A DNA stretch of 64,000 bases, taken from assembly GCF_011089875.1 (NCBI RefSeq), contig NZ_JAANAS010000033.1:1-64000 (forward strand). The letters are read 5' to 3'. This DNA comes from Psychroflexus maritimus (GTDB lineage Bacteria > Bacteroidota > Bacteroidia > Flavobacteriales > Flavobacteriaceae). The number at the start of each line of letters is the position of its first letter. Position 1 is the stretch's first letter. Below the pieces are notes generated by a model, which was not told the origin of the DNA, searched no databases, and saw nothing but the letters and a program-made list of their open reading frames with translations. Shown here piece by piece: positions 1-64,000 of this stretch. Position numbers and translations under genes: made by a program.

Positions 1-175
1 CACGATAGCTAAGGCTATCCTTCAAAAAATTGCCTTGTAACTGAATATCCTTATTGATTTTGACTTTGTGATTATAATCGAACTCAGGTTATTAAACTCA
101 GTTCACTTAATCTAACTTTAATTTACGCTAGGTTTATGTTTTACTAAAACCAATTTACTGAAAGAATTGTACCCC
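1..175. other. intergenic edge, no gene seen
   Basis: No credible coding region. The first bases hold a small hairpin (GATAGC-taag-GCTATC, 4-19). Around 69-95 lies a copy of a short motif with core TCGAACTCAGG, which recurs near 8610, 16972 and, on the other strand, 46428. Confidence 0.5.
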
Positions 176-1441
176 CTATAAAACAAGCTCTTTTTCTTTC
201 TTTTTACTGGAAAGGTTTTGAACTACATTTGGTTGATTAATAAAGGCTTTAGCTTCTTTAATCAACTTATTTTGCATGTATTTTTTTCTTCTATTTTGTG
301 TATTGCTTAAAACAATAACCACTAAATCATCCTGCGGAAAATAGCTTAAGCCATTTCGGTAGCCATCCCAAATCCCATTGTGGTAAATGACAGGCTCTTT
401 GGTATTAGTGTATTTGGTTCTAAAGCCCATTCCATATTTGTAGGTATCAAATTCATCTTGATTAAACATCAATTCTACATAATCTTTACTTAAAACCTTA
501 TTGTTTTTCAAGGCAATAAACCAACGGAATAAATCGGTGGAAGAAGCATAAACTCCTTTATCGCCTAAAGCTCGATTATGAAAACTTGGAGGAAGGTTTA
601 CATAACCTCTTCCATAACCAATAAAGGCATTAGCAACAAAATCAATTGCTCTATTAGGTAAACCAATGTAAGTGTCGTTTAAACACAAAGCATCAAAAAT
701 TCGCTCTCCTAGAAAGTTCTCGAAACTTATGCCACTTACTTTTTCAACCAAAGCAGCTAAGACCACATAATTTGAATTATTGTAATTAAATCGACTGCCT
801 GGTGTAAAATTAAGGTGCCTTTGATGAGCAGAAATAAGCTTGACTACCTCTTGGTTATTAGGCGCATGAGACTTATTCCAGAAGGCTTCTGTAATGTACA
901 TGTAATCCCAAAGTCCAGAACGGTGTTTTAAAAGTTGACGAATACTTACCGATTCAAATTTAAAGTCGGGTAAGTAATTAGCTACAGGAGCATCAATGTC
1001 AAGGCAATTTTCTTCTGCTAACATTAGTACCGCTGCGGCAGTAAATTGTTTACTTACCGAGGCTAATTCAAAAGAAGTATCACTTCTTAGACTTGTTTTA
1101 TTCACAGGATTTTTAAATCCGTAGGACTCTTGAAAAATAATTTGATCTTTATAAGCTACTAAAACCGAACCATGAAATTTGGTGTATTTAGCTTTTAAAT
1201 CGATAGCAGTTTTAAAGTTTTTATAAGCCTCAAGATGATGGATAGACTTGAAGCTTTTAAATGCTGAATAATCTACAAAAACCTCATCACGATCAAGTGA
1301 ATTGACCTTATTAGTCAAATTGATTTTGGTTTTTTCGTCAAGTCCGTTTTCAGAAAAAACAAGATTAGTTAAGGTGAAAATTACCAAAACTACAAGCGCT
1401 AGAAGTACAAAGTTTATTTTTTTTCTAGTTTTACTAGACAT
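176..1441 (-). CDS. serine hydrolase, beta-lactamase/PBP-C family
   Basis: A membrane-anchored member of the class C beta-lactamase / DD-peptidase / esterase superfamily. From the ATG at 1441 it has 421 residues, a short basic N-terminus and one hydrophobic segment (about residues 10-29), which suggests a periplasmic enzyme tethered to the inner membrane or an uncleaved signal. The catalytic motifs are visible: SxxK as SVSK at residues 128-131, a YNNSNY motif near 220 that gives the YxN element, and HNG near 360 in the KTG position. The reading frame extends upstream to a TTG at 1465, but the ATG followed by SSKTRKK is a normal signal-type start. Substrate unknown: esterase, peptidase and beta-lactamase are all possible. 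Neighbours do not help. Confidence 0.85.
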   Translation of the reverse strand: MSSKTRKKINFVLLALVVLVIFTLTNLVFSENGLDEKTKINLTNKVNSLDRDEVFVDYSAFKSFKSIHHLEAYKNFKTAIDLKAKYTKFHGSVLVAYKDQIIFQESYGFKNPVNKTSLRSDTSFELASVSKQFTAAAVLMLAEENCLDIDAPVANYLPDFKFESVSIRQLLKHRSGLWDYMYITEAFWNKSHAPNNQEVVKLISAHQRHLNFTPGSRFNYNNSNYVVLAALVEKVSGISFENFLGERIFDALCLNDTYIGLPNRAIDFVANAFIGYGRGYVNLPPSFHNRALGDKGVYASSTDLFRWFIALKNNKVLSKDYVELMFNQDEFDTYKYGMGFRTKYTNTKEPVIYHNGIWDGYRNGLSYFPQDDLVVIVLSNTQNRRKKYMQNKLIKEAKAFINQPNVVQNLSSKKKEKELVL

Positions 1442-1758
1442 TGAAGCTGTTTTAAAAAAAAACAAAACTAAGGATTTCTCATTGAAAAACTATAGTGGTA
1501 TTAAATTCATCTAAAAAATACTTTAAATGATTAGCTAAAATAAACCCATCATGATTTCATTTTCTTCCTTTAAAACAGTAGGATAGGGGTGATGATATAA
1601 TGAAATAACACAGCTGCTGAATAAAGATAAGGTGTTTAGGAAATAGCATATATAGATTTTTTTACCTTGGTTTTTATTTAAGCTAGAATTGATATATGGA
1701 ATATTTGTGTTTTCTAGTTTTTTTTGCACCTTTGAAACACAAATTAAAAGCGGTTCAG

Positions 1759-2343
1759 ATGTCAGAATTTTGGTTCTATTTAAATTTAGGTATTCAACAT
1801 GTATTAGATTGGAATGCTTATGATCATGTTTTATTTCTTACTGCTTTGGTAGTTGGTTATCAATTTAGCAGTTGGAAAAAGGTATTTTGGTTAGTCATCA
1901 TGTTTACCTTAGGCCATACTATTTCATTAGGGCTTGCCGCATACCAACTAGTGCAAGTAGATGAAAAATGGATAGAGTTTTTGATTGCAGCCAGTATTTT
2001 ATTTACGGCGGTTTATAGCTTGTTCACTGGAAGAAAAACAAAATCAGGAGCTAAGTTAAACTTACTTTATGTAGTTACTTTATTTTTTGGATTGGTACAT
2101 GGCTTTGGCTTTTCTTCTTATTTTTTAATGATTTCAGAGAGTGTAGAACAACCTTTGCTAGTGCTTATTGAATTTGCACTTGGCATTGAAATAGCTCATC
2201 TACTTACTGTTTTGGTTGTTCTTTTGCTAGCTTTTATTGCACAGCGTATTTTTAAAGTATCAAAACGCGATTGGGTTTTAGTTATGGCTTCAATTATTAT
2301 TGGTTTATCTATTCCTATACTTAGAGAAGTTTGGTTGTGGTAA
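1759..2343 (+). CDS. HupE/UreJ-like membrane protein
   Basis: An integral membrane protein of 194 residues with about six hydrophobic segments. It matches the Bacteroidota branch of the HupE/UreJ family: an early LDWNAYDHVLFL stretch, MFTLGHTISL, and a later FFGLVHGFGFSS segment with the conserved His residues. Relatives are linked to nickel or metal uptake, but most copies outside hydrogenase or urease loci have no proven role, and neither locus is near here. The frame is open from 1696, but the ATG at 1759 is preferred. The protein from there begins like family members, and the upstream stretch holds a promoter-like TAGTTTTTTTTGCA, so it is probably untranslated. Confidence 0.8.
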   Translation: MSEFWFYLNLGIQHVLDWNAYDHVLFLTALVVGYQFSSWKKVFWLVIMFTLGHTISLGLAAYQLVQVDEKWIEFLIAASILFTAVYSLFTGRKTKSGAKLNLLYVVTLFFGLVHGFGFSSYFLMISESVEQPLLVLIEFALGIEIAHLLTVLVVLLLAFIAQRIFKVSKRDWVLVMASIIIGLSIPILREVWLW

Positions 2344-2384
2344 TATTTTATTTTTTATTTAAAGTTTGTTCCGCTAAGAAAACT

Positions 2385-2392
2385 TACATTTA
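2385..2392 (+). promoter_or_regulatory. -7 element TACATTTA before the dCMP deaminase
   Basis: Close to the Bacteroidota -7 consensus TAnnTTTG. It lies only 6 nt before the ATG at 2399, so transcription would begin at or next to the start codon. A TTTG at 2365-2368 could be the upstream element, though its spacing is short. Confidence 0.4.
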
Positions 2393-2398
2393 CTCCCC

Positions 2399-2839
2399 AT
2401 GAAGATTTCAAAAAAACAACAAAAGTTTGATAAAGCTTATTTGCGTATTGCAAAAGAGTGGGGCAAGTTGTCTCACTGTAACCGAAAACAAGTAGGGGCG
2501 ATTATTGTTAAAGACCGAATGATTATCTCTGACGGCTATAATGGCACCCCTTCTGGTTTTGAAAACAAGTGTGAAGATAACGAAGGCAGTACCAAATGGT
2601 ATGTTTTACATGCTGAAGCAAATGCTATTTTAAAGGTTGCCCGATCAACTCAATCTTGTCAAGGAGCTACTTTGTACATTACACTTTCGCCATGCAAAGA
2701 TTGCAGCAAGTTAATCCACCAAGCTGGAATTACCCGCGTAGTTTTTCAAAATGCGTATAAAGATGATGCAGGAGTTCAATTTTTAAAAAAAGCTGGAGTA
2801 GAAATCACACACCTAGAAAATATTTTGCATAATGAATAA
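2399..2839 (+). CDS. deoxycytidylate (dCMP) deaminase family protein
   Basis: A zinc-dependent cytidine/deoxycytidylate deaminase of 146 residues that would turn dCMP into dUMP for thymidylate synthesis. The zinc and catalytic signature is complete: HAEANAIL (His ligand and catalytic Glu) near residue 72 and SPCKDCSK (two Cys ligands) near 99. The N-terminal KQVGAIIVKDRMIISDGYNGTP stretch, seen in part around residues 35-55, is typical of the dCMP deaminase/ComEB group rather than of tRNA adenosine deaminase. The 3' end overlaps the next gene by 8 nt (2832-2839), so the two are translationally coupled. A cytosolic enzyme. Confidence 0.92.
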   Translation: MKISKKQQKFDKAYLRIAKEWGKLSHCNRKQVGAIIVKDRMIISDGYNGTPSGFENKCEDNEGSTKWYVLHAEANAILKVARSTQSCQGATLYITLSPCKDCSKLIHQAGITRVVFQNAYKDDAGVQFLKKAGVEITHLENILHNE

Positions 2840-4427
2840 TTTGCCTAAAAAATACCTGCCTTTAATCATTGGTTTTTCTTTAGCCACGGGAATTATTATA
2901 GGTGGATTTATGGCAAATACTTCAGGCGGTTCACTTCAAATTCCTGCCAACCAAAACAAGCAAAAACTAATAAATCTGATTAACTACATTGAAAGAGATT
3001 ATGTAGATGATGTGAATATTGATAGCATTGTAAATGCCACGACAAACGCCATCTTAGATGAATTAGACCCACATTCTACCTATATTCCTAAAAGCGATTT
3101 TGCAAATGTACAGGAAAAAATGAGAGGAAATATTGTTGGTATTGGTATAAGTTATTATCAACTTCAAGATAGTCTTGCCGTTATCCATACCCTACCTAAC
3201 GGTCCAAGTGAAAAAGCAGGAATTCTTCCTGGAGATCGAATTTTAATGGCCAACCAAGATACACTCTATGGAAAAAACCTAAATGCTGATGAAGTAGCTG
3301 GTTTTATCAAAGGAAAAATAGATACAAAAATCAATCTTAAAGTTAAACGAACAGGAAAAAATGAGGTATTGAACTTCGACCTTAAAAGAGCTATTGTGCC
3401 TATTAAAAGTCTTGATGCAGGTTTTATGCTGAACGAAGAACTTGCTTACATTAAAATTAATCGTTTTTCAGAAACCACAGCAGCAGAATTTAAATACAAG
3501 CTCAACCAATTAAAATCGAAGCAACCAAAAGGGATTGTATTAGATTTAAGAAACAACACTGGGGGGTATCTTCGCGAAGCTATTGCATTGGTCGATGAAT
3601 TTCTTGAAGAAGATACGCCTATCTTACAGACCAAAAACAGGACCGGAGAAACTAAAGAGAATTTTGCTCACAAAGGAGGCTTGTTTACGAAAGGAGATTT
3701 GTATGTTCTCATCAATGAAAAAACGGCTTCTGCTAGCGAAGTGATTGCTGGGGCTATTCAGGATAACGACCGCGGATGGATTGTAGGACGTAGGTCTTAT
3801 GGCAAAGGATTAGTGCAGAAAGAAATGAATTTAGGTGATGGAAGTGCAGTAAGGCTTACAACCTCTCGCTATTACACCCCTTCTGGAAGATCTATACAGC
3901 GCCCTTACAAAAACGGGAAAAATTCTTATTTTGACCAATATCACCAACGACTTACAAATGGCGAACTTGTAGAAAAAGACAGCATTCCTGTCAATGATTC
4001 GCTTCAATTTACTACCAAAGGCGGAAGAATTGTTTACGGGGGAGGGGGTATTACCCCAGACCTTTTTGTGCCTAAATCTAATCAATTGCAAAATGACTTT
4101 GAATACATGTACCAAGGAGGCGTAATGGATCGGTTTATTTTTGACTTTATGGAAAAAGATAGGACCTACTTTAACCAACTTAGTTTTGAAGAACTTTTGA
4201 ATCAAAATGAAGAAATTACCAATGAAATGCTTCAAGATTTTGAGGATAGTCTGAATGAGCTTAATTTTAATTATGATTTCGCCGCCAATGAAGTTCTTCA
4301 AAATTACCTTACAGCTGTCATGGCAAAACAACTTTTTGACGATGAAAAATCCCTGCAAATTAAAGTTAAATTTGATCCTATGATTGAAGCGGTTATGAAA
4401 CATTATAAAGGAGAGTTTGCTTTGTAA
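2832..4427 (+). CDS. C-terminal processing peptidase, S41 family
   Basis: A periplasmic serine protease of the CtpA/Prc type (531 residues) that trims or degrades envelope proteins from their C-termini. The order is N-terminal membrane anchor (about residues 10-30), the S41 helical cap with the YVDDVNIDS stretch, a PDZ domain (about 90-180, with GIGISYYQ and GILPGDRIL), and the S41 catalytic domain. The Ser/Lys dyad is visible: TASASEVIAGA (Ser near 303) and RSYGKGLVQ (Lys near 328). After a SGRSIQRPY segment there is a C-terminal tail of about 150 residues, usual for Bacteroidota members. The start overlaps the deaminase gene, and no other ATG fits the signal anchor. Confidence 0.93.
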   Translation: MNNLPKKYLPLIIGFSLATGIIIGGFMANTSGGSLQIPANQNKQKLINLINYIERDYVDDVNIDSIVNATTNAILDELDPHSTYIPKSDFANVQEKMRGNIVGIGISYYQLQDSLAVIHTLPNGPSEKAGILPGDRILMANQDTLYGKNLNADEVAGFIKGKIDTKINLKVKRTGKNEVLNFDLKRAIVPIKSLDAGFMLNEELAYIKINRFSETTAAEFKYKLNQLKSKQPKGIVLDLRNNTGGYLREAIALVDEFLEEDTPILQTKNRTGETKENFAHKGGLFTKGDLYVLINEKTASASEVIAGAIQDNDRGWIVGRRSYGKGLVQKEMNLGDGSAVRLTTSRYYTPSGRSIQRPYKNGKNSYFDQYHQRLTNGELVEKDSIPVNDSLQFTTKGGRIVYGGGGITPDLFVPKSNQLQNDFEYMYQGGVMDRFIFDFMEKDRTYFNQLSFEELLNQNEEITNEMLQDFEDSLNELNFNYDFAANEVLQNYLTAVMAKQLFDDEKSLQIKVKFDPMIEAVMKHYKGEFAL

Positions 4428-4854
4428 ATAGCTTTTTTTTAATTACCACTACTACAAATCATCTTCAATTCCATTCTCATTTAAAAAAAAATGTAAATTT
4501 ATTGCGTTAATCCCGTACGTACGAGATTCATGAATTCCTTTGAAATAAAAACAGGTAGAAATTAAGAAGGTAATTCACTAAAAATGGAGGCTATTGAATT
4601 CCCTCATTAAAAATGGTTTTTGAATTTTTATTCCTTCCTTTAAATTGAGGTTTTTATTTTCCTTTAAAAGGAAATCATTTTATATTCATCAATAGGAATG
4701 GGATTTATCCCGTTTGTAAATTTTGAAGGTTGATGATGGGCTTTAGCCCAATATTTTAATAGGTGTTTTTTGATGTGGTGATTGTGTGATGTTTGGCCAA
4801 GGTTATTTCCTACATTAACGCTAAAAAATCTTGCTTAAAAAGACAAATAGATTT
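4428..4854. other. gene-free stretch with several short palindromes
   Basis: About 430 bp between the 3' ends of two convergent genes with no credible ORF. It holds four separate dyads: a 20-nt near-palindrome centred on CGTACGTACG (4509-4528), TTTCCTTT-a-AAAGGAAA (4658-4674), GGGAT-tt-ATCCC (4700-4711) and TGGGCT-tt-AGCCCA (4737-4750). The last two look like REP-type hairpins. No long U-tract terminator is evident. Confidence 0.6.
4700..4750. repeat. pair of REP-like short hairpins
   Basis: Two head-to-tail hairpins with TT loops, GGGATTTATCCC (4700-4711) and TGGGCTTTAGCCCA (4737-4750), 25 nt apart. The pattern resembles palindromic REP-type units, but no transposase of the REP-associated class lies in the window. 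The assignment is an inference. Confidence 0.35.
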
Positions 4855-6627
4855 TTAATCAACAATCCCCATCTTTCTTAGTAAAAAGGAAGCATTCATA
4901 TTTTGACAAATTCCAGGTTTCATCAGATAATCAAAACTCAGTTCGTCATCCTTAATAGTGGCATCAAAATAGAAGTTTTTTACTTGAGGATATTCCTCAG
5001 CTATTTCACAAAGGCTTAAATCATGAGTAGCAATTACTCCAACCGAATTAAACTTTAGTAATTTTTTCATAAAATCTTTAGAGCCATTCGCTTTATCGGT
5101 AGAATTAGTGCCTTTTAAAATTTCGTCTAAAACAATGAAATAAGTTTGATTTTGAAGTTGCTCAACAATGTATTTTAGGCGAGTTAATTCAGCAAAAAAG
5201 TAAGAGGCTTCGTCGGCCAACGAATCAACTGTACGCATACTGGTAATCAGTTGAATAGGGCGGTAATGGACTGCCGAAGCACATACCGGCAAACCTAAAT
5301 TAGCCATTACAATTTGCAAGGATAGGGTCCTTAAGAACGTACTTTTACCCGCCATGTTTGCCCCGGTAATAATCAAGAAGTTATCCGCTCCAATTTCAAC
5401 ATCATTTCTTACTGCTGAAGCTGAGTCGATGAGTGGATGAACGGCTTGTTTTGCTTTTAGAATAGGTCCTTCCGAAGTTAATTTAGGATAGGTGTAAGTA
5501 GGGTGATTAAAGGCAAAATTTCCAAGCGAATTATACGCATCAAACAAATGTACAACGGCTATCCATTTTTGATAATTGGCAGCATGTTGTGCAATCCATT
5601 GTTCTATGGGATGAGACTTCTGAAGATCCCAAAGGAAAAACCCGTTGAGGACAAAACCTAATAAAAAATTGTTACGCTGTTCTAAAGCATCAATTTTTTT
5701 TGCAAATTGATGCATTAGAACAGAAGAAACTCCCTTAGTCGATTTTACCTCAGCTTGAAACGCTTTGAGTAAATTGGCATCAAAGTTCTGTTCTTCTAGA
5801 AGCTTTACTAAGGTAGCGTATTGCTGAAAAATACTTTGTGCTTGATTAGCAAAACTAGAAAGTTTTTGCGTTTTACCTATGAAAATACCTGTAATTCCTA
5901 AACCTAAAACCAACCAAAGTAAAAGCTGAGACAAGCCGATAAAATCAAGGAAAAGCAAAATAAAAACAAGTACTGATAAAGCAGAAAAAACATAAGGAAA
6001 CCAGCGCATAACTTTGGGAACAAAGGCTTTGTAATGAAGTAAAGATTGAGCAACATCTTCAGGTGAAGTTTCTGTATGAACCATTTTAGCTTCTGCTGAA
6101 AAGGCTTGCCTAAACTCCATTTTAGCGGCCAACTCTTGAATTGCTTTTTGCTTTTGGTCAATCGCTTCTATCGAATTAGAGGTGAGCAGTTGAGCCAATT
6201 TCTTTTCTGAACTTTTTAATGAAGTCCGGTTGAGGTATTGAAAGAAACTTTTTTCGCCAAATAAATCTATATCCTGCGCGTAAGCGTGGCTATGATCTAA
6301 GTATTCTTCACCTGAAGCTTGATGAGAAAAATCTTTGTGTAAGACTTTAATTTCATTTTCGTTAATTGTAATCAGGTGGTCTAATTTAACTTTTTGGTGT
6401 TTTAAATTAGTGTGTCTTTTCACTAAAAAAATAAATGCGGCAATCCCTAAAATTAAAATTCCAATAATCCATTTATCTTTCCCCCAAAAAAAGTAGAGTG
6501 CAAAAGCTATGAGGAAAAAAACGGCTAGTCTGATTAAGCTTGAAACTAAAAGTTTCTTTTTCTGATGCTTCAATTGATGTTGAAATTCCTTTATAGCTGC
6601 GAAATATGTTTGTTGTAAGTTATTCAT
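4855..6627 (-). CDS. membrane-anchored MutS-like ATPase
   Basis: A protein of 590 residues with the ATPase (domain V) and part of the lever/clamp of MutS, but without the N-terminal mismatch-binding domain. Two hydrophobic clusters come first (about residues 35-85 and 210-255), so it is probably membrane bound. This is unlike classical MutS and unlike MutS2, since no Smr domain is visible. The ATPase is intact: Walker A TGANMAGKSTFLR near 420 and Walker B FIVLDEILKGTN near 500. The frame opens at 6702, but the ATG at 6627 overlaps truB by 8 nt and gives the natural N-terminus MNNLQQTYF. It is last in the ftsX-DUF3098-truB operon. Its cellular role is not established. Confidence 0.85.
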   Translation of the reverse strand: MNNLQQTYFAAIKEFQHQLKHQKKKLLVSSLIRLAVFFLIAFALYFFWGKDKWIIGILILGIAAFIFLVKRHTNLKHQKVKLDHLITINENEIKVLHKDFSHQASGEEYLDHSHAYAQDIDLFGEKSFFQYLNRTSLKSSEKKLAQLLTSNSIEAIDQKQKAIQELAAKMEFRQAFSAEAKMVHTETSPEDVAQSLLHYKAFVPKVMRWFPYVFSALSVLVFILLFLDFIGLSQLLLWLVLGLGITGIFIGKTQKLSSFANQAQSIFQQYATLVKLLEEQNFDANLLKAFQAEVKSTKGVSSVLMHQFAKKIDALEQRNNFLLGFVLNGFFLWDLQKSHPIEQWIAQHAANYQKWIAVVHLFDAYNSLGNFAFNHPTYTYPKLTSEGPILKAKQAVHPLIDSASAVRNDVEIGADNFLIITGANMAGKSTFLRTLSLQIVMANLGLPVCASAVHYRPIQLITSMRTVDSLADEASYFFAELTRLKYIVEQLQNQTYFIVLDEILKGTNSTDKANGSKDFMKKLLKFNSVGVIATHDLSLCEIAEEYPQVKNFYFDATIKDDELSFDYLMKPGICQNMNASFLLRKMGIVD

Positions 6628-7339
6628 TGAGGGATGAGGTGTTTTGCATTTGGTCAACAAAATTTTCAACAGAAAGGGCATCTTCCACTTTGAAATCGCC
6701 AATTCTCGTTCTTCTTAACTTTGTTAAATGTGCTCCAGAGTTTAATGATTTTCCAAAATCGTGAGCAAGACTTCGTATGTAGGTTCCTTTAGAACAATTC
6801 ACTTCAAAATCTACATTGGGGATGTTATGATGGGTAATTCGAAAGTCATGAATTTGAACTTTTCTTGTAGGAATATCAACTTCTTCGCCTTTACGGGCAA
6901 ATTCGTAAAGTCGTTTTCCGTCTTTTTTAAGGGCTGAAAATACAGGCGGTTGTTGATGTATTTCGCCTATAAATTGAGCTAAAGTTTTCTCAATCATGGC
7001 TGTAGTGATGTGCTGAGTTGCAAAAGTTTGGTCTATTTCGGTTTCTAAATCAAATGAGGGAGTGGTGGCGCCAATACAAAATCTTCCTGTATATGTTTTG
7101 GGCATTCCCATAAACTGACTAATCTCTTTTGTTTTTTTTCCTACACACAAAATCACTAAACCTGTTGCCAGCGGATCTAAAGTACCGGCGTGACCTACTT
7201 TAATTTTTTTGATTTTGAATTTTTTCTTGATTACCCAACGAATTTTGTTGACCAACTGAAATGAAGTCCAGTGCAAAGGCTTATCAAAAAGGAGCACCTG
7301 ACCTTTTTGGTAGTCGCTTAAATCCCATTCCGTAAACAT
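6620..7339 (-). CDS. truB: tRNA pseudouridine(55) synthase TruB
   Basis: Makes the pseudouridine at position 55 in the T-loop of tRNAs. The protein (239 residues) carries the TruB signature: DKPLHWTSFQLVNKIR near residue 20, and VGHAGTLDPLATGLVI near 49-64 with the catalytic Asp. Further on are YTGRFCIGATTPSFDLE and CSKGTYIRSLAHDFG. The length fits the shorter bacterial form without an extra C-terminal domain. It begins 5 nt after the DUF3098 gene and overlaps the MutS-like gene by 8 nt, so it is co-transcribed from ftsX. The undecaprenyl-diphosphatase gene that often sits just before truB in this phylum is absent here. Confidence 0.96.
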   Translation of the reverse strand: MFTEWDLSDYQKGQVLLFDKPLHWTSFQLVNKIRWVIKKKFKIKKIKVGHAGTLDPLATGLVILCVGKKTKEISQFMGMPKTYTGRFCIGATTPSFDLETEIDQTFATQHITTAMIEKTLAQFIGEIHQQPPVFSALKKDGKRLYEFARKGEEVDIPTRKVQIHDFRITHHNIPNVDFEVNCSKGTYIRSLAHDFGKSLNSGAHLTKLRRTRIGDFKVEDALSVENFVDQMQNTSSLNE

Positions 7340-7344
7340 AAAGG

Positions 7345-7620
7345 TTACTTTTTGTGGGGGTTAAGCAAGATGGCATAAATTTCTACCGCAAAACCAATAA
7401 TAATTAAAATTGGGGCTAATCGGATGCGTCTCCAGTTAAAAATTTCGGGATTAAAAACGGTGGGATCATCACTTCCTCCTCCGGCCATCAAAACAAAGCC
7501 TAAGCTTATAATACCAACTCCAATTAACATGAAGATATAATTTTTACGTTCAAAGATAAACTCCTTATGAACTTGACTTTGTGTTTTTGCTTGGTATTTT
7601 GATTGTTTTTTGTCGGCCAT
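7345..7620 (-). CDS. DUF3098 family membrane protein
   Basis: A small inner-membrane protein of 91 residues: a basic, polar N-terminal tail (about 1-27), two transmembrane helices (about 29-47 and 66-86) and, between them, a Gly-rich link GGGSDDPTVFNPEIF. This layout, and its place right after ftsX and before truB, match the DUF3098 family of Bacteroidota. The function is unknown. The position suggests a role alongside FtsX at the division site, but this is only contextual. The spacing is 6 nt to ftsX and 5 nt to truB. Confidence 0.88.
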   Translation of the reverse strand: MADKKQSKYQAKTQSQVHKEFIFERKNYIFMLIGVGIISLGFVLMAGGGSDDPTVFNPEIFNWRRIRLAPILIIIGFAVEIYAILLNPHKK

Positions 7621-7626
7621 AATTTA

Positions 7627-8505
7627 TTAGTAATAAAGTTCGTCTGTTCTTAAGTTCAAAAAGCGTTGAGTAGCAAAAAATGTACTAATCCACGTGATTA
7701 AAATTCCTAAGAGTAAAATGCTTGCAAATATAGCTAAAATGATAATTTCATCACTCAAAATTTGTAATTCTGGAAAACTAAGGTTGAGGTAATAAAGCAT
7801 AATAGCCATTCCTGCTAAGGCCAAAAATGCTCCTAGTATTCCTAATTTTATGCTTTTCCAAATAAAGGGTCTTCTTATAAAACCTTTTGTAGCTCCAACC
7901 ATTTGCATGGTTTTTATAATGAATCTTTTGGAATATACAGAAAGACGTATGGAACTATTAATAAGCAAAACGGCAATAAATGTAAAAGTACCACTGATTA
8001 CCAAAATCCAAAAACTTAATTTTTTGATGTTGTCATTGAGAAGGGCGATTAATGGCTTGTCATAATCAACTTGATCAACAAAGTCGTTTTCCAGTAAATC
8101 TCTGGTAATTTCAGCAATTTTTACTTCAGAAACATAATCGGCATTAAAATAAACGTCAATGGAGTTTTGTAGCGGATTATACCCTAAATATTCCATAAAA
8201 TCCTCACCGATTTCTTTACTAAATTCTTTGGCCGCTTCTTCTTTTGAAATAAAAGCTGTAGATTTAGTGTACTCAGCTATAGATAAGCTTTTTTTAAGCT
8301 GATCAATTTCAACTTCTTTAGCGGTGTCTTTTAAATACACACTTAAGGCTATTTGCTCTTTAAAATGGTCGGCTACTTTTTTAGTATTCAGAACTAAAAG
8401 TCCGAGTACACCTACCAAAAACAAAACCAACGCAATACTAAGTACCACAGAGAAATAAGACGAAATTAATCGCCTACGCTGATACTTTTCAAAAGATGAG
8501 GCCAT
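7627..8505 (-). CDS. ftsX: cell division permease-like protein FtsX
   Basis: The membrane partner of the ATPase FtsE, which links divisome assembly to activation of cell-wall hydrolases. It has 292 residues with the FtsX arrangement: a cytoplasmic N-tail, TM1 (about 20-42), an extracellular domain of about 120 residues (ISKEEAAKEFSKEIGEDF region), then three TM helices in the FtsX-type permease domain with TMQMVGATKGFIRRPF near 200. It is the first gene of a minus-strand operon followed by DUF3098, truB and the MutS-like gene. ftsE is not adjacent, which is usual in this phylum. Confidence 0.95.
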   Translation of the reverse strand: MASSFEKYQRRRLISSYFSVVLSIALVLFLVGVLGLLVLNTKKVADHFKEQIALSVYLKDTAKEVEIDQLKKSLSIAEYTKSTAFISKEEAAKEFSKEIGEDFMEYLGYNPLQNSIDVYFNADYVSEVKIAEITRDLLENDFVDQVDYDKPLIALLNDNIKKLSFWILVISGTFTFIAVLLINSSIRLSVYSKRFIIKTMQMVGATKGFIRRPFIWKSIKLGILGAFLALAGMAIMLYYLNLSFPELQILSDEIIILAIFASILLLGILITWISTFFATQRFLNLRTDELYY

Positions 8506-8722
8506 AGTGTTATTTTTAAAGTGGTAAAAATAGGAAAACTTATTTGATATTAATAACGCTCAAGCTGATTTGATATTTTATTGCTGCTCTTTATAAATCA
8601 CAAATCGAACTCAGGATATGAATAAAATTGTTGTTTTAAAAAAATTCAACCTTGATTATCATTTCCTTTAAAAAACCAATTCGATTAGCGATTAGAAAAA
8701 ATAGGCATTTCTTCCTTTCAAA

Positions 8723-8890
8723 TTAAGTCTTATCTTTTTTCTTAGGTTCTCTCTTATGTTCCTTGAGTTGTTGCATAAGCATCCATTCTAACTGTCCGTT
8801 GGTGCTACGAAACTCATCTGCGGCCCATTTTTCAATAGCTTTGAGCATGTCTTCGTTAATTCGTAAGGCAAATGCTTTTTTTTTGGACAT
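8723..8890 (-). CDS. small Arc-like ribbon-helix-helix protein
   Basis: An ORF of 55 residues starting MSKKKAFALRINEDMLKAIE and ending KREPKKKDKT. The alternating KAFALRI strand, followed by two helices with WAADEFRSTNGQLEWML, is the pattern of Arc/MetJ ribbon-helix-helix DNA-binding domains. The charged tail is typical of the small Arc-family proteins encoded next to SPFH genes in Bacteroidota. It starts 11 nt after the SPFH stop codon, so it is the second gene of that operon. A DNA-binding role is inferred from the fold; the target is unknown, perhaps its own promoter. Confidence 0.8.
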   Translation of the reverse strand: MSKKKAFALRINEDMLKAIEKWAADEFRSTNGQLEWMLMQQLKEHKREPKKKDKT

Positions 8891-8901
8891 AAATCTATAG
8901 T

Positions 8902-9762
8902 TTAATGATTTAGAGTCCCCGTATTCACTACCGGAGCAGCTTCTTTATCACCACAAAGTACCACCATTAAGTTGCTTACCATAGCTGCTTTTCGTTCTTC
9001 ATCTAAATCAACAACCCCTTTTTGGCTTAATTGCTCAATAGCCATTTCTACCATACTTACTGCTCCTTCTACAATTTTGTGTCGTGCAGCTACAATGGCA
9101 GTGGCTTGTTGACGTTTCAGCATAGCATTGGCTATTTCTTGAGCATAGGCCAAATAACCAATTCGAGCTTCTAAAACTTCAATTCCAGCGGTTGATAATC
9201 GTTCGTCTATTTCTTTTTCTAAAGCTTCACTTACTTCGTTTACACTAGAGCGTAAAGTAATGTCTTCATCGTGACCTTCGTCGGCAAAATTATCGTACGG
9301 ATACATGCTAGCTAATTTTCGTACTGCCGCATCAGTTTGTACGCGTACAAAGTTTTCATAATTATCTACATCAAAAGCGGCTTTGTAGGTGTTTTTAACC
9401 CGCCAAACCAAAATCGTACTAATCATAACTGGGTTACCAAGTTTATCGTTCACTTTTAAGCGTTCACTATCAAAATTGCTAGCGCGGAGGGAAATTTTCT
9501 TTTTGGTGTAAAAGGGATTTGCCCAATAAAATCCATTTTTCTTGACTGTTCCTACGTATTTTCCAAATAATAATAAAACTCTTGAGCCGTTTGGTTGAAC
9601 CATTAAAAACCCCGCAGCCAATACTAAAGCAACAATCATACTCAAAACAGGCCAACCCGTTTTGAATGCAAAAATAAGCCCAATACTTCCTATAAATAAA
9701 AGTAAAAACACAAATAACATAAGGTAGCCATTGGCGGGAACAATAATCTTTTCTTCTTTCAT
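8902..9762 (-). CDS. SPFH/band 7 domain membrane protein
   Basis: A stomatin/prohibitin-type scaffold protein of 286 residues. Two close hydrophobic segments (about 10-31 and 36-53) precede the SPFH domain, which includes VGTVKKNGFYWANPF, SFDSERLKVNDKLGNPV-like sequence and the EALEKEIDERLSTAGIEVLE coiled region. The C-terminus is KRQQATAIVAARHKIVEGAV followed by a short tail. Such proteins form membrane microdomains and often regulate proteases, but no NfeD-type or FtsH partner is here. The only partner is the small Arc-like gene downstream. A -7-like TACCTTTA lies upstream on the minus strand near 9802. Confidence 0.9.
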   Translation of the reverse strand: MKEEKIIVPANGYLMLFVFLLLFIGSIGLIFAFKTGWPVLSMIVALVLAAGFLMVQPNGSRVLLLFGKYVGTVKKNGFYWANPFYTKKKISLRASNFDSERLKVNDKLGNPVMISTILVWRVKNTYKAAFDVDNYENFVRVQTDAAVRKLASMYPYDNFADEGHDEDITLRSSVNEVSEALEKEIDERLSTAGIEVLEARIGYLAYAQEIANAMLKRQQATAIVAARHKIVEGAVSMVEMAIEQLSQKGVVDLDEERKAAMVSNLMVVLCGDKEAAPVVNTGTLNH

Positions 9763-9945
9763 AATTTTTAATTTAGTATAAATATGATATTATTTTGATA
9801 TCGTAAAGGTATGTAATATTTTTAAACACAAACAAATTTATTTGAAAAAATAAATGAAATAATAAAAAATGTATCATTATAAATTTCCTAGCCTAAGTAG
9901 GATAGGTAAGAAGGATTTGCAGATTTTGTAATCTAAGGCCTGTAT

Positions 9946-11541
9946 TTACTTCGTAATCATAGCTTTCAAATCTTCCAGTGTATTAGCCTCTTCCATTTTT
10001 TTGTCGGTTCTCCAACGGGAAATTCTGGGGAAACGGGTGGCAACTCCACTTTTGTGCCGTTTGGATTCGGCTATGCCTTCAAAAGCAATTTCGAATACGT
10101 GATAAGGCTCAACACTGCGTACAGGGCCAAAACGTTCTAAGGTGTGTTTTTTAATCCACGCATCTAAACTTTTAAATTCTTTATCGGTTAAACCGGAATA
10201 AGCTTTGGCAAAAGTGACTAATTCTTTGTGCTCATCGTCCCACAAGCCAAAGGTGTAATCGGTAAAGAGATTGCTTCTTCTTCCGTGTCCGCGCATGGCG
10301 TAGGTAAGTACCGCATCGATGCTAAAAGGGTCGGATTTCCATTTCCACCAATCGCCTTTTTTTCTGCCGACGCCGTAAGTGGAATCTTTGCGTTTAATCA
10401 TTAAACCTTCTGATTTAATTTCTCGGGCATTTTCACGTTCTTTGGCCATTTCATTCCAAGCGAAAAATTCCATGATTTCTGAAAGGTGAAAAACAGAAAT
10501 TTCATCCTTGAAATCGGCATGCAATTGGTCTAAAATTTTTCTTCTTTCGGCAAAGGGTTTCTTCCGAAGGTCTTTGCCTTGAAATTCAAGAATGTCGTAA
10601 GCTTTTAAAATGACAGGCGTTTTTTCCAATAGTTTTTTAGAAACTGTTTTTCTACCAATGCGGGTTTGTAAGTCTTTAAAACTTCCTATTTCATTATTTG
10701 GATAGGCTAAAATTTCACCATCCAATACGGTTCCGTTGGGAAGTTTACCTACAAAATCTTCAAATTCTGGATATTTATCGGTCACCAATTCCTCACCACG
10801 ACTCCACACAAAGAGTTGATTTTTACGAATAATCACCTGACTTCGAATGCCGTCCCATTTGTGTTCGGCTAACCAATCTGATGGATTACCTAAATTGCTG
10901 GGTTGGTCTTCAATGGCATAAGCTAAATAAAACGGATACGGTTTAGAAAGGTAATCGGCTTCGTTTTCTTCTAAAATAAGCTCTTGATAGCTGATTTTAT
11001 TAGGATTCCAATTCCCCATTAATTTAAAGGCTAAAATTTCTTCATCAATTCCGGTGGATTTGGCTAAGGCACGCGTCATCAATTTCTGACTTACACCAAT
11101 TCTAAAACCGCCTGTAATTAACTTGGTAAAAACAAAACGTTCGTAGTAATTGAGTTTTTTCCAATTGGAAACCAAGTATTCTTTTTTGACTTCGTCAGAT
11201 TCTTTTTTTAAAGCTAACATTTCTTCTAAGTATTGTGTTAGGCTTTTTTCGGTTTCTTGTTGAGAATCGGGAATCACTAAAGCTATGGTTTCGGCTAAAT
11301 CGCCTACAATATGGTAGGATTCTTCAAAAAGCCATAGCGGAATGTTTGCCAATTCCGAAGCATACTCACGGATTACAGTCGTATTCACTGGTCGTGGTGG
11401 ACGCCGATGTGAAAGAATAGCAATGGTCCAAACCTTATCTTTATCAGATGCCTGCTGAAAATAATCCGCCAATGCTTCTACCTTCAAATTGGTTTTGTTG
11501 GTGGAGTCGATGGTTTTAATAAGTTGGGCAAATGCTTTCAT
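9946..11541 (-). CDS. ATP-dependent DNA ligase
   Basis: An accessory ATP-dependent DNA ligase (531 residues) that seals nicks using ATP, distinct from the replicative NAD-dependent LigA. The N-terminal DNA-binding domain (about 1-200) includes NYYERFVFTKLITGGFRIGV. The nucleotidyltransferase core has motif I as AEHKWDGIRSQ, with the AMP-accepting Lys near residue 230, plus DGEILAY, EGLMIKR and WWKWK. The OB-fold C-terminus ends in RWRTDKKMEEANTLEDL. It follows the metallo-beta-lactamase-fold exonuclease gene, so this is the Lig member of the ligase-associated repair set. The helicase and phosphoesterase members are not downstream, where an SPFH gene lies instead. Confidence 0.94.
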   Translation of the reverse strand: MKAFAQLIKTIDSTNKTNLKVEALADYFQQASDKDKVWTIAILSHRRPPRPVNTTVIREYASELANIPLWLFEESYHIVGDLAETIALVIPDSQQETEKSLTQYLEEMLALKKESDEVKKEYLVSNWKKLNYYERFVFTKLITGGFRIGVSQKLMTRALAKSTGIDEEILAFKLMGNWNPNKISYQELILEENEADYLSKPYPFYLAYAIEDQPSNLGNPSDWLAEHKWDGIRSQVIIRKNQLFVWSRGEELVTDKYPEFEDFVGKLPNGTVLDGEILAYPNNEIGSFKDLQTRIGRKTVSKKLLEKTPVILKAYDILEFQGKDLRKKPFAERRKILDQLHADFKDEISVFHLSEIMEFFAWNEMAKERENAREIKSEGLMIKRKDSTYGVGRKKGDWWKWKSDPFSIDAVLTYAMRGHGRRSNLFTDYTFGLWDDEHKELVTFAKAYSGLTDKEFKSLDAWIKKHTLERFGPVRSVEPYHVFEIAFEGIAESKRHKSGVATRFPRISRWRTDKKMEEANTLEDLKAMITK

Positions 11542-11552
11542 TTTTAAAGATT

Positions 11553-11611
11553 AGCCCCCTAGCCCCCAAAGGGGGAATTCTTTAAATTCCCCCTTTGGGG
11601 GCTAGGGGGCT
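11553..11611. repeat. perfect inverted repeat, 27-bp arms, 5-nt loop
   Basis: The left arm is 11553-11579, the loop 11580-11584 (CTTTA) and the right arm 11585-11611; the arms are perfectly complementary. They consist of blocks of C and G around AGCCCCCTAGCCCCC, far richer in GC than the surroundings. The right arm lies inside the last ten codons and stop of the exonuclease gene. The left arm lies in the short gap before the ligase start. It looks like an inserted palindromic repeat unit. Confidence 0.9.
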
Positions 11612-12586
11612 TTCATACTGTGTTTTTTCAGTTCTGGCATCATAGCCAAGTTCGCGTAAATACTTAGCAAAAATATCGGTATAACCATGGGTGCAAATTA
11701 CTTTTTCACAACCTGTTGCTTTAATGGAATTAATGATTCCGTTCCAATCGCAGTGGTCGCTTAGCACAAAACCTTTATCGATGGCTCGGCGGCGTCTTGC
11801 TCCTCTAAAGGTCATCCATCCACTGGCGGAAGCGGTAACATAAGGTGTCATTTTTTTAATCCATGTGCTACCGTGAGCACTTGGCGGTGCAATGACTAAA
11901 TTTCCGTTGAGTTCGGTTTTGGTGGTTTCTCTAGTAATTAATTGAGTAGGGGGAAAGTCTATTAAATTTCGCAAAACTTCCGTCATATTTTCAATAGCGC
12001 CATGGGTGTAAATTTTTCCAATTTCAGGATTGAGATGCTTTAATAAGCGTTGGGCTTTCCCTAAGGAATACCCAAACAAAACTGAAGTTCTACCCTCGGC
12101 TTGATTTTGTTTCCACCATTGGTTGATTTCTTCAAAAACTTTGGCTTGGGGTTTCCATTTAAAAGTGGGTAAACCAAAGGTACATTCGGTGATGAACGTA
12201 TGGCAAGGGACAGGTTCAAAAGGTGAACAAACACCGTCTGCTTCATCTTTATAATCGCCAGAAAACACCCAAACTTCGCCTTTGTGTTCTACCCTAACTT
12301 GAGCACTTCCTATAATGTGACCAGCAGGATGTAAGCTAAATTTCACATTGTTAATAATAAAACTTTCGCCGTAGGCTTTGCCTTCAATATTTACTTCTCC
12401 CAAACGATGCTCGACAATGGGCACGTTATCGTGATGCGTAATGTACTTTTGATGTCCCCATCGTGAGTGGTCTGCATGCCCATGAGAAATAATGACTTTA
12501 TCTACAGGCTTCCATGCGTCGATATACACATTAGCTGCTTCACAATAAATGCCTTTAGAATTAAAAGCCAATAAGGGAGTTTTCAT
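11582..12586 (-). CDS. ligase-associated DNA exonuclease, MBL fold
   Basis: A metallo-beta-lactamase/beta-CASP-type nuclease of 334 residues, of the kind encoded with accessory ATP-dependent ligases. The metal site is visible: VIISHGHADHSRWGH (HxHxDH) near residue 34-45, HPAGHIIGSAQ near 88, VFSGDYKDE near 112, and SDHCDWNGI with CTHGYTD near the C-terminus. It starts at the ATG at 12586, about 18 nt after a -7-like element. The final residues SPLAPKGGI are encoded by the inverted repeat and probably do not belong to the ancestral protein, whose end would be close to residue 325. The ligase follows 40 nt downstream. Confidence 0.92.
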   Translation of the reverse strand: MKTPLLAFNSKGIYCEAANVYIDAWKPVDKVIISHGHADHSRWGHQKYITHHDNVPIVEHRLGEVNIEGKAYGESFIINNVKFSLHPAGHIIGSAQVRVEHKGEVWVFSGDYKDEADGVCSPFEPVPCHTFITECTFGLPTFKWKPQAKVFEEINQWWKQNQAEGRTSVLFGYSLGKAQRLLKHLNPEIGKIYTHGAIENMTEVLRNLIDFPPTQLITRETTKTELNGNLVIAPPSAHGSTWIKKMTPYVTASASGWMTFRGARRRRAIDKGFVLSDHCDWNGIINSIKATGCEKVICTHGYTDIFAKYLRELGYDARTEKTQYESPLAPKGGI

Positions 12587-12824
12587 TACTTTTTTATATA
12601 TTCACAAAGTAAGTAAAAGAAAGAGGTTGGCAAAAAGCGATTTCAAAAATTCGTAATAATTTAACTGAACAATAATTATAAATAAGGATTAGTCGTAAGG
12701 ATTTTAAAATAATAATTAGCTAACTATTTACAGGTATTTTCATTTTTGAATAAATAATGCAGTTAGTAAAACCAAAAATTTTTAATCTATAAAAAACAGC
12801 TAAACTAGAAAAATTGATTAATGT
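12587..12824. other. AT-rich intergenic region
   Basis: About 240 bp with no credible gene. Apart from the exonuclease promoter element at its left end, it holds only AT-rich sequence. Confidence 0.5.
12605..12612 (-). promoter_or_regulatory. -7-like element of the exonuclease-ligase operon
   Basis: Minus-strand TTACTTTG, one base from TAnnTTTG, 18 nt before the exonuclease ATG. Confidence 0.45.
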
Positions 12825-13214
12825 TTAATCTGAAAAACAATCACTAAAACTAGGTTTTAGTGGTTTGTATAAAATTTTTTTAAGGCTTTTCGATTTAATA
12901 TCTTTTAAGTAAGATTGGTATTCTGGAGAGGAAATGAGTACAGGTTGGAATGGAATTGCTCTTTTATGCTTTTTGTATAGTTCTTCTAAATAGAGGATAA
13001 AATCAATTCCTGAATGTTCATTATTTACTGGATGGGATGAAATCACATAAATACATTCTATTGGTAAATTTGTCTTCATAAAATTATAAGCTTGATTTAT
13101 ATCATTGAAATCAATACACATAAAATCAGTTGTTTCTAATAGAATTTCTTTACAAAACAGAGAAGACTCCTTGTCTTGTAGGAGTAGAACAAATTTATTT
13201 TCATTGGTATTCAT
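12825..13214 (-). CDS. hypothetical protein, degenerate receiver-like
   Basis: I do not recognise a named family for these 129 residues. The pattern of secondary structure resembles a CheY-type receiver: an FVLLLQDKES strand (only one of the usual acidic pair, Asp14), an IYVISSHPV strand where the phospho-Asp would be (Ser59/Ser60 instead), VLISSPEY with Ser in the Thr/Ser position, and ILYKPLKPS with the conserved Lys-Pro (Lys118). If it is a receiver, it cannot be phosphorylated in the normal way. No histidine kinase or output domain is adjacent. It is a lone gene preceded by a 10-bp tandem repeat array. The fold assignment is inference. Confidence 0.5.
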   Translation of the reverse strand: MNTNENKFVLLLQDKESSLFCKEILLETTDFMCIDFNDINQAYNFMKTNLPIECIYVISSHPVNNEHSGIDFILYLEELYKKHKRAIPFQPVLISSPEYQSYLKDIKSKSLKKILYKPLKPSFSDCFSD

Positions 13215-13240
13215 ATGAAATGAATAGTTAATTTAACTTA

Positions 13241-13340
13241 TGAAGAATGAAGATGAATGAAGAAGAATAAAGAAGAATAAAGAAGAATAAAGAAGAATAA
13301 AGAAGAATAAAGAAGAATAAAGAAGAATAAAGAAGAATAA
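13241..13340. repeat. 10-bp tandem repeat array (AGAAGAATAA)n
   Basis: Eight exact copies of AGAAGAATAA fill 13261-13340, and two diverged copies (TGAAGAATGA, AGATGAATGA) fill 13241-13260. The array begins 27 bp upstream of the ATG of the minus-strand receiver-like gene. It lies between that gene and the terminator of the T9SS operon, so it is non-coding. Confidence 0.95.
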
Positions 13341-13357
13341 ATTAGTTTAATTAGATA

Positions 13358-13398
13358 TAAAAAAATACCACGCACTACTAATAGGAGAGTGCGTGGTA
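13358..13398 (-). terminator. intrinsic terminator of the T9SS protein operon
   Basis: The arms TACCACGCACT (13366-13376) and AGTGCGTGGTA (13388-13398) are perfectly complementary, 11 bp with an 11-nt loop. On the minus strand the stem is followed by a U-run (A-tract 13359-13365). Confidence 0.9.
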
Positions 13399-13409
13399 AT
13401 TAGTTGAAT

Positions 13410-13631
13410 TTATTTTTTATTTTTTATTTTTTTAATCCCTAATAAAGAACCAATGCTTAAAAATAAGTAGAGAATAATATTACCAAAAATGGGTACATCA
13501 ATTTGATTAGTAGAATCACCATCTCCTCCTGGAAGTGGAAAATTACTACCATCTTGTTGAGCGAAAGTTACTAAGCTGATTAAAAACAAAGAAAAAAAGA
13601 ACAGTATAGTTAATTTATTAATATTTTTCAT
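13410..13631 (-). CDS. small secreted membrane-tailed protein
   Basis: A protein of 73 residues with a clear N-terminal signal peptide (LTILFFFSLFLISLVTFAQ), a short Gly/Asp-rich middle (FPLPGGDGDSTNQ) and a C-terminal hydrophobic helix ending in a basic tail (LGIKKIKNKK). The signal, short linker, hydrophobic helix and lysine-tail design resembles the small PID-CTERM-type proteins of flavobacteria, though the canonical PIDGG motif is not intact (QIDVPIFG). It starts 2 nt after the stop of the T9SS surface protein and ends just before the terminator, so the two are one operon. Function unknown; it may help anchor or export the larger partner. Confidence 0.65.
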   Translation of the reverse strand: MKNINKLTILFFFSLFLISLVTFAQQDGSNFPLPGGDGDSTNQIDVPIFGNIILYLFLSIGSLLGIKKIKNKK

Positions 13632-13633
13632 GA

Positions 13634-15595
13634 TTATTTAATTTGTAATTTTAGGTTGTAGTTTCTTTCATTACTTTGAACTTTAACAAAGTAAACACCA
13701 GTTGCAGCTTTAAAATCGGTTACACTTAAAGTTTTATTAGCTTCAAAATTTTTAGTATATACTTTTTGACCTAATTGATTATATACAGCAACTTGAGTTT
13801 CTCCCATAATATTCTCGCCTGCTATTTTAAAGCTTCCGCTAGATGGGTTTGGATATAAGCTAATAGCGTCATTATCAAATTCGTCTGTGCTAAAGGTTTC
13901 ATCACCAAATACAATTTGAAATCTTAAATCGTCTATTGATTCAGAAATACCTTCATCAACTTGAAATTCGTAAGTAAAATGATCACTATCAACAAGAATC
14001 ATTTCCTCTGTATAATTATCTTTAATAAAGATTTCATGATTAAATTCATTAACTAAATCAACTTCAAAAATATAATCTGTATGTCTAAAGTTGTTCAGTT
14101 GAAGTTGAAGAACTTCAAACTCCACAGGATTATTTCTATATTCAACAGAATAACGATCAGCATCAATTAATCGAGAAAGAGTTTCATCGATGTTTCTTGG
14201 ATGAAGGTAATCATCTTCTGCACTATTCATATTACTGTCTCCAAAATTAATTCTAATCCCATCAAGTGCTAAGCCATGTGGCGTATAATCATCGGCGGGG
14301 TGAATTTTAAGATTAATGTACTTCTCCATTGCAAAAGTTGCTGTTGGATTAGCATCATCTGTTTTCTTGTGTGCTTCTTTAAAAGTAATAGAAGGAGTCC
14401 CACTTGCGGCTGTTTGAACAAAAGCAGCTTGCATAGGTTGTAAAAATTCATTTCCGTCACTACCGTTTGCAGTTGTACCGCCATCATTTAAAACAATAGT
14501 AGCATAACCTCCATTTCCACTAATATTCGGGTCCCAAATGTAATAGTGTGTAGATTTAATACCTGTAGTAGATGCATCTGTTAAAACCGCATCCATATCG
14601 ACTTGTGAATGATACGGGTTACCAATTAAGTTAAAATCATCATTTGTAGTTGATAATGTAGTCAAAGCAGTCATATCACCAATATTTAATTCACCTCTAT
14701 TTCTCAATACAGTTTCTGGTGAATTTGTGTCGTCAATAGATGTGTCAACTGATCTATCCCCTCTAACTAAGATTCTATAGGCTGTAGGAGATGCTAAAGT
14801 TTCAGTATCTACATCTGGTAAAACTCCCCAAGCTTGATTTACATTATCAAAAGTAAATAAGGAATTCCAACCCGAAGTGTTTTCGTCAAAACCATTAGCA
14901 GGATCCCCTGTTATATGTGTACCAAAACCTGGCACTGGGTTCTGTGTATGAATTGTTGCACCTTCCATCCAGTTAGCTTGAATGCTTGTGGCAGTTGTTA
15001 CTGAGGGAGAGATAAAGCGCCAAGCCCTATTAGCTGTAAAGTAACGCTCGCTTTCTAGACGTGCTGTACCACCTGTTGAAGGTAAAACTTGTGCTACTTG
15101 AGTTGCGCTTCGGTTCAATAGAGTAATCACTCCCGCCGTAGGATCATCGGCATTTAAGGTTCCAGCAGTTGAGGTAAAGTGATTTCTTATGCCTAGATGA
15201 CCAGCTGTTACATCAACAGTGCCTCCGTCTTTATCTAGCACTACATACTTCACTTCATCGCCTATCTGAGTTGTTGCATCTCTATCTTGGAACTTATACA
15301 CATCGGTAGAACTAGAATTAGAGCCACCGCTTCCAATAACTAAGCGTGTTTCAGTAAAAGTTAAGGTTGCAGTTGAAGCCGAGTTATCTAAGCCTCCATC
15401 AACAACAAAATCAGGTTGATCACTTGCTTGAGTTTGTTCTTTAAACTCAATAGTGCCTTCATTTACTACATCTTCATTGGTATAAATTACCAATTCTCCG
15501 TCGGAAGTAAAATTACTGCCATCAGAGACAAATAATTGACCATAACTTACACCAAAGCATAAGAATAGAGCCAGGATTGAAATAATTTTTTTCAT
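13634..15595 (-). CDS. T9SS type A sorting domain-containing surface protein
   Basis: A large secreted protein of 653 residues. A signal peptide (about 1-19, ending GVSYGQ) is followed by a long Ser/Thr/Asp-rich region with repeated beta-strand-like segments and no recognisable enzyme domain. The last ~75 residues are a type IX secretion system sorting domain: ISLYPNPSSGSFKI, VYNQLGQKVYTKNF, ATGVYFVKVQS and a final LKLQIK. It should be exported across the outer membrane by T9SS and attached to the cell surface. Such proteins often act as adhesins or surface-layer elements, but the specific role cannot be read here. First gene of a two-gene operon. Confidence 0.88.
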   Translation of the reverse strand: MKKIISILALFLCFGVSYGQLFVSDGSNFTSDGELVIYTNEDVVNEGTIEFKEQTQASDQPDFVVDGGLDNSASTATLTFTETRLVIGSGGSNSSSTDVYKFQDRDATTQIGDEVKYVVLDKDGGTVDVTAGHLGIRNHFTSTAGTLNADDPTAGVITLLNRSATQVAQVLPSTGGTARLESERYFTANRAWRFISPSVTTATSIQANWMEGATIHTQNPVPGFGTHITGDPANGFDENTSGWNSLFTFDNVNQAWGVLPDVDTETLASPTAYRILVRGDRSVDTSIDDTNSPETVLRNRGELNIGDMTALTTLSTTNDDFNLIGNPYHSQVDMDAVLTDASTTGIKSTHYYIWDPNISGNGGYATIVLNDGGTTANGSDGNEFLQPMQAAFVQTAASGTPSITFKEAHKKTDDANPTATFAMEKYINLKIHPADDYTPHGLALDGIRINFGDSNMNSAEDDYLHPRNIDETLSRLIDADRYSVEYRNNPVEFEVLQLQLNNFRHTDYIFEVDLVNEFNHEIFIKDNYTEEMILVDSDHFTYEFQVDEGISESIDDLRFQIVFGDETFSTDEFDNDAISLYPNPSSGSFKIAGENIMGETQVAVYNQLGQKVYTKNFEANKTLSVTDFKAATGVYFVKVQSNERNYNLKLQIK

Positions 15596-15640
15596 GTTAT
15601 TTTTATTTTAGTTCAAGGATTCGATTACAGAATCAGTATG

Positions 15641-15648
15641 CAAATTTA
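15641..15648 (-). promoter_or_regulatory. -7 element TAAATTTG of the T9SS operon
   Basis: An exact match to TAnnTTTG on the minus strand, 45 nt before the ATG at 15595. No clear -33 element was seen. Confidence 0.6.
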
Positions 15649-15833
15649 GTAATGTAGCTTATTTGACTCTGTGACTTTCAAGGCAAATAATGTTTTAAAA
15701 AGGTTTAATTTGTCGTATCAAGGAGTGAAGTATTAGTTTTATTAAAAAGAAGACAACGCGCCTCTCTTTTAGCTTATTTCGATTACTAAATCATTCAAGT
15801 AAAACATAATTTTACCAAATAACTGAATTGTTG

Positions 15834-15841
15834 TACATTTG
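15834..15841 (+). promoter_or_regulatory. -7 element TACATTTG of trhO
   Basis: An exact match to TAnnTTTG followed by C, 39 nt before the trhO ATG. Confidence 0.6.
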
Positions 15842-15880
15842 CCAAAATTTTCTTATTCATTTAATTAAAACAAGTATAGC

Positions 15881-16912
15881 ATGCAACTGTACAATAAATT
15901 AAGTGCTAAAGAAAGAGAACAATTAATTGATGAAGCTGGAGAAGAACGGCTCACCATCTCTTTCTATACGTACGCCAAAATTGGAAATCCACAACTTTTT
16001 AGAAACCACCTTTTTGTGGCCTGGGACCAAATGCAGGTTTTAGGAAGAATTTATGTGGCTCACGAAGGAATCAACGCTCAACTTTCCGTTCCTGCTAAAG
16101 GTTTTAACGCGTTTAAAAACTTTTTAGACCAGATTTACTTTCTTGAAAACGTGCGTTTAAATATTGCCATTGAGCAGTACAATAAATCCTTTTTGAAGCT
16201 CAAAGTAAAGGTTCGTGATAAAATTGTGGCCGACGGACTTAATGATGATACTTTTGATGTAAGGAACAAAGGTGTTCATGTAGATGCGGATCAGTTTAAC
16301 GAACTTATTGAAGATCCGAATACGGTTTTGGTAGATATGCGTAATCATTACGAAAGTGAAATAGGTCATTTTAAAAATGCAGTTACTCCTGATGTAGATA
16401 CCTTTAGAGAAAGTCTAGATATTATTGAAAACGACTTAAAAGATCATAAAGAAGATAAAAACTTAGTGATGTATTGTACCGGTGGAATTCGTTGTGAAAA
16501 AGCAAGTGCCTACTACAAACACAAGGGCTTTAAGAATGTGTTTCAGCTTAACGGCGGAATTATTGAATACACCCGGCAAGTCAATGAAAAAGGCTTAGAA
16601 AATAAGTTTTTAGGGAAGAATTTTGTTTTTGATGAAAGACGCGCTGAAAAAATTTCAGATGAGGTAATTGCCAAATGCCATCAATGTGGAAAAGCATGCG
16701 ATACACACGTGAATTGTGCCAATGATGCTTGTCATTTACTATTTATTCAATGTGATGAATGTGCCCAAAAAATGGATGATTGTTGTTCAGACCATTGTAA
16801 GGAAATTATTCAACTTCCTTATGAAGAGCAAAAGAAACTTCGCGCAGGAAAACACAATAGCAATAAAATCTTTAAAAAAGGAAGATCTCCTGTTTTGAAA
16901 TATAAAGTTTAA
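15881..16912 (+). CDS. trhO: oxygen-dependent tRNA uridine(34) hydroxylase TrhO
   Basis: A rhodanese-like protein of the TrhO/YceA family (343 residues), which forms 5-hydroxyuridine at the wobble position of certain tRNAs. The N-terminal domain (about 20-110) contains RIYVAHEGINAQLSVP. The rhodanese domain (about 130-240) carries VLVDMRNHYESEIGHF and the active loop MYCTGGIRCEKAS, with the catalytic Cys. The C-terminal ~80 residues are Cys-rich (CHQCGKACDTHVNC, CDECAQKMDDCCS), usual for the family and probably metal binding. It stands alone with its own promoter. Confidence 0.95.
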   Translation: MQLYNKLSAKEREQLIDEAGEERLTISFYTYAKIGNPQLFRNHLFVAWDQMQVLGRIYVAHEGINAQLSVPAKGFNAFKNFLDQIYFLENVRLNIAIEQYNKSFLKLKVKVRDKIVADGLNDDTFDVRNKGVHVDADQFNELIEDPNTVLVDMRNHYESEIGHFKNAVTPDVDTFRESLDIIENDLKDHKEDKNLVMYCTGGIRCEKASAYYKHKGFKNVFQLNGGIIEYTRQVNEKGLENKFLGKNFVFDERRAEKISDEVIAKCHQCGKACDTHVNCANDACHLLFIQCDECAQKMDDCCSDHCKEIIQLPYEEQKKLRAGKHNSNKIFKKGRSPVLKYKV

Positions 16913-17161
16913 TTCCAATTAGTTTTAGCTTGCTTACTTCGGTGTTAATCCACTTAAATGAGTGATTATACTCGAATTCAGGTTAATAAGCTATTGTTAC
17001 ACAAGGCAAGCTAGATTATAGAAATTACAGCAATAAGCTTAAGTTATAAAAAAGGAAAACGCCGAAAAAAATATGTATTTTTTACAAGGCGAACATTAAA
17101 AAATTAAGAATTATCTTTAATGTGAAATTTCAGGAAGTAGGCCTAGAGAAAACAAGACCCA
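16913..17161. other. intergenic region with a short dispersed motif
   Basis: No gene is seen in these 249 bp. Positions 16962-16988 carry GATTATACTCGAATTCAGG and a following GTTAATAA, a close copy of the motif at 69-95. Confidence 0.45.
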
Positions 17162-17593
17162 ATGAACCCCCGAATAATTAAATTGACCAACCAAGTAAGG
17201 TCAAAGTATTATAAATTTCTACCTGTTTTAGGAGTGGTGGCAGTTTTAATCGCATTATTACTTGGGTTCACTTCTAAAGATGCAAACAATGCCTCTACTT
17301 ACATCATTGGCTTATATGGGCTTGTGAATTTGTTTAATTACTTCACAAGACCAATGCACAATTATTTTGAATTCACTTCAAAGGGAATTTATAAACCACA
17401 AGAGTTTTGGTGTTTTGAGAAACGTGATTTCTTAGCCTATGAAGCCGTTGAAGAAGCAGTTTTTTTAGTAGGAGATTATGTTTTTAGAAACGCAGAAGTA
17501 GAGTTTAGAATTCCTAAGGAAATGATGTTTGCAAGAGACATCGAATTTCTAGAAGACCAATTACAAAAAGTAGCTTCAAAAAAACAAAATTAA
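17162..17593 (+). CDS. hypothetical two-TM membrane protein
   Basis: I do not recognise this 143-residue protein. It has a short basic N-terminus, two hydrophobic segments (about 20-36 and 47-62), then a soluble part of about 75 residues rich in aromatic and acidic positions (FEFTSKGIYKPQEFW), ending in a charged helix. The layout, two TM helices followed by a beta-rich tail, recalls small PH-like membrane proteins, but this is only a resemblance. It is alone: convergent with the M6-like gene and separated from trhO by 249 bp. Confidence 0.7.
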   Translation: MNPRIIKLTNQVRSKYYKFLPVLGVVAVLIALLLGFTSKDANNASTYIIGLYGLVNLFNYFTRPMHNYFEFTSKGIYKPQEFWCFEKRDFLAYEAVEEAVFLVGDYVFRNAEVEFRIPKEMMFARDIEFLEDQLQKVASKKQN

Positions 17594-17642
17594 GTTGGTT
17601 TAAACTCAACACCAAGTTAACAATTCAATGATATTAAGAAGC

Positions 17643-19829
17643 TTATTCATTTTTTATTCTGAAAAATTCTTCAGCTGAAAAGGCCACTTGGTCTATAATT
17701 ACTTTTGCTGTTGGATGAATTGAAAGTTGAACCTCGCCAACAATTAACTTCGCATTTTCAACAATTATTTTTGCATTTTCATGCATTTCGAAGAAGCTGC
17801 CATCAGTTAAATTAACTGAGGTGTTTTCTTGAATTAGCCAGGTTGAATTTTCGTTTAAAATTAATTTTCCTTCCGCTTCAACAGTAAAATTTGTGGGTTC
17901 AATAAAATCACCATCAACAGCCCTATAGCGATTTACCGTCTTACTTTTGTTCATTTGTAAGGTGTTGTTTTTTTTCAACTGAATAACTTCGCCAGCTGGC
18001 AAAATAATAGGGCCAGTCATTCTAAAATCATCTTCTATAATACCGTCCTTATAATTTACGCTAAGTAATAAGTCATTGTTTTTATCTTTAGAAAATTCGA
18101 TGCTTAAAGAATGTAGGATAACAGGAGCTAGTTGATTTTTTTCCCAATTCATGGCTTGAAAGTTGGTAATGGGCGGATTGGTGAAGGCGCTTATTTTAGA
18201 TTTTTTAATTGGTGCATTAGGCAAGTAATGGCCTCTTACTATTTCTTGGTTAATTTCATAAACATTGTGGCCATCAATGTATTTACTTCCTGCACCGTTA
18301 TTTCCTGTTGGTTGATCAATTTTGTTATTTTCGTTAAAATCGTGCCTAAACAACATGGCTTCATTTTGCCCTCCATACGCATTTTTTCCTTGGTTAGTTA
18401 GATTTAAAGCCCAGTTGTTCCAAGCGTAATGCCGGAGGTAAAAATCATCAAAAACATAGTCAAAGTTTCCTTTTCCATAGAGGGTTTTAATTCCGTTAGT
18501 TCCTTGACTATTAGTCGAAAAAACTTGAGTTCTTGAGGAAGCTACTTTTTCGGTAAAGGCAAAAACACCTAATTGATTTTGCTCAATTTTTTCACCATAA
18601 CGATCTTTGTTTTTTCTCCCTCTTCCATAAAAGGGATGTTTGTTTTTCCTATACTCAATCCATAGATATTCATTATCCTGGTGAGGTAATTTGATGCGCA
18701 TACTTTCATTTTTTCTCAAATAATCTTTGAGTAGGTAAGTAGAGTCAAAGTTTTTGTTCGCTTGCACATCGTGGGTAATTTCTGTCCATCCAGCGTACCA
18801 ACGTTCCCAAGCGTTAGCAATTGAAATTGTTCTAGCATAGGTGTCCATCATTCCCCAGCCATAAGGATAGAAAAAATAATTTCCTTCGGCTTTATTCGCT
18901 CCATTATAGTGGGGCAAACTTAGCATGGCATGACTTATTTCATGCAAGATAATTTCTAATTCGTGATGTAAATTGCGGTGGGTGTTAAACACCCTAATGC
19001 CTTCGTGGCTAACTTTAATTGGCGTTCCGTTTTTGTTGCCTATTACTTCATTGGCTCCTGTACCCATAATAGCTTTCCGCCATTGTACTCCATTTTTGCT
19101 TCCATTGGGGTGAGGCTTCCAATGTGGTGAATTCCTAAACAAAAGAATAACAAAATCTAATTGATGGTCTGCATATTCATTTTCTTTGACGAAATCACTT
19201 TGGTTAATTCCTTGGTAATTGGGTGAGTTTTTTCTAGAATCAAACCTAGACCAATCATAATCTGAAGGGTAAATTGATCTAATTTTTTCAAACACAAGTC
19301 GATTTAACTCATTCCTTCCTGCACTTGAAGAAGTTACTTTTGTAGGGTCTATCTTAATTGAAATTGCTTTTTGGGTTTCAGGATGCTTTAGGGTTTCAAA
19401 GTAAAATCGAAATTTTTGATTAGACATTTCATAGAAAAAAGCAGATAAATTATCTAAATTTTTATTGGCGTTGGCATCATGATTTTTGAACTGTGCATAA
19501 TCTTGATAACCCCATATTAAACTTTGATTTTTTTGAATGATTGATTTTTCGTTATGCATAGGAAAATCTTCGCCTATGGGCCAATATTTTAAATCATCAT
19601 GTACCTTCGGGTCTAAAAATTCCTCCTCAAAATCAACGTAAATAACCAAAGCTCTTAAATCGCCTTGCGGAAAAAAATACCGTCCAAAAACAGAAGACTT
19701 TTCATTTGGGTGTTCAAAAAAATTAGCATCAAATTCTGTTGCTGAGGGGCTTGCGGTTCTTTTAACTTGCTTTGAAGAGGTACAAGCAAAAAGTAAGCTA
19801 CTAACTAATATGAAGTAAAAAATTCGCAT
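17643..19829 (-). CDS. M6-like metalloprotease domain lipoprotein
   Basis: A 728-residue protein with a lipoprotein signal (SSLLFACTSSK, lipobox Cys16). The middle carries a zinc-peptidase-like motif, HEISHAMLSLPHY near residue 295, and a following YGWGMMDTY. The pattern resembles M6 (immune inhibitor A-type) peptidases, in which HExxH is followed by an LP-xY stretch and a Met-containing turn. The C-terminal ~130 residues form repeated short strands (LILNENSTWLIQENTSVNLT), like a small beta-helix. It is probably a surface or periplasmic peptidase. The third zinc ligand cannot be fixed by eye. The start codon follows a -7-like TAACTTTA by only 3 nt. Confidence 0.75.
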   Translation of the reverse strand: MRIFYFILVSSLLFACTSSKQVKRTASPSATEFDANFFEHPNEKSSVFGRYFFPQGDLRALVIYVDFEEEFLDPKVHDDLKYWPIGEDFPMHNEKSIIQKNQSLIWGYQDYAQFKNHDANANKNLDNLSAFFYEMSNQKFRFYFETLKHPETQKAISIKIDPTKVTSSSAGRNELNRLVFEKIRSIYPSDYDWSRFDSRKNSPNYQGINQSDFVKENEYADHQLDFVILLFRNSPHWKPHPNGSKNGVQWRKAIMGTGANEVIGNKNGTPIKVSHEGIRVFNTHRNLHHELEIILHEISHAMLSLPHYNGANKAEGNYFFYPYGWGMMDTYARTISIANAWERWYAGWTEITHDVQANKNFDSTYLLKDYLRKNESMRIKLPHQDNEYLWIEYRKNKHPFYGRGRKNKDRYGEKIEQNQLGVFAFTEKVASSRTQVFSTNSQGTNGIKTLYGKGNFDYVFDDFYLRHYAWNNWALNLTNQGKNAYGGQNEAMLFRHDFNENNKIDQPTGNNGAGSKYIDGHNVYEINQEIVRGHYLPNAPIKKSKISAFTNPPITNFQAMNWEKNQLAPVILHSLSIEFSKDKNNDLLLSVNYKDGIIEDDFRMTGPIILPAGEVIQLKKNNTLQMNKSKTVNRYRAVDGDFIEPTNFTVEAEGKLILNENSTWLIQENTSVNLTDGSFFEMHENAKIIVENAKLIVGEVQLSIHPTAKVIIDQVAFSAEEFFRIKNE

Positions 19830-19832
19830 GGG

Positions 19833-19840
19833 TAAAGTTA
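19833..19840 (-). promoter_or_regulatory. -7-like element TAACTTTA before the M6-like gene
   Basis: Minus strand, one base from TAnnTTTG, 3 nt before the ATG at 19829. This implies little or no leader. Confidence 0.35.
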
Positions 19841-19938
19841 AACATCTATTTTAAATTAAAAACAATATGTCATTGTAATTGCTAATTTATGAAAGGCTTT
19901 ATAATTAAATTGACTTTAAAATTGTAATTTTAGATTTT

Positions 19939-19946
19939 TATTTTTG
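19939..19946 (+). promoter_or_regulatory. -7 element TATTTTTG of the TPR gene
   Basis: An exact TAnnTTTG match. The ATG at 19950 follows after 3 nt (CAC), so the transcript would be leaderless or nearly so. This excludes the in-frame TTG at 19944. Confidence 0.55.
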
Positions 19947-19949
19947 CAC

Positions 19950-21731
19950 ATGAAATACCTATTAATTTCCATAAGTTTTTTTTTATTTCAGTTAGTTGAT
20001 GCGCAATCTATCAATTTAGCTGAAAATTACATGAATCAAGGTGAATATGAAAAAGCCAATGCCTTATACAAGCAGCTTTATCAAAAAAATAAGCGCAATC
20101 AAAAGTATTTATTGGGTTTAAGTGAATCTTACTTAGAATTAGAACAACTTGTGGAAGCAGAAAAATTACTTCAAACTTACTTAGGAAATTCGTTACGTTA
20201 TCCAAACATCAATGTTGAATTAGGTCAGGTTTTGATTTTGCAAGCGAAAGACGAAAAAGCTTCAGCAGAATTTCAAAAAGCGCTAGACGCCGTTTCAGAA
20301 AACCCCAATTATGCGTATTCGGTAGGTAACGCATTTCAGCAGTACAACTTATTAGATTTAGCAATTGAAGCTTATGAACGCGCTAACTCCATTAATCCGC
20401 GGGTAAATTATAAAATCCAATTAGCCCGTTTGTATGGTGAGCAAGGCAATTTAGAAAAAATGTTTACCAACTACCTTTATTTAATTGTAGATAATCCTAA
20501 TTATTTAAATGTTGTAAGTAGGAATTTTAATGATTTCATTACCAAGAATCCAAAAAATGAAGCTAATCAACTCTTGAAAAAGACCTTGTTAAAAATGCTA
20601 AATGAAGCACCTAATGTAATTTATAATCAGTTGCTTAGTTGGTTGTTTGTGCAAGAAGAAGCGTATAAAAAAGCCTTTGCTCAAGAGCGGGCAATTTACC
20701 AACGTAGTGAAGAACAAAGTTTTAATCGCCTTTTTGAATTAGCTGAAGTAGCAAGTACTTCTTCGCATTTTGAGGAAGCTCTTTTGGTGTATAATTACAT
20801 CATTGAAAAAGCTCCTTATTCAAGTTTAAAACTCAAAGCTAAAGATGCACAATTAAGTTTACGAATTCAATTTGAGGGAGCTTCTAGTTTTGCTTCAATT
20901 GAAGAGGAATACCAAGCTATGATTACCAATTACTCGCCACAAGAAAGTTTGTTTTTGCAGCTCAATTATGCTAAGTTCAAGGCTTTTCAACTTAAAGAAC
21001 GTAAGCAAGCCATTCAATTTACAAAAAAACTTTTAGCAGGCAAACTCAACGCTTTTGCTGAAGCACAAATAAAAATGCTTTTGGCAGATATTTTTGTATT
21101 GGAAGGGAAATTTAATCAAGCTTTACTGTACTACACGCAAATAGAAAAAATTCTTAAAAATAACGAGTTAGCCCAGGAAGCGCGATTTAAAGTCGCAAAA
21201 ACCAGTTACTACAAAGGCGATTTTGAGTGGGCACTTACGCAGTTACAGGTGCTAAAGAAATCTACTTCGCAACAGATTTCTAATGATGCTATTGAGCTTT
21301 CTAGACATATTAAAGACAATTCTTACCAAGATTCTATACAAACGGCATTACAAAAAGTAGCTAAAGCAGATTTATTGGCTTTTCAAGAAAAAAATGAAGC
21401 TGCTTTAAGCACTTTGCAAGAAGTTATTAAAACCTTTGAATCTGAACCTATAGAAGATGAAGCCTTGTATAGGATGGGGCAAATTAATGAAAAACTTGGA
21501 AATTATAAACAAGCAGCATTAGCCTATCAACGTATTATAGATTACTTTAGAGCGGATGTATTAGCCGATAACGCTTATTTTAGATTAGCTGAAATTCATC
21601 GACTTTACTTAGACCAACCCGATTTGGCAATGGAGTTTTATGAGCAACTAATTTTTAATCATCAAGACAGTATTTTTTATGTCAAATCGCAAAAAGAATA
21701 CCGCCGTTTAAGAGGCGATTTAATTGACTAA
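19950..21731 (+). CDS. tetratricopeptide repeat protein
   Basis: A secreted or periplasmic TPR protein of 593 residues. A signal peptide (about 1-19, FFLFQLVDAQ) is followed by helix-turn-helix repeats across the length. Clear TPR units include AENYMNQGEYEKANALYKQL near 25-45, AIEAYERANSINPRVNYKIQ and QALLYYTQIEKILKNNELAQ, and EALYRMGQINEKLGNYKQAA near 520. No enzymatic domain is visible, so it is a likely protein-protein scaffold. The start at 19950 is set by the signal peptide and by the adjoining promoter. A bidirectional terminator follows the gene. Confidence 0.85.
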   Translation: MKYLLISISFFLFQLVDAQSINLAENYMNQGEYEKANALYKQLYQKNKRNQKYLLGLSESYLELEQLVEAEKLLQTYLGNSLRYPNINVELGQVLILQAKDEKASAEFQKALDAVSENPNYAYSVGNAFQQYNLLDLAIEAYERANSINPRVNYKIQLARLYGEQGNLEKMFTNYLYLIVDNPNYLNVVSRNFNDFITKNPKNEANQLLKKTLLKMLNEAPNVIYNQLLSWLFVQEEAYKKAFAQERAIYQRSEEQSFNRLFELAEVASTSSHFEEALLVYNYIIEKAPYSSLKLKAKDAQLSLRIQFEGASSFASIEEEYQAMITNYSPQESLFLQLNYAKFKAFQLKERKQAIQFTKKLLAGKLNAFAEAQIKMLLADIFVLEGKFNQALLYYTQIEKILKNNELAQEARFKVAKTSYYKGDFEWALTQLQVLKKSTSQQISNDAIELSRHIKDNSYQDSIQTALQKVAKADLLAFQEKNEAALSTLQEVIKTFESEPIEDEALYRMGQINEKLGNYKQAALAYQRIIDYFRADVLADNAYFRLAEIHRLYLDQPDLAMEFYEQLIFNHQDSIFYVKSQKEYRRLRGDLID

Positions 21732-21763
21732 CTGAAATAATCTATTGGTTTAGTGACCTCATA

Positions 21764-21797
21764 AAAAATACCGCTTTATTGTAAAGTCGGTATTTTT
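21764..21797. terminator. bidirectional terminator between TPR gene and greA
   Basis: AAAAATACCGCTTTA (21764-21778) and TAAAGTCGGTATTTTT (21782-21797) pair with a single bulge. Flanking A- and T-tracts would serve both the plus-strand TPR gene and the minus-strand greA. Confidence 0.85.
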
Positions 21798-21813
21798 AGT
21801 GGAAGTTTAGTAA

Positions 21814-22287
21814 CTACCTACTTACTTCAATAATTTCAAATTTAATTTTTCCGTTAGGAATTTCAATCTCTGCTTCTTCGCCAGCTTTTTTTCCAAGTAA
21901 ACCTTTCCCAATGGGAGAATCTACAGAAATTTTTCCTGTTTTTAAATCGGCTTCACTTTGAGCCACCAAAGTATAAGTCATTTCTTGTTTGTTGGTCAAG
22001 TTTTTAAGCTTTACTTTAGAGTGAATTAATACCTTTGAAGTATCTAATTGAGACTCATCTATCACGCGCGCATTGGCCACAACTTCTTCTAATTTAGAAA
22101 TGCGCATTTCTAGCATTCCTTGTGCTTCTTTTGCAGCATCATATTCTGCATTCTCACTTAAATCTCCTTTATCCCTGGCATCTGCAATAGCTTGCGAAGC
22201 CTTAGGGCGCTCTACATCCCTTAATTGATCTAACTCTGCTTTGAGTTTTTTCAAGCCTTCTTCAGTATAATAAGATACTTTACTCAT
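21814..22287 (-). CDS. greA: transcription elongation factor GreA
   Basis: Rescues backtracked RNA polymerase by stimulating transcript cleavage. The protein has 157 residues, the standard length. The N-terminal coiled coil (about 1-75) holds the tip sequence DARDKGDLSENAEYDAAKE, with the acidic residues that reach the polymerase active site. The C-terminal FKBP-like domain includes DSPIGKGLLGKKAGEEAEI. It is transcribed alone from a -7 element at 22350-22357. The 5' leader contains an intrinsic terminator-like hairpin between promoter and start codon, which suggests attenuation. Confidence 0.97.
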   Translation of the reverse strand: MSKVSYYTEEGLKKLKAELDQLRDVERPKASQAIADARDKGDLSENAEYDAAKEAQGMLEMRISKLEEVVANARVIDESQLDTSKVLIHSKVKLKNLTNKQEMTYTLVAQSEADLKTGKISVDSPIGKGLLGKKAGEEAEIEIPNGKIKFEIIEVSR

Positions 22288-22304
22288 ATTTTTTCGTTTT
22301 AACT

Positions 22305-22344
22305 ATAAAAAATAAAAAGAATCCCGACTTGCGTACAGGATTCT
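22305..22344 (-). terminator. terminator-like hairpin in the greA leader
   Basis: On the minus strand, AGAATCC (from 22344) pairs with GGATTCT (to 22318). Extra inner pairs close a GCAA tetraloop, and a U-rich run (A-tract 22305-22317) follows. It starts about where transcription from the -7 element should begin. No upstream gene points into it, so it is not the end of another transcript. Confidence 0.75.
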
Positions 22345-22349
22345 AAATA

Positions 22350-22357
22350 CAAATGTA
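22350..22357 (-). promoter_or_regulatory. -7 element TACATTTG of greA
   Basis: An exact TAnnTTTG match on the minus strand, 62 nt before the greA ATG and directly upstream of the leader hairpin. Confidence 0.6.
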
Positions 22358-22358
22358 A

Positions 22359-22366
22359 TAAATTTG
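22359..22366 (+). promoter_or_regulatory. -7 element TAAATTTG of the Rieske-like lipoprotein gene
   Basis: An exact TAnnTTTG match followed by C on the plus strand, 74 nt before the ATG at 22441. It abuts the divergent greA promoter. Confidence 0.5.
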
Positions 22367-22440
22367 CAGCATACTATCAATTAGAAAGCATTAAAATGCT
22401 TTAAATTTGATAATGAATGATTTAAAACACCAGAAATCCC

Positions 22441-22896
22441 ATGGCATTCACCTTTAAAAACAATATCAATAAATTCAGCATTTTCTTGCTCATGCTTTTT
22501 GTGTTTCCTTTTTTTTCCTGCGAAGATGACGATTTAAGACGCGATAATCCAAATCTTTTAAATCTGCGCTTTGAAATTACTTTAAATACTTCGTTGCCAG
22601 CTTACAATCAGCTTAATTTTGCTGGAAATGCTATTTATTATCCTGGCGTTGCTAACAAAGGATTAATTGTTTTTAATACCGGTGGCGGAATTCTTGCTTG
22701 GGATGCAGCCGATCCCAACCTAACACCAAGAGATTGCTCGCTTTTAAGTATTCAAGGTTTTGAGGCTGTTTCTAATTGTGATCCGCCTAATTCTTACGAT
22801 TTGTATAGTGGTCAACCTAATCAAGACGGTTTGCAGTATCCTTTGTACAGCTACCGTGTTCAAGAGTCTGGAAATACAATTCGAATCTTTAATTAA
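22441..22896 (+). CDS. Rieske-fold-like lipoprotein, ligands degenerate
   Basis: A lipoprotein of 151 residues (signal and lipobox LFVFPFFSC). The rest follows the small flavobacterial Rieske-fold proteins: LRFEITLNTSLPAYNQLNF, IYYPGVANKGLIVFNTGGG, then the cluster region and a final YRVQESGNTIRIFN. The [2Fe-2S] ligand pairs (C-x-H ... C-x-x-H) are not intact: the first site reads DAADPNLTPRDCS and the second NCDPPNSYDL, with no His. It therefore probably binds no Rieske cluster, or the fold is used for another purpose. The 3' end overlaps the convergent ABC gene by 8 nt. Confidence 0.65.
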   Translation: MAFTFKNNINKFSIFLLMLFVFPFFSCEDDDLRRDNPNLLNLRFEITLNTSLPAYNQLNFAGNAIYYPGVANKGLIVFNTGGGILAWDAADPNLTPRDCSLLSIQGFEAVSNCDPPNSYDLYSGQPNQDGLQYPLYSYRVQESGNTIRIFN

Positions 22897-23863
22897 GTTT
22901 TCTTTTGGCCAAATCAACTTCAATTTTAATACTACTAATTGTTTGCTCTGGCAAAGCTGAAGAATGAGTAAAATACACTTTTTTGTTGGCCAAGAAAGCT
23001 TCAATTAAATAATGATTTCCTTTAAAATAAGCTGAATGTATCTTTGCTTTGAGAGAAGCTTCTGAAGTGACTGAAATTTCATGAGGATAAACTACAAATT
23101 CCTCATTATGCAAATACGCTTCTAGTTGAAGCATTTTTCCGTTAATGATATTCATTTCACCAAGCAATGAGGCGGTATATTTAGTTTTAGGCGAATGATA
23201 TACCTGTTGCATTGGCCGGTAATCTATGATTTCACCTGCTCGTAAAACAAGGCAATCATCTCCAAAACTTAGAAAATCGTCTGGGTCATGGGTAGCAAAT
23301 AAACAGGTAATGCCTTTTTGTTTCAAGTAAGCAAATAAATTTCTTCTAAGTTGATTGCGTTGATGCACATCTATATGACTAAAAGGTTCGTCTAAAAGTA
23401 ATAAATCTGGGGTTTTTGCCAAGACTTTAGCCAAAGCAACCCGCTGTTTTTGACCGCCACTTAACCGATTAACTTTCGTGTCTGCATAATCTTCAAGACC
23501 AACAACTTCTAGCAACTGCCGACTTATTTTCTGGTTTTTTTTGGGATACATTCTAGAAAGAGGAGCTTTGATGTTCTCTGAAACACTAGTATAAGGCATG
23601 ACATTAAATTCTTGGGTAAGGTATTTGATGTTGTCATGTGCTGCAACTAACTTTTTCTTAGGGTCTAAAATCTTTTCAGAATTCCACAGTATTTCACCTT
23701 TTTGCGGGAGTAAATTTCCATGAATAAGTGATAGTAAAGTGCTTTTACCCGCTCCACTTTCTCCGATTAAAGCGACCTGCTTACCTTGTATAATAGACAG
23801 GTTAATACCTTTTAAGATAGTTTTTTCTTGATAAGCAAAAGTAAGATTCTCTATACTAAGCAC
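22889..23863 (-). CDS. ABC transporter ATP-binding protein
   Basis: An ATPase subunit of 324 residues. All core motifs are intact: Walker A GESGAGKSTLL near residue 36, Q-loop LTQEFN near 88, signature LSGGQKQRVALAK near 137, Walker B LLLLDEPFSHID and the H-loop ATHDPDD. About 85 residues follow the nucleotide-binding domain and look TOBE-like, as in PotA/ModC-type importers. No permease or binding protein is adjacent, so the substrate is unknown. The frame begins with GTG at 23863 (MLSIENLTFAYQ), which fits the usual start of the domain. It lies upstream of nothing on its own strand and ends convergent with the Rieske-like gene. Confidence 0.9.
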   Translation of the reverse strand: MLSIENLTFAYQEKTILKGINLSIIQGKQVALIGESGAGKSTLLSLIHGNLLPQKGEILWNSEKILDPKKKLVAAHDNIKYLTQEFNVMPYTSVSENIKAPLSRMYPKKNQKISRQLLEVVGLEDYADTKVNRLSGGQKQRVALAKVLAKTPDLLLLDEPFSHIDVHQRNQLRRNLFAYLKQKGITCLFATHDPDDFLSFGDDCLVLRAGEIIDYRPMQQVYHSPKTKYTASLLGEMNIINGKMLQLEAYLHNEEFVVYPHEISVTSEASLKAKIHSAYFKGNHYLIEAFLANKKVYFTHSSALPEQTISSIKIEVDLAKRKLN

Positions 23864-23875
23864 TAGTAGTTAGTA

Positions 23876-23901
23876 AAAAAGCCCGACGATTAGTCAGGCT
23901 T
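23876..23901 (-). terminator. terminator after tatA
   Basis: AAGCCCGAC (23879-23887) and GTCAGGCTT (23893-23901) pair, with one U-G wobble in the minus-strand RNA and a 5-nt loop. A U-run follows. Confidence 0.75.
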
Positions 23902-23926
23902 AAATTTATATTGAAAAAAAGTAAAT

Positions 23927-24127
23927 TTATTTAATTGACTTAGAATCCTCTCCGTTTTCAGGAGTGTCTTCTTTAGAAGCGTCTTTAAATTCTTTAATTC
24001 CGCTACCTAAACCTCGCATTAATTCTGGTATTTTTTTGCCGCCAAACAACAGCAATAAAGCCAGCACAATAAGTACAATTTGCCAAGGTCCCATCATGTA
24101 AATAGTTGCTAATAAATTCATATCCAT
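23927..24127 (-). CDS. tatA: twin-arginine translocase subunit TatA/TatE
   Basis: The pore-forming small subunit of the Tat pathway, which exports folded proteins (66 residues). It has one N-terminal transmembrane helix ([15 protein letters not shown]), the conserved [22 protein letters not shown] hinge and amphipathic helix (seen at about 28-48), and a short acidic tail ending GEDSKSIK. tatC is not in the window; in flavobacteria it is often elsewhere. Translation could begin at the first or third residue (MDM), with no effect on the domain. A terminator follows. Confidence 0.92.
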
Positions 24128-24193
24128 ATTATTTGATGCAAAATTAAGTATAAAAAGCTAAAAAGAGCTTCATGTAATCTTAAATTTTGAAGT

Positions 24194-24667
24194 TTAATTT
24201 CTTCTGCTCATTTTTTTAATCGAATCTTGAACGCTATTTTTTACCTCCATCCATTCATTAAGGTTTTTTTCTAGCTTTTCATTTTTTTCTTCTTTCTTTT
24301 TAATTTTAGATTTTAGCCTATCAATCTTATTAGTTTTCTCATCGCTTTTAGCTTCTTCTTTTTTGGTAAGAAATTTTTCAATTTTTTCTTCGTTTTTATC
24401 CATTTTCTTTTTCAGCTTCAATATTTTATTGATGCTTTTTTCAAAATCTTCTTGCCATTGGTTTAGTTTTTCTTCTTGGCGTTGCTCTAGGTTTTGTTGA
24501 GTAGCAGATTTAGGTTCCATCACGGCACCTCCACCACCTTGACCGCTTCCACCGCCAGGTCGTTGACCACCCATGCCTCCGCCTGCACCGCCCATACCTC
24601 CAGGCATCATTTGTGCAAAGCTTAAACTAGAAATAAATAAACTTAAACTAAAAATTAACAATCTCAT
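24194..24667 (-). CDS. secreted Gly/Met-rich coiled-coil protein, unknown
   Basis: I do not recognise this family (157 residues). A signal peptide (about 1-18, LFISSLSFAQ) is followed by a Gly-rich, Met-containing stretch (MMPGGMGGAGGGMGGQ and more Gly runs, to about 48), then a long, highly charged helix (about 60-150) rich in Lys and Glu with heptad-like spacing. This is probably a periplasmic or outer-surface coiled coil with a flexible Gly linker. It sits alone between tatA and lysS, with about 100 bp to lysS. The Gly tract and the helix are both low-complexity, so homology searches will need filtering. Confidence 0.65.
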   Translation of the reverse strand: MRLLIFSLSLFISSLSFAQMMPGGMGGAGGGMGGQRPGGGSGQGGGGAVMEPKSATQQNLEQRQEEKLNQWQEDFEKSINKILKLKKKMDKNEEKIEKFLTKKEEAKSDEKTNKIDRLKSKIKKKEEKNEKLEKNLNEWMEVKNSVQDSIKKMSRRN

Positions 24668-24770
24668 ATTTAGTTATTTAAAATTGAATTTCAAAGATAC
24701 AAGGTTTTCTTTGGATGCCCATAGTGATTACCAAAAAACCTATGTTTAAGAATGATTACTAAGTAATTAA

Positions 24771-26459
24771 TTACAGCTTTAAAATGTGTAAACCTGTTTC
24801 GGTTTTTTCTATTTTAATCAATTCTTTTTTTCGAAGCGATTTTGTAGCTTTATCCCACTTTTTATTACTTAAACCGGAAGCTTTTTTTACTTCGTTGAGG
24901 TCTTCAGCTTCAGGACCGAGTACTGCAAGTACTGCTTTTTCCTCCTCATTTAGTTCTACTTTCTTTCTTTCAGGTTTCATTTGAGGGAAAAACAATACTT
25001 CTTGAATAGACGGATTATTAGTTAAAAACATAATTAAACGGTCCATTCCAATACCTAAGCCAGAAGTTGGAGGCATTCCGTATTCTAAGGCGCGTAAAAA
25101 ATCTTCATCAATAAATTCAGTTGCCTCATCATCTCCCTTAGCGGCTAATTTCAATTGTTCCTCAAAACGTTCGCGTTGGTCAATTGGGTCATTTAATTCA
25201 GAATAAGCATTAGCAATTTCCTTTCCACAGACCATTAATTCAAATCGTTCTGTAAGTTCAGGATGGTCTCTGTGCGATTTACACAACGGACTCATTTCCT
25301 TAGGATAATCAGTAATAAAAGTAGGTTGTATAAAATTGCCTTCACATTTTTCGCCGAAAATCTCATCAATTAACTTGCCTTTACCCATGGTTTCATCCAC
25401 CTCTAAGCCCATGCCTTTTGCGGCTTCTCTTAGTTCTTCTTCAGATTTTCCAGTGATGTCAAAACCTGTAAATTGCTTGATTGCCTCCGTCATAGTTACT
25501 CGCGCATAAGGCGCTTTAAAATCGACTTTATGTTCTTTGAATTGTGCTTTAGTAGTTCCGTTTACAGCTTTTGCACAGTGTTCCAAAAGATTTTCAGTGA
25601 ATTCCATCATCCAATTATAGTCCTTGTAGGAAACATAAATTTCCATTGCGGTGAATTCTGGATTATGAGTACGGTCCATGCCTTCATTTCTGAAGTTTTT
25701 TGAAAACTCATAGACGCCATCAAAACCACCAACAATAAGTCGTTTTAGATATAATTCATTTGCAATTCTTAGGTATAATGGAATATTTAAAGCATTGTGG
25801 TGAGTAACAAAAGGTCGTGCTGCCGCTCCCCCAGGAATAGACTGTAACACAGGAGTTTCTACTTCCATGTACCCATGATTATTAAAGAAATTCCGCATGG
25901 CCGTGAAAAGTCGGCTACGCTTCATAAAAATATCTTTTACATGTGGGTTGACTACCAAATCGGCATAACGCTGGCGGTAACGCATTTCGGCATCAGTAAA
26001 ACCGTCATATTCGTTACCTTCTTTATCTTTTTTAGGAAGCGGTAAGGGTTTTAAAGACTTGCTAAGCAATTTAAAATCTTTTACTAAAATGGTTTTTTCG
26101 CCTACTTGAGTAGTAAACAATTCGCCTTCAATTCCTATAAAATCACCTATATCTAAAAGTTTTTTATACACCTCATTATAAGCAGTTTTGTCTTCGTCTG
26201 GGCAAATTTCATCACGATTGAAATACACTTGAATTCGGCCTTCGCCATCTTGCAGTTCAGCAAAAGAAGCTTTTCCCTGTATTCTTCTAGACATTAATCG
26301 CCCAGCAACAATAACAGCTTTACCTTGTTCAAAATCTTCCTTAATTTGTTTAGAAGTATGGGTGTAATTAAATTGCTCTGCTGGGTATGGATTAATACCC
26401 ATGGTTTTTAATGATTTCAGTTTTTCTCTTCTTACGATTTCCTGTTCTGATAACTGCAT
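24771..26459 (-). CDS. lysS: lysyl-tRNA synthetase (class II)
   Basis: Charges tRNA-Lys. The protein from the ATG at 26459 has 562 residues. An OB-fold anticodon-binding domain (about 30-150, with VAGRLMSRRIQGKASFAELQ) is followed by the class II core: motif 1 around FFNNHGYMEVETPVLQ, motif 2 FRNEGMDRTHNPEFTAMEIY and motif 3 GLGIGMDRLIMFLT. It carries the C-terminal extension of about 60 residues seen in Bacteroidota LysS (LGPEAEDLNEVKKASGLS). The frame continues upstream to 26552, but the TATCTTTG promoter element at 26481-26488 lies inside that extension. The ATG at 26459 is therefore the real start. Confidence 0.97.
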   Translation of the reverse strand: MQLSEQEIVRREKLKSLKTMGINPYPAEQFNYTHTSKQIKEDFEQGKAVIVAGRLMSRRIQGKASFAELQDGEGRIQVYFNRDEICPDEDKTAYNEVYKKLLDIGDFIGIEGELFTTQVGEKTILVKDFKLLSKSLKPLPLPKKDKEGNEYDGFTDAEMRYRQRYADLVVNPHVKDIFMKRSRLFTAMRNFFNNHGYMEVETPVLQSIPGGAAARPFVTHHNALNIPLYLRIANELYLKRLIVGGFDGVYEFSKNFRNEGMDRTHNPEFTAMEIYVSYKDYNWMMEFTENLLEHCAKAVNGTTKAQFKEHKVDFKAPYARVTMTEAIKQFTGFDITGKSEEELREAAKGMGLEVDETMGKGKLIDEIFGEKCEGNFIQPTFITDYPKEMSPLCKSHRDHPELTERFELMVCGKEIANAYSELNDPIDQRERFEEQLKLAAKGDDEATEFIDEDFLRALEYGMPPTSGLGIGMDRLIMFLTNNPSIQEVLFFPQMKPERKKVELNEEEKAVLAVLGPEAEDLNEVKKASGLSNKKWDKATKSLRKKELIKIEKTETGLHILKL

Positions 26460-26480
26460 TGCTGTATTTTTTAGAATTTG

Positions 26481-26488
26481 CAAAGATA
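26481..26488 (-). promoter_or_regulatory. -7 element TATCTTTG of lysS
   Basis: An exact TAnnTTTG match on the minus strand, 21 nt before the ATG at 26459. It rules out the longer reading frame. Confidence 0.65.
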
Positions 26489-26648
26489 CAATAAGTAGAA
26501 TAGATGTGAAATTTTTGAAAGAGTAAAGATTTTGTAAAAAATACTTGTCCAAAAACCAATAAAGTAATTGCCTTATCCCAAAAAAATTTTAGCATTATTT
26601 ATAGTCCATTTAAAAATAGTACCTTAGCACAAACAAAATTTAAGAATA

Positions 26649-28721
26649 ATGAAATCAAATTGGAAAAAAGTTGGTTTATGTATAGCTGGGCTTAGTTTTT
26701 TAGCTAGTTGTGAGCAAACCAACGAAAAAAAAGACCAAGATTTAGCAGAAAAAGCTAATTCAGGTATTGAAACTCAGTATATGGATATGAATGTGAGTCC
26801 GAAGGAAGACTTTTTTAGGTATGTTAACGGAACTTGGTTAAATGATACTGAAATCCCTGATGACAGAACTTCATGGGGAGGATTTCAGATTTTACGCCAA
26901 GAAACTGATAAAAATGTATTACAACTTTTAGAAGAGGGTAGAAAAAATCAAGATTTTAAGGAAGGTAGTGATCAAGCTAAAGCCATTTTTCTTTTTGATG
27001 CAATCATGGATACTGAAGCAAGAAATCAAGCTGGTTTAGCACCTTTAATGCCGCTTATGAAAAAAATTGAAGCACTTTCAAGTGTAGAAGATTTACAAAA
27101 CTTGAAAGGGAAGTATCCTTCTCAACTTTCTACTCCCTTTTTTAGTATTTCAGCCTATGCAGACCCAGAAGACAGCAACATGAACGTAGCTTATTTAGGA
27201 ACAGGAAGTCTTGGCTTGCCAGAGCGCGATTACTACACCAACGAAGATGAAGAGTCTGAAGAAATTAGACAAAAATACGTTAAGCATGTATCTAAAATGT
27301 TACAGTTTTTAGGCGATTCTGAAGCAGAAGCTCAAGATCAAGCTGAAAAGATTTTAGCTATGGAAACAAAATTAGCCGCACCACGTTTATCAAAAGTAGA
27401 ACGAAGAGATTTTAACAATTTTAATAATCGTTTTCAAATTGATGAAGTAAAAGAGTTTACTCCATCAATAGATTGGGTGAAACATGCGCAGGATTTAGGT
27501 ATAGAAGATCAATTAGATGTGGTTTTAGTGATGGAACCTAACTATATGAAAGAATTAGAAAAGTTTTTTCAAGAAACTCCTATAGAAGATATCAAAAGTT
27601 TATTGAGATGGGCTAATTTACGTTCTGCAGCATCTCAATTGACTACTGAATTAGATCGAGCTAATTGGGAGTTCTACAGCAAAGAACTAAGCGGTGCTCA
27701 AGAACAGTTGCCATTAGATGAAAGAGCGCTATCTGTAGTTAATGGAAGTATTGGTGAAGCGGTAGGAAAAATTTATGTAGAAAAGATGTTTCCACCGGAA
27801 GCTAAAGCAGATGCAGAACAAATGATTGATAATGTGATTTTAGCTTTTCAACAGCGTATTGAAAATTTAGAATGGATGACGGAAGATACCAAAGAAAAAG
27901 CTATTGAAAAACTAGATAAATTTACCGTTAAAGTAGGTTATCCAGACGAATTTAAAGACTACAGCGATTTACAAGTGAATGCCAATCAATCTTATTTTAA
28001 AAACATGCAAGCTGTAAGTGCTTGGAATTACCAAGACAGTTTAGATGAAATTGGAGAGCCCGTAGATAAAAGCAAGTGGGGAATGTCACCACAAACTGTG
28101 AATGCTTATTTTAACCCAATGATGAATGAAATTGTTTTTCCTGCAGCTATTTTACAACCGCCTTTTTACAATTATGAAGCAGATGCTGCAGTTAATTACG
28201 GAGGTATTGGAGCAGTTATAGGCCACGAAATTTCTCATGCTTTTGATGACTCTGGCGCCCGATTTGATGCTGATGGAAACTTAAAAAATTGGTGGACCGA
28301 TGAGGATTTAGAAAACTTTACCGCTCGAGGTGAAAAGCTTGCTGACATGTATTCTGCGATTGAAGTAACGGAAGGTCATTTTATTGATGGTAAATTTACC
28401 TTAGGTGAAAATATTGGTGATTTAGGAGGAGTGCTTGGAGCTTATGACGGACTGATGTTACATTTTGAAACGAATGAAAAACCAGGAAATATTGATGGCT
28501 TTACTCCAGAGCAACGTTTCTTCATGTCTTGGGCTACAGTTTGGCGTACAAAAATTAGAGAAGAAGCCTTAAAAACACAGGTTAAAACAGACCCTCATTC
28601 GCCAGGTGAATACAGGGCTTATGTGCCTTTACAAAATATTGATGCTTTTTATGAAGCTTTTGATATTGTAGAAGGAGATCCTATGTACCTAGCTCCGGAA
28701 AATCGCGTGAGAATTTGGTAA
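26649..28721 (+). CDS. M13 family metallopeptidase (PepO/neprilysin type)
   Basis: A zinc endopeptidase of 690 residues anchored as a lipoprotein (GLSFLASCEQ, lipobox Cys21). The M13 N-terminal domain (about 40-430) has VSPKEDFFRYVNGTWL. The catalytic domain follows: NAYFNPMMNEIVFPAAIL, the zinc motif VIGHEISHAFDDSGA near 535, and GENIGDLGG with the third ligand Glu. It ends in the short ENRVRIW form, where animal relatives have a CxxW. It probably cuts peptides in the periplasm or at the surface. A near-consensus -7 box, TACCTTAG, lies at 26620-26627. A strong terminator follows. Confidence 0.95.
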   Translation: MKSNWKKVGLCIAGLSFLASCEQTNEKKDQDLAEKANSGIETQYMDMNVSPKEDFFRYVNGTWLNDTEIPDDRTSWGGFQILRQETDKNVLQLLEEGRKNQDFKEGSDQAKAIFLFDAIMDTEARNQAGLAPLMPLMKKIEALSSVEDLQNLKGKYPSQLSTPFFSISAYADPEDSNMNVAYLGTGSLGLPERDYYTNEDEESEEIRQKYVKHVSKMLQFLGDSEAEAQDQAEKILAMETKLAAPRLSKVERRDFNNFNNRFQIDEVKEFTPSIDWVKHAQDLGIEDQLDVVLVMEPNYMKELEKFFQETPIEDIKSLLRWANLRSAASQLTTELDRANWEFYSKELSGAQEQLPLDERALSVVNGSIGEAVGKIYVEKMFPPEAKADAEQMIDNVILAFQQRIENLEWMTEDTKEKAIEKLDKFTVKVGYPDEFKDYSDLQVNANQSYFKNMQAVSAWNYQDSLDEIGEPVDKSKWGMSPQTVNAYFNPMMNEIVFPAAILQPPFYNYEADAAVNYGGIGAVIGHEISHAFDDSGARFDADGNLKNWWTDEDLENFTARGEKLADMYSAIEVTEGHFIDGKFTLGENIGDLGGVLGAYDGLMLHFETNEKPGNIDGFTPEQRFFMSWATVWRTKIREEALKTQVKTDPHSPGEYRAYVPLQNIDAFYEAFDIVEGDPMYLAPENRVRIW

Positions 28722-28740
28722 GCTTAAGTTAAAAGCAAAA

Positions 28741-28765
28741 AAGCCGCCTTTATAAAAGGCGGCTT
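28741..28765. terminator. terminator after the M13 peptidase gene
   Basis: AAGCCGCCTTT (28741-28751), loop ATA, AAAGGCGGCTT (28755-28765), with an A-tract before and T7 after. It can act in both directions, and the minus-strand enoyl-CoA hydratase gene also ends towards it. Confidence 0.9.
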
Positions 28766-28834
28766 TTTTGTTATTTTTAATCAGTTAGCTAAGCCTTGTT
28801 TTCAACCTCATTTTGCAAACTTAAATTGGTATAA

Positions 28835-28993
28835 TACCAATTTTACTATTAAATGTCGTTAAGAGAACGAAATTGCTTTTTTCATATATAACGCTGTGAA
28901 TAATTTGCATAGCAGGGTTACGGAAATTGTGAACAAGGAAATATATGGGAAAATGAATGAGCTAAATAGCGTCATTTGATGGTTAAATTGGTA
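28835..28993 (+). mobile_element. MITE-like element, copy A (~160 bp)
   Basis: Non-coding. The ends form imperfect terminal inverted repeats of about 26 bp: TACCAATTTTACTATTAAAT on the left, and the right end reverse-complements to TACCAATTTAACCATCAAAT. A diverged copy in the opposite orientation lies at 32113-32277. The 14-mer TTAAATTGGTATAA occurs on both sides (28821-28834 and 28983-28996). No transposase is encoded. Confidence 0.65.
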
Positions 28994-28998
28994 TAAGC

Positions 28999-29772
28999 TT
29001 AGAAGTTTGCTTTTCGCTTGTTTAAAAAGGCTTCCGTACCTTCTTTGAAATCATTGGTTCCAAAAGCTTCACCAAAAGCGGCTATTTCTGTTTTAAATCC
29101 ATCTACTCCATCTTTATAGTTATTATTTATGGCTTTAATAGCAGCTTCAATAGCTTTCATTGAGTTATTCATTATTTTACCCGCTAATTTTTCAGCCACA
29201 TCAATTAATTCATCTAATTGAACAACCTGATTCACTAAGCCATAATCTAAAGCTTTTTGAGCTGTAATCATTTCGGCAGTCATGATCATTTGCATAGCTC
29301 TACCTTTCCCAATTAACTGGGGAAGTCTCTGTGTGCCACCGTAGCCAGGAATTACCCCCAAAGAGGTTTCAGGAAGGCCTAGTTTTGCGTTTTCACTAGC
29401 AATTCTAAAATGAGCAGCCATAGCTAATTCTAACCCACCCCCAAGTGCAAAGCCATTAACTGCAGCTATTATGGGCTTTGGAAAGTTTGCTAAATAGTCA
29501 AAAACCAAGGTTTGCCCTTTTGCTGCTAAATCTTTTCCTTCCTCAACACTATAATTAGCGAATTCAGCTATATCTGCACCTGCCACAAAAGCTTTTTCAC
29601 CGGTTCCTGTTAAGATGATTACTTTAACTTCATCATCATCTTTTAAACCTTTAAAAGCTTCATGTATTTCTTGAAGAGTAGCTCTGTTTAAAGCATTGAG
29701 TTTTTTAGGTCGGTTGATAAAAACTTTGGCTATTTGATTTGATTTTTCAACATGTAAATTTTCGTAATTCAT
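28999..29772 (-). CDS. enoyl-CoA hydratase/isomerase family protein
   Basis: A crotonase-fold enzyme of 257 residues from the ATG at 29772, most likely adding water to 2-enoyl-CoA in fatty-acid or amino-acid breakdown. The oxyanion-hole motif AFVAGADIAEF is near residue 65. Both catalytic glutamates are present, in GGGLELAMAAH (near 110) and GLPETSLGVIPG (near 133). The frame extends to 29802, into the kinase gene, but MNYENLHVEK is the natural start, 4 nt after the kinase stop. It is the last gene of a hemJ-kinase-crotonase run. The true substrate cannot be told from the sequence. Confidence 0.9.
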   Translation of the reverse strand: MNYENLHVEKSNQIAKVFINRPKKLNALNRATLQEIHEAFKGLKDDDEVKVIILTGTGEKAFVAGADIAEFANYSVEEGKDLAAKGQTLVFDYLANFPKPIIAAVNGFALGGGLELAMAAHFRIASENAKLGLPETSLGVIPGYGGTQRLPQLIGKGRAMQMIMTAEMITAQKALDYGLVNQVVQLDELIDVAEKLAGKIMNNSMKAIEAAIKAINNNYKDGVDGFKTEIAAFGEAFGTNDFKEGTEAFLNKRKANF

Positions 29773-29776
29773 TGTT

Positions 29777-31228
29777 TTAATTTTTTGGTATTTCAATAAC
29801 AAAGGTAGTTCCTTTATTTACTTTTGATTTGAGCTTTATGTTTCCTTTAAAGTTTTCAACAATATTTTTCACCATACCTAAACCTAGTCCCATGCCACTT
29901 GTTTTGGTGGTAAATTTGGGTTCAAAAATACGCTTTTGTGTTTCTTCATCAATACCCACACCATTATCTGAAACACTTATTTTAACGCGGGTTTTTGTTG
30001 CACTTACTTCTACAATTATAAATGGATTTTCTTTGTTTTCGGTAGCTTGTTGGGCGTTTTTAACTAAGTTGGTAATCACTCGAATTAATTGAGCTCGGTC
30101 AAATTTAGCATAAATATCTTCTTTGTCTGTATAGACATGAAAATGAGGGCCTTTAAAAATATCGCAGGCTAATTGTATAGTTTTAGTAATATTTAGGTAT
30201 TCACTTTTTTGTGAAGGCATTTTAGCAAAATTAGAAAAAGCTTCTGCAATTGCCGTTAAGGTATCTATTTGTTGGATTAAAGTTTGAGAAAAGTCTTTTA
30301 CATCGGCCTGTTTTTTGATATTTCCTAAATTAAAATTTCGTTCAAAACTCTGTACTGTTAATCGCATGGGAGTAAGCGGATTTTTTATTTCGTGAGCTAC
30401 CTGTCTTGCCATTTGCCGCCAGGCCTCCTCGCGTTCAGACTGAGCTAGTTTTTTACTGCTTTCTTCTAGTTCAACCATTGCTTTGTTATAGGCATTAATT
30501 AGTGGTTTAAGTTCGTGAACAGCATTTTGAACCGACAGCTGTGTGTTGTTTTCAGTGAGTTTGGTTTCGCTTATTTGCTCTCCAATTTTATTAATGGATT
30601 TGGTAATTAGTTTAGATAAAAAATAAGCTAAGAGTACTGCTCCTAAAATCATTAATAGATACACTTGAGATAAGATGACAAAAAAATCTCTCAATTCTTG
30701 ATCCATATAGCCGTCATCCTCTATATAAGGCAGATTAAGAATAGCAATGGGCTTAAAAAATGGATTCGTAATATAGGTGTATGAAGATTGATAGCGTTGG
30801 TCTTCAAACTTAAAATCTTCAACGTGTTTTTTGTTTGAGGAATTTTCTAATTTTTGAATAATGCGCTGAGGAACTTCTTGCTCTAAAGAGTCAGAATAAA
30901 AGGAAGCATAAGAAGAAATCAATAAATTGCCTTCTAAGTCAAAGATGTTAATTTCTTCACTATGTATTTCTTGAATTTCATAGATTTTTTCTTTAAATAT
31001 TAAAGGGATATAATTGGTTTCTAAAGGGTATGTAGTGGTTCGAAAAACATAATTTATATTGGAATTGATTGCTTTTTGTTTGCGCTCTAGCTTATCTCTG
31101 TGAAGGTCTTTTGCTTCCTCTTTATACTGATAAATAGTAACTCCAGCAATTAATATAGAAGCAATTAGCACTAAGCTTATAGTAGATACAAATATTTTGC
31201 TAGAAAGAGAATTGGAACCCCAAATCAT
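29777..31228 (-). CDS. membrane sensor histidine kinase, NtrY-like
   Basis: A kinase of 483 residues. Two transmembrane helices (about 10-32 and 182-205) enclose a periplasmic sensor domain of about 150 residues. A HAMP-like linker leads to the DHp helix, with phospho-His in QVAHEIKNPLTPMRL near 285. The ATPase domain has LVKNAQQAT (N box), SDNGVGID (G1) and GMGLGLGMVKN (G2). The proline after HEIKNPLTP and the general pattern are those of NtrY-type kinases. No response regulator gene is next to it, so its partner must be elsewhere. It lies 35 nt after hemJ and 4 nt before the hydratase gene. Confidence 0.92.
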   Translation of the reverse strand: MIWGSNSLSSKIFVSTISLVLIASILIAGVTIYQYKEEAKDLHRDKLERKQKAINSNINYVFRTTTYPLETNYIPLIFKEKIYEIQEIHSEEINIFDLEGNLLISSYASFYSDSLEQEVPQRIIQKLENSSNKKHVEDFKFEDQRYQSSYTYITNPFFKPIAILNLPYIEDDGYMDQELRDFFVILSQVYLLMILGAVLLAYFLSKLITKSINKIGEQISETKLTENNTQLSVQNAVHELKPLINAYNKAMVELEESSKKLAQSEREEAWRQMARQVAHEIKNPLTPMRLTVQSFERNFNLGNIKKQADVKDFSQTLIQQIDTLTAIAEAFSNFAKMPSQKSEYLNITKTIQLACDIFKGPHFHVYTDKEDIYAKFDRAQLIRVITNLVKNAQQATENKENPFIIVEVSATKTRVKISVSDNGVGIDEETQKRIFEPKFTTKTSGMGLGLGMVKNIVENFKGNIKLKSKVNKGTTFVIEIPKN

Positions 31229-31263
31229 AGGTAAGTGTTTATTGTTTAAATGTAGTCTATTTT

Positions 31264-31797
31264 TTAATTTTTTCTTACTCGTTTATAAAGCTTTATGCCT
31301 AGCATTAAAACCAAGGCTAGACCTATTAGCCCAAATGTTCCATACACCCAATTTACAGCCGATTTTGTAATTACTAGAAACACCACAGCAAAAAGGATAA
31401 GCGTGGCACCTTCATTCCAAATACGCATTTGATTGGAAGTCCATTTAATTTCATCGCGCTGAAATTGTTTGTAAATTTGATGATTTTTTAAATGGTATAA
31501 AATCAAAACCACCACAAAACCAAGTTTAATATGCATCCAAGGTGCTTGTAGCCAACCTGGGTTCAAGATGAGCAACCAAATGGCAAAAAAAGTCGCCAAC
31601 ACAGCTGAAGGCCAAGTAATAATAAACCATAACCGGTTAGTCATAAGCTTGAGTTGTTCAACAATTGGTGTGGCTTGTTCTTTTGGCTTATTTAAAGCCT
31701 CAATTTGATAAATAAATAAGCGTGGAATATAAAACAATCCTGCAAACCAAGTGATGACAAAGATGAGGTGTAATGATTTAATGTACAAGTAGCTCAT
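31264..31797 (-). CDS. hemJ: HemJ-type protoporphyrinogen oxidase
   Basis: An inner-membrane enzyme of the UPF0093/CopD-like family (177 residues) that oxidises protoporphyrinogen IX in haem synthesis. The key residues are present: His10 in SLHLIFVITWFAGLFYIPRL, and the Lys of HIKLGFVVVLILYH near 90. About four transmembrane helices are visible. It is the first gene of a minus-strand run with the histidine kinase and hydratase genes. The region upstream carries two GGGGTATATTT copies and inverted repeats that could be regulatory. Confidence 0.9.
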   Translation of the reverse strand: MSYLYIKSLHLIFVITWFAGLFYIPRLFIYQIEALNKPKEQATPIVEQLKLMTNRLWFIITWPSAVLATFFAIWLLILNPGWLQAPWMHIKLGFVVVLILYHLKNHQIYKQFQRDEIKWTSNQMRIWNEGATLILFAVVFLVITKSAVNWVYGTFGLIGLALVLMLGIKLYKRVRKN

Positions 31798-31856
31798 GCT
31801 TATTAATTTTATTCAAAAGTAGTACATTTTTAATTAGATTTTCTAACGAAAATCAA

Positions 31857-31882
31857 AAAAGCCTAACTCAAGTTAGGCTTTT
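31857..31882. terminator. terminator hairpin in the radA-hemJ gap
   Basis: AAAAGCCTAACT and AGTTAGGCTTTT are perfectly complementary. On the minus strand the U-run continues over 31855-31860. It probably ends the radA operon transcript. Confidence 0.75.
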
Positions 31883-31892
31883 AAGAATTAAT

Positions 31893-32001
31893 GCAAGTGA
31901 AATAAATATACCCCTATAAAAACTCACTTGCTATTTAAATAAGAAGATGATTCAAATATATGGCGAAGTATTTAAGAAAAATATACCCCTTAATGGGTAT
32001 A
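31893..32001. promoter_or_regulatory. paired motifs and dyads upstream of hemJ
   Basis: GCAAGTGA (31893-31900) and TCACTTGC (31924-31931) form an inverted repeat enclosing TATACCCC. TATACCC (31982-31988) and GGGTATA (31995-32001) form another. The shared AATATACCCC occurs twice, about 75 bp apart. The arrangement looks like operator sites, but the regulator is unknown. Confidence 0.35.
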
Positions 32002-32112
32002 AAATGTTAAAATTTTGAAATTGATGAATAGATTAAGTAGCAGTAAATCAACTTAAATGGCTTGATTCTTAAAAAAAACTTATTTTATTTTTATTGCTAT
32101 ATTCTGTTTTTA

Positions 32113-32277
32113 TACAATTTTCACCATTAAATGTGGCTATTTTGCTCATTCATTTTCTATCGGTATTTCTTTGCTCCTGATTTCCATCCCTTACTTATCA
32201 GATGCAAATAAACCAAAGCATCATCTAGGAAAAAAGCAATTTCGCTTTATTAAATGCATATAGTAATTAAACGGGTA
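32113..32277 (-). mobile_element. MITE-like element, copy B (~165 bp)
   Basis: The reverse complement aligns with copy A along its whole length: shared blocks include GAAATTGCTTTTTT, AAAATGAATGAGC and AAATAGC. The first 42 positions from TACC align without a gap, about 30 of 42 identical. The rest of the 540-bp gap between radA and hemJ holds no gene. Confidence 0.6.
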
Positions 32278-32337
32278 ATTAGTCAGTTCATAAATTAAGG
32301 TTTAACTTACGAAATGCTTTTGTGACAGTTACCAAAC

Positions 32338-33705
32338 TTATGAAATTATAAAATCAACTACATCTTCAATTTTTCCTACTTTTTTAATTTGAATCTTGTA
32401 GTCTTTTTTTGGTAATTTTGATTCTTTGCTAATAATGATTACTGCAAAACCAAGTTTTTCAGCCTCTATGATTCGTTGTTCAACTTTACTAACTGGTCTA
32501 ATTTCGCCAGCTAGACCTATCTCAGCGGCAAAGCAAATCCTATTGGGAATAGGTTCATCTTCATTAGACGATAAAATAGCAGCAACAACTCCTAAATCGA
32601 TGGCAGGATCGTCAACACTAATACCTCCTGTAATGTTTAAAAAAACATCTTTTGCTCCTAGTTTAAAACCTGCTCTTTTTTCTAATACAGCGAGCAGCAT
32701 ATTTAATCTTTTAGCATTGTAACCTGTTGCTGAACGTTGCGGTGTTCCATAGACGGCAGAGCTTACTAAAGCCTGAATCTCAATCATTAAAGGGCGTATT
32801 CCTTCTAGGGTTGCCGCAATGGCTGTTCCGCTTAAATGTTCACTGTGGTTAGAAATGAGGATTTCGGAAGGGTTGCTTACTTCGCGCAGACCTGTTGAAA
32901 GCATTTCATAGATTCCTAATTCGTGGGTAGATCCAAATCTGTTTTTATGAGCTCTCAAAATTCTATAAACGTGATTTCTATCGCCTTCAAACTGCAAAAC
33001 TGTATCTACCATGTGCTCTAAGACTTTGGGTCCAGCAATGCTTCCTTCTTTATTTATATGACCAATTATAAGAACCGGTACATTTTTAGTCTTTGCAAAT
33101 TGAATGAGTTCTGAAGTACATTCTCTAATTTGAGAAACACTGCCTGCAGAGCTTTCAACTTGTGGGGTATGTAAGGTTTGAATGGAGTCTATGACAAGGA
33201 TTTCTGGATCTAATTCTTTTATTTGTTGAAAGATATTTTGAGTTTTAGTTTCAGAAAGGATGAAGCAATTAGCTTCTTGTTTGGTAATTCTTTCGGCCCT
33301 CATTTTTATTTGCTGCAGGCTTTCTTCTCCAGAAACATATAAGGTTTTGTAGGGTAATTTTAGCGCAATTTGTAAAAGTAGTGTACTTTTTCCAATGCCT
33401 GGTTCGCCGCCCAATAAGGTTAGTGACCCAGGCACAATTCCGCCTCCAAGAACGCGGTTAAATTCTTGGTCTGAAGTGCGAAGTCTTACTTCTTTAGTGA
33501 GTTCAATTTCTTGAAGTCGTTGAGGTTTTGCAATTCTTTTACTGCTTGTACTTATTTCTTTGTTCCAGGTGTGCTTAGTACTTTCTTTTTCAAGAATTTC
33601 TTCTACAAGTGTATTCCATTCTTTACAAGAATTGCATTGACCTTGCCAGCGCGGATGTTGAGCGCCACAATTTTGACAGAAAAAAGCGGTTTTTGTTTTT
33701 GCCAT
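32338..33705 (-). CDS. radA: DNA repair protein RadA
   Basis: A RecA-like branch-migration ATPase that processes recombination intermediates (455 residues). The N-terminal zinc finger is visible as FFCQNCGAQHPRWQGQC with a further C. Walker A is GGEPGIGKSTLLLQ near 95, the RadA-specific KNRFGSTHELGIYEM motif is near 250, and the Lon-like C-terminal domain contains DLGVVAAILSS. An in-frame TTG begins at 33711, but the ATG at 33705 gives the standard MAKTKTAFFC start, 2 nt after the previous stop. It is the last gene of the panC-panD operon. Confidence 0.97.
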   Translation of the reverse strand: MAKTKTAFFCQNCGAQHPRWQGQCNSCKEWNTLVEEILEKESTKHTWNKEISTSSKRIAKPQRLQEIELTKEVRLRTSDQEFNRVLGGGIVPGSLTLLGGEPGIGKSTLLLQIALKLPYKTLYVSGEESLQQIKMRAERITKQEANCFILSETKTQNIFQQIKELDPEILVIDSIQTLHTPQVESSAGSVSQIRECTSELIQFAKTKNVPVLIIGHINKEGSIAGPKVLEHMVDTVLQFEGDRNHVYRILRAHKNRFGSTHELGIYEMLSTGLREVSNPSEILISNHSEHLSGTAIAATLEGIRPLMIEIQALVSSAVYGTPQRSATGYNAKRLNMLLAVLEKRAGFKLGAKDVFLNITGGISVDDPAIDLGVVAAILSSNEDEPIPNRICFAAEIGLAGEIRPVSKVEQRIIEAEKLGFAVIIISKESKLPKKDYKIQIKKVGKIEDVVDFIIS

Positions 33706-33707
33706 AA

Positions 33708-34856
33708 TCAATAGCCAAAGACTTCTTTAATTTCTTCTGCACGCATGAGCATAAGTTCTTTATTTAAGGGACCAATAGGCTCAAATCCATATGCATCTTG
33801 ATAATGGCGAAGTGCTTTTTTGGGTTTTCCTATCTCCTGGTAATGCCTCGCCAAAAAATAACTTTCCAATAGTGTATTTGGATGGTTTTTTTTAGCAAGT
33901 TTACTTAAATCCTTATACAGCTCCCAGTTTTCTGTTTCTTCTATTGCTTTAGACACAAACATGAGATCATTTACACGAATATCAAAATCCATAGTGTATA
34001 AGCTAGAAATATCTAAGTATTTATCTTCTAAGTATTTGACGGGGTTAGCAACAGTTAATAACTTGTCTTCATATTCTTGGTTGGTAATTGGCCTAAAGGA
34101 GGTAAAAATAAAGTCTAAAGCCTTAGGAATTGATTGGGCAACCATCGTGTAATGGGTAGCCTGATCAATTTCATCGTATAAAAAACTAAGTTGTTGGTTT
34201 TCTATTGATTCCATAGCTTCTGCAAAATCTTTGATTTCTTTCTTAGTTTCATTGTTTTCTTGTTTTCCATGAGCAACATAATACCATACTTTGCTTTTTT
34301 TTCGCCTTAAGGCTTTCTTAATTCGCAAAGGCATTTCTGGAGTAAACGTTGGACTTAAATTGATATACCCTTGAAAACTTTCATCATTTCTAAACAAGAA
34401 GAAATTCATGAAATTTGCAGATAAGTTGTGGCCAGCAATAATAGACATTAACGAAGTTCGGTAATTTTCTTGAATATATGGCAGCAATTCAATGTCTAAA
34501 AAATCAAAGAAATCTTCTCCCTGAGCAAAAGGCAGGTAAGTTTCTTCATCAACTTGCATTTCTAATTTTCTATTAGGTTGTTGCATTACGCCAACAACAA
34601 TAGCTTCAGGAATCTCTTCCCAGTAGCTCAAATAATCAATCATTCCTGCAAAGGGTTCAAATAGATACTCTCCATCCATAACAATAAAAATAGGGTATTT
34701 TTTCTTGTTTTGTTGGCTATAACTTCTAGGAAGCTGAATTTTTATCTTCCTTTTTTCTTGCATAATATTAGAAGGAATAGTTTTATACTCTATTTGTGCT
34801 TGAACTATTTGAAGCCCTGAAAAAAATATTAGTAAGCTTAAAATTAGCTTTTTCAT
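33708..34856 (-). CDS. esterase-like alpha/beta-hydrolase, nucleophile replaced
   Basis: A secreted protein of 382 residues with a signal peptide (about 1-20, FFSGLQIVQAQ). The core follows the IroE/esterase D-like family: KIQLPRSYSQQNKKKYPIFI, FIVMDGEYLFEPF, and the nucleophile elbow AGHNLSANFMNF. The usual GHS-x-G serine is Asn144 here, so ordinary serine-esterase chemistry is unlikely. A candidate His remains in QATHYTMVAQS. The C-terminal ~100 residues are helical and TPR-like (HYQEIGKPKKALRHYQDA). It lies between the flippase-like gene and radA. It could be a binding protein or chaperone-like rather than an enzyme. Confidence 0.78.
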   Translation of the reverse strand: MKKLILSLLIFFSGLQIVQAQIEYKTIPSNIMQEKRKIKIQLPRSYSQQNKKKYPIFIVMDGEYLFEPFAGMIDYLSYWEEIPEAIVVGVMQQPNRKLEMQVDEETYLPFAQGEDFFDFLDIELLPYIQENYRTSLMSIIAGHNLSANFMNFFLFRNDESFQGYINLSPTFTPEMPLRIKKALRRKKSKVWYYVAHGKQENNETKKEIKDFAEAMESIENQQLSFLYDEIDQATHYTMVAQSIPKALDFIFTSFRPITNQEYEDKLLTVANPVKYLEDKYLDISSLYTMDFDIRVNDLMFVSKAIEETENWELYKDLSKLAKKNHPNTLLESYFLARHYQEIGKPKKALRHYQDAYGFEPIGPLNKELMLMRAEEIKEVFGY

Positions 34857-34889
34857 TTTTTTGAATTTTGATTAAAATTTTCGACTAAA

Positions 34890-35864
34890 TTAATTAAAAA
34901 TTTGTTTCCGGTTGAAGAGCGGAAGTAAGATTACCGAAATTAGTCCTAAAACTAACATTATAAGGGTTTGTGCAGCCCATAAAATCCAACCTAAAGCTTC
35001 TCCAGATTGTTTGTCAACATCATAAATACTCAATACTGCCGCTATGGCTACAGGATAAACCCCCAAACCGCCACTAGTTACTGATATAGAAAACGAACCT
35101 ACTATAAAAGCCACTAAAATAACGCCAAAATTTAGTTGACTTGTTTCTTCAATACTGTATTTGGTTACCCAAAAAATACCAACATACATTGCCCAAATAA
35201 AAAAGGTGTGAAATAAAAATTTCTTTTTATTTTTAATTTGAGTAATAGATTTCATTCCATGAATCAAACCTGCTAAAAATTTACTTATTTTCTGTACCCA
35301 CTTATGCGATGAATTTTTGAGTAATTTAGAAGCTGCAAAAACAACTCCTATGCCTAAGATAAGAAGACCAATACTGCTAAGAAAATCAATATCTTTTGAG
35401 GTGAAAAAATCAATTATTACAGGCGCTTGTAGAATCATAGCAAGCCCTATAATTAAAAGCAAGCAAAACATATCTATAAGTCGTTCTGAAACAATAGTAC
35501 CAAAAGATTTGTCAAAGTTTATTTCATGATAGGATGAGAGGGTAGCGGCTCTGAGTAATTCGCCCGACCTAGGAATTCCTAAATTACTTAAATAGCCCAG
35601 CATTAGAGCAAAAAAACTGTTGTATAAAGCAGGCTTACAACCTAATGGGGCTAGCAGATATTTCCACCGAATGGCTCTTGAAATATGAGCTGCTATACCC
35701 ATAATTATAGATAAACCTATCCAATAAAAATTAGCATTTTTAATCTTTTGCCATACGGTTTTCAATTCTTCTTCAGAAGAAGTGCTCACCGAATACCAAA
35801 TAAAAACTAAGCCCAAAAGCAATGGAATAGCTATTTTTAATCCTTTTGAGGCTTGTTTGTTCAT
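34890..35864 (-). CDS. flippase-like / UPF0104 family membrane protein
   Basis: An integral membrane protein of 324 residues with about eight to nine hydrophobic helices, of the lysylphosphatidylglycerol synthase TM-region (UPF0104) family. Recognisable elements are AAHISRAIRWKYLLAPLGC, NLGIPRSGELLRAATLSS, and GSFSISVTSGGLGVYPVAI with its Gly-rich turn. The catalytic aminoacyl-transferase domain of MprF is missing, so it probably moves or binds lipids rather than modifying them. It begins 7 nt after panD. The link to pantothenate genes seems to be operon sharing only. Confidence 0.85.
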   Translation of the reverse strand: MNKQASKGLKIAIPLLLGLVFIWYSVSTSSEEELKTVWQKIKNANFYWIGLSIIMGIAAHISRAIRWKYLLAPLGCKPALYNSFFALMLGYLSNLGIPRSGELLRAATLSSYHEINFDKSFGTIVSERLIDMFCLLLIIGLAMILQAPVIIDFFTSKDIDFLSSIGLLILGIGVVFAASKLLKNSSHKWVQKISKFLAGLIHGMKSITQIKNKKKFLFHTFFIWAMYVGIFWVTKYSIEETSQLNFGVILVAFIVGSFSISVTSGGLGVYPVAIAAVLSIYDVDKQSGEALGWILWAAQTLIMLVLGLISVILLPLFNRKQIFN

Positions 35865-35871
35865 GGTTTAA

Positions 35872-36219
35872 TTAAGCTAAAAGATTATCTTCATTAGGAA
35901 AGACTAAAGCAGGTTTAAAGGTTTTAGCAGCTTTTTCCTCCAGCATAGCATAAGTCATTAGAATTAAGATATCACCCTTAGCTACTTTTCTAGCGGCTGC
36001 ACCATTCAGTGTAATTTCACCACTCTTTCTAGGGCCAGGAATGGCATAAGTTTCTAAGCGTTCTCCGTTAGAATTATTAACCACCTGAACTTTTTCTCCT
36101 TCTATGATATTAGCCGCTTCCATAAGTTCTTCGTCTATGGTAATGCTCCCAATATAATTTAAATCTGCTCCCGTAACTTTTACGCGATGAATTTTAGATT
36201 TTACAACGTGAATCCACAT
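35872..36219 (-). CDS. panD: aspartate 1-decarboxylase PanD
   Basis: Makes beta-alanine from aspartate for pantothenate and coenzyme A. The 115-residue proenzyme cleaves itself at Gly24-Ser25 ([10 protein letters not shown]) to create the pyruvoyl cofactor; the site is intact. [12 protein letters not shown] and [12 protein letters not shown] are conserved. It begins 6 nt after panC, so the two final committed steps are coupled in one operon. Confidence 0.96.
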
Positions 36220-36225
36220 AATGTA

Positions 36226-37071
36226 TTAATTTAATGCCATGTTATCAATTAATCTTACTTCGTTTATAACTGCAGCTATAAAAGCTCGATAAGTCACCTC
36301 TGCTTTCTTAGTTTCAGTTGGGACTAAATCGTGGGTAGAAGCAATTTCAAAATATTCTAATTCTAGTTGATGTTCTTGCTCAAATAATTGAATAACTTGA
36401 TGTTTAATTTCAGCAATGCTTAATTGATTAAAATTATCTTTAGCAAAAGTAAGTGCTTGATAAATTAAAGTTGCGGTTTCAAGCTGTTTTTTATTAAGCC
36501 GTTTATTTCTTGAGCTTTTTGCTAAGCCCGAAGTTTCTCTATACGTTGGAGAGCCAATAACTTCAACAGGCTGTTTTGTGATTTGCACTAGCTTTTTTAT
36601 TAAGCGAAGTTGTTGGTAATCCTTTTCCCCAAAAAAAGCCTTATGGGGTTGTACAATCTCAAAAAGATGCTTAATTATAGTGCCTACCCCATTAAAATGG
36701 CCTTGTCTAAATTCACCTTCCATAAATTGAGTAATACTGCCAAAATCAAATTCCTCGGCTTTTACAGATTCTTTATAGATTTCTTCAACACTTGGTGTAA
36801 ATATAATGGTATTGGCTTTGTTTTTTTGAAGTAATTCAACATCACGCTCCACATCTCTAGGATAGTGGTTTAAATCGGAGGCGTTGTTAAATTGTGTAGG
36901 GTTTACAAAAATACTTACTACTACACAATCACAGCTTTCAAAAGCGTGATTAACCAAGGCTAAATGCCCGTCATGAAGAGCGCCCATAGTAGGCACTAAG
37001 CCTATAATCTCACCGCGATTTTTTACCTTATGGAGCTCAGACTGAAGCACCTCTATTGTTCTTACCTGCAC
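36226..37071 (-). CDS. panC: pantothenate synthetase PanC
   Basis: Joins pantoate and beta-alanine using ATP (281 residues). The adenylate-forming motifs are visible: PTMGALHDGHLALV near residue 25-38 (HIGH-like), VVSIFVNPTQFN, FFGEKDYQQLRLIKKL and GLAKSSRNKRL (KMSKS-like). It is the first gene of panC-panD-flippase-like-esterase-like-radA on the minus strand. Its -7 element, TAGCTTTG, lies 24 nt before the ATG, back to back with the promoter of the starch synthase-like gene. Confidence 0.96.
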   Translation of the reverse strand: MQVRTIEVLQSELHKVKNRGEIIGLVPTMGALHDGHLALVNHAFESCDCVVVSIFVNPTQFNNASDLNHYPRDVERDVELLQKNKANTIIFTPSVEEIYKESVKAEEFDFGSITQFMEGEFRQGHFNGVGTIIKHLFEIVQPHKAFFGEKDYQQLRLIKKLVQITKQPVEVIGSPTYRETSGLAKSSRNKRLNKKQLETATLIYQALTFAKDNFNQLSIAEIKHQVIQLFEQEHQLELEYFEIASTHDLVPTETKKAEVTYRAFIAAVINEVRLIDNMALN

Positions 37072-37095
37072 TTTGCTATATTATGATTTTGGATG

Positions 37096-37103
37096 CAAAG
37101 CTA
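37096..37103 (-). promoter_or_regulatory. -7 element TAGCTTTG of panC
   Basis: An exact TAnnTTTG match on the minus strand, 24 nt before the panC ATG. Confidence 0.6.
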
Positions 37104-37134
37104 ATATTTTAACTTCAATCAACATAAATTTTTG

Positions 37135-37142
37135 TAAATTTG
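37135..37142 (+). promoter_or_regulatory. -7 element TAAATTTG of the starch synthase-like gene
   Basis: An exact TAnnTTTG match followed by C, 36 nt before the ATG at 37179. It overlaps the start of the longer frame (37140), which is therefore not used. Confidence 0.65.
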
Positions 37143-37178
37143 CACGTTTTTACTGTTAATCTGAAATTTTTATACATT

Positions 37179-38000
37179 ATGAATGATAAACGAATACTTT
37201 ACGTATCTTCAGAAGTTGTGCCTTATTTGCCTGAAAATGAAATATCTACAATTTCATTTGAAGCTCCAAAGATGGTCAATGCTATGGGAGGCCAAACCAG
37301 GATATTTATGCCTAAATTTGGTAATATCAATGAAAGAAGGCATCAGTTACACGAAGTAATCCGTTTATCTGGAATGAATTTGGTTGTCAATGACCTTGAT
37401 ATGCCGCTAATAATTAAAGTGGCCTCTATTCCAAAAGAACGCATGCAGGTCTATTTTATTGATAACGAAGATTATTTTAAGCGAAAGGCAACCTTTACAG
37501 ACGAGGATGGGAAGCTTTTCTCTGATAATGATGAACGCGCCATCTTTTTTGCCAAAGGAGTAATTGAAACGGTTAAAAAATTAAATTGGGCACCAGATAT
37601 TATTCATGTAAATGGATGGATGGCTTCCTTAGTCCCTTTGTACCTTAAAAATTATTACGGAAACGAACCTTTGTTTAAAAATTCAAAAATAGTTACCTCT
37701 GTTTACAATCGAAGCTTTGATGGAACGTTAGCTAATGAAATGATGAAAAAAGTTTTGTTTGATGGTCTTGAAGAAGAAAGTGCGGATCACCTTAAAGAAC
37801 CTCACTATATCAACTTGCTAAAAACGGCTATAGAAAATTCAGATGCTATTATTCAAGCTTCTGAAGTAATTGATGAAGAGCTTAAAAGCTTCATTGAAGC
37901 CGCTGCTTTGCCATGTCTTGACTATGTGCCTAAAGAAGAGTTTGCTCAAGCTTATCAAAACTTTTATTTAACAAAAGTATTAAATGAAGAAGAATCCTAA
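37179..38000 (+). CDS. glycogen/starch synthase N-terminal domain protein
   Basis: A protein of 273 residues matching only the N-terminal (GT5 catalytic) half of glycogen synthase: ILYVSSEVVPYLPENEIS, MGGQTRIFMPKFGNINER, and PDIIHVNGWMASLVPLYL. The usual GT1 C-terminal domain of about 200 residues, which closes the active site, is absent, and the KxGG-like start is changed. It is therefore probably not a working glycogen synthase. Short versions like this are common next to panC, DUF4270 and glmS in flavobacteria. The start at 37179 follows from the promoter position. The DUF4270 gene follows at once. Confidence 0.85.
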   Translation: MNDKRILYVSSEVVPYLPENEISTISFEAPKMVNAMGGQTRIFMPKFGNINERRHQLHEVIRLSGMNLVVNDLDMPLIIKVASIPKERMQVYFIDNEDYFKRKATFTDEDGKLFSDNDERAIFFAKGVIETVKKLNWAPDIIHVNGWMASLVPLYLKNYYGNEPLFKNSKIVTSVYNRSFDGTLANEMMKKVLFDGLEEESADHLKEPHYINLLKTAIENSDAIIQASEVIDEELKSFIEAAALPCLDYVPKEEFAQAYQNFYLTKVLNEEES

Positions 38001-38001
38001 T

Positions 38002-39579
38002 ATGTTCAAATCTAATTTTTTAATTTTTACCCTCATCCTTGCTGCATTTTTCTTTTCATCTTGCGATGACGACTTTACAGAAACCGGAGCAGGCTTAATT
38101 AATAGTATAGACTTACCTCCTTTAATGGAAATAGATGAGGTGATTTCTTATACTGAAAGCATTGGCGCTGTTCAAGCAAATAATGTTTCTAATTTTTATA
38201 TTGGCGATTTTAGCGACCCTGTTTTTGGGGAGAGAAACTACGCTATACTTTCACAATTGGAGCTGTCTAGAACTAACCCTGATTTTGACGGATTTGTAGA
38301 GTTAGATAGTGCAATTCTTAGCTTGCCCCTTTACAGTAGATTAGTTGCTGAAAATGAATTTGCTATCGATTCAGTTGTTGGAGATGCCAATACTAATTTT
38401 GTAGTTAAGGTATTCAAATCAAATCAATTTCTTAGAAATGTTGACCCCGGTCCTGATGGCGAATTTGACCAATTTCAGCTTTATTTTAATAACCAGCTCA
38501 ATGATTTTTTACCTAATATAGAAGCAACACCTATAGCCGTTTCCGAATCGCTTAACTTGGAAGAGCTTAGTCAACAACAATTTCTATTAGAACAAGAGAA
38601 TGATTCAATTACAGAAGAAACACCCATTAACCCGCAAATACGAATCAAAATACCTAACGAGTTTATTCAAGAACAAATTATTGATAAGGCTGGAGGACCT
38701 GAATTGGTAAGTAATTCAGCCTTTAAAAATTACTTCAGAGGACTCTTTTTTCAATTAGAATCTTCCGAAGGAGATGTGCTTTTGGGGTTAAATATGAATA
38801 GTGAAGATGCTGGCATTAGGATTTTCTATAAAACCGAAGTAGAGCTCCCGCCCAATCCCGAAACAGGTAGTGGTGAAGAATCAGAAATACTGGAAGATGA
38901 ATTAGATTTGCTTATAGAGGGCATCAGTTTAGGGCTTACCAATGATGAAAATGACCTTAGCTTAAGTGAGCAAGATACGATTAATGGAGAAGAAACAACA
39001 TACCTTAGAGGAGGCGCAGGTTTTGCTACAGTTGTTGAATTGTTCACTGGCGAAGACAGCAATGGAGATGGTGTGTCAGATCAATTGGAAGATTTGAGAA
39101 ATCGTGATATTATGGTGAATGAGGCTAATCTTATTTTTTATATTGATGAAGAAATAGCTCCTTCAAATAGCAATAGACCAAGACGAATAATGATTTACGA
39201 TATTGATAACAATGAAGTCTTTGCAGATTATAATAATGACCCTACTTTTTCAGAAGCTTCGTCCGTATCTTTGGTTTCTCACTTAGGGCCGCTTTCTGAA
39301 GATGAAGAAGGGAATCTTTTCTATAGAATTAGAATTACCGATTACCTTAACGAATTAATTAATGAAAATCGTGACTCAGTAAAGATTGGTGTAGTAGTGT
39401 CTGATAACGTAAACCAAACAAGTGCTTTGGAAGTAAAAGATACTCAATTAGAATTATTTGATGAAATTTTGTCTTCATCTGCAGGTAGTATTAGAGGTAC
39501 TGTGCTACATGGGTCAAACTCACCTAACGAACAGAAAAAATTGAAACTACAAATACAACTTACAGAATTAACTAATTAA
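38002..39579 (+). CDS. DUF4270 domain lipoprotein
   Basis: A secreted lipoprotein of 525 residues (lipobox AAFFFSSC, then an Asp-rich start DDDFTETGAGL). It contains the DUF4270 pattern: early YTESIGAVQANNVSNFYIG, FVVKVFKSNQFLRNVDPG, and a late NEANLIFYIDEE with SGDN-type strands. A Glu/Asp-rich insert lies about residues 285-320. The function of this Bacteroidota family is unknown. The ATG at 38002 is 1 nt after the upstream stop; an in-frame ATG at 37984 overlaps that gene by 17 nt and cannot be ruled out. glmS follows 10 nt downstream, so it is part of that operon. Confidence 0.82.
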   Translation: MFKSNFLIFTLILAAFFFSSCDDDFTETGAGLINSIDLPPLMEIDEVISYTESIGAVQANNVSNFYIGDFSDPVFGERNYAILSQLELSRTNPDFDGFVELDSAILSLPLYSRLVAENEFAIDSVVGDANTNFVVKVFKSNQFLRNVDPGPDGEFDQFQLYFNNQLNDFLPNIEATPIAVSESLNLEELSQQQFLLEQENDSITEETPINPQIRIKIPNEFIQEQIIDKAGGPELVSNSAFKNYFRGLFFQLESSEGDVLLGLNMNSEDAGIRIFYKTEVELPPNPETGSGEESEILEDELDLLIEGISLGLTNDENDLSLSEQDTINGEETTYLRGGAGFATVVELFTGEDSNGDGVSDQLEDLRNRDIMVNEANLIFYIDEEIAPSNSNRPRRIMIYDIDNNEVFADYNNDPTFSEASSVSLVSHLGPLSEDEEGNLFYRIRITDYLNELINENRDSVKIGVVVSDNVNQTSALEVKDTQLELFDEILSSSAGSIRGTVLHGSNSPNEQKKLKLQIQLTELTN

Positions 39580-39589
39580 ACTATAAATT

Positions 39590-41437
39590 ATGTGTGGAAT
39601 TGTTGGTTACATAGGTCATAGAGAGGCTTATCCTATTATTATAAAAGGCCTACAGCGCCTTGAATACAGAGGTTACGATAGTGCAGGAGTAGCTTTATTT
39701 GATGAAAATGGGATTCACTTATGTAAAACAAAAGGGAAAGTTGCAGAGTTAAATAAAAAATGCAAAAAAGAACTTAACACCCAAGCTAAAATGGGTATAG
39801 GTCACACGAGGTGGGCAACCCATGGTGAGCCAAATGATACCAATTCACACCCTCATCTTTCAAATTCAGGAAACTTAGCTATTATTCATAATGGAATTAT
39901 AGAGAACTATGAATCCTTAAAAATTGAATTAGAAAAAAGAGGTTATATATTTACTTCAGATACAGATACAGAGGTTTTGGTTAATCTGATTGAAGATGTA
40001 CAGAAAAAAGAAAAAGTAAAGCTAGGAAAAGCTGTACAAATAGCACTTAGCCAAGCTATTGGCGCGTATGCTATTGCGGTTTACGATACCCAAAAAACCA
40101 ATGAAATTGTGGTGGCTAGATTAGGAAGTCCTTTGGCTATTGGTTTAGGAGAAAACGAATTTTTTATTGCCTCAGACGCCTCTCCTTTTATTGAATATAC
40201 AAAAAGCGCCATCTACTTAGAAGATGGAGAAACCGCAGTTATTAGACTTGGTAAAGACATTAAGATTAGAAAAATAAAAGACGATAACTTAGTCAAACCC
40301 TATATTCAAGAACTTCAAATGAATCTTGATCAAATTGAAAAAGGCGGGTTTGATCATTTTATGCTTAAAGAAATATATGAGCAACCAGAGGCTATTAGAG
40401 ACACCTATCGTGGTAGAATGCTACCCGAAAAAGGATTGATTAAAATGGCTGGTATTGATGATCATATTTCTAAATTTTTAAACGCCAAGCGCATCATCAT
40501 TGTTGCCTGTGGAACCTCTTGGCATGCTGGTTTAGTTGCTGAATACACCTTTGAAGATTTAGCGAGAATTCCTGTGGAAGTAGAATATGCCTCTGAATTT
40601 AGGTACCGAAATCCCGTCATTAATAAAGATGATGTCGTGATTGCTATTTCTCAGAGTGGAGAGACCGCCGATACAATGGCAGCCATTAATCTTGCAAAAG
40701 AAAATGGAGCCTTTGTTTTTGGTGTTTGTAATGTAGTTGGTTCCTCTATATCAAGAGCCACAGATGCCGGTGCATACACGCATGCTGGACCAGAGATAGG
40801 AGTAGCTTCAACGAAAGCCTTTACAACTCAAATAACAGTATTAAGCTTAATTGCTCTAAAATTAGGTAAAGAAAAAGGATCAATAAGTAATTCAGATTTT
40901 AATATGTATTTGAATGAACTTGAATTGATACCAGCAAAAATTGAGCAAGCTTTAGAAAGCAATAACCACATTATTCAAGTAGCTGATTTTTATAAAAATG
41001 CTAGAAATTGCTTGTACCTGGGTAGGGGGTTTAATTTTCCTGTTGCCTTAGAAGGAGCGCTCAAGTTAAAAGAAATTTCTTATATCCATGCAGAGGGTTA
41101 TCCAGCAGCAGAAATGAAACACGGCCCCATTGCTTTAATTGATGAAGAAATGCCCGTTGTTGTTATAGCCACAAAAAAAGGCCATTACGAAAAAGTGGTT
41201 AGTAACGTGCAAGAAATAAAATCGAGAAAAGGTAAAATAATAGCAGTGGTAACCCAAGGAGATCAACAAGTTAAAAAAATTGCTGATCACGTTATTGAAA
41301 TTCCAGATACTTTTGAAGCTTTTACACCGTTATTAACAACAATACCTTTACAGCTCATTTCTTATCACATCGCTGTTATGCTAGACAAAAATGTTGATCA
41401 ACCTAGAAATTTAGCTAAATCTGTAACCGTTGAGTAA
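39590..41437 (+). CDS. glmS: glucosamine-6-phosphate synthase GlmS
   Basis: Turns fructose-6-phosphate and glutamine into glucosamine-6-phosphate, the first step towards cell-wall amino sugars (615 residues). The N-terminal glutamine amidohydrolase begins MCGIVGYIGHREAYPI with the catalytic Cys exposed after Met removal, and has GHTRWATHGEPNDTNSHPH. Two SIS isomerase domains follow, with ACGTSWHAGLVAEY, AISQSGETADTMAA and GRGFNFPVALEGALKLKE, ending in KSVTVE. It is the last gene of the starch synthase-like/DUF4270/glmS operon. A weak hairpin (41486-41510) follows. Confidence 0.98.
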   Translation: MCGIVGYIGHREAYPIIIKGLQRLEYRGYDSAGVALFDENGIHLCKTKGKVAELNKKCKKELNTQAKMGIGHTRWATHGEPNDTNSHPHLSNSGNLAIIHNGIIENYESLKIELEKRGYIFTSDTDTEVLVNLIEDVQKKEKVKLGKAVQIALSQAIGAYAIAVYDTQKTNEIVVARLGSPLAIGLGENEFFIASDASPFIEYTKSAIYLEDGETAVIRLGKDIKIRKIKDDNLVKPYIQELQMNLDQIEKGGFDHFMLKEIYEQPEAIRDTYRGRMLPEKGLIKMAGIDDHISKFLNAKRIIIVACGTSWHAGLVAEYTFEDLARIPVEVEYASEFRYRNPVINKDDVVIAISQSGETADTMAAINLAKENGAFVFGVCNVVGSSISRATDAGAYTHAGPEIGVASTKAFTTQITVLSLIALKLGKEKGSISNSDFNMYLNELELIPAKIEQALESNNHIIQVADFYKNARNCLYLGRGFNFPVALEGALKLKEISYIHAEGYPAAEMKHGPIALIDEEMPVVVIATKKGHYEKVVSNVQEIKSRKGKIIAVVTQGDQQVKKIADHVIEIPDTFEAFTPLLTTIPLQLISYHIAVMLDKNVDQPRNLAKSVTVE

Positions 41438-41552
41438 ACTATTAAACGAATAAATAAACACCTTGCTAACAGCAATTTACATTAATAATGCTGTTTAAAA
41501 AAAAGCATTAAATAATTTTTTGTTTTAGTTATAAAAGTTTTTATAAATAATC

Positions 41553-41560
41553 TATATTTG
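41553..41560 (+). promoter_or_regulatory. -7 element TATATTTG of atpD
   Basis: An exact TAnnTTTG match followed by C, 56 nt before the atpD ATG. Confidence 0.6.
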
Positions 41561-41595
41561 CAAGCTGAAAACGATATCGTTTTTCATTGTATTAA

Positions 41596-43125
<1,530 letters not shown>

Positions 43126-43135
43126 TTTGTAAACT

Positions 43136-43411
43136 ATGCATTTAGAAATTGTAACCCCAGAACAAGTATTGTTTAGTAACGAAATAGATGTGGTAAATGT
43201 GCCCGGTATTAACGGAGAATTCCAAATCTTAAACAATCACGCTGCGGTGGTGTCTGTGCTTCAAAAAGGCTACATTAAATTAGATCAAAATACGCAACTC
43301 AAAGATGGCGTAAAGGATAAATTTCAAAAAATAAACGATAAATTATGCTTTCCTGTAGATGGAGGTGTAATTGAACTAAAAGATAATAAAGTTATCATTT
43401 TAGTAGATTAA
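43136..43411 (+). CDS. atpC: ATP synthase F1 subunit epsilon, short form
   Basis: 91 residues that cover only the N-terminal beta-sandwich of epsilon (LEIVTPEQVLFSNEIDVVNV, GEFQILNNHAAVVSVL). The C-terminal helical hairpin, which inhibits ATP hydrolysis in many bacteria, is missing. Flavobacterial epsilon is commonly short. It lies 10 nt after atpD and is followed by a strong terminator. Confidence 0.92.
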   Translation: MHLEIVTPEQVLFSNEIDVVNVPGINGEFQILNNHAAVVSVLQKGYIKLDQNTQLKDGVKDKFQKINDKLCFPVDGGVIELKDNKVIILVD

Positions 43412-43435
43412 AACCAGTTTTTTTAAATGAATTTT

Positions 43436-43466
43436 AAGACCGACTATCTTGTCGGTCTTTTTTTGT
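43436..43466 (+). terminator. terminator after atpDC
   Basis: AAGACCGAC (43436-43444), loop of 6, GTCGGTCTT (43451-43459), then a T-run. Confidence 0.9.
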
Positions 43467-43542
43467 TGCTTTAGTTTTTGAGATGCAATACAAATTCCAT
43501 TTAAAAACAGACTCACCAATTTCATGTTTCTTTTAGAAAGCT

Positions 43543-43550
43543 TACTTTTG
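43543..43550 (+). promoter_or_regulatory. -7 element TACTTTTG of leuS
   Basis: An exact TAnnTTTG match followed by C, 38 nt before the leuS ATG. Confidence 0.55.
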
Positions 43551-43588
43551 CATTTTTAAAAAGAATAAAGTTAGCTAAAAATAAACCT

Positions 43589-46405
43589 ATGCAATATAAT
43601 TTCAATGAAATTGAAGCCAAATGGCAAAAAAAATGGGCAGACGAAAAAACCTTTCAAGTAAATTCTAACCAAGGGAAGAAAAAATTTTATGGTTTAGATA
43701 TGTTTCCCTACCCCTCTGGAGCCGGGCTTCATGTAGGGCACCCATTAGGTTATATTGCTAGCGATATTGTTGCTCGTTATAAACGGCATCTAGGTTACAA
43801 TGTGCTGCATCCACAAGGTTACGATTCTTTTGGCTTACCCGCTGAACAATATGCTATTCAAACTGGACAACATCCCGCAAAAACTACACAAGCCAATATT
43901 CAAAGATACCGTAAGCAATTAGATCAAATCGGATTTTCCTTTGATTGGTCTAGGGAAGTAAGAACAAGTAATCCTGATTATTACAAGTGGACGCAGTGGA
44001 TTTTTACGCAGTTGTTTAATTCGTATTACTGTAATAAAACTGATAAAGCTAAGCCTATACAATTGCTAATTAATCATTTTGAAGAGCAAGGTAATGACGG
44101 ACTTGATGTGGCTTCAGATGAAGTTATAGCTCCTTTTAATGCAACTGATTGGAAAGAATTTTCAGCTGCTAAAAAAGAAGAAATTCTCCTTCAATACCGA
44201 TTAACTTATCTAGCAGAAACTGAAGTTAATTGGTGCCCAGCCTTAGGTACTGTTTTAGCAAACGATGAGGTAATTAATGGAAGGTCTGAGCGTGGAGGTT
44301 ATCCCGTTCAAAAGAAAAAAATGAAACAATGGAGCATGCGTATTTCTGCATACGCAGAGCGTTTGCTTAAAGACTTGAATCAACTTGATTGGAGCGATAG
44401 CATTAAAGAGGCACAAAGAAATTGGATCGGTAAAAGTGAAGGTGCTAGTGTAAAATTTAAAGTGCAAAATCATGCAGCAAACATTGAGGTATTTACCACA
44501 CGACCAGATACTATTTTTGGCGTTTCATTTATGACCTTGGCTCCTGAGCATGATTTGGTCAACCAGATTACAACTCCTGAGCAAAAGCAAAGTGTTGAAG
44601 CTTACATTAAAGCAGCTTCTTTAAAAAGTGAACGCGACAGAATGGCTGATGTAAAAACTATTTCAGGTGTTTTTACAGGAGCCTATGCAGCACATCCCTT
44701 TACAAAACAACCCATCCCCATTTGGATAGGCGATTATGTATTGGCAGGCTACGGAACTGGCGCTGTGATGGCGGTTCCTTGTGGCGACCAAAGAGACTTT
44801 GATTTTGCTAAGCATTTTAATTTGCCTATTCCTAATGTGTTTGAAGGGGTTGACGTTGCCAATGAAGCTTATACAGATAAAGAAAATGCAATTATTACAA
44901 ATTCCAATTTCCTCAACGGACTTCAAGGTAAGAAAGCAATTGAAGAGGCAATTTTAGCCTTGGAAGACGAAAAAATAGGCAAACGCCAGACAAACTTCCG
45001 ATTAAGAGATGCTGTTTTTTCACGCCAACGTTATTGGGGTGAGCCTTTTCCTGTGTATTATGTAAATGGAACCCCTAAGTTAATTAAAGAAAAACACCTC
45101 CCTTTAGTCTTACCAGAAATAGACGAATATTTACCTACTGAAGACGGTGCACCGCCTTTAGGTAGAGCAAAAAATTGGGCTTGGGACACAAAAAACAATC
45201 AAGTGGTAGAAAACACCAAAATAGACCACATCAATGTTTTTCCCTTAGAGCTAAATACAATGCCAGGATGGGCGGGAAGTTCTTGGTACATGTTCCGATA
45301 CATGGATCCACAAAATCAAGAACAAATAGCTAGTCAAGAAGCACTAAATTATTGGGAAAATGTAGATTTGTACATAGGAGGAAGTGAACATGCTACAGGA
45401 CACCTGCTGTACGCTCGTTTTTGGACAAAATTTTTAAATGATTTAGGGGTGATTCCAGTAGAAGAGCCTTTTAAAAAAATGATTAATCAGGGTATGATTT
45501 TAGGTGAAAGTGCTTTTGCTTACCGCTTAAAAGATACCAATACCCTAGTTACTAAATCTAAAGCTAAAATGGACGAGGTTGACCCCATTCATGTGGATGT
45601 TTCTATGGTAAACCTTTCTAACGAATTAGATATTGATGCATTTAAAAAATGGCGAACAGAATTTAGTACAGCAGACTTTGTTACAGAAGAAAATGGAAGT
45701 TTTGTTGTAGGAAGAGAGGTAGAAAAAATGTCTAAGTCTAAATATAATGTAGTTAATCCAGACGATATTTGTGAAACATACGGCGCAGATACACTTCGCA
45801 TGTATGAAATGTTCCTCGGTCCTATTGAACAAGCAAAACCCTGGAATACAGCAGGAATTACTGGAGTCCATAACTTTTTAAGAAAGCTATGGAAACTTTA
45901 CCATGACAAAGAAGGATTTAGTGTGATAGATCAACCTGCTTCAAAAGAAGCCTTAAAAATTCTTCATAAAACAATAAAGAAAGTAACTGAAGATATTGAA
46001 AACTTTAGCTTTAATACCTCTATTTCTACTTTTATGATTGCTGTTAATGAACTTTCAAAAATAGACTGCAACGCAAAAGAAGTTTTAAACCCTCTAGCTA
46101 TTTTAATTTCTCCATTTGCTCCGCATATTGCTGAAGAATTATGGCAAAAAATGGGACATCATGTCAGTATTTCAACCGCTCCGTATCCTAAATATGAAGA
46201 AAAGTTTCTTGTAGAAGATACCAAAACTTACCCAATTTCGTTTAATGGAAAAATGCGATTTACCTTAGACTTGTCTTTAAGTTTATCTAAAGAGGAGATT
46301 GAGGAATTAGTGATGAATGACGAAAAAACCAAGAATCAACTAGCGGGCAGAACACCTAAAAAAGTAATAGTTGTGCCTGGTAAAATAGTGAATATTGTGG
46401 GTTAA
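43589..46405 (+). CDS. leuS: leucyl-tRNA synthetase
   Basis: Charges tRNA-Leu (938 residues, class I). The HIGH-type motif is GAGLHVGHPLGYIAS near 48-55, the CP1 editing domain contains VFTTRPDTIFGVSFMTLAPE near 295 and GTGAVMAVPCGDQRDF, and the KMSKS motif is EKMSKSKYNVVNPDD near 715. A loop of about 60 residues before KMSKS (KSKAKMDEVDPIHVD) is usual for Bacteroidota. The start follows a -7 element and fits MQYNFNEIEAKWQKKW. It stands alone. Confidence 0.98.
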   Translation: MQYNFNEIEAKWQKKWADEKTFQVNSNQGKKKFYGLDMFPYPSGAGLHVGHPLGYIASDIVARYKRHLGYNVLHPQGYDSFGLPAEQYAIQTGQHPAKTTQANIQRYRKQLDQIGFSFDWSREVRTSNPDYYKWTQWIFTQLFNSYYCNKTDKAKPIQLLINHFEEQGNDGLDVASDEVIAPFNATDWKEFSAAKKEEILLQYRLTYLAETEVNWCPALGTVLANDEVINGRSERGGYPVQKKKMKQWSMRISAYAERLLKDLNQLDWSDSIKEAQRNWIGKSEGASVKFKVQNHAANIEVFTTRPDTIFGVSFMTLAPEHDLVNQITTPEQKQSVEAYIKAASLKSERDRMADVKTISGVFTGAYAAHPFTKQPIPIWIGDYVLAGYGTGAVMAVPCGDQRDFDFAKHFNLPIPNVFEGVDVANEAYTDKENAIITNSNFLNGLQGKKAIEEAILALEDEKIGKRQTNFRLRDAVFSRQRYWGEPFPVYYVNGTPKLIKEKHLPLVLPEIDEYLPTEDGAPPLGRAKNWAWDTKNNQVVENTKIDHINVFPLELNTMPGWAGSSWYMFRYMDPQNQEQIASQEALNYWENVDLYIGGSEHATGHLLYARFWTKFLNDLGVIPVEEPFKKMINQGMILGESAFAYRLKDTNTLVTKSKAKMDEVDPIHVDVSMVNLSNELDIDAFKKWRTEFSTADFVTEENGSFVVGREVEKMSKSKYNVVNPDDICETYGADTLRMYEMFLGPIEQAKPWNTAGITGVHNFLRKLWKLYHDKEGFSVIDQPASKEALKILHKTIKKVTEDIENFSFNTSISTFMIAVNELSKIDCNAKEVLNPLAILISPFAPHIAEELWQKMGHHVSISTAPYPKYEEKFLVEDTKTYPISFNGKMRFTLDLSLSLSKEEIEELVMNDEKTKNQLAGRTPKKVIVVPGKIVNIVG

Positions 46406-46485
46406 ATTAAAAATTTATTAAAGATTAACCTGAATTCAAATTTGGCTAAAAATTTGATTAGTGAATAATTAAAAAAATAGAAATT

Positions 46486-47178
46486 ATGATGACTTATTAT
46501 GTGCTCATTGGAGCAATTATGTTGGTGAGTTGGTACGTGAGTAGCACCTTGAAGAAAAAGTTTGAAAAGTATTCTAAACAGCATTTACAAAACGGGATGA
46601 GTGGTGCAGAAATTGCTCAAAAAATGCTTGCTGATCATGGCGTTTATGATGTAAAAGTAATTTCAACAGCTGGACGTCTCACAGATCATTACAACCCAAA
46701 AGATAAGACCGTGAATCTAAGCGAATCTGTTTACCATCAAAGAAATGCAGCGGCTGCTGCTGTAGCTGCTCATGAGGTTGGTCATGCAATACAACATGCA
46801 AAAGCCTACTCGTGGCTAGAAATGAGAAGTCAATTAGTACCCGTAGTTCAAGTGGCTTCAACTTATAGTCAATGGGTAATATTAGGCGGTTTAATTCTTT
46901 ATGGAATGGTAAGTGCAGGAGTGGGGCAGATGGTGCTTCTTGCAGGGATTATTATGTTTGGGTTAGGAACTTTATTTAGTTTTATTACTTTGCCTGTAGA
47001 GTATGATGCTAGTAATAGAGCCTTAGCTTGGTTAAAAAATCATAATATTGTCACTCCAAATGAATACAAAGATTCAGAAGACGCTTTGAAATGGGCAGCG
47101 AGGACTTATGTTGTAGCTGCCGTTGGCTCTTTAGCAACCCTGTTATATTTTATCATGATTTATTTAGGACGCGACTAA
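46486..47178 (+). CDS. zinc metallopeptidase, YugP-like
   Basis: A membrane metallopeptidase of 230 residues with an N-terminal transmembrane helix, an SGAEIAQKMLADHG segment, LTDHYNPKDKTVNLSE near 70-85, and the zinc motif AAHEVGHAIQHAKAYSW near 105-120. Two or three further transmembrane helices follow. The architecture matches the YugP/PF04298 family. The physiological substrate is unknown. It is a single gene with a terminator behind it. Confidence 0.9.
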   Translation: MMTYYVLIGAIMLVSWYVSSTLKKKFEKYSKQHLQNGMSGAEIAQKMLADHGVYDVKVISTAGRLTDHYNPKDKTVNLSESVYHQRNAAAAAVAAHEVGHAIQHAKAYSWLEMRSQLVPVVQVASTYSQWVILGGLILYGMVSAGVGQMVLLAGIIMFGLGTLFSFITLPVEYDASNRALAWLKNHNIVTPNEYKDSEDALKWAARTYVVAAVGSLATLLYFIMIYLGRD

Positions 47179-47202
47179 AAGTCTTTTTAAATAACTTTTT
47201 TT

Positions 47203-47236
47203 AAAGAGGATTACACAGATGTAATCCTCTTTTATT
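47203..47236 (+). terminator. terminator after the zinc peptidase gene
   Basis: AAAGAGGATTAC (47203-47214), a 6-nt loop and GTAATCCTCTTT (47221-47232) with following T residues. Confidence 0.88.
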
Positions 47237-47325
47237 TTTAAAGGCTCATAATTTCATTTATAGAACTAAAATATTTAGTACTTTCGCAATTCAACTTTAA
47301 TTAATCATTGAAATTTTGATACATT

Positions 47326-48879
47326 ATGAGTGATATTGCAAAAAAATACGATATTGATAAAGCGCTAGAAGCCTTTGGTATTAAGGATGAAAACTTAGGA
47401 ACTTCAACAGGAGCCGAGTTTTTTTCTAATGGAGAATTTATTGAATCATTTTCGCCAGTTGACGGTGCACATATTGGTAAAGTTAAATCTACAACTAAAG
47501 AGGATTACGAAAAAGTAGCTGCAACAGCACATGAAGGCTTTAAGGCCTGGAGAAAATGGACAGCCCCCGCCAGAGGAGAAGTAGTTAGACAATTCAACGA
47601 TGAATTGAGAAGATTAAAAGCTCCATTAGGAAAGTTGGTTTCTTATGAAATGGGTAAATCTTACCAAGAAGGACTTGGCGAAGTACAAGAAATGATTGAT
47701 ATCTGTGATTTTGCTGTAGGGCTTTCAAGACAATTATACGGTCTAACCATGCACTCTGAGCGACCAGGACACCGTATGTACGAGCAATGGCATCCTTTAG
47801 GTGTAGTTGGAGTGATTTCTGCTTTTAACTTTCCGGTAGCCGTTTGGTCATGGAATACTGCCTTGGCATGGGTATGCGGTGATGCTTGTATTTGGAAAGG
47901 TTCAGAAAAAACACCATTAACTTCGGTAGCTTGTCAAAAAATTGCAGCTAGCGTATTTGAAAAAAATGATGTGCCAGCGGGTATATCATCTTTAGTAACT
48001 GGCGATTATAAAGTTGGCGAGTACATGACTAATGACGAACGCTTGCCTTTAATTTCTGCAACAGGTTCTACTAGAATGGGAAAAATTGTAGCGCAAACTG
48101 TAGCGAAACGATTAGGAAAAACATTACTTGAGTTAGGCGGAAATAACGCTATTATTGTCACTCCAGACGCAGATATTAAAAATACAGTGATAGGTGCTGT
48201 ATTTGGTGCCGTAGGTACTTGCGGTCAACGCTGTACATCAACCCGAAGATTGATTGTTCATGAATCGGTTTATAATCAAGTAAGAGATGCTATTGTAGAT
48301 GCTTACAAGCAAATTAGGATAGGTAATCCATTAGATGAAAATAATCATGTGGGGCCGTTAATTGATAAAGATTCTGTAAAAAATTATCTCAATGCACTAG
48401 AGCAAGTCAAAAAAGAAGGAGGAAACGTGCTTGTAGAAGGAGGAGTATTAGAAGGTGAAGGCTATGAAAGCGGTTGCTACGTTAAGCCTGCAATAGCTGA
48501 AGCTGAAAACCATTTTAAAATTGTTCAACATGAAACATTTGCTCCTATTTTGTATATCATGAAATATGCTGGCAGCATTGAAAATGCAATGGAATTACAA
48601 AATGGAGTTAGACAAGGTTTGTCATCTGCAATTATGACCAATAATTTAAGAGAAGCAGAATATTTCTTGTCTGCTGAAGGTTCAGATTGTGGAATTGCCA
48701 ACGTTAATATTGGAACTTCAGGAGCCGAAATTGGAGGCGCTTTTGGTGGAGAAAAAGATACCGGCGGAGGAAGAGAGTCAGGTTCTGATGCTTGGAAAAT
48801 TTACATGAGAAGACAAACCAATACCATCAATTATACAACTGAATTACCTCTGGCACAAGGAATAAAATTTGATTTATAA
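47326..48879 (+). CDS. aminoadipic semialdehyde dehydrogenase (ALDH7 family)
   Basis: An aldehyde dehydrogenase of 517 residues of the ALDH7/antiquitin type, which oxidises alpha-aminoadipic semialdehyde (or its cyclic form, piperideine-6-carboxylate) in lysine breakdown. Diagnostic pieces are VVGVISAFNFPVAVWSWN, KTLLELGGNNAIIV (catalytic Glu) and GTCGQRCTSTRRLIVHE (catalytic Cys near 300), then GAFGGEKDTGGGRESGSDAW. Cytosolic, single gene. A near-consensus TACTTTCG lies upstream about 47278. The choice of substrate rests on family similarity. Confidence 0.92.
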   Translation: MSDIAKKYDIDKALEAFGIKDENLGTSTGAEFFSNGEFIESFSPVDGAHIGKVKSTTKEDYEKVAATAHEGFKAWRKWTAPARGEVVRQFNDELRRLKAPLGKLVSYEMGKSYQEGLGEVQEMIDICDFAVGLSRQLYGLTMHSERPGHRMYEQWHPLGVVGVISAFNFPVAVWSWNTALAWVCGDACIWKGSEKTPLTSVACQKIAASVFEKNDVPAGISSLVTGDYKVGEYMTNDERLPLISATGSTRMGKIVAQTVAKRLGKTLLELGGNNAIIVTPDADIKNTVIGAVFGAVGTCGQRCTSTRRLIVHESVYNQVRDAIVDAYKQIRIGNPLDENNHVGPLIDKDSVKNYLNALEQVKKEGGNVLVEGGVLEGEGYESGCYVKPAIAEAENHFKIVQHETFAPILYIMKYAGSIENAMELQNGVRQGLSSAIMTNNLREAEYFLSAEGSDCGIANVNIGTSGAEIGGAFGGEKDTGGGRESGSDAWKIYMRRQTNTINYTTELPLAQGIKFDL

Positions 48880-48898
48880 GATGATTTTAAACAAAAAT

Positions 48899-48929
48899 AA
48901 CAAGCGCACATGATTGCGCTTGTTTTTTG
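48899..48929 (+). terminator. terminator after the ALDH7 gene
   Basis: AACAAGCGCA (48899-48908), a 6-nt loop and TGCGCTTGTT (48915-48924), then T residues. Confidence 0.9.
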
Positions 48930-49038
48930 TCATTCAAAAATAATTTATAACTTGCATTAATAAGTTGATTATTAATTTAAAAAGGTGCTTAGGTAATTTA
49001 AAAAAGCAAATTATTTTGATTAGTTAAAATAAAACAAC

Positions 49039-49046
49039 TTACTTTG
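49039..49046 (+). promoter_or_regulatory. -7-like element TTACTTTG of the fabH operon
   Basis: One base from TAnnTTTG and followed by C; same sequence as the exonuclease promoter. It lies 59 nt before fabH. Confidence 0.45.
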
Positions 49047-49105
49047 CACATTATTTAATTATTAATTTACCTTTTCAATAAGGATTTTAGTTTAATAAAA
49101 ACTCT

Positions 49106-50101
49106 ATGAGTAAAATAAATGCAGCAATTACCGCTGTTGGTTCTTATGTGCCAGATGATGTGCTTACCAACAAGATGCTTGAAGAATTAGTAGAAACCAA
49201 TGATGAATGGATTACTACTAGAACAGGGATTAAGGAAAGAAGAATTTTAAAAGACCCTAGCAAGGGAACATCTTATTTAGGCATTAGAGCTGCCGAAAAC
49301 TTGATAGAAAAAACAGGCTTAGATCCTAAAGAAATTGATTTAGTTCTCTTTGCTACCACTACTCCAGATATGCCCGTAGCCTCAACTGCTGCCTATACAG
49401 CAACTAAAATTGGAGCGACTAACGCATTTTCATACGACTTACAAGCTGCTTGTTCTAGTTTTTTGTATGGTATGTCAACAGCATCAGCTTATATTGAAAC
49501 AGGTAGATATAAAAAAATACTGCTCATTGGAGCCGATAAAATGTCTTCAATTATAAATTATAAAGACCGAGCAACCTGTATTATCTTTGGAGATGGCGCA
49601 GGTGCTGTTCTTTTTGAGCCAAACAATGAAGGGCTTGGCCATCAAGATGAAATTTTAAGATCAGACGGCATAGGTAGGGAGTTCTTAAATATTGAAGCAG
49701 GTGGATCTTTAGTTCCTGCTAGTAAATCAACCGTAGAAAAAAATCAGCATTATGTTTATCAAGACGGTAAAACAGTTTTTAAATTTGCGGTTTCTAATAT
49801 GGCAGATGTAAGTGAAAAAATTATGCTTAGAAATAAGCTTTCTAGTGATGATGTAAATTGGCTAGTTCCTCACCAAGCGAATAAACGAATTATTGATGCA
49901 ACTTCAAAACGAATGAATTTAGCCGATGAAAAAGTGTTGATGAACATCCAGCGTTATGGTAACACAACATCAGCTACCTTACCCTTATTATTGAGTGATT
50001 ACGAAAAACAACTAAAAAAAGGAGATAACTTAGTATTTGCTGCATTTGGTGGAGGATTCACATGGGGATCTATCTACTTAAAATGGGCCTATAACTCCTA
50101 A
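49106..50101 (+). CDS. fabH: beta-ketoacyl-ACP synthase III (FabH)
   Basis: Starts fatty-acid synthesis by joining an acyl-CoA to malonyl-ACP (331 residues). The catalytic triad is present: Cys in DLQAACSSFLYG near 113, His in WLVPHQANKRI near 252 and Asn in RYGNTTSATLPL near 282. The start MSKINAAITAVGSYVPDD and the TTRTGIKERR motif fit the family. It is the first gene of fabH-accB-accC, 16 nt before accB. rpmF and the DUF177 gene, which often precede it, are not here. Confidence 0.97.
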   Translation: MSKINAAITAVGSYVPDDVLTNKMLEELVETNDEWITTRTGIKERRILKDPSKGTSYLGIRAAENLIEKTGLDPKEIDLVLFATTTPDMPVASTAAYTATKIGATNAFSYDLQAACSSFLYGMSTASAYIETGRYKKILLIGADKMSSIINYKDRATCIIFGDGAGAVLFEPNNEGLGHQDEILRSDGIGREFLNIEAGGSLVPASKSTVEKNQHYVYQDGKTVFKFAVSNMADVSEKIMLRNKLSSDDVNWLVPHQANKRIIDATSKRMNLADEKVLMNIQRYGNTTSATLPLLLSDYEKQLKKGDNLVFAAFGGGFTWGSIYLKWAYNS

Positions 50102-50117
50102 ATAAATACCCTAAACT

Positions 50118-50621
50118 ATGGATTTAAAGAACATTAAGGATTTAATTAAGTACGTTGCTAAGTCAGGTACTAGTGAAGTTAGCCTAGAAATGGATGACGT
50201 TAAAATCACCATTAAAAATGAAAATGCTAATAAAGAGAACCAAACGGTCATTCATCAAATGCCTATGCAAGCTATGGGGCAACCACAAATGCCTATGCAA
50301 GCTCAGCCCCAGCAACCACAGGCACAAAAAAGCACTCAGCCCAACGCAACCGAAAGTGCTGAACCCTCAAATGATGATAAATACATTACCGTAAAATCAC
50401 CCATTATAGGTACTTTTTACCGTAAACCATCACCCGATAAACCAGTTTTTGTTGAAGTAGGTTCGCAAATAGCTGAAGGAGATGTTTTATGTACTATTGA
50501 AGCAATGAAACTTTTTAATGAAATTGAAAGTGAAGTTTCAGGTAAAATTGTAAAGGTATTGGTAGATGATGCCTCTCCTGTTGAGTTTGATCAACCTTTA
50601 TTCTTGGTAGATCCTTCCTAA
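50118..50621 (+). CDS. accB: biotin carboxyl carrier protein of acetyl-CoA carboxylase
   Basis: Carries the biotin that shuttles CO2 in acetyl-CoA carboxylase (167 residues). The N-terminal helix (MDLKNIKDLIKYVAKSG) leads to a Pro/Gln/Met-rich linker (MPMQAMGQPQMPMQAQPQ, about 55-80) and the biotinyl domain, with the biotin attachment Lys in CTIEAMKLFNEIE near 134. It precedes accC by 44 nt in the same operon. Confidence 0.97.
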   Translation: MDLKNIKDLIKYVAKSGTSEVSLEMDDVKITIKNENANKENQTVIHQMPMQAMGQPQMPMQAQPQQPQAQKSTQPNATESAEPSNDDKYITVKSPIIGTFYRKPSPDKPVFVEVGSQIAEGDVLCTIEAMKLFNEIESEVSGKIVKVLVDDASPVEFDQPLFLVDPS

Positions 50622-50665
50622 CTTAACACTCCATAAGGAGTTTTGTTCAATTAAACTTAAAAATT

Positions 50666-52024
50666 ATGTTTAAGAAAATACTCATTGCTAACCGAGGGGA
50701 AATTGCTTTAAGAGTGATTAGAACCTGTAAGGAGATGGGCATAAATACTGTAGCTGTTTACTCTAAAGCTGATGCTGAAAGTTTGCATGTAAGATTTGCA
50801 GATGAAGCGGTTTGTATTGGGCCTGCGCCTAGTAACGAATCCTACTTAAAAATACCTAATATTATTGCAGCTGCAGAAATTACCAACGCAGATGCTATCC
50901 ACCCTGGTTACGGATTTTTATCTGAAAACGCTAATTTCTCCAAAATTTGTGCTGAACACGACATTAAGTTCATTGGGGCTTCTAGTGATATGATTGATAG
51001 AATGGGAGACAAAGCTACCGCTAAAGCTACCATGAAAGAAGCTGGTGTTCCATGTGTTCCCGGTTCTGAAGGAATTCTTACAGATTATGATGAATGTTTG
51101 AAAACAGCTAAGAAAATAGGTTTTCCTGTTATGCTAAAAGCTACTGCTGGTGGTGGTGGTAAAGGAATGAGAGCGGTTTGGAGCGAAGATAAATTAGAAG
51201 CCGCATGGGAATCTGCACGGCAAGAGGCTAAAGCTGGTTTTGGAAACGATGGAATGTATATGGAAAAACTCATTGAAGAGCCAAGACATATCGAAATTCA
51301 AATTGTAGGAGACCAAACTGGTAAAGCTTGTCACCTTTCTGAAAGAGACTGTTCGGTTCAAAGAAGACACCAAAAACTTACCGAAGAAACTCCTTCTCCT
51401 TTTATGACCAATAAACTTAGAGAAAAAATGGGTAAGGCTGCTGTGAAAGCTGCCGAATACATTGGTTATGAAGGTGCTGGTACGGTTGAATTTTTAGTCG
51501 ATAAGCACAGAAATTTCTATTTCATGGAAATGAATACGCGAATTCAGGTTGAGCACCCTATTACTGAAATGGTGGTTGATCATGATTTAATTAGAGAACA
51601 AATTCTAGTTGCTGCTGGGGTGCCAATCTCAGGAAAAGATTACTACCCCAAATTGCATAGTATTGAATGTAGAATAAATGCTGAAGACCCTTACAACGAC
51701 TTTAGACCTTCGCCTGGAAAAATAACAACATTGCACACCCCTGGTGGGCATGGAGTTCGCTTAGATACCCACGTGTATAGCGGTTATATAATTCCTCCTA
51801 ACTATGACTCTATGATTGCTAAATTAATAACTACGGCACAAACTAGAGAAGAAGCTATCAATAAAATGAAACGAGCTTTAGATGAATTTGTGGTAGAAGG
51901 AATTAAGACAACTATTCCATTTCATAGACAACTTATGGATCACCCTGATTATTTAGCAGGAAACTACACCACAAAATTTATGGAGGATTTTGTGATGGAT
52001 GATAAATATAAAGACGAAGAATAA
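50666..52024 (+). CDS. accC: acetyl-CoA carboxylase biotin carboxylase
   Basis: Carboxylates biotin on AccB using ATP and bicarbonate (452 residues). It begins [17 protein letters not shown], has the ATP-grasp Gly-rich loop [15 protein letters not shown] near 160, [16 protein letters not shown] near 235, and [16 protein letters not shown] near 290. Full length, standard ending. It closes the fabH-accB-accC operon; the carboxyltransferase subunits are not in the window. Confidence 0.98.
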
Positions 52025-52040
52025 TTTAACTTTCTTCAAC

Positions 52041-52499
52041 CTATAGAATTATGCTCTTTTTATTTTTTAAAAAGAGCATTTTTTTATGGTAATCTAAAAT
52101 AGCTTTACTTTTAATTAAAACATCTGCGCCAATAATTCCATGAACTATAGAAGCGTCATGATCAAGTAAAGCTTGATTGATATGATTCAAATCAAATAAA
52201 ACCAAAGGCATGCTTTTTTCTTCCCAATTCCCTATTTTTAGTTCATTAGCTTCAGATGCTTTTGTTAGCATATTGCTTGCACCCGCTCCGGCTGCTCTTA
52301 TCTCACTTTCTTCAACTTGTAAATTAAAAAAATCAGCATACTTAAAATCAATACAAGAACTAGAAGCACCTGTATCTAAAATAAATTCACCCTCTACTCC
52401 ATTAATTTCAGCAAAAAGTTGCAAATGTTTAGTAGGAGTGATCACAAAAGAAGTAGATGAATAATTTTTGGCTAAGTATTTTGAATTATAAGGAGACAT
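52041..52499 (-). CDS. retropepsin-like aspartic protease domain protein
   Basis: A single-domain aspartic-protease-fold protein of 152 residues. The active-site motif is EFILDTGASSSCIDFKYAD near 45 (DTGA), and a second hydrophobic motif, IVHGIIGADVLIKSKAILDY, near 115-135 matches the flap-side ILG-type element. Retropepsins act as dimers, so this could be a soluble homodimer; no signal peptide is seen. The frame opens at 52565, but a -7 element at 52514-52521 lies inside that extension, so the ATG at 52499 is used. Convergent with accC, divergent from tatD. Confidence 0.82.
   Translation of the reverse strand: MSPYNSKYLAKNYSSTSFVITPTKHLQLFAEINGVEGEFILDTGASSSCIDFKYADFFNLQVEESEIRAAGAGASNMLTKASEANELKIGNWEEKSMPLVLFDLNHINQALLDHDASIVHGIIGADVLIKSKAILDYHKKMLFLKNKKSIIL
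52051..52085 (+). terminator. terminator after accC, inside the convergent gene
   Basis: ATGCTCTTTTT (52051-52061) and AAAAAGAGCAT (52069-52079) pair, then T7. It overlaps the last codons of the minus-strand retropepsin-like gene, whose stop is at 52041. Confidence 0.88.
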
Positions 52500-52513
52500 T
52501 TTTTGTTTTTTCG

Positions 52514-52521
52514 CAAATATA
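52514..52521 (-). promoter_or_regulatory. -7 element TATATTTG of the retropepsin-like gene
   Basis: An exact TAnnTTTG match followed by C on the minus strand, 14 nt before the ATG at 52499. Confidence 0.6.
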
Positions 52522-52536
52522 GCGTAAGATTTTAAA

Positions 52537-52544
52537 TAAATTTG
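52537..52544 (+). promoter_or_regulatory. -7 element TAAATTTG of tatD
   Basis: An exact TAnnTTTG match followed by CCAC and then the ATG at 52549: a leaderless or nearly leaderless arrangement. Confidence 0.6.
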
Positions 52545-52548
52545 CCAC

Positions 52549-53334
52549 ATGATATTAATTGACACCCATACGCATTTGTACAGTGATAAATTTTCAACTG
52601 ATGTTGACGAGGTTATAGCTAGAGCAAAAAAGAATAAGGTTCATTACTTTTTTTTACCAGCCATCGATTCGGAACACACCCAATCAATGTACGACTTAGA
52701 AAAAAAATACCCAGAAGAAATCGGTTTAATGATGGGGCTTCACCCTACTTCTGTGCAAAAAGAAACTTATTTAAGTGAATTAAAACACGTAGAAGAGCAA
52801 TTTCTGCAGCGGGACTTTTGTGCGGTAGGAGAAATTGGTATTGATTTATACTGGGATCAATCAACTTTGGAAATTCAAAAACAAGCCTTTAGGCATCAAA
52901 TAAAATTGGCAAAATCAAAAAAACTACCTATTATTATACATTGTAGAAATGCCTTTGATGAAGTCTTTGAAGTCTTAGAAGAAGAAAAATCTACCGAATT
53001 ACATGGAATATTCCACTGCTTTACAGGGGACTTAGCGCAGGCAAAGAAAGCTATTGCTTACCAAATGAAGCTAGGAATAGGTGGTGTTGCTACTTTTAAA
53101 AATGGAAAAATTGATCAGTTCTTAAATCAAATAGATTTAAAACACATTGTTTTAGAAACCGATTCACCTTACTTAGCACCAAGCCCACACAGAGGAAAGA
53201 GAAATGAAAGTAGTTATGTTCGATTAATTGCTGAAAAAGTAGCTTCTTTGTATGCTGTTTCTCTAGATGAATTGGCGGCAATAACAACAAAGAATGCAGT
53301 AGAAATTTTTAAAAATTTTAATTTCGGAAATTAA
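52549..53334 (+). CDS. TatD family metal-dependent hydrolase
   Basis: A cytosolic metal-dependent nuclease-type hydrolase (261 residues) of the amidohydrolase TIM-barrel fold. The metal ligands are visible: IDTHTHLYSDKF at the N-terminus (HxH), GEIGIDLYWD near 98, IIHCRNAFDEVFEVL near 130, HGIFHCFTGD near 155 and LETDSPYLAP near 205. TatD proteins are 3'-5' DNA exonucleases or D-aminoacyl-tRNA deacylase-like enzymes; the exact substrate is open. The stop codon overlaps the asparaginase start by 1 nt. Confidence 0.93.
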   Translation: MILIDTHTHLYSDKFSTDVDEVIARAKKNKVHYFFLPAIDSEHTQSMYDLEKKYPEEIGLMMGLHPTSVQKETYLSELKHVEEQFLQRDFCAVGEIGIDLYWDQSTLEIQKQAFRHQIKLAKSKKLPIIIHCRNAFDEVFEVLEEEKSTELHGIFHCFTGDLAQAKKAIAYQMKLGIGGVATFKNGKIDQFLNQIDLKHIVLETDSPYLAPSPHRGKRNESSYVRLIAEKVASLYAVSLDELAAITTKNAVEIFKNFNFGN

Positions 53335-54371
53335 TGAAAAAGCAAGGATCAAAAATCGCTCTTATTTATACAGGCGGAACCATAGGAATGGTAAAAAGTG
53401 ATAAAACAGGCGCATTAAGAGCTTTTAATTTTGATTTACTGTTGCAAAAAATCCCCGAATTAAAACTCTTAGAACACGATATTGAAACATATACCTTTGA
53501 CCAGCCCATAGATTCTTCTAACATAGGTATTAATGATTACCTAAGAATTGCTAAATTAATAGAAGAAATTTACACAAACTATGATGCTTTTGTGCTTCTT
53601 CATGGAAGCGACACCATGTCTTATACAGCTTCTGTGCTCTCTTTTATGCTAGAAAATTTAAGCAAACCTATTATTTTAACAGGTTCACAATTACCCATTG
53701 GTGATTTAAGAACAGACGCTAAAGAAAATTTAATTACTAGTATTCAGTTAGCTGGATTAAAAAAAGACAATCAGCCTGTATTTAGAGAAGTAGGTCTTTA
53801 TTTTGAATACAAACTCTATAGAGGCAATCGAACCACGAAGTTAAATACCGATCATTTTCAGGCGTTTAGTTCAATTAACTATCCTTTTTTAGCAGAATCT
53901 GCAGTGACTATTCAGATTAACTATTCCGCATTAAAGAAAAGTAATCTCAAGCAAAATTTAATTGTTCACAAACAATTAGACCCAAATATTCTCGTTGTAA
54001 AGATGTTTCCAGCTATGCAAGAATCAACGCTAAAGCATTTACTGGCAACGCCAAATTTGAAAGCCGTAATTTTAGAAACTTTTGGAAGTGGAAATAGCAA
54101 AACAGACCCCTGGTTTCTTAATGCGTTACAACAAAGTATAGATCAAGGAATACATATTGTAAATGTAACTCAATGTAAAGGTGGAAGTGTGGTGATGGGA
54201 AAATATGAAACAAGTGAAGAATTAAAAAAAATGGGTGTAATTAATGGAAAAGACATGACAACAGAATCGGCTATTGGTAAATTAATGTATTTGCTGCCTA
54301 AAAAGCTTCAAAAAGAGGTGCTAAAGACCGTTTTTGAAACCTCGCTCAGAGGCGAAATGAGTTCAAATTAA
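53334..54371 (+). CDS. ansA: type I asparaginase
   Basis: Hydrolyses L-asparagine to aspartate and ammonia (345 residues). The two catalytic threonine motifs are present: ALIYTGGTIGMVKS near residue 9-22 and LLHGSDTMSYTASVL near 87-100. There is no signal peptide, so this is the cytosolic type I enzyme. The ATG overlaps the tatD stop (TAATG), and the two genes are coupled, a usual pair in flavobacteria. Ends about 75 bp before tRNA-Ser. Confidence 0.94.
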   Translation: MKKQGSKIALIYTGGTIGMVKSDKTGALRAFNFDLLLQKIPELKLLEHDIETYTFDQPIDSSNIGINDYLRIAKLIEEIYTNYDAFVLLHGSDTMSYTASVLSFMLENLSKPIILTGSQLPIGDLRTDAKENLITSIQLAGLKKDNQPVFREVGLYFEYKLYRGNRTTKLNTDHFQAFSSINYPFLAESAVTIQINYSALKKSNLKQNLIVHKQLDPNILVVKMFPAMQESTLKHLLATPNLKAVILETFGSGNSKTDPWFLNALQQSIDQGIHIVNVTQCKGGSVVMGKYETSEELKKMGVINGKDMTTESAIGKLMYLLPKKLQKEVLKTVFETSLRGEMSSN

Positions 54372-54446
54372 TATTTTACAATAGATTAATGTGATTTTTT
54401 TTTGGTTTTTATCTATGAAAGACTAAATTTGAATTTAATTTAAAAA

Positions 54447-54534
54447 AGAGAGGTGGCCGAGTGGTCGAAGGCGCACGCCTGGAAAGTGTGTATACGTCAA
54501 AAGCGTATCGAGGGTTCGAATCCCTTCCTCTCTG
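54447..54534 (+). tRNA. tRNA-Ser (anticodon GGA)
   Basis: An 88-nt class II tRNA. The acceptor arms AGAGAGG/CCTCTCT pair fully, the D-arm is GCC...GGC, and the anticodon stem CACGC/GTGTG encloses CTGGAAA with GGA at positions 34-36. There is a long variable arm (ATACG/CGTAT), and the T-arm is GAGGG-TTCGAAT-CCCTT. G is the discriminator. The 3' CCA is not encoded in full. Reads UCC and UCU codons. Confidence 0.97.
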
Positions 54535-54588
54535 CATTAAATTAATAACTAAAAATAAAAACAAGTACTAATTTTAAGACAAACAACA

Positions 54589-55488
54589 ATGAAAAAGTTA
54601 TTTTCAATTTTAAGCCTAGTAAGCTTATTTTTTATTGCGACTAACGCAAATGCATCACTTTTAAATGCAAACTCTCTAGTTCAACAAGATGAAATGGGTG
54701 AACAGACTGAACAAGAAAGTGAACAAGAAGAGGTTGAACAGGACACATTAGATGCCTATGACGAACAAGAAGAATTAGCCGAAGAAGTTGAAGAGGAAGC
54801 TGAAGAAGAAGTAGAAGAAGTAGAAGAAGAAACAGAAGAAGCTCAGGAAGAGCTAGGTTTTCACCAAGAATTAAAAAAGCGTTTTATTGAAGGTGGCCCT
54901 GGATTTATGGGAATTGTTTTATTATGTTTGATTCTTGGTCTAGCTATTGCTATAGAACGAATTATCTACCTGAACTTAGCTACTACCAACACGAAAAAAT
55001 TGGCAGAAAAAGTTGAAGATGCTCTAAGCACGGGTGGTGTAGAAGCAGCTAAAGATGTTTGCCGTGAAACCCCAGGACCAGTAGCTTCAATATATTACCA
55101 AGGCCTAGACCGAGCTGATGAAAGTGTTGAGGCTGCAGAGAAAGCAGTAGTAGCTTACGGAGGTGTTCAAATGGGGCAGTTAGAGAAAAACGTTTCTTGG
55201 GTTTCTTTATTCATTGCCTTAGCTCCAATGCTTGGTTTCATGGGTACAGTAATTGGAATGATAAAAGCTTTTGATAAAATTGAAGCGGCTGGAGATATGC
55301 AACCTTCACTTGTTGCAGGAGGTATTAAAGTAGCTCTTTTAACAACAGTTTTTGGACTAATTGTAGCGATTATTCTTCAGATTTTTTATAATTATATTGT
55401 CGCTAAAATTGACAACATCGTAAACGATATGGAAGATGCTTCTATTTCTTTAATCGATATGTTAGTAGAAAACAAAAATAAAAAGTAA
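54589..55488 (+). CDS. exbB: ExbB/TolQ-type proton channel with acidic N-terminal linker
   Basis: A MotA/TolQ/ExbB family protein (299 residues), the inner-membrane motor that energises outer-membrane transport. A signal peptide (about 1-22) is followed by about 75 residues very rich in Glu (residues 33-90), then the three-helix channel: GFMGIVLLCLILGLAIAIER near 105, and ALAPMLGFMGTVIGMIKAF and LTTVFGLIVAIILQIFYN near 210-270. The acidic segment would lie in the periplasm. First gene of exbB-X-exbD-exbD, 54 nt after the tRNA. Confidence 0.9.
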   Translation: MKKLFSILSLVSLFFIATNANASLLNANSLVQQDEMGEQTEQESEQEEVEQDTLDAYDEQEELAEEVEEEAEEEVEEVEEETEEAQEELGFHQELKKRFIEGGPGFMGIVLLCLILGLAIAIERIIYLNLATTNTKKLAEKVEDALSTGGVEAAKDVCRETPGPVASIYYQGLDRADESVEAAEKAVVAYGGVQMGQLEKNVSWVSLFIALAPMLGFMGTVIGMIKAFDKIEAAGDMQPSLVAGGIKVALLTTVFGLIVAIILQIFYNYIVAKIDNIVNDMEDASISLIDMLVENKNKK

Positions 55489-55494
55489 GAATTG

Positions 55495-55932
55495 ATGGAT
55501 AAGTTTTTAAAAATATTTAAAATAGTATTTGGTGTGCTAGGCGGTGTTCTTTTAATAAGAATACTAAATGCAGATGCCGATTTACTTGAAGAAGACCTTG
55601 CTCTGCAGCAAAGTTTAGTAACTCCACTTATGTATCTAGCATACATTATTTTAGGACTCTGCTTAATTACTGTTATTGTTTTTGTTCTTCGTGGATTGTT
55701 TCAGGGAAACATAAAAAAGACCTTAATTACTGTTGGTAGCTTTGTAGCTATCGTTATTATTGCTTTCTTAGTTTCAGAGGGACAAGAAACAGCTATGCGC
55801 GATGGAGAAGTACTTTCTGAGTATGGATCACGTTGGGTAAGTGCTGGTTTAACTACTTTTTACATTTTAATCGTACTTTCTATAGTTGCTATTTTTGCTT
55901 CTAGTACTAGAAAGTTAATTACGAGTAGTTAA
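55495..55932 (+). CDS. hypothetical membrane protein in the exb operon
   Basis: A membrane protein of 145 residues from the ATG at 55495 (an in-frame TTG at 55492 precedes it). It has about four hydrophobic segments (near 5-22, 45-66, 75-93 and 121-138), with a hydrophilic loop containing SEGQETAMRDGEVLSEYGSR. I do not recognise a named domain. Genes of this size between exbB and exbD are frequent in flavobacteria, so it may be a lineage-specific part of the motor complex. The gaps are 6 nt before and 2 nt after. Confidence 0.75.
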   Translation: MDKFLKIFKIVFGVLGGVLLIRILNADADLLEEDLALQQSLVTPLMYLAYIILGLCLITVIVFVLRGLFQGNIKKTLITVGSFVAIVIIAFLVSEGQETAMRDGEVLSEYGSRWVSAGLTTFYILIVLSIVAIFASSTRKLITSS

Positions 55933-55934
55933 AT

Positions 55935-56540
55935 ATGGGTAGAAGAAAAGCACCGGAGGTAAATGCGGGATCAATGGCAGATATTGCTTTCCTGCTTTTA
56001 ATTTTCTTTTTAGTTACAACTACTATTGAAACAGATAGTGGAATTAATAGAAAATTACCTCCTATGGACGATGAAAAAGTAGAGCCTCCCAAAATTAAAG
56101 AAAGAAATATCTTTCAGGTATTGGTGAGAGATGACGGAGAAATCTTGGTTAATGAAGAACAAATGGATATCGCTGATTTGAGAGAAGCGGCTAAAAAGTT
56201 TTTAGATAATGGCGGGGGTAAAGGAAGCCTAGCTTGTGAGTACTGCCAGGGGCCTAGAGATCCAAAATCTTCAGATAATCCAAAAAAAGCGGTAATTTCA
56301 TTGCAAAATAATCGTAAAACGAAGTATAAAAGCTATATAACCGTTCAAAACGAGCTAGTAGCTGCATACAACGAGCTTAGGAATAGAGAAGCTAAACGAT
56401 TGTTTGGTAGAGAATATACGCAAATGGTAAAGGATTTTGATAATCCTGATTATCCTGGTAATATAGATAAATTAGAAGAGGAAATAAAATTAATTAAAAA
56501 GCTATTCCCTCAAAAATTATCTGAAGCAGAACCTAAATAA
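55935..56540 (+). CDS. exbD: ExbD/TolR biopolymer transport protein, first copy
   Basis: A 201-residue ExbD/TolR family protein. One transmembrane helix near residues 16-36 (SMADIAFLLLIFFLVTTTIE) carries the essential Asp. A periplasmic domain follows, with an insert around EYCQGPRDPKSSDNPKKAV that includes two Cys residues (LACEYC), longer than the E. coli protein. It forms the proton-driven motor with ExbB. Placed 2 nt after the hypothetical membrane gene and 10 nt before a second exbD. Confidence 0.92.
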   Translation: MGRRKAPEVNAGSMADIAFLLLIFFLVTTTIETDSGINRKLPPMDDEKVEPPKIKERNIFQVLVRDDGEILVNEEQMDIADLREAAKKFLDNGGGKGSLACEYCQGPRDPKSSDNPKKAVISLQNNRKTKYKSYITVQNELVAAYNELRNREAKRLFGREYTQMVKDFDNPDYPGNIDKLEEEIKLIKKLFPQKLSEAEPK

Positions 56541-56550
56541 ATTAAAGAAT

Positions 56551-57030
56551 ATGTCAAAATTTAAAAAGAAAGGCGACGGTGATTTACCTGCTATATCTAC
56601 AGCTTCTTTGCCAGATATTGTGTTTATGCTTTTGTTCTTTTTTATGGTGGTAACAGTAATGCGAGATAATTCATTAAAAATTGCTAATGAATTACCCTTC
56701 GCAGACCAAGTTGAAAAACTTGATAAAAAAGAACTTGTCATGTATGTTTATGCAGGTAAACCTTCAGAACGCTACCAAAAGCAATATGGTACAGAGGCTA
56801 GAATACAACTTAATGATAAATTTGCTAGTGTAAATGATATAAGAAAGTTTGTTTTAGAAGAAAGAAGGTCTCGTAGAGAAGAACTGCAAAATAAACTAAT
56901 AACAGCATTAAAAGTAGATAAAGAAACCAATATGGGACTTGTATCTGACATTAAGCAAGAGCTTAGGAAAATTGATGCACTAAAAGTAAATTACACAGCT
57001 AGAGATGGTGAAGTGAAAATGAACCAATAA
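56551..57030 (+). CDS. exbD: ExbD/TolR biopolymer transport protein, second copy
   Basis: A 159-residue second ExbD. The membrane helix (TASLPDIVFMLLFFFMVVTV, about 15-36) has the conserved Asp in LPDIVFM. The periplasmic part differs greatly from the first copy (GKPSERYQKQYGTEARIQLN, then RRSREELQNKL-like charged helices). Two unlike ExbD proteins in tandem are normal in Bacteroidota. Last gene of the operon, with a strong terminator behind it. Confidence 0.92.
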   Translation: MSKFKKKGDGDLPAISTASLPDIVFMLLFFFMVVTVMRDNSLKIANELPFADQVEKLDKKELVMYVYAGKPSERYQKQYGTEARIQLNDKFASVNDIRKFVLEERRSRREELQNKLITALKVDKETNMGLVSDIKQELRKIDALKVNYTARDGEVKMNQ

Positions 57031-57046
57031 GTTAATTGGAATTAGT

Positions 57047-57079
57047 AAAAAAAGCACCATTTAATATGGTGCTTTTTTT
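57047..57079 (+). terminator. terminator after the exb operon
   Basis: AAAAAAAGCACCAT (57047-57060), loop TTAAT, ATGGTGCTTTTTTT (57066-57079), perfectly paired. Confidence 0.93.
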
Positions 57080-57125
57080 GTTGCCTAAAATTATGTAGAT
57101 TAGTCGCCAATATAAGCTCAGCTTA

Positions 57126-57827
57126 ATGCATAGAACTTTAACTTTATTCTTCTTTTTCTTGATGTTTATCAATGGGTACACACAAGAAAAAAAATTTGAC
57201 TTGTCAAGCTTAGATCAAGCCTATAGAGAAGACCAGTTTTTTTTGGGAGCAACCTTGAACTTTGTCACGCAAACACACTCGGCATTCTCACAGAACGCTT
57301 TGTCTGGTGGTTTTCAGTTGGGTTTTGTTAGAGATATTCCTCTTAATAAACAAAGAAATATTGGTATTAGCCTTGGCCTTGGATACAACTTGAATATATA
57401 TAATACCAATTTGTTTGTTGGTCAAGATCAAAATGGCGAGTCGGTTATGCTGGCTCTAGATCAACTCGATCGTGAAGTAAAACGAAACCGATTTACCACT
57501 CAAGCTCTAGAAGTACCTATTCAATTTAGGTGGAGAACTTCCACTTCTGAATACCAAAAGTTCTATAGAATTTATGCAGGTTTTAATTTTGCTTATACCT
57601 TTAATTTCAAAGCTAATTATCGAGATACTGTCCAGGAATTATCAACTACTAATCCCTCGTTCTTAAATCAATTTAGAACAGGTGCCCACCTTGTTTTAGG
57701 GCATGGAGCTATCAATTTTTATGTACAATATTATTTTGATTCTTTACTTGAAGGAGAAATTCAAAATAGCAGTGAGGTAGTTAATTTTGAAGTCTTAAAG
57801 TTTGGGCTTATCTTTTATATTCTCTAA
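57126..57827 (+). CDS. outer-membrane beta-barrel protein, PorT-like
   Basis: A secreted protein of 233 residues: a signal peptide (FFFFLMFINGYTQ) and alternating hydrophobic/polar strands to the end (GGFQLGFVRDIPL, NIGISLGLGYNLNIY, AINFYVQYYFDS), finishing in an aromatic/hydrophobic C-terminus (KFGLIFYIL). The pattern is an eight-strand-type outer-membrane barrel related to the PorT/OmpX-like group. PorT is a component of type IX secretion, but family proteins are many, so I do not claim it is the T9SS PorT. It overlaps the convergent PAP2-like gene by 4 nt. Confidence 0.75.
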   Translation: MHRTLTLFFFFLMFINGYTQEKKFDLSSLDQAYREDQFFLGATLNFVTQTHSAFSQNALSGGFQLGFVRDIPLNKQRNIGISLGLGYNLNIYNTNLFVGQDQNGESVMLALDQLDREVKRNRFTTQALEVPIQFRWRTSTSEYQKFYRIYAGFNFAYTFNFKANYRDTVQELSTTNPSFLNQFRTGAHLVLGHGAINFYVQYYFDSLLEGEIQNSSEVVNFEVLKFGLIFYIL

Positions 57828-58441
57828 TTCAACCAAGAAGAAAAATTATAGAAAAAATAGAATTGAGGTAAAATACCAATTATTGTTCCGACTAAAAGTT
57901 CTCTTGCTAAATGGGCCTTCATATAAATACGCGAACTAGCTAACCAGCTTAGGAGTAGAATAAAAAAAGAAAGATAGAATACATTGCTTGGATGAAAACT
58001 ACCTAGCATAAATAATAAAAAAGTAGATAAACCACTCAGACCAATCATGTGTAAACTTACTTTAAAATTTAGTACAGTGAAGACCGAAGCTAGAATGCCA
58101 CTAAAAAAAACTCCTGAAAAAAAATAAAAGAATAGTTGATTAGATGCTGGAGTAAAAATAAAATTAATAATAAATGCAGCTATGCAAGTAAAAAATAAAA
58201 CAGGAAGTTTTCTCTCCTTTACTTTTTTTAAATGCAAGCTTGCAATGAGATTCATTTTTTTTAGGAGTAGTAAAAAAAGCAAGGGAACAACTATAGTTAA
58301 AAAGGCTACCAAGACCAGCTCAGAAAGAATGGTTATTTTTGCAACGGCTAAGGGTAAAAATAGGTAAACTCCTAGCACCCCAAGCACAGGCATAAATAGT
58401 GGATGAAAAAGAAAACTGGGTAATTTTAAAAATGTGTTCAT
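57824..58441 (-). CDS. PAP2-superfamily-like membrane protein
   Basis: An integral membrane protein of 205 residues with about six helices. The C-terminal half carries the remains of the PAP2 phosphatase motifs: KVSLHMIGLSG near 126 (for the SGH element) and SRIYMKAHLARELLVG near 168-183 (SRxxxxxH element). The first motif (K-x6-RP) is not obvious. It may act on lipid phosphates such as undecaprenyl diphosphate, or be inactive. The start overlaps the rpoN stop by 1 nt, so it is in the rpoN operon. Confidence 0.72.
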   Translation of the reverse strand: MNTFLKLPSFLFHPLFMPVLGVLGVYLFLPLAVAKITILSELVLVAFLTIVVPLLFLLLLKKMNLIASLHLKKVKERKLPVLFFTCIAAFIINFIFTPASNQLFFYFFSGVFFSGILASVFTVLNFKVSLHMIGLSGLSTFLLFMLGSFHPSNVFYLSFFILLLSWLASSRIYMKAHLARELLVGTIIGILPQFYFFYNFSSWLN

Positions 58442-59886
58442 TAGATTTCTTTTCTAAGTCTGGCTACAGGTATATCTAGTTGTTCTCGGTATTTAGCAAT
58501 TGTTCTTCTAGCTATCGGATAGCCTTTTTCCTTTAGTAACTGAGCTAATTTTGCATCGGGATAGGGTTTAGATTTATTTTCCTTTTCAACAATATTTTCA
58601 AGGATCTTTTTTATTTCTCTAGTTGAAACCTCTTCTCCTTTGTCATTGGTCATAGATTCAGAAAAAAACTCTTTAATTAAGAAAGTACCGTAGGGCGTAT
58701 CTACATATTTGCTATTAGCCACCCTAGAAACTGTTGAAATATCCATGTCTATCTCATCGGCTATATCTTTTAAAATCATAGGTTTTATTTTGCGTTCATC
58801 GCCAGTCATAAAATATTCTTTTTGAAAATTCATGATGGCATGCATGGTCAGGTATAAAGTTTGTTGTCTTTGTTTTATCGCATCAATAAACCATTTTGCC
58901 GAGTCAAGTTTTTGTTTAATAAACAGAACAGCTCTTTTTTGTTCCTTGGTTTGCCCTTTACTTTCCTTGTAAGCCTTAAGCATATTTGAGTAATCTCTTG
59001 AAACGTGCATACTAGGAGCATTTCTAGAATTTAGACTAACTTGCAGTTCACCGTCTTTTATCTTAATTGTAAAATCTGGAGTAATGTGTTCAATAGTTCT
59101 TGTGTTGCCTGCATAAGAAGCCCCTGGTTTAGGATTTAGATTTTCAATTTCGTCTATGGCTTCTCTCAATTCTTCTTCGTTTATTGAATAACGTAAAATA
59201 ATTTTTTGATAGTGCTTTTTTATAAACATATCAAAACTATTTTTAATCATGTCAATTGCAAGTTTTATAGCTGGTTTAGCTTTTTTTCGTTTCAGCTGAA
59301 TTAATAAACATTCTTGCAAACTTCTTGCACCTACACCAGCAGGATCAAGAGATTGAACTATATGTAATAATTTTTCAACTTCGTTTTCTTCAACAAAAAT
59401 ATTTTGTGTAAAAGCTAAATCATCTACTAAATCGAGCAGGTTTCGTCTTAAGTAACCAGCATCATCAATACTACCTACTAGAAAGCTAGCTATTTCTTCT
59501 TCTTGTTTATTTAAATTAAATGTATTCAATTGATTTTGCAAGTGCTCAGTAAAGCTAACTCCAGAGGCATAGGGGATATTTTTATCCTCATCGTCTTTAG
59601 AATAATTGTTTGATTTTAATCGATAATCGGGGATTTCGTCATCAGATAAGTATTCATCTACATCAAATTCCGTTTCTATTACCTCACTGTCATTGTCATA
59701 TTCATCGGTTGAAGCATCCTCAAATTCGTCTTTTTCTTTCTCAGAATCTAAAGCAGGATTTTCCTCTAGTTCTTGTTGTACACGTTGTTCAAAAGCTATT
59801 GTAGGAAGCTGTATAAGCTTCATTAATTGAATTTGTTGCGGCGATAGCTTTTGAGAAAGCTTAAGATTTAATTGCTGTTTAAGCAT
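58441..59886 (-). CDS. rpoN: RNA polymerase sigma-54 factor RpoN
   Basis: The alternative sigma factor used with enhancer-binding activators (481 residues). The activator-contact N-terminus is Gln/Leu-rich (SQKLSPQQIQLMKLIQLP). An acidic stretch (about 55-95) is followed by the core-binding and HTH regions (ILKDIADEIDMDISTVSRVAN near 375). The RpoN box is ARRTIAKYRE near 460. The gene starts from the ATG at 59886, 38 nt downstream of a 46-nt near-perfect palindrome. It shares its stop with the start of the PAP2-like gene. Confidence 0.97.
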   Translation of the reverse strand: MLKQQLNLKLSQKLSPQQIQLMKLIQLPTIAFEQRVQQELEENPALDSEKEKDEFEDASTDEYDNDSEVIETEFDVDEYLSDDEIPDYRLKSNNYSKDDEDKNIPYASGVSFTEHLQNQLNTFNLNKQEEEIASFLVGSIDDAGYLRRNLLDLVDDLAFTQNIFVEENEVEKLLHIVQSLDPAGVGARSLQECLLIQLKRKKAKPAIKLAIDMIKNSFDMFIKKHYQKIILRYSINEEELREAIDEIENLNPKPGASYAGNTRTIEHITPDFTIKIKDGELQVSLNSRNAPSMHVSRDYSNMLKAYKESKGQTKEQKRAVLFIKQKLDSAKWFIDAIKQRQQTLYLTMHAIMNFQKEYFMTGDERKIKPMILKDIADEIDMDISTVSRVANSKYVDTPYGTFLIKEFFSESMTNDKGEEVSTREIKKILENIVEKENKSKPYPDAKLAQLLKEKGYPIARRTIAKYREQLDIPVARLRKEI

Positions 59887-59924
59887 GTTTTTTTGATTAT
59901 TTCTAAACAGTACTAATATAAAAG

Positions 59925-59970
59925 TAATTCCGTAATTTCAGACTAAATTTAGCCTAAAATTACGGAATTA
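59925..59970. repeat. 46-nt near-perfect palindrome before rpoN
   Basis: The outer arms TAATTCCGTAATTT (59925-59938) and AAATTACGGAATTA (59957-59970) are perfectly complementary. The centre AGACTAAATTTAGCCT is itself nearly symmetrical. In all, 21 of 23 base pairs are formed. It lies between the asnS stop and the rpoN start. No strong U-run follows on the minus strand, so it may be a weak terminator or a regulator site. Confidence 0.85.
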
Positions 59971-60021
59971 AATTTCAATTTTGTGTGATCAATAAAAAGC
60001 AAAATTAATAAGTTTTTCTGT

Positions 60022-61464
60022 TTAGAACTCCGCATTTTGTGGTGTTCTAGGATAAGGAATTACATCTCTAATATTAGTCATTCCTGTGGCAAATAAAACC
60101 AAACGCTCAAAACCTAATCCAAAGCCACTATGTTTACAAGTGCCAAATTTACGAGTCTCAAGATACCACCATAATTCTTTGGGGTCTATTGCTAAGGCTT
60201 TCATTTTTTCTACTAATACTTCATAGCGTTCTTCCCGTTGCGAACCTCCCACCATTTCTCCAATTCCAGGAAACAAAACATCCATGGCTCTTACTGTTTT
60301 TCCATCTTCATTTAGACGCATATAAAATGCTTTTATAGAGGCTGGATAATCAAATAAAATAACTGGACATTTAAAGTGTTTTTCAACTAAATATCTTTCA
60401 TGTTCACTTTGTAAATCGGCTCCCCACTCTTCAATTAAGTAATTGAATTTTTTCTTTTTATTAGGCTTCGAATTTTTAAGGATATCAATGGCTTCAGTAT
60501 AACTAACTCGTTTAAAGTTGTTTTCAATAACAAAGTTTAGCTTTTCGCGAAGCGGCATTGGAGAACGTTGTTCTTTAGGTTTGTTTTTTTCTTCGTCAAG
60601 CAACCTATTTTCTAAAAATTCTAAATCTTTAGGGCAATTTTTAACAATGTAATTAAGCACGTATTTAATGAATTCTTCAGCTAAATCCATATTTCCATCT
60701 AACTCACAAAATGCCATCTCTGGCTCAATCATCCAGAATTCGGCTAAATGCCTTGACGTATTCGAATTTTCTGCTCTAAAGGTTGGCCCAAATGTATAAA
60801 CATCGCTTAAGCCTAAAGCAAAAGTTTCAGCTTCTAATTGACCACTTACTGTTAAGTTTGTTTCCTTTCCGAAAAAATCCTGACTAAAATCAACTTCACC
60901 TTGCTCTGTAGTAGGAATGTTTTTTAAATCGAAGTTAGTTACTTTAAAGGTTTCTCCTGCTCCCTCAGCATCAGATCCTGTAATAATTGGAGTGTGTACA
61001 TAGTTGAAGCCTTTTTGTTGAAAGAAATCATGCACAGCAAATGAAAGCTTTGACCGCAAACGCATAACCGCGCCAAAGGTATTTGTCCTAACCCGAAGAT
61101 GGGCTTGTTCTCTTAATTTCTCTAAACTGTGTTTTTTAGGGGAAAGTATAGTTTTTCGAACCTCTTCAGGATCGGCTTTCCCTAAAACAGTTAGCTCACT
61201 TATTTGTATTTCAACGCGTTGTCCACGCCCTTGACTTTCTTGAAGAACTCCTTTAATTTCAAGTGCTGCTCCAATGTTTATATCGTTAATTATTGCTTCA
61301 GAAGTATGCTCAAAATCTAAAACACATTGCAAATTTTGCAAGCAAGATCCATCGTTTAAAGCAATAAACTGATTGTTTCTAAATGATTTCACCCAGCCAT
61401 AAACAATAAATTCTTTTAAAATGTCACTACACTCTAGTACTTCAGCAATTTTTTTTCTGATCAT
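60022..61464 (-). CDS. asnS: asparaginyl-tRNA synthetase
   Basis: Charges tRNA-Asn (480 residues, class IIb). The OB-fold N-terminus has FIVYGWVKSFRNNQFIALND, followed by the synthetase core with TFGPTFRAENSNTSRHLAEF (motif 2, near 230) and GFGLGFERLVLFATGMTNI (motif 3, near 455). An insert around LEEWGADLQSEHERYLVEKH fits bacterial AsnRS. Single gene. The promoter is TATCTTTG at 61488-61495, 23 nt before the ATG. Its presence means that Asn-tRNA is made directly. Confidence 0.97.
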   Translation of the reverse strand: MIRKKIAEVLECSDILKEFIVYGWVKSFRNNQFIALNDGSCLQNLQCVLDFEHTSEAIINDINIGAALEIKGVLQESQGRGQRVEIQISELTVLGKADPEEVRKTILSPKKHSLEKLREQAHLRVRTNTFGAVMRLRSKLSFAVHDFFQQKGFNYVHTPIITGSDAEGAGETFKVTNFDLKNIPTTEQGEVDFSQDFFGKETNLTVSGQLEAETFALGLSDVYTFGPTFRAENSNTSRHLAEFWMIEPEMAFCELDGNMDLAEEFIKYVLNYIVKNCPKDLEFLENRLLDEEKNKPKEQRSPMPLREKLNFVIENNFKRVSYTEAIDILKNSKPNKKKKFNYLIEEWGADLQSEHERYLVEKHFKCPVILFDYPASIKAFYMRLNEDGKTVRAMDVLFPGIGEMVGGSQREERYEVLVEKMKALAIDPKELWWYLETRKFGTCKHSGFGLGFERLVLFATGMTNIRDVIPYPRTPQNAEF

Positions 61465-61487
61465 CTTTCTTCATTTTTAAAGCGCTG

Positions 61488-61495
61488 CAAAGATA
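61488..61495 (-). promoter_or_regulatory. -7 element TATCTTTG of asnS
   Basis: An exact TAnnTTTG match followed by C on the minus strand, 23 nt before the asnS ATG. Confidence 0.65.
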
Positions 61496-61578
61496 GTTTT
61501 ATATATGAATTTAGCAAAGTTTAGGCTAGAATCAAATAGTTGATTAAACAAAAAACCACTACCTAAACCTTACAAATC

Positions 61579-61609
61579 TTGCTTAGTTTATCCCTAAAAC
61601 CTATCTTTG
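61579..61609 (+). promoter_or_regulatory. promoter of queD, both elements
   Basis: TTG at 61579-61581 and TATCTTTG at 61602-61609, separated by 20 bp, followed by C. The ATG is 18 nt further on. It is the most complete promoter seen in the window. Confidence 0.65.
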
Positions 61610-61627
61610 CAAAATAATTAAACAAGC

Positions 61628-62080
61628 ATGTCTAAGATTAGAATAACGAAAGAGTTTAGCTTTGAAACAGCACACGCATTGCATGGCTATGATGGCAAAT
61701 GTAAAAATATTCATGGGCATAGTTACAAACTTTCTGTAACCGTAATTGGTAAGCCTATTGATGATCTTACGCATGTAAAGTGTGGAATGGTAATTGATTT
61801 TGGCGACTTAAAAAAAATTGTTAAATCTGAAGTAGTTGATGTCTGGGACCACGCAATTATTTTGAACAAAAACACCCCTCATTTACACCTCGCTAAGCAA
61901 CTAAAAGAGCTTGGTAACAATGTTGTTTTGGTTGATTACCAGCCCACTAGTGAAAAAATGATTGAAGATTTTGCCCATCGCATTTCAACTCAACTTCCAA
62001 ACCACATTCAGTTGCATTCTCTTCAGTTAAGAGAAACCGAAACCGCTTACGCTACTTGGTACGCCGAAGACCAAGTTTAA
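61628..62080 (+). CDS. queD: 6-carboxytetrahydropterin synthase (QueD family)
   Basis: A 6-pyruvoyl-tetrahydropterin synthase-like enzyme of 150 residues, most likely QueD of queuosine synthesis. The zinc ligands are His16 in FETAHALHGYD and the pair in KNIHGHSYKLSV. The catalytic Asp/His is in VWDHAIILNKN near 78, and the terminal Glu is in LRETETAYATWY near 140. The C-x3-HGHS-type Cys is in YDGKCKNIHGH. No other queuosine genes adjoin. Confidence 0.92.
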   Translation: MSKIRITKEFSFETAHALHGYDGKCKNIHGHSYKLSVTVIGKPIDDLTHVKCGMVIDFGDLKKIVKSEVVDVWDHAIILNKNTPHLHLAKQLKELGNNVVLVDYQPTSEKMIEDFAHRISTQLPNHIQLHSLQLRETETAYATWYAEDQV

Positions 62081-62366
62081 GTCTTCTTCATCATAATATA
62101 AAACAGTTCAATTCCAGCAAATCTATCAGGAATAATTTGTTTTCATTTGTCTGCTGAAGTGATTTTACGCTTGTTAGTTCGCTTGCTCGTTGTCTATTCG
62201 CAAATCATGTAATGTTTACTAAGTCCTTACTTGAATTAATTCAGTATTTTTTTCCGCAACAAGCTTGCTAATTACTATTCAACCTAGAAGAAAAGAAAAA
62301 AATTAACACTTGTTAGTTTTGTAAAGTGGACTAAAATTGTAGTTTTAAAAAAAATATTTATAGAAT
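62081..62366. other. intergenic region, no gene seen
   Basis: 286 bp. Apart from the promoter-like element of the M36 gene, no feature is recognised. Confidence 0.5.
62314..62321 (+). promoter_or_regulatory. -7 element TAGTTTTG of the M36 peptidase gene
   Basis: An exact TAnnTTTG match, 45 nt before the ATG. Confidence 0.45.
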
Positions 62367-64000
62367 ATGACTTTAAGTAAATTATTCACTTTTTTTTTGA
62401 TTTTATTTGTCTTTCAATCTAATGCTCAACGTTATGAAGAAAGCATTTTAAATTATTTATCAGATCATTATGCTTCTGAAGGCCTTACCCCTCAAGATGT
62501 TGAGGAGGTCAAAATTTTGAGTAGCCATTATTCTCAAAGTATGGACGTTCAGTTGGTTTATGCAGCTCAAGCCATAAACGGTGTTCCTGTTTTCAATGCT
62601 ATTGGCAGTTTTGCTGTTAGAGAAGGTCGAGTTTTGCACTTTGCACATTCATACCAAACTAATCTCCACTCTAGAGTTGGTTCACTGCAGCCAGGCTTAA
62701 GTCCTGTAGAAGCGATTAATTTTGCCGCACAACAACTTGAAATAGACAGCCCTCTAGGCCTAGAAGTTACTGAGGCTAAAGGAACAACCGAATTTATTTA
62801 CACTACCGGAAACATCTCTCATGACCCTATTCCTGTTAGACTTGTATTGCAACCTAATTACAATCCTCAAGTCGAGGATGATACTATTCGATTGGCTTGG
62901 GATGTAGCTATTCATACCGATGAAAGTTGGTGGAGTGTTAGAGTAGATGCATCAACTGGACAAATCATTGAAAAACACAATTGGACGCTAACCTGTGAAT
63001 TTGGCCATAATCATGCAGATGATAACCTAAACTATAAACAGCCAAAGCTTCAAAATTTAGGTTTAGAACGAGTTGGCTCCCCAACGTTAAATAATTTTAA
63101 TGCTGCTACAGCTACTGAAAACGATCCTACCACTTCACCTAACTCGTACAAAGCCTATCCGCTGGGCGTAGAATCTCCTAATCATGGAAATCGAACTCTT
63201 TTAATTGACCCCGCCGATGAGGATGCTTCGCCTTTTGGATGGCATGATACCGATGGAATTCCTGGTGCTGAACACACCATAACACGTGGTAATAATGTTT
63301 GGGCAAAAGAAGATAGAAGCGGAACAAATGGAGCAGGGTATGCTCCAGATGGAGGAGAGGATCTTATTTTTGATTTCCCGTTAGCTTTTGATGCCCCGCC
63401 AGAAATTTATGAAGACGCCGCTATTACCAACCTGTTTGTATGGAATAATTTGGTTCATGACGTATGGCATTATTACGGTTTTGATGAAGCTGCAGGAAAT
63501 TTTCAAGCAACGAATTATTCAGGCGAAGGCGTAGAAGATGATTTTGTTTTTGCCGATGCACAAGACGGTGGAGGAATAAATAACGCTAACTTTGCAACAC
63601 CTCCAGATGGATTTAACCCCAGAATGCAAATGTTTTTATGGAACACTGCTGGAGAACCTGATTCAGTATTGAGCTTCAATAGTCCAACTGCTTTAGAAGG
63701 AAGCATGAATGTAGCTTTGCCTTCCGGATTTGGCCCTCCTATATCAACCGAGCCAATTACTCAAGATTTAGTCCTGGTGGTAGATGAGTTCCAAAATCAG
63801 ATAGATCCGTATTTGGCTTGTGAAGAAATTGCTAACCCACAGGACTTAGAGAATAAAATTGCTGTGATTAGAAGAGGAAGCTGTACGTTTGTTTCTAAAA
63901 TAGAAAAAGCACAAGAAGAAGGAGCCGTAGCCGTAATTATTGTGAATAACGAAGGAGGGCCACCTATCAATATGGGAGGTGATTCTGATAATATCGAAAT
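62367..64000 (+). CDS. M36 (fungalysin-type) metallopeptidase, 3' end outside the window
   Basis: An open frame from the ATG at 62367 to the window end (544 codons, no stop). It has a signal peptide (about 1-21, FLILFVFQSNAQ) and an FTP-type propeptide (VYAAQAINGVPVFNAIGSFAV, near 65-85). The M36 catalytic region begins with TNLFVWNNLVHDVWHYYGF near 355 and DEAAGNFQATNYSGEG. A PA domain is inserted (CEEIANPQDLENKIAVIRRG, near 495). The HExxH zinc motif should lie beyond the edge. Relatives in this phylum usually carry a C-terminal T9SS sorting domain. It is probably a secreted or cell-surface protease. Confidence 0.88.
   Translation, partial: MTLSKLFTFFLILFVFQSNAQRYEESILNYLSDHYASEGLTPQDVEEVKILSSHYSQSMDVQLVYAAQAINGVPVFNAIGSFAVREGRVLHFAHSYQTNLHSRVGSLQPGLSPVEAINFAAQQLEIDSPLGLEVTEAKGTTEFIYTTGNISHDPIPVRLVLQPNYNPQVEDDTIRLAWDVAIHTDESWWSVRVDASTGQIIEKHNWTLTCEFGHNHADDNLNYKQPKLQNLGLERVGSPTLNNFNAATATENDPTTSPNSYKAYPLGVESPNHGNRTLLIDPADEDASPFGWHDTDGIPGAEHTITRGNNVWAKEDRSGTNGAGYAPDGGEDLIFDFPLAFDAPPEIYEDAAITNLFVWNNLVHDVWHYYGFDEAAGNFQATNYSGEGVEDDFVFADAQDGGGINNANFATPPDGFNPRMQMFLWNTAGEPDSVLSFNSPTALEGSMNVALPSGFGPPISTEPITQDLVLVVDEFQNQIDPYLACEEIANPQDLENKIAVIRRGSCTFVSKIEKAQEEGAVAVIIVNNEGGPPINMGGDSDNIE

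Follow-up and report, generated by a model that had tools for sequence, protein, structure and literature searches.

A 159-bp MITE-like element in Psychroflexus and its hairpin-bearing relatives in Bacteroidota

Copy A, its surroundings and its family in Psychroflexus

The window analysed here, a stretch of 64,000 nucleotides from a Psychroflexus (Flavobacteriaceae) genome of 2.59 Mb in 126 contigs, carries between two genes a compact element referred to as copy A. It starts ~60 bp past a terminator-like hairpin that lies 3′ of one gene, which we take from its motifs to encode a peptidase-like protein, and it ends 5 bp short of the stop codon of an opposite-strand gene, presumably crotonase-like. 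The hairpin behind the peptidase-like gene is a strong one (window 28735-28772), and some other copies of the element likewise sit shortly past terminator-like hairpins. No entry of at least 60 aa in the window's list of open reading frames (ORFs) overlaps copy A, as anticipated from the lack of a long ORF in the original prediction. The features of the locus are as follows.

28821..28831, no strand: flank TTAAATTGGTA, mirroring the element end; possible older remnant or preferred target
28832..28834, no strand: left target-site duplication, TAA at copy A (TNA family-wide)
28835..28993, plus strand: mobile element copy A, TACC...GGTA, 159 bp, 161-type of the family; the plus strand bears the conserved fold
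28835..28861, plus strand: left terminal inverted repeat, imperfect, agreeing with the opposite end at 22 of 27 positions in an end-to-end comparison
28877..28889, plus strand: inner stem, left side TTTTTTCATATAT, covarying helix 4
28907..28923, plus strand: apical core hairpin GCATAGC-AGG-GTTACGG, common to relatives across Bacteroidota
28941..28953, plus strand: inner stem, right side ATATATGGGAAAA, covarying helix 4
28967..28993, minus strand: right terminal inverted repeat, imperfect, from the same end-to-end comparison
28994..28996, no strand: right target-site duplication, TAA at copy A
32110..32277, minus strand: copy B, an older, decayed full-length relative, 72% identity; AAT/TAA flanks without an intact duplication

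Copy A begins TACCAATTT and finishes AAATTGGTA (28835-28993). An element with imperfect inverted ends of ~26 bp had been proposed within these limits from the letters alone, and the two ends do agree at 22 of their first 27 positions; the ends are thus present as described, but their pairing carries through to the centre, making the whole element one long hairpin rather than a pair of short terminal repeats. The 14-mer TTAAATTGGTATAA, noted earlier at 28821 and 28983, indeed occurs at 28821-28834 and again at 28983-28996. Its right occurrence is composed of the last 11 bases of copy A plus the right TAA, and its left occurrence of an end-like flank plus the left TAA. That left flank is an exact mirror of the element end, and may be either the remnant of another copy or a preferred target. 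The homologue noted 3.3 kb away in the opposite orientation was recovered by the own-genome search as copy B (E 7e-17); its decay and missing duplication fit the older, partly decayed neighbour of the original prediction.

Copies are dispersed well beyond the window. A search with this stretch of the window returned 25 matches across the genome, and ten copies are full-length by comparison with a consensus (four on contig C82, two on C38, and one each on C36, C39, C22 and C32, the last being copy A), accompanied by decayed, deleted and end-only copies. The inverted ends of copy A are common to the other full copies. Two subtypes are distinguished by their apex, a 161-type with GCATAGCAGGGCTACGG, to which copy A is close, and a 166-type with GCATCCCGTACGTACGGGACGG, both lengths including one flanking base per end. 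In the genus, the consensus search matched 13 of 27 genomes, the own one counted. Genome G020 alone gave 20 match rows, some of which are one palindrome read on both strands. The copies in G010 and G026 are letter-identical, over the element and the flank shown, to Psychroflexus planctonicus and P. tropicus records.

Shortened forms are of two kinds. A few internally deleted minis of ~65 bp keep both ends, and end-only fragments exist in Psychroflexus genomes. Counted by eye, right-end-only copies outnumber left-end-only copies by ~17 to 4; fragments of ~46 bp retaining the right end alone start within three bases of one another in unrelated places (in the own genome, G000, at C104:44439, C60:93123 and C54:185; in G020 on C54 and C84 and at C8:41077; and in G017 on C169). 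This excess, with at least 10 fragments starting within three bases at the base of the inner stem, prompted consideration of a retro-type insertion, an idea that was dropped when a matching 3-bp repeat at the truncated side was found, by eye, in only 2 of ~10; deletions fit better.

Insertion footprint and the search for a mobilising enzyme

The clearest trace of movement is a short target duplication. Identical 3-bp flanks border eight of the ten full-length copies in the own genome (the misses being C82:3286 and C36:4288) and 20 of 28 distinct copies. In a set of 90 elements whose ends are of the TACC type, 58 have identical 3-mer flanks, every one of the form TNA (TAA 28, TTA 28, TGA 1, TCA 1); shuffling the partners 1000 times gave 28.4 on average and never more than 40. 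The same 90 elements have identical flanks of 1 bp in 2 cases, of 2 bp in 3 and of 4 to 7 bp in none. Insertions also fall between genes, with only 3 of 134 elements lying inside an ORF of at least 100 aa. Judged by these features of its sequence, namely its shortness, inverted ends, TNA duplication and dispersed copies, copy A is a MITE-like mobile element. The multi-copy MITE-like family with inverted ends and target duplication that had been predicted is thereby upheld: the genome holds 10 full copies rather than two copies only, and 3-bp duplications mark the ends of most of these as insertion boundaries. A preference for inserting beside element-like ends was also considered and set aside as too weak, such a flank being found at 5 of 90 elements versus 1.3% of random TNA sites; the copy at C38:252935 has an end-like flank as well, but falls outside the 90-element set owing to its core.

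Empty sites, which the original prediction had proposed to look for, were approached through element-free gene pairs. Element-free relatives were sought at four sites, two of which, C82:3286 and C39:36264, proved usable. At both, G014 has the same gene pair without the element, its intergenic DNA being too diverged to give the exact join, and at C39:36264 G020 carries a diverged palindrome finishing in AATTGGTATAA. No usable adjacent gene pair was found in relatives at the other two sites. For copy A itself there is no empty site in the relatives checked (G014, G020, G009, G018 and G026), where its neighbour genes are separately placed. Exact empty sites were not obtained at the sites covered.

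The mobilising enzyme was sought among two transposase types. Matches to Y1_Tnp occur in 24 of the 27 genus genomes, the own one included, and 20 such loci were examined; none contains the core or a facing pair of ends, the only resemblances being three weak BLAST matches of 18-24 bp and, at 10 of the 20, one or two isolated 8-bp end motifs. For PF01609 there are 11 match rows, spread over 6 of 7 genomes, and these 11 loci similarly have neither core nor facing ends, with isolated end motifs at 3. A Y1/RAYT partner and a PF01609 partner were both rejected on these grounds, and no full-length transposon with the same ends, which the original prediction had suggested looking for, is present among the 20 Y1 and 11 PF01609 loci. 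The predicted mobilisation in trans was, in these loci, not shown. Recurrent neighbours were also considered, by clustering 510 ORFs beside 80 motif loci: no neighbour protein is shared by more than 5 of the 80, and the widest clusters, spanning 5 and 3 loci, are from their first residues presumably sensor kinases and sigma factors. Gaps between contigs or other genomes may hide the mobiliser, or it may belong to a family beyond Y1 and PF01609. As a separate observation, the own genome has Y1 (RAYT-like) transposase genes that are split or interrupted by stops, at G000:C22:6976-7332, C22:87133 and C104:90754.

The fold, its strand and its spread beyond the genus

The plus strand of copy A, folded as RNA, reaches -48.7 kcal/mol, compared with a mean of -25.4 for shuffled sequences (z -7.06), and none of 200 shuffles equals it. 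An alignment of 21 of 35 full copies, from which near-identical copies, one rearranged copy and one short copy were omitted, yields 55 pairs with 94.3% of cells paired and, across genera, double-sided changes at 26 pairs. None of 500 shuffles reaches the observed value, and sliding the partner strand lowers pairing to 40.6-48.2%. The inner stem illustrates this covariation, TTTTTTCATATAT/ATATATGGGAAAA of copy A being replaced by TTTGGTAGCTAAG/CTTAGCTACCAAA in G204. The mismatches flanking the apical stem are retained in most alignment rows. A broader alignment of 36 diverse elements, chosen from 47 representatives after 11 that were chance-like, rearranged or subtype duplicates had been dropped by eye, gives 25 pairs, 92.7% paired and 21 of them changed on both sides, again with 0 of 500 shuffles and with slid partners pairing at 48.8-58.2%. 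No Rfam 15 family reaches its gathering score across window 28700-32400, and in 14 loci of relatives the only models to pass are tRNA and the S16 leader, both outside the elements. Nor was a description of the element met among titles and opening lines of abstracts in the open-access literature, the subscription literature lying outside the search.

The fold is strongly one-sided. Both strands were folded around the core at 119 of 130 motif sites, the remainder lacking a foldback or lying too close to the end of a contig. In 117 of the 119, a few of which may be chance sites, the GCATAGC strand has the greater stability, and outside the core it forms 611 G-U pairs against 155 on its complement. 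The asymmetry does not reside in the core itself, for with a neutral cap in its place, in a second and slightly larger set, the core strand is still the more stable in 147 of 150, and at rising non-redundancy in 99 of 101, 80 of 81 and 56 of 57; ungapped identity is under ~64% in the most strongly thinned of these sets. Chance core motifs in viral contigs provide the contrast, the core strand being favoured in 51 of 115; of at least 120 core-motif stretches there, a loose pairing cut retains 10, and by eye not one of the stretches resembles the element. A palindrome kept for its double-stranded DNA should prefer no strand, and a single-stranded molecule therefore seems to be under selection. 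These comparisons suggest that the molecule is most simply a transcribed RNA, since G-U pairs are stable in RNA. The arrangement of neighbouring genes contributes little: among 113 elements with genes on both sides, the left gene reads into the element in 67 and does not in 46, and relative to the core strand the gene pairs are codirectional in 38, opposed in 22, convergent in 29 and divergent in 24. This bias is weak, and routine read-through is not strongly supported by it.

Relatives extend far past Psychroflexus. With three candidates scored per genome, BLAST detects the element in 11 Flavobacteriaceae genomes out of 249, a count that includes the own one. A covariance model, with nine candidates scored per genome, matches 45 of 299 family genomes in 39 of 236 genera; a part of its weak hits may come from long palindromes of another kind, since strong palindromes score on both strands. 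Among 30 covariance loci that were read, distant ones combine different ends with an apex that is identical or similar, a constancy that is partly by construction as this apex was among the model's training data. The broader model, R2, built on the alignment of 36 diverse elements and run under strict filters with eight candidates scored per genome, matched 7 of 395 genomes of the phylum, Psychroflexus accounting for two. Scanning GTDB species genomes for TTTGCATAGC-N2-5-GCTACGGAAA returned at least 117 stretches; the 80 named matches listed comprise 75 in Bacteroidota and 5 in Chlorobiota MAGs, with none in another phylum. The 75 listed for Bacteroidota are 29 Saprospiraceae, 14 Lewinella or Neolewinella, 14 Bacteroidales (including Prolixibacteraceae and Draconibacterium), 15 Flavobacteriales, 2 unplaced Bacteroidetes and 1 Sphingobacterium, this last looking like a chance hit in coding DNA. 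No match was found in plasmids for four element types, or in phages for two.

What these relatives in Bacteroidota and Chlorobiota have in common is the apical hairpin GCATAGC-loop-GCTACGG, while their terminal repeats differ: GTAACGACG, GGGATGGG, GGAACGCG and GAACTC occur among the wider elements, as against TACCAATT in the family of copy A. Because the wider set was largely gathered by the core motif or the core-trained model, its core constancy is partly by construction. Length was analysed in 148 elements, reduced to 100 by thinning at 85% and to 90 with clear ends. A 3-bp repeat flanks 43 of these 90 (control mean 19.2, maximum 30 in 300 runs), leaving 47 without one, and its letters are TTA 20, TAA 16, AAT 3, ATT 2, TCA 1 and TCT 1, so that six of the 43 (AAT, ATT and TCT) are not TNA. 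All 43 are 158-162 bp long, a constancy partly built into a search range of 150-172 bp that favoured 160, and they bear 15 different six-base ends, with TACCAA in 21.

Explanations for the element and comparison with known repeats

The reading we prefer, with a probability of roughly 0.6, is that copy A is a 159-bp non-autonomous MITE-like transposon of a Bacteroidota-wide superfamily defined by its hairpin with a conserved apical core rather than by its terminal repeat, the folded RNA being maintained and a DDE-type transposase acting in trans. Copy A would have been inserted at a TNA target with duplication of 3 bp, through cutting and joining in trans by a putative DDE-type transposase with a 3-bp stagger. 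The element would be transcribed, by read-through or otherwise, and its folded RNA would be the object kept by selection, either since the mobilising machinery needs the fold or since a structured transcript segment makes insertions tolerable. Bacterial MITEs are usually seen as passive leftovers of insertion sequences (ISs), while here the ends vary and the strand-specific fold and apex stay; as far as these alignments can tell, the novelty relative to known MITEs is that a strand-specific hairpin is conserved across a phylum while the ends are exchanged. Given that fold and apex persist across the phylum as the ends change, a role of the fold in movement or in host tolerance is probable. A bolder generalisation, which we advance tentatively and consider somewhat doubtful, would make these elements a phylum-wide class of mobile structured RNAs of fixed length (~159 nt), in which the apical hairpin is constant, the ends can be exchanged, and mobility or persistence would be governed by a measured hairpin RNA rather than by terminal repeats alone. 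In practical terms the element offers a precise target for RNA-sequencing or pull-down, and gives a name to a repeat that lies between genes, and interrupts contigs, in many Bacteroidota genomes.

The conventional alternative is a deleted insertion sequence whose ends are seen by a DDE transposase and whose fold is nothing but the old IS arms, with no role. Terminal repeats, a 3-bp TNA duplication, the lack of an ORF, intergenic placement and ten similar copies are all as such an element should have them, as are the ~65-bp minis keeping both ends, expected if the ends alone matter. This reading nonetheless appears unlikely, given that the centre and the strand-specific G-U pairing are common to elements with unrelated ends, that length is similar across elements (a similarity partly built into the test), and that no parent IS is among the 20 Y1 and 11 PF01609 loci. 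The original interpretation as a MITE holds in that the family is mobile and multi-copy; as a decayed transposon with 26-bp ends it falls short of a strand-specific fold conserved across the phylum.

Quite improbable is a single-stranded DNA element, whose core strand would fold at replication and be moved by a hairpin-binding HUH transposase or an integrase, as in IS200/IS605 ends and attC sites. The strand-specific fold and the conserved mismatches beside the apical stem suit such an element, and Y1 matches are present in 24 of 27 genus genomes. HUH elements, however, are not known to leave a 3-bp TNA duplication; IS200/IS605-type elements are not known to duplicate their target, and have subterminal hairpins and a lagging-strand orientation. 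The elements described here do carry the duplication, and they are evenly oriented to replication, lying in the leading sense in 6 of 13, 6 of 8 and 3 of 8 cases in three genomes (15 of 29 overall), with origin and terminus estimated from sparse skew. These two properties make single-stranded DNA the less likely molecule and set the element apart from the IS200/IS605 type. The 20 Y1 loci, 10 of them with isolated 8-bp end motifs only, have no core or facing ends, and G014, 90% complete, has the element at five places (seven match rows) yet no Y1 match. Long imperfect DNA palindromes undergo quasi-palindrome correction, so that compensatory changes could in principle arise without selection as one arm is copied onto the other at replication, but this is highly improbable: correction would restore Watson-Crick pairs equally on both strands and would not leave the mismatches beside the apical stem, and the one-sided G-U excess speaks against it as the sole cause.

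Several known repeats resemble the preferred MITE-like superfamily in part. ERIC sequences, which duplicate TA at their target and for which we know of no transposase, are likewise short intergenic palindromic repeats of many genera. Correia/NEMIS elements are also short with inverted ends, and differ in host and, to our knowledge, in sequence and target and in having no phylum-wide core. The part of PMC10969869 available to us reports that ERIC insertion at gene 3′ ends affects transcript levels, and that Correia/NEMIS transcripts are cut by RNase III at the ends. ERIC belongs to another phylum and is set apart, by its description, from an element with a 3-bp TNA duplication, a strand-specific covarying fold and exchangeable ends. 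REPs with their RAYT or TIRYT partners are palindromic repeats of small size, for which movement in trans and action as RNA are both possible; the available part of the source gives them as 20-40 bp long, one end bearing a GTAG or CGTC tag (PMC3733652). Copy A differs from them in size and ends: it measures ~159 bp, its inverted ends are long and it is flanked by a 3-bp duplication. REPs lie next to a Y1 transposase, and the core and facing ends of copy A are absent from the 20 Y1 loci. Closest in host are BrickBuilt and MITE239 of Porphyromonas gingivalis and MITECca01 of Cardinium, non-coding elements of Bacteroidota with terminal inverted repeats, whose ends have been compared with IS elements, namely IS5-family ISPg and ISCca4 (PMC4596501, PMC9769881, as available in part). 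BrickBuilt has internal tandem repeats according to the portion of PMC4596501 at hand, and the ends given in the available portions of both papers are not TACCAATT, nor do these portions mention such a core (PMC4596501, PMC9769881).

A second palindromic family, repeat B, is present in the same genome. It is ~270 bp long with ends CCTGAGTTCGATTATAATCACAAAG, ends that resemble those of MITE239 and ISPg3 as given in the available part of PMC4596501. Its 48 match rows in the own genome include some that are one place on both strands; one copy is cut off at the start of the window (1-91), another lies at G000:C82:58040-58308, and several contigs begin or end within the repeat. At locus L385 (G000:C60:163022-164019) a PF01609 transposase match has a repeat-B end at a distance of ~300 bp, and an insertion sequence there may therefore mobilise repeat B; a 16-bp inverted pair surrounds this match.
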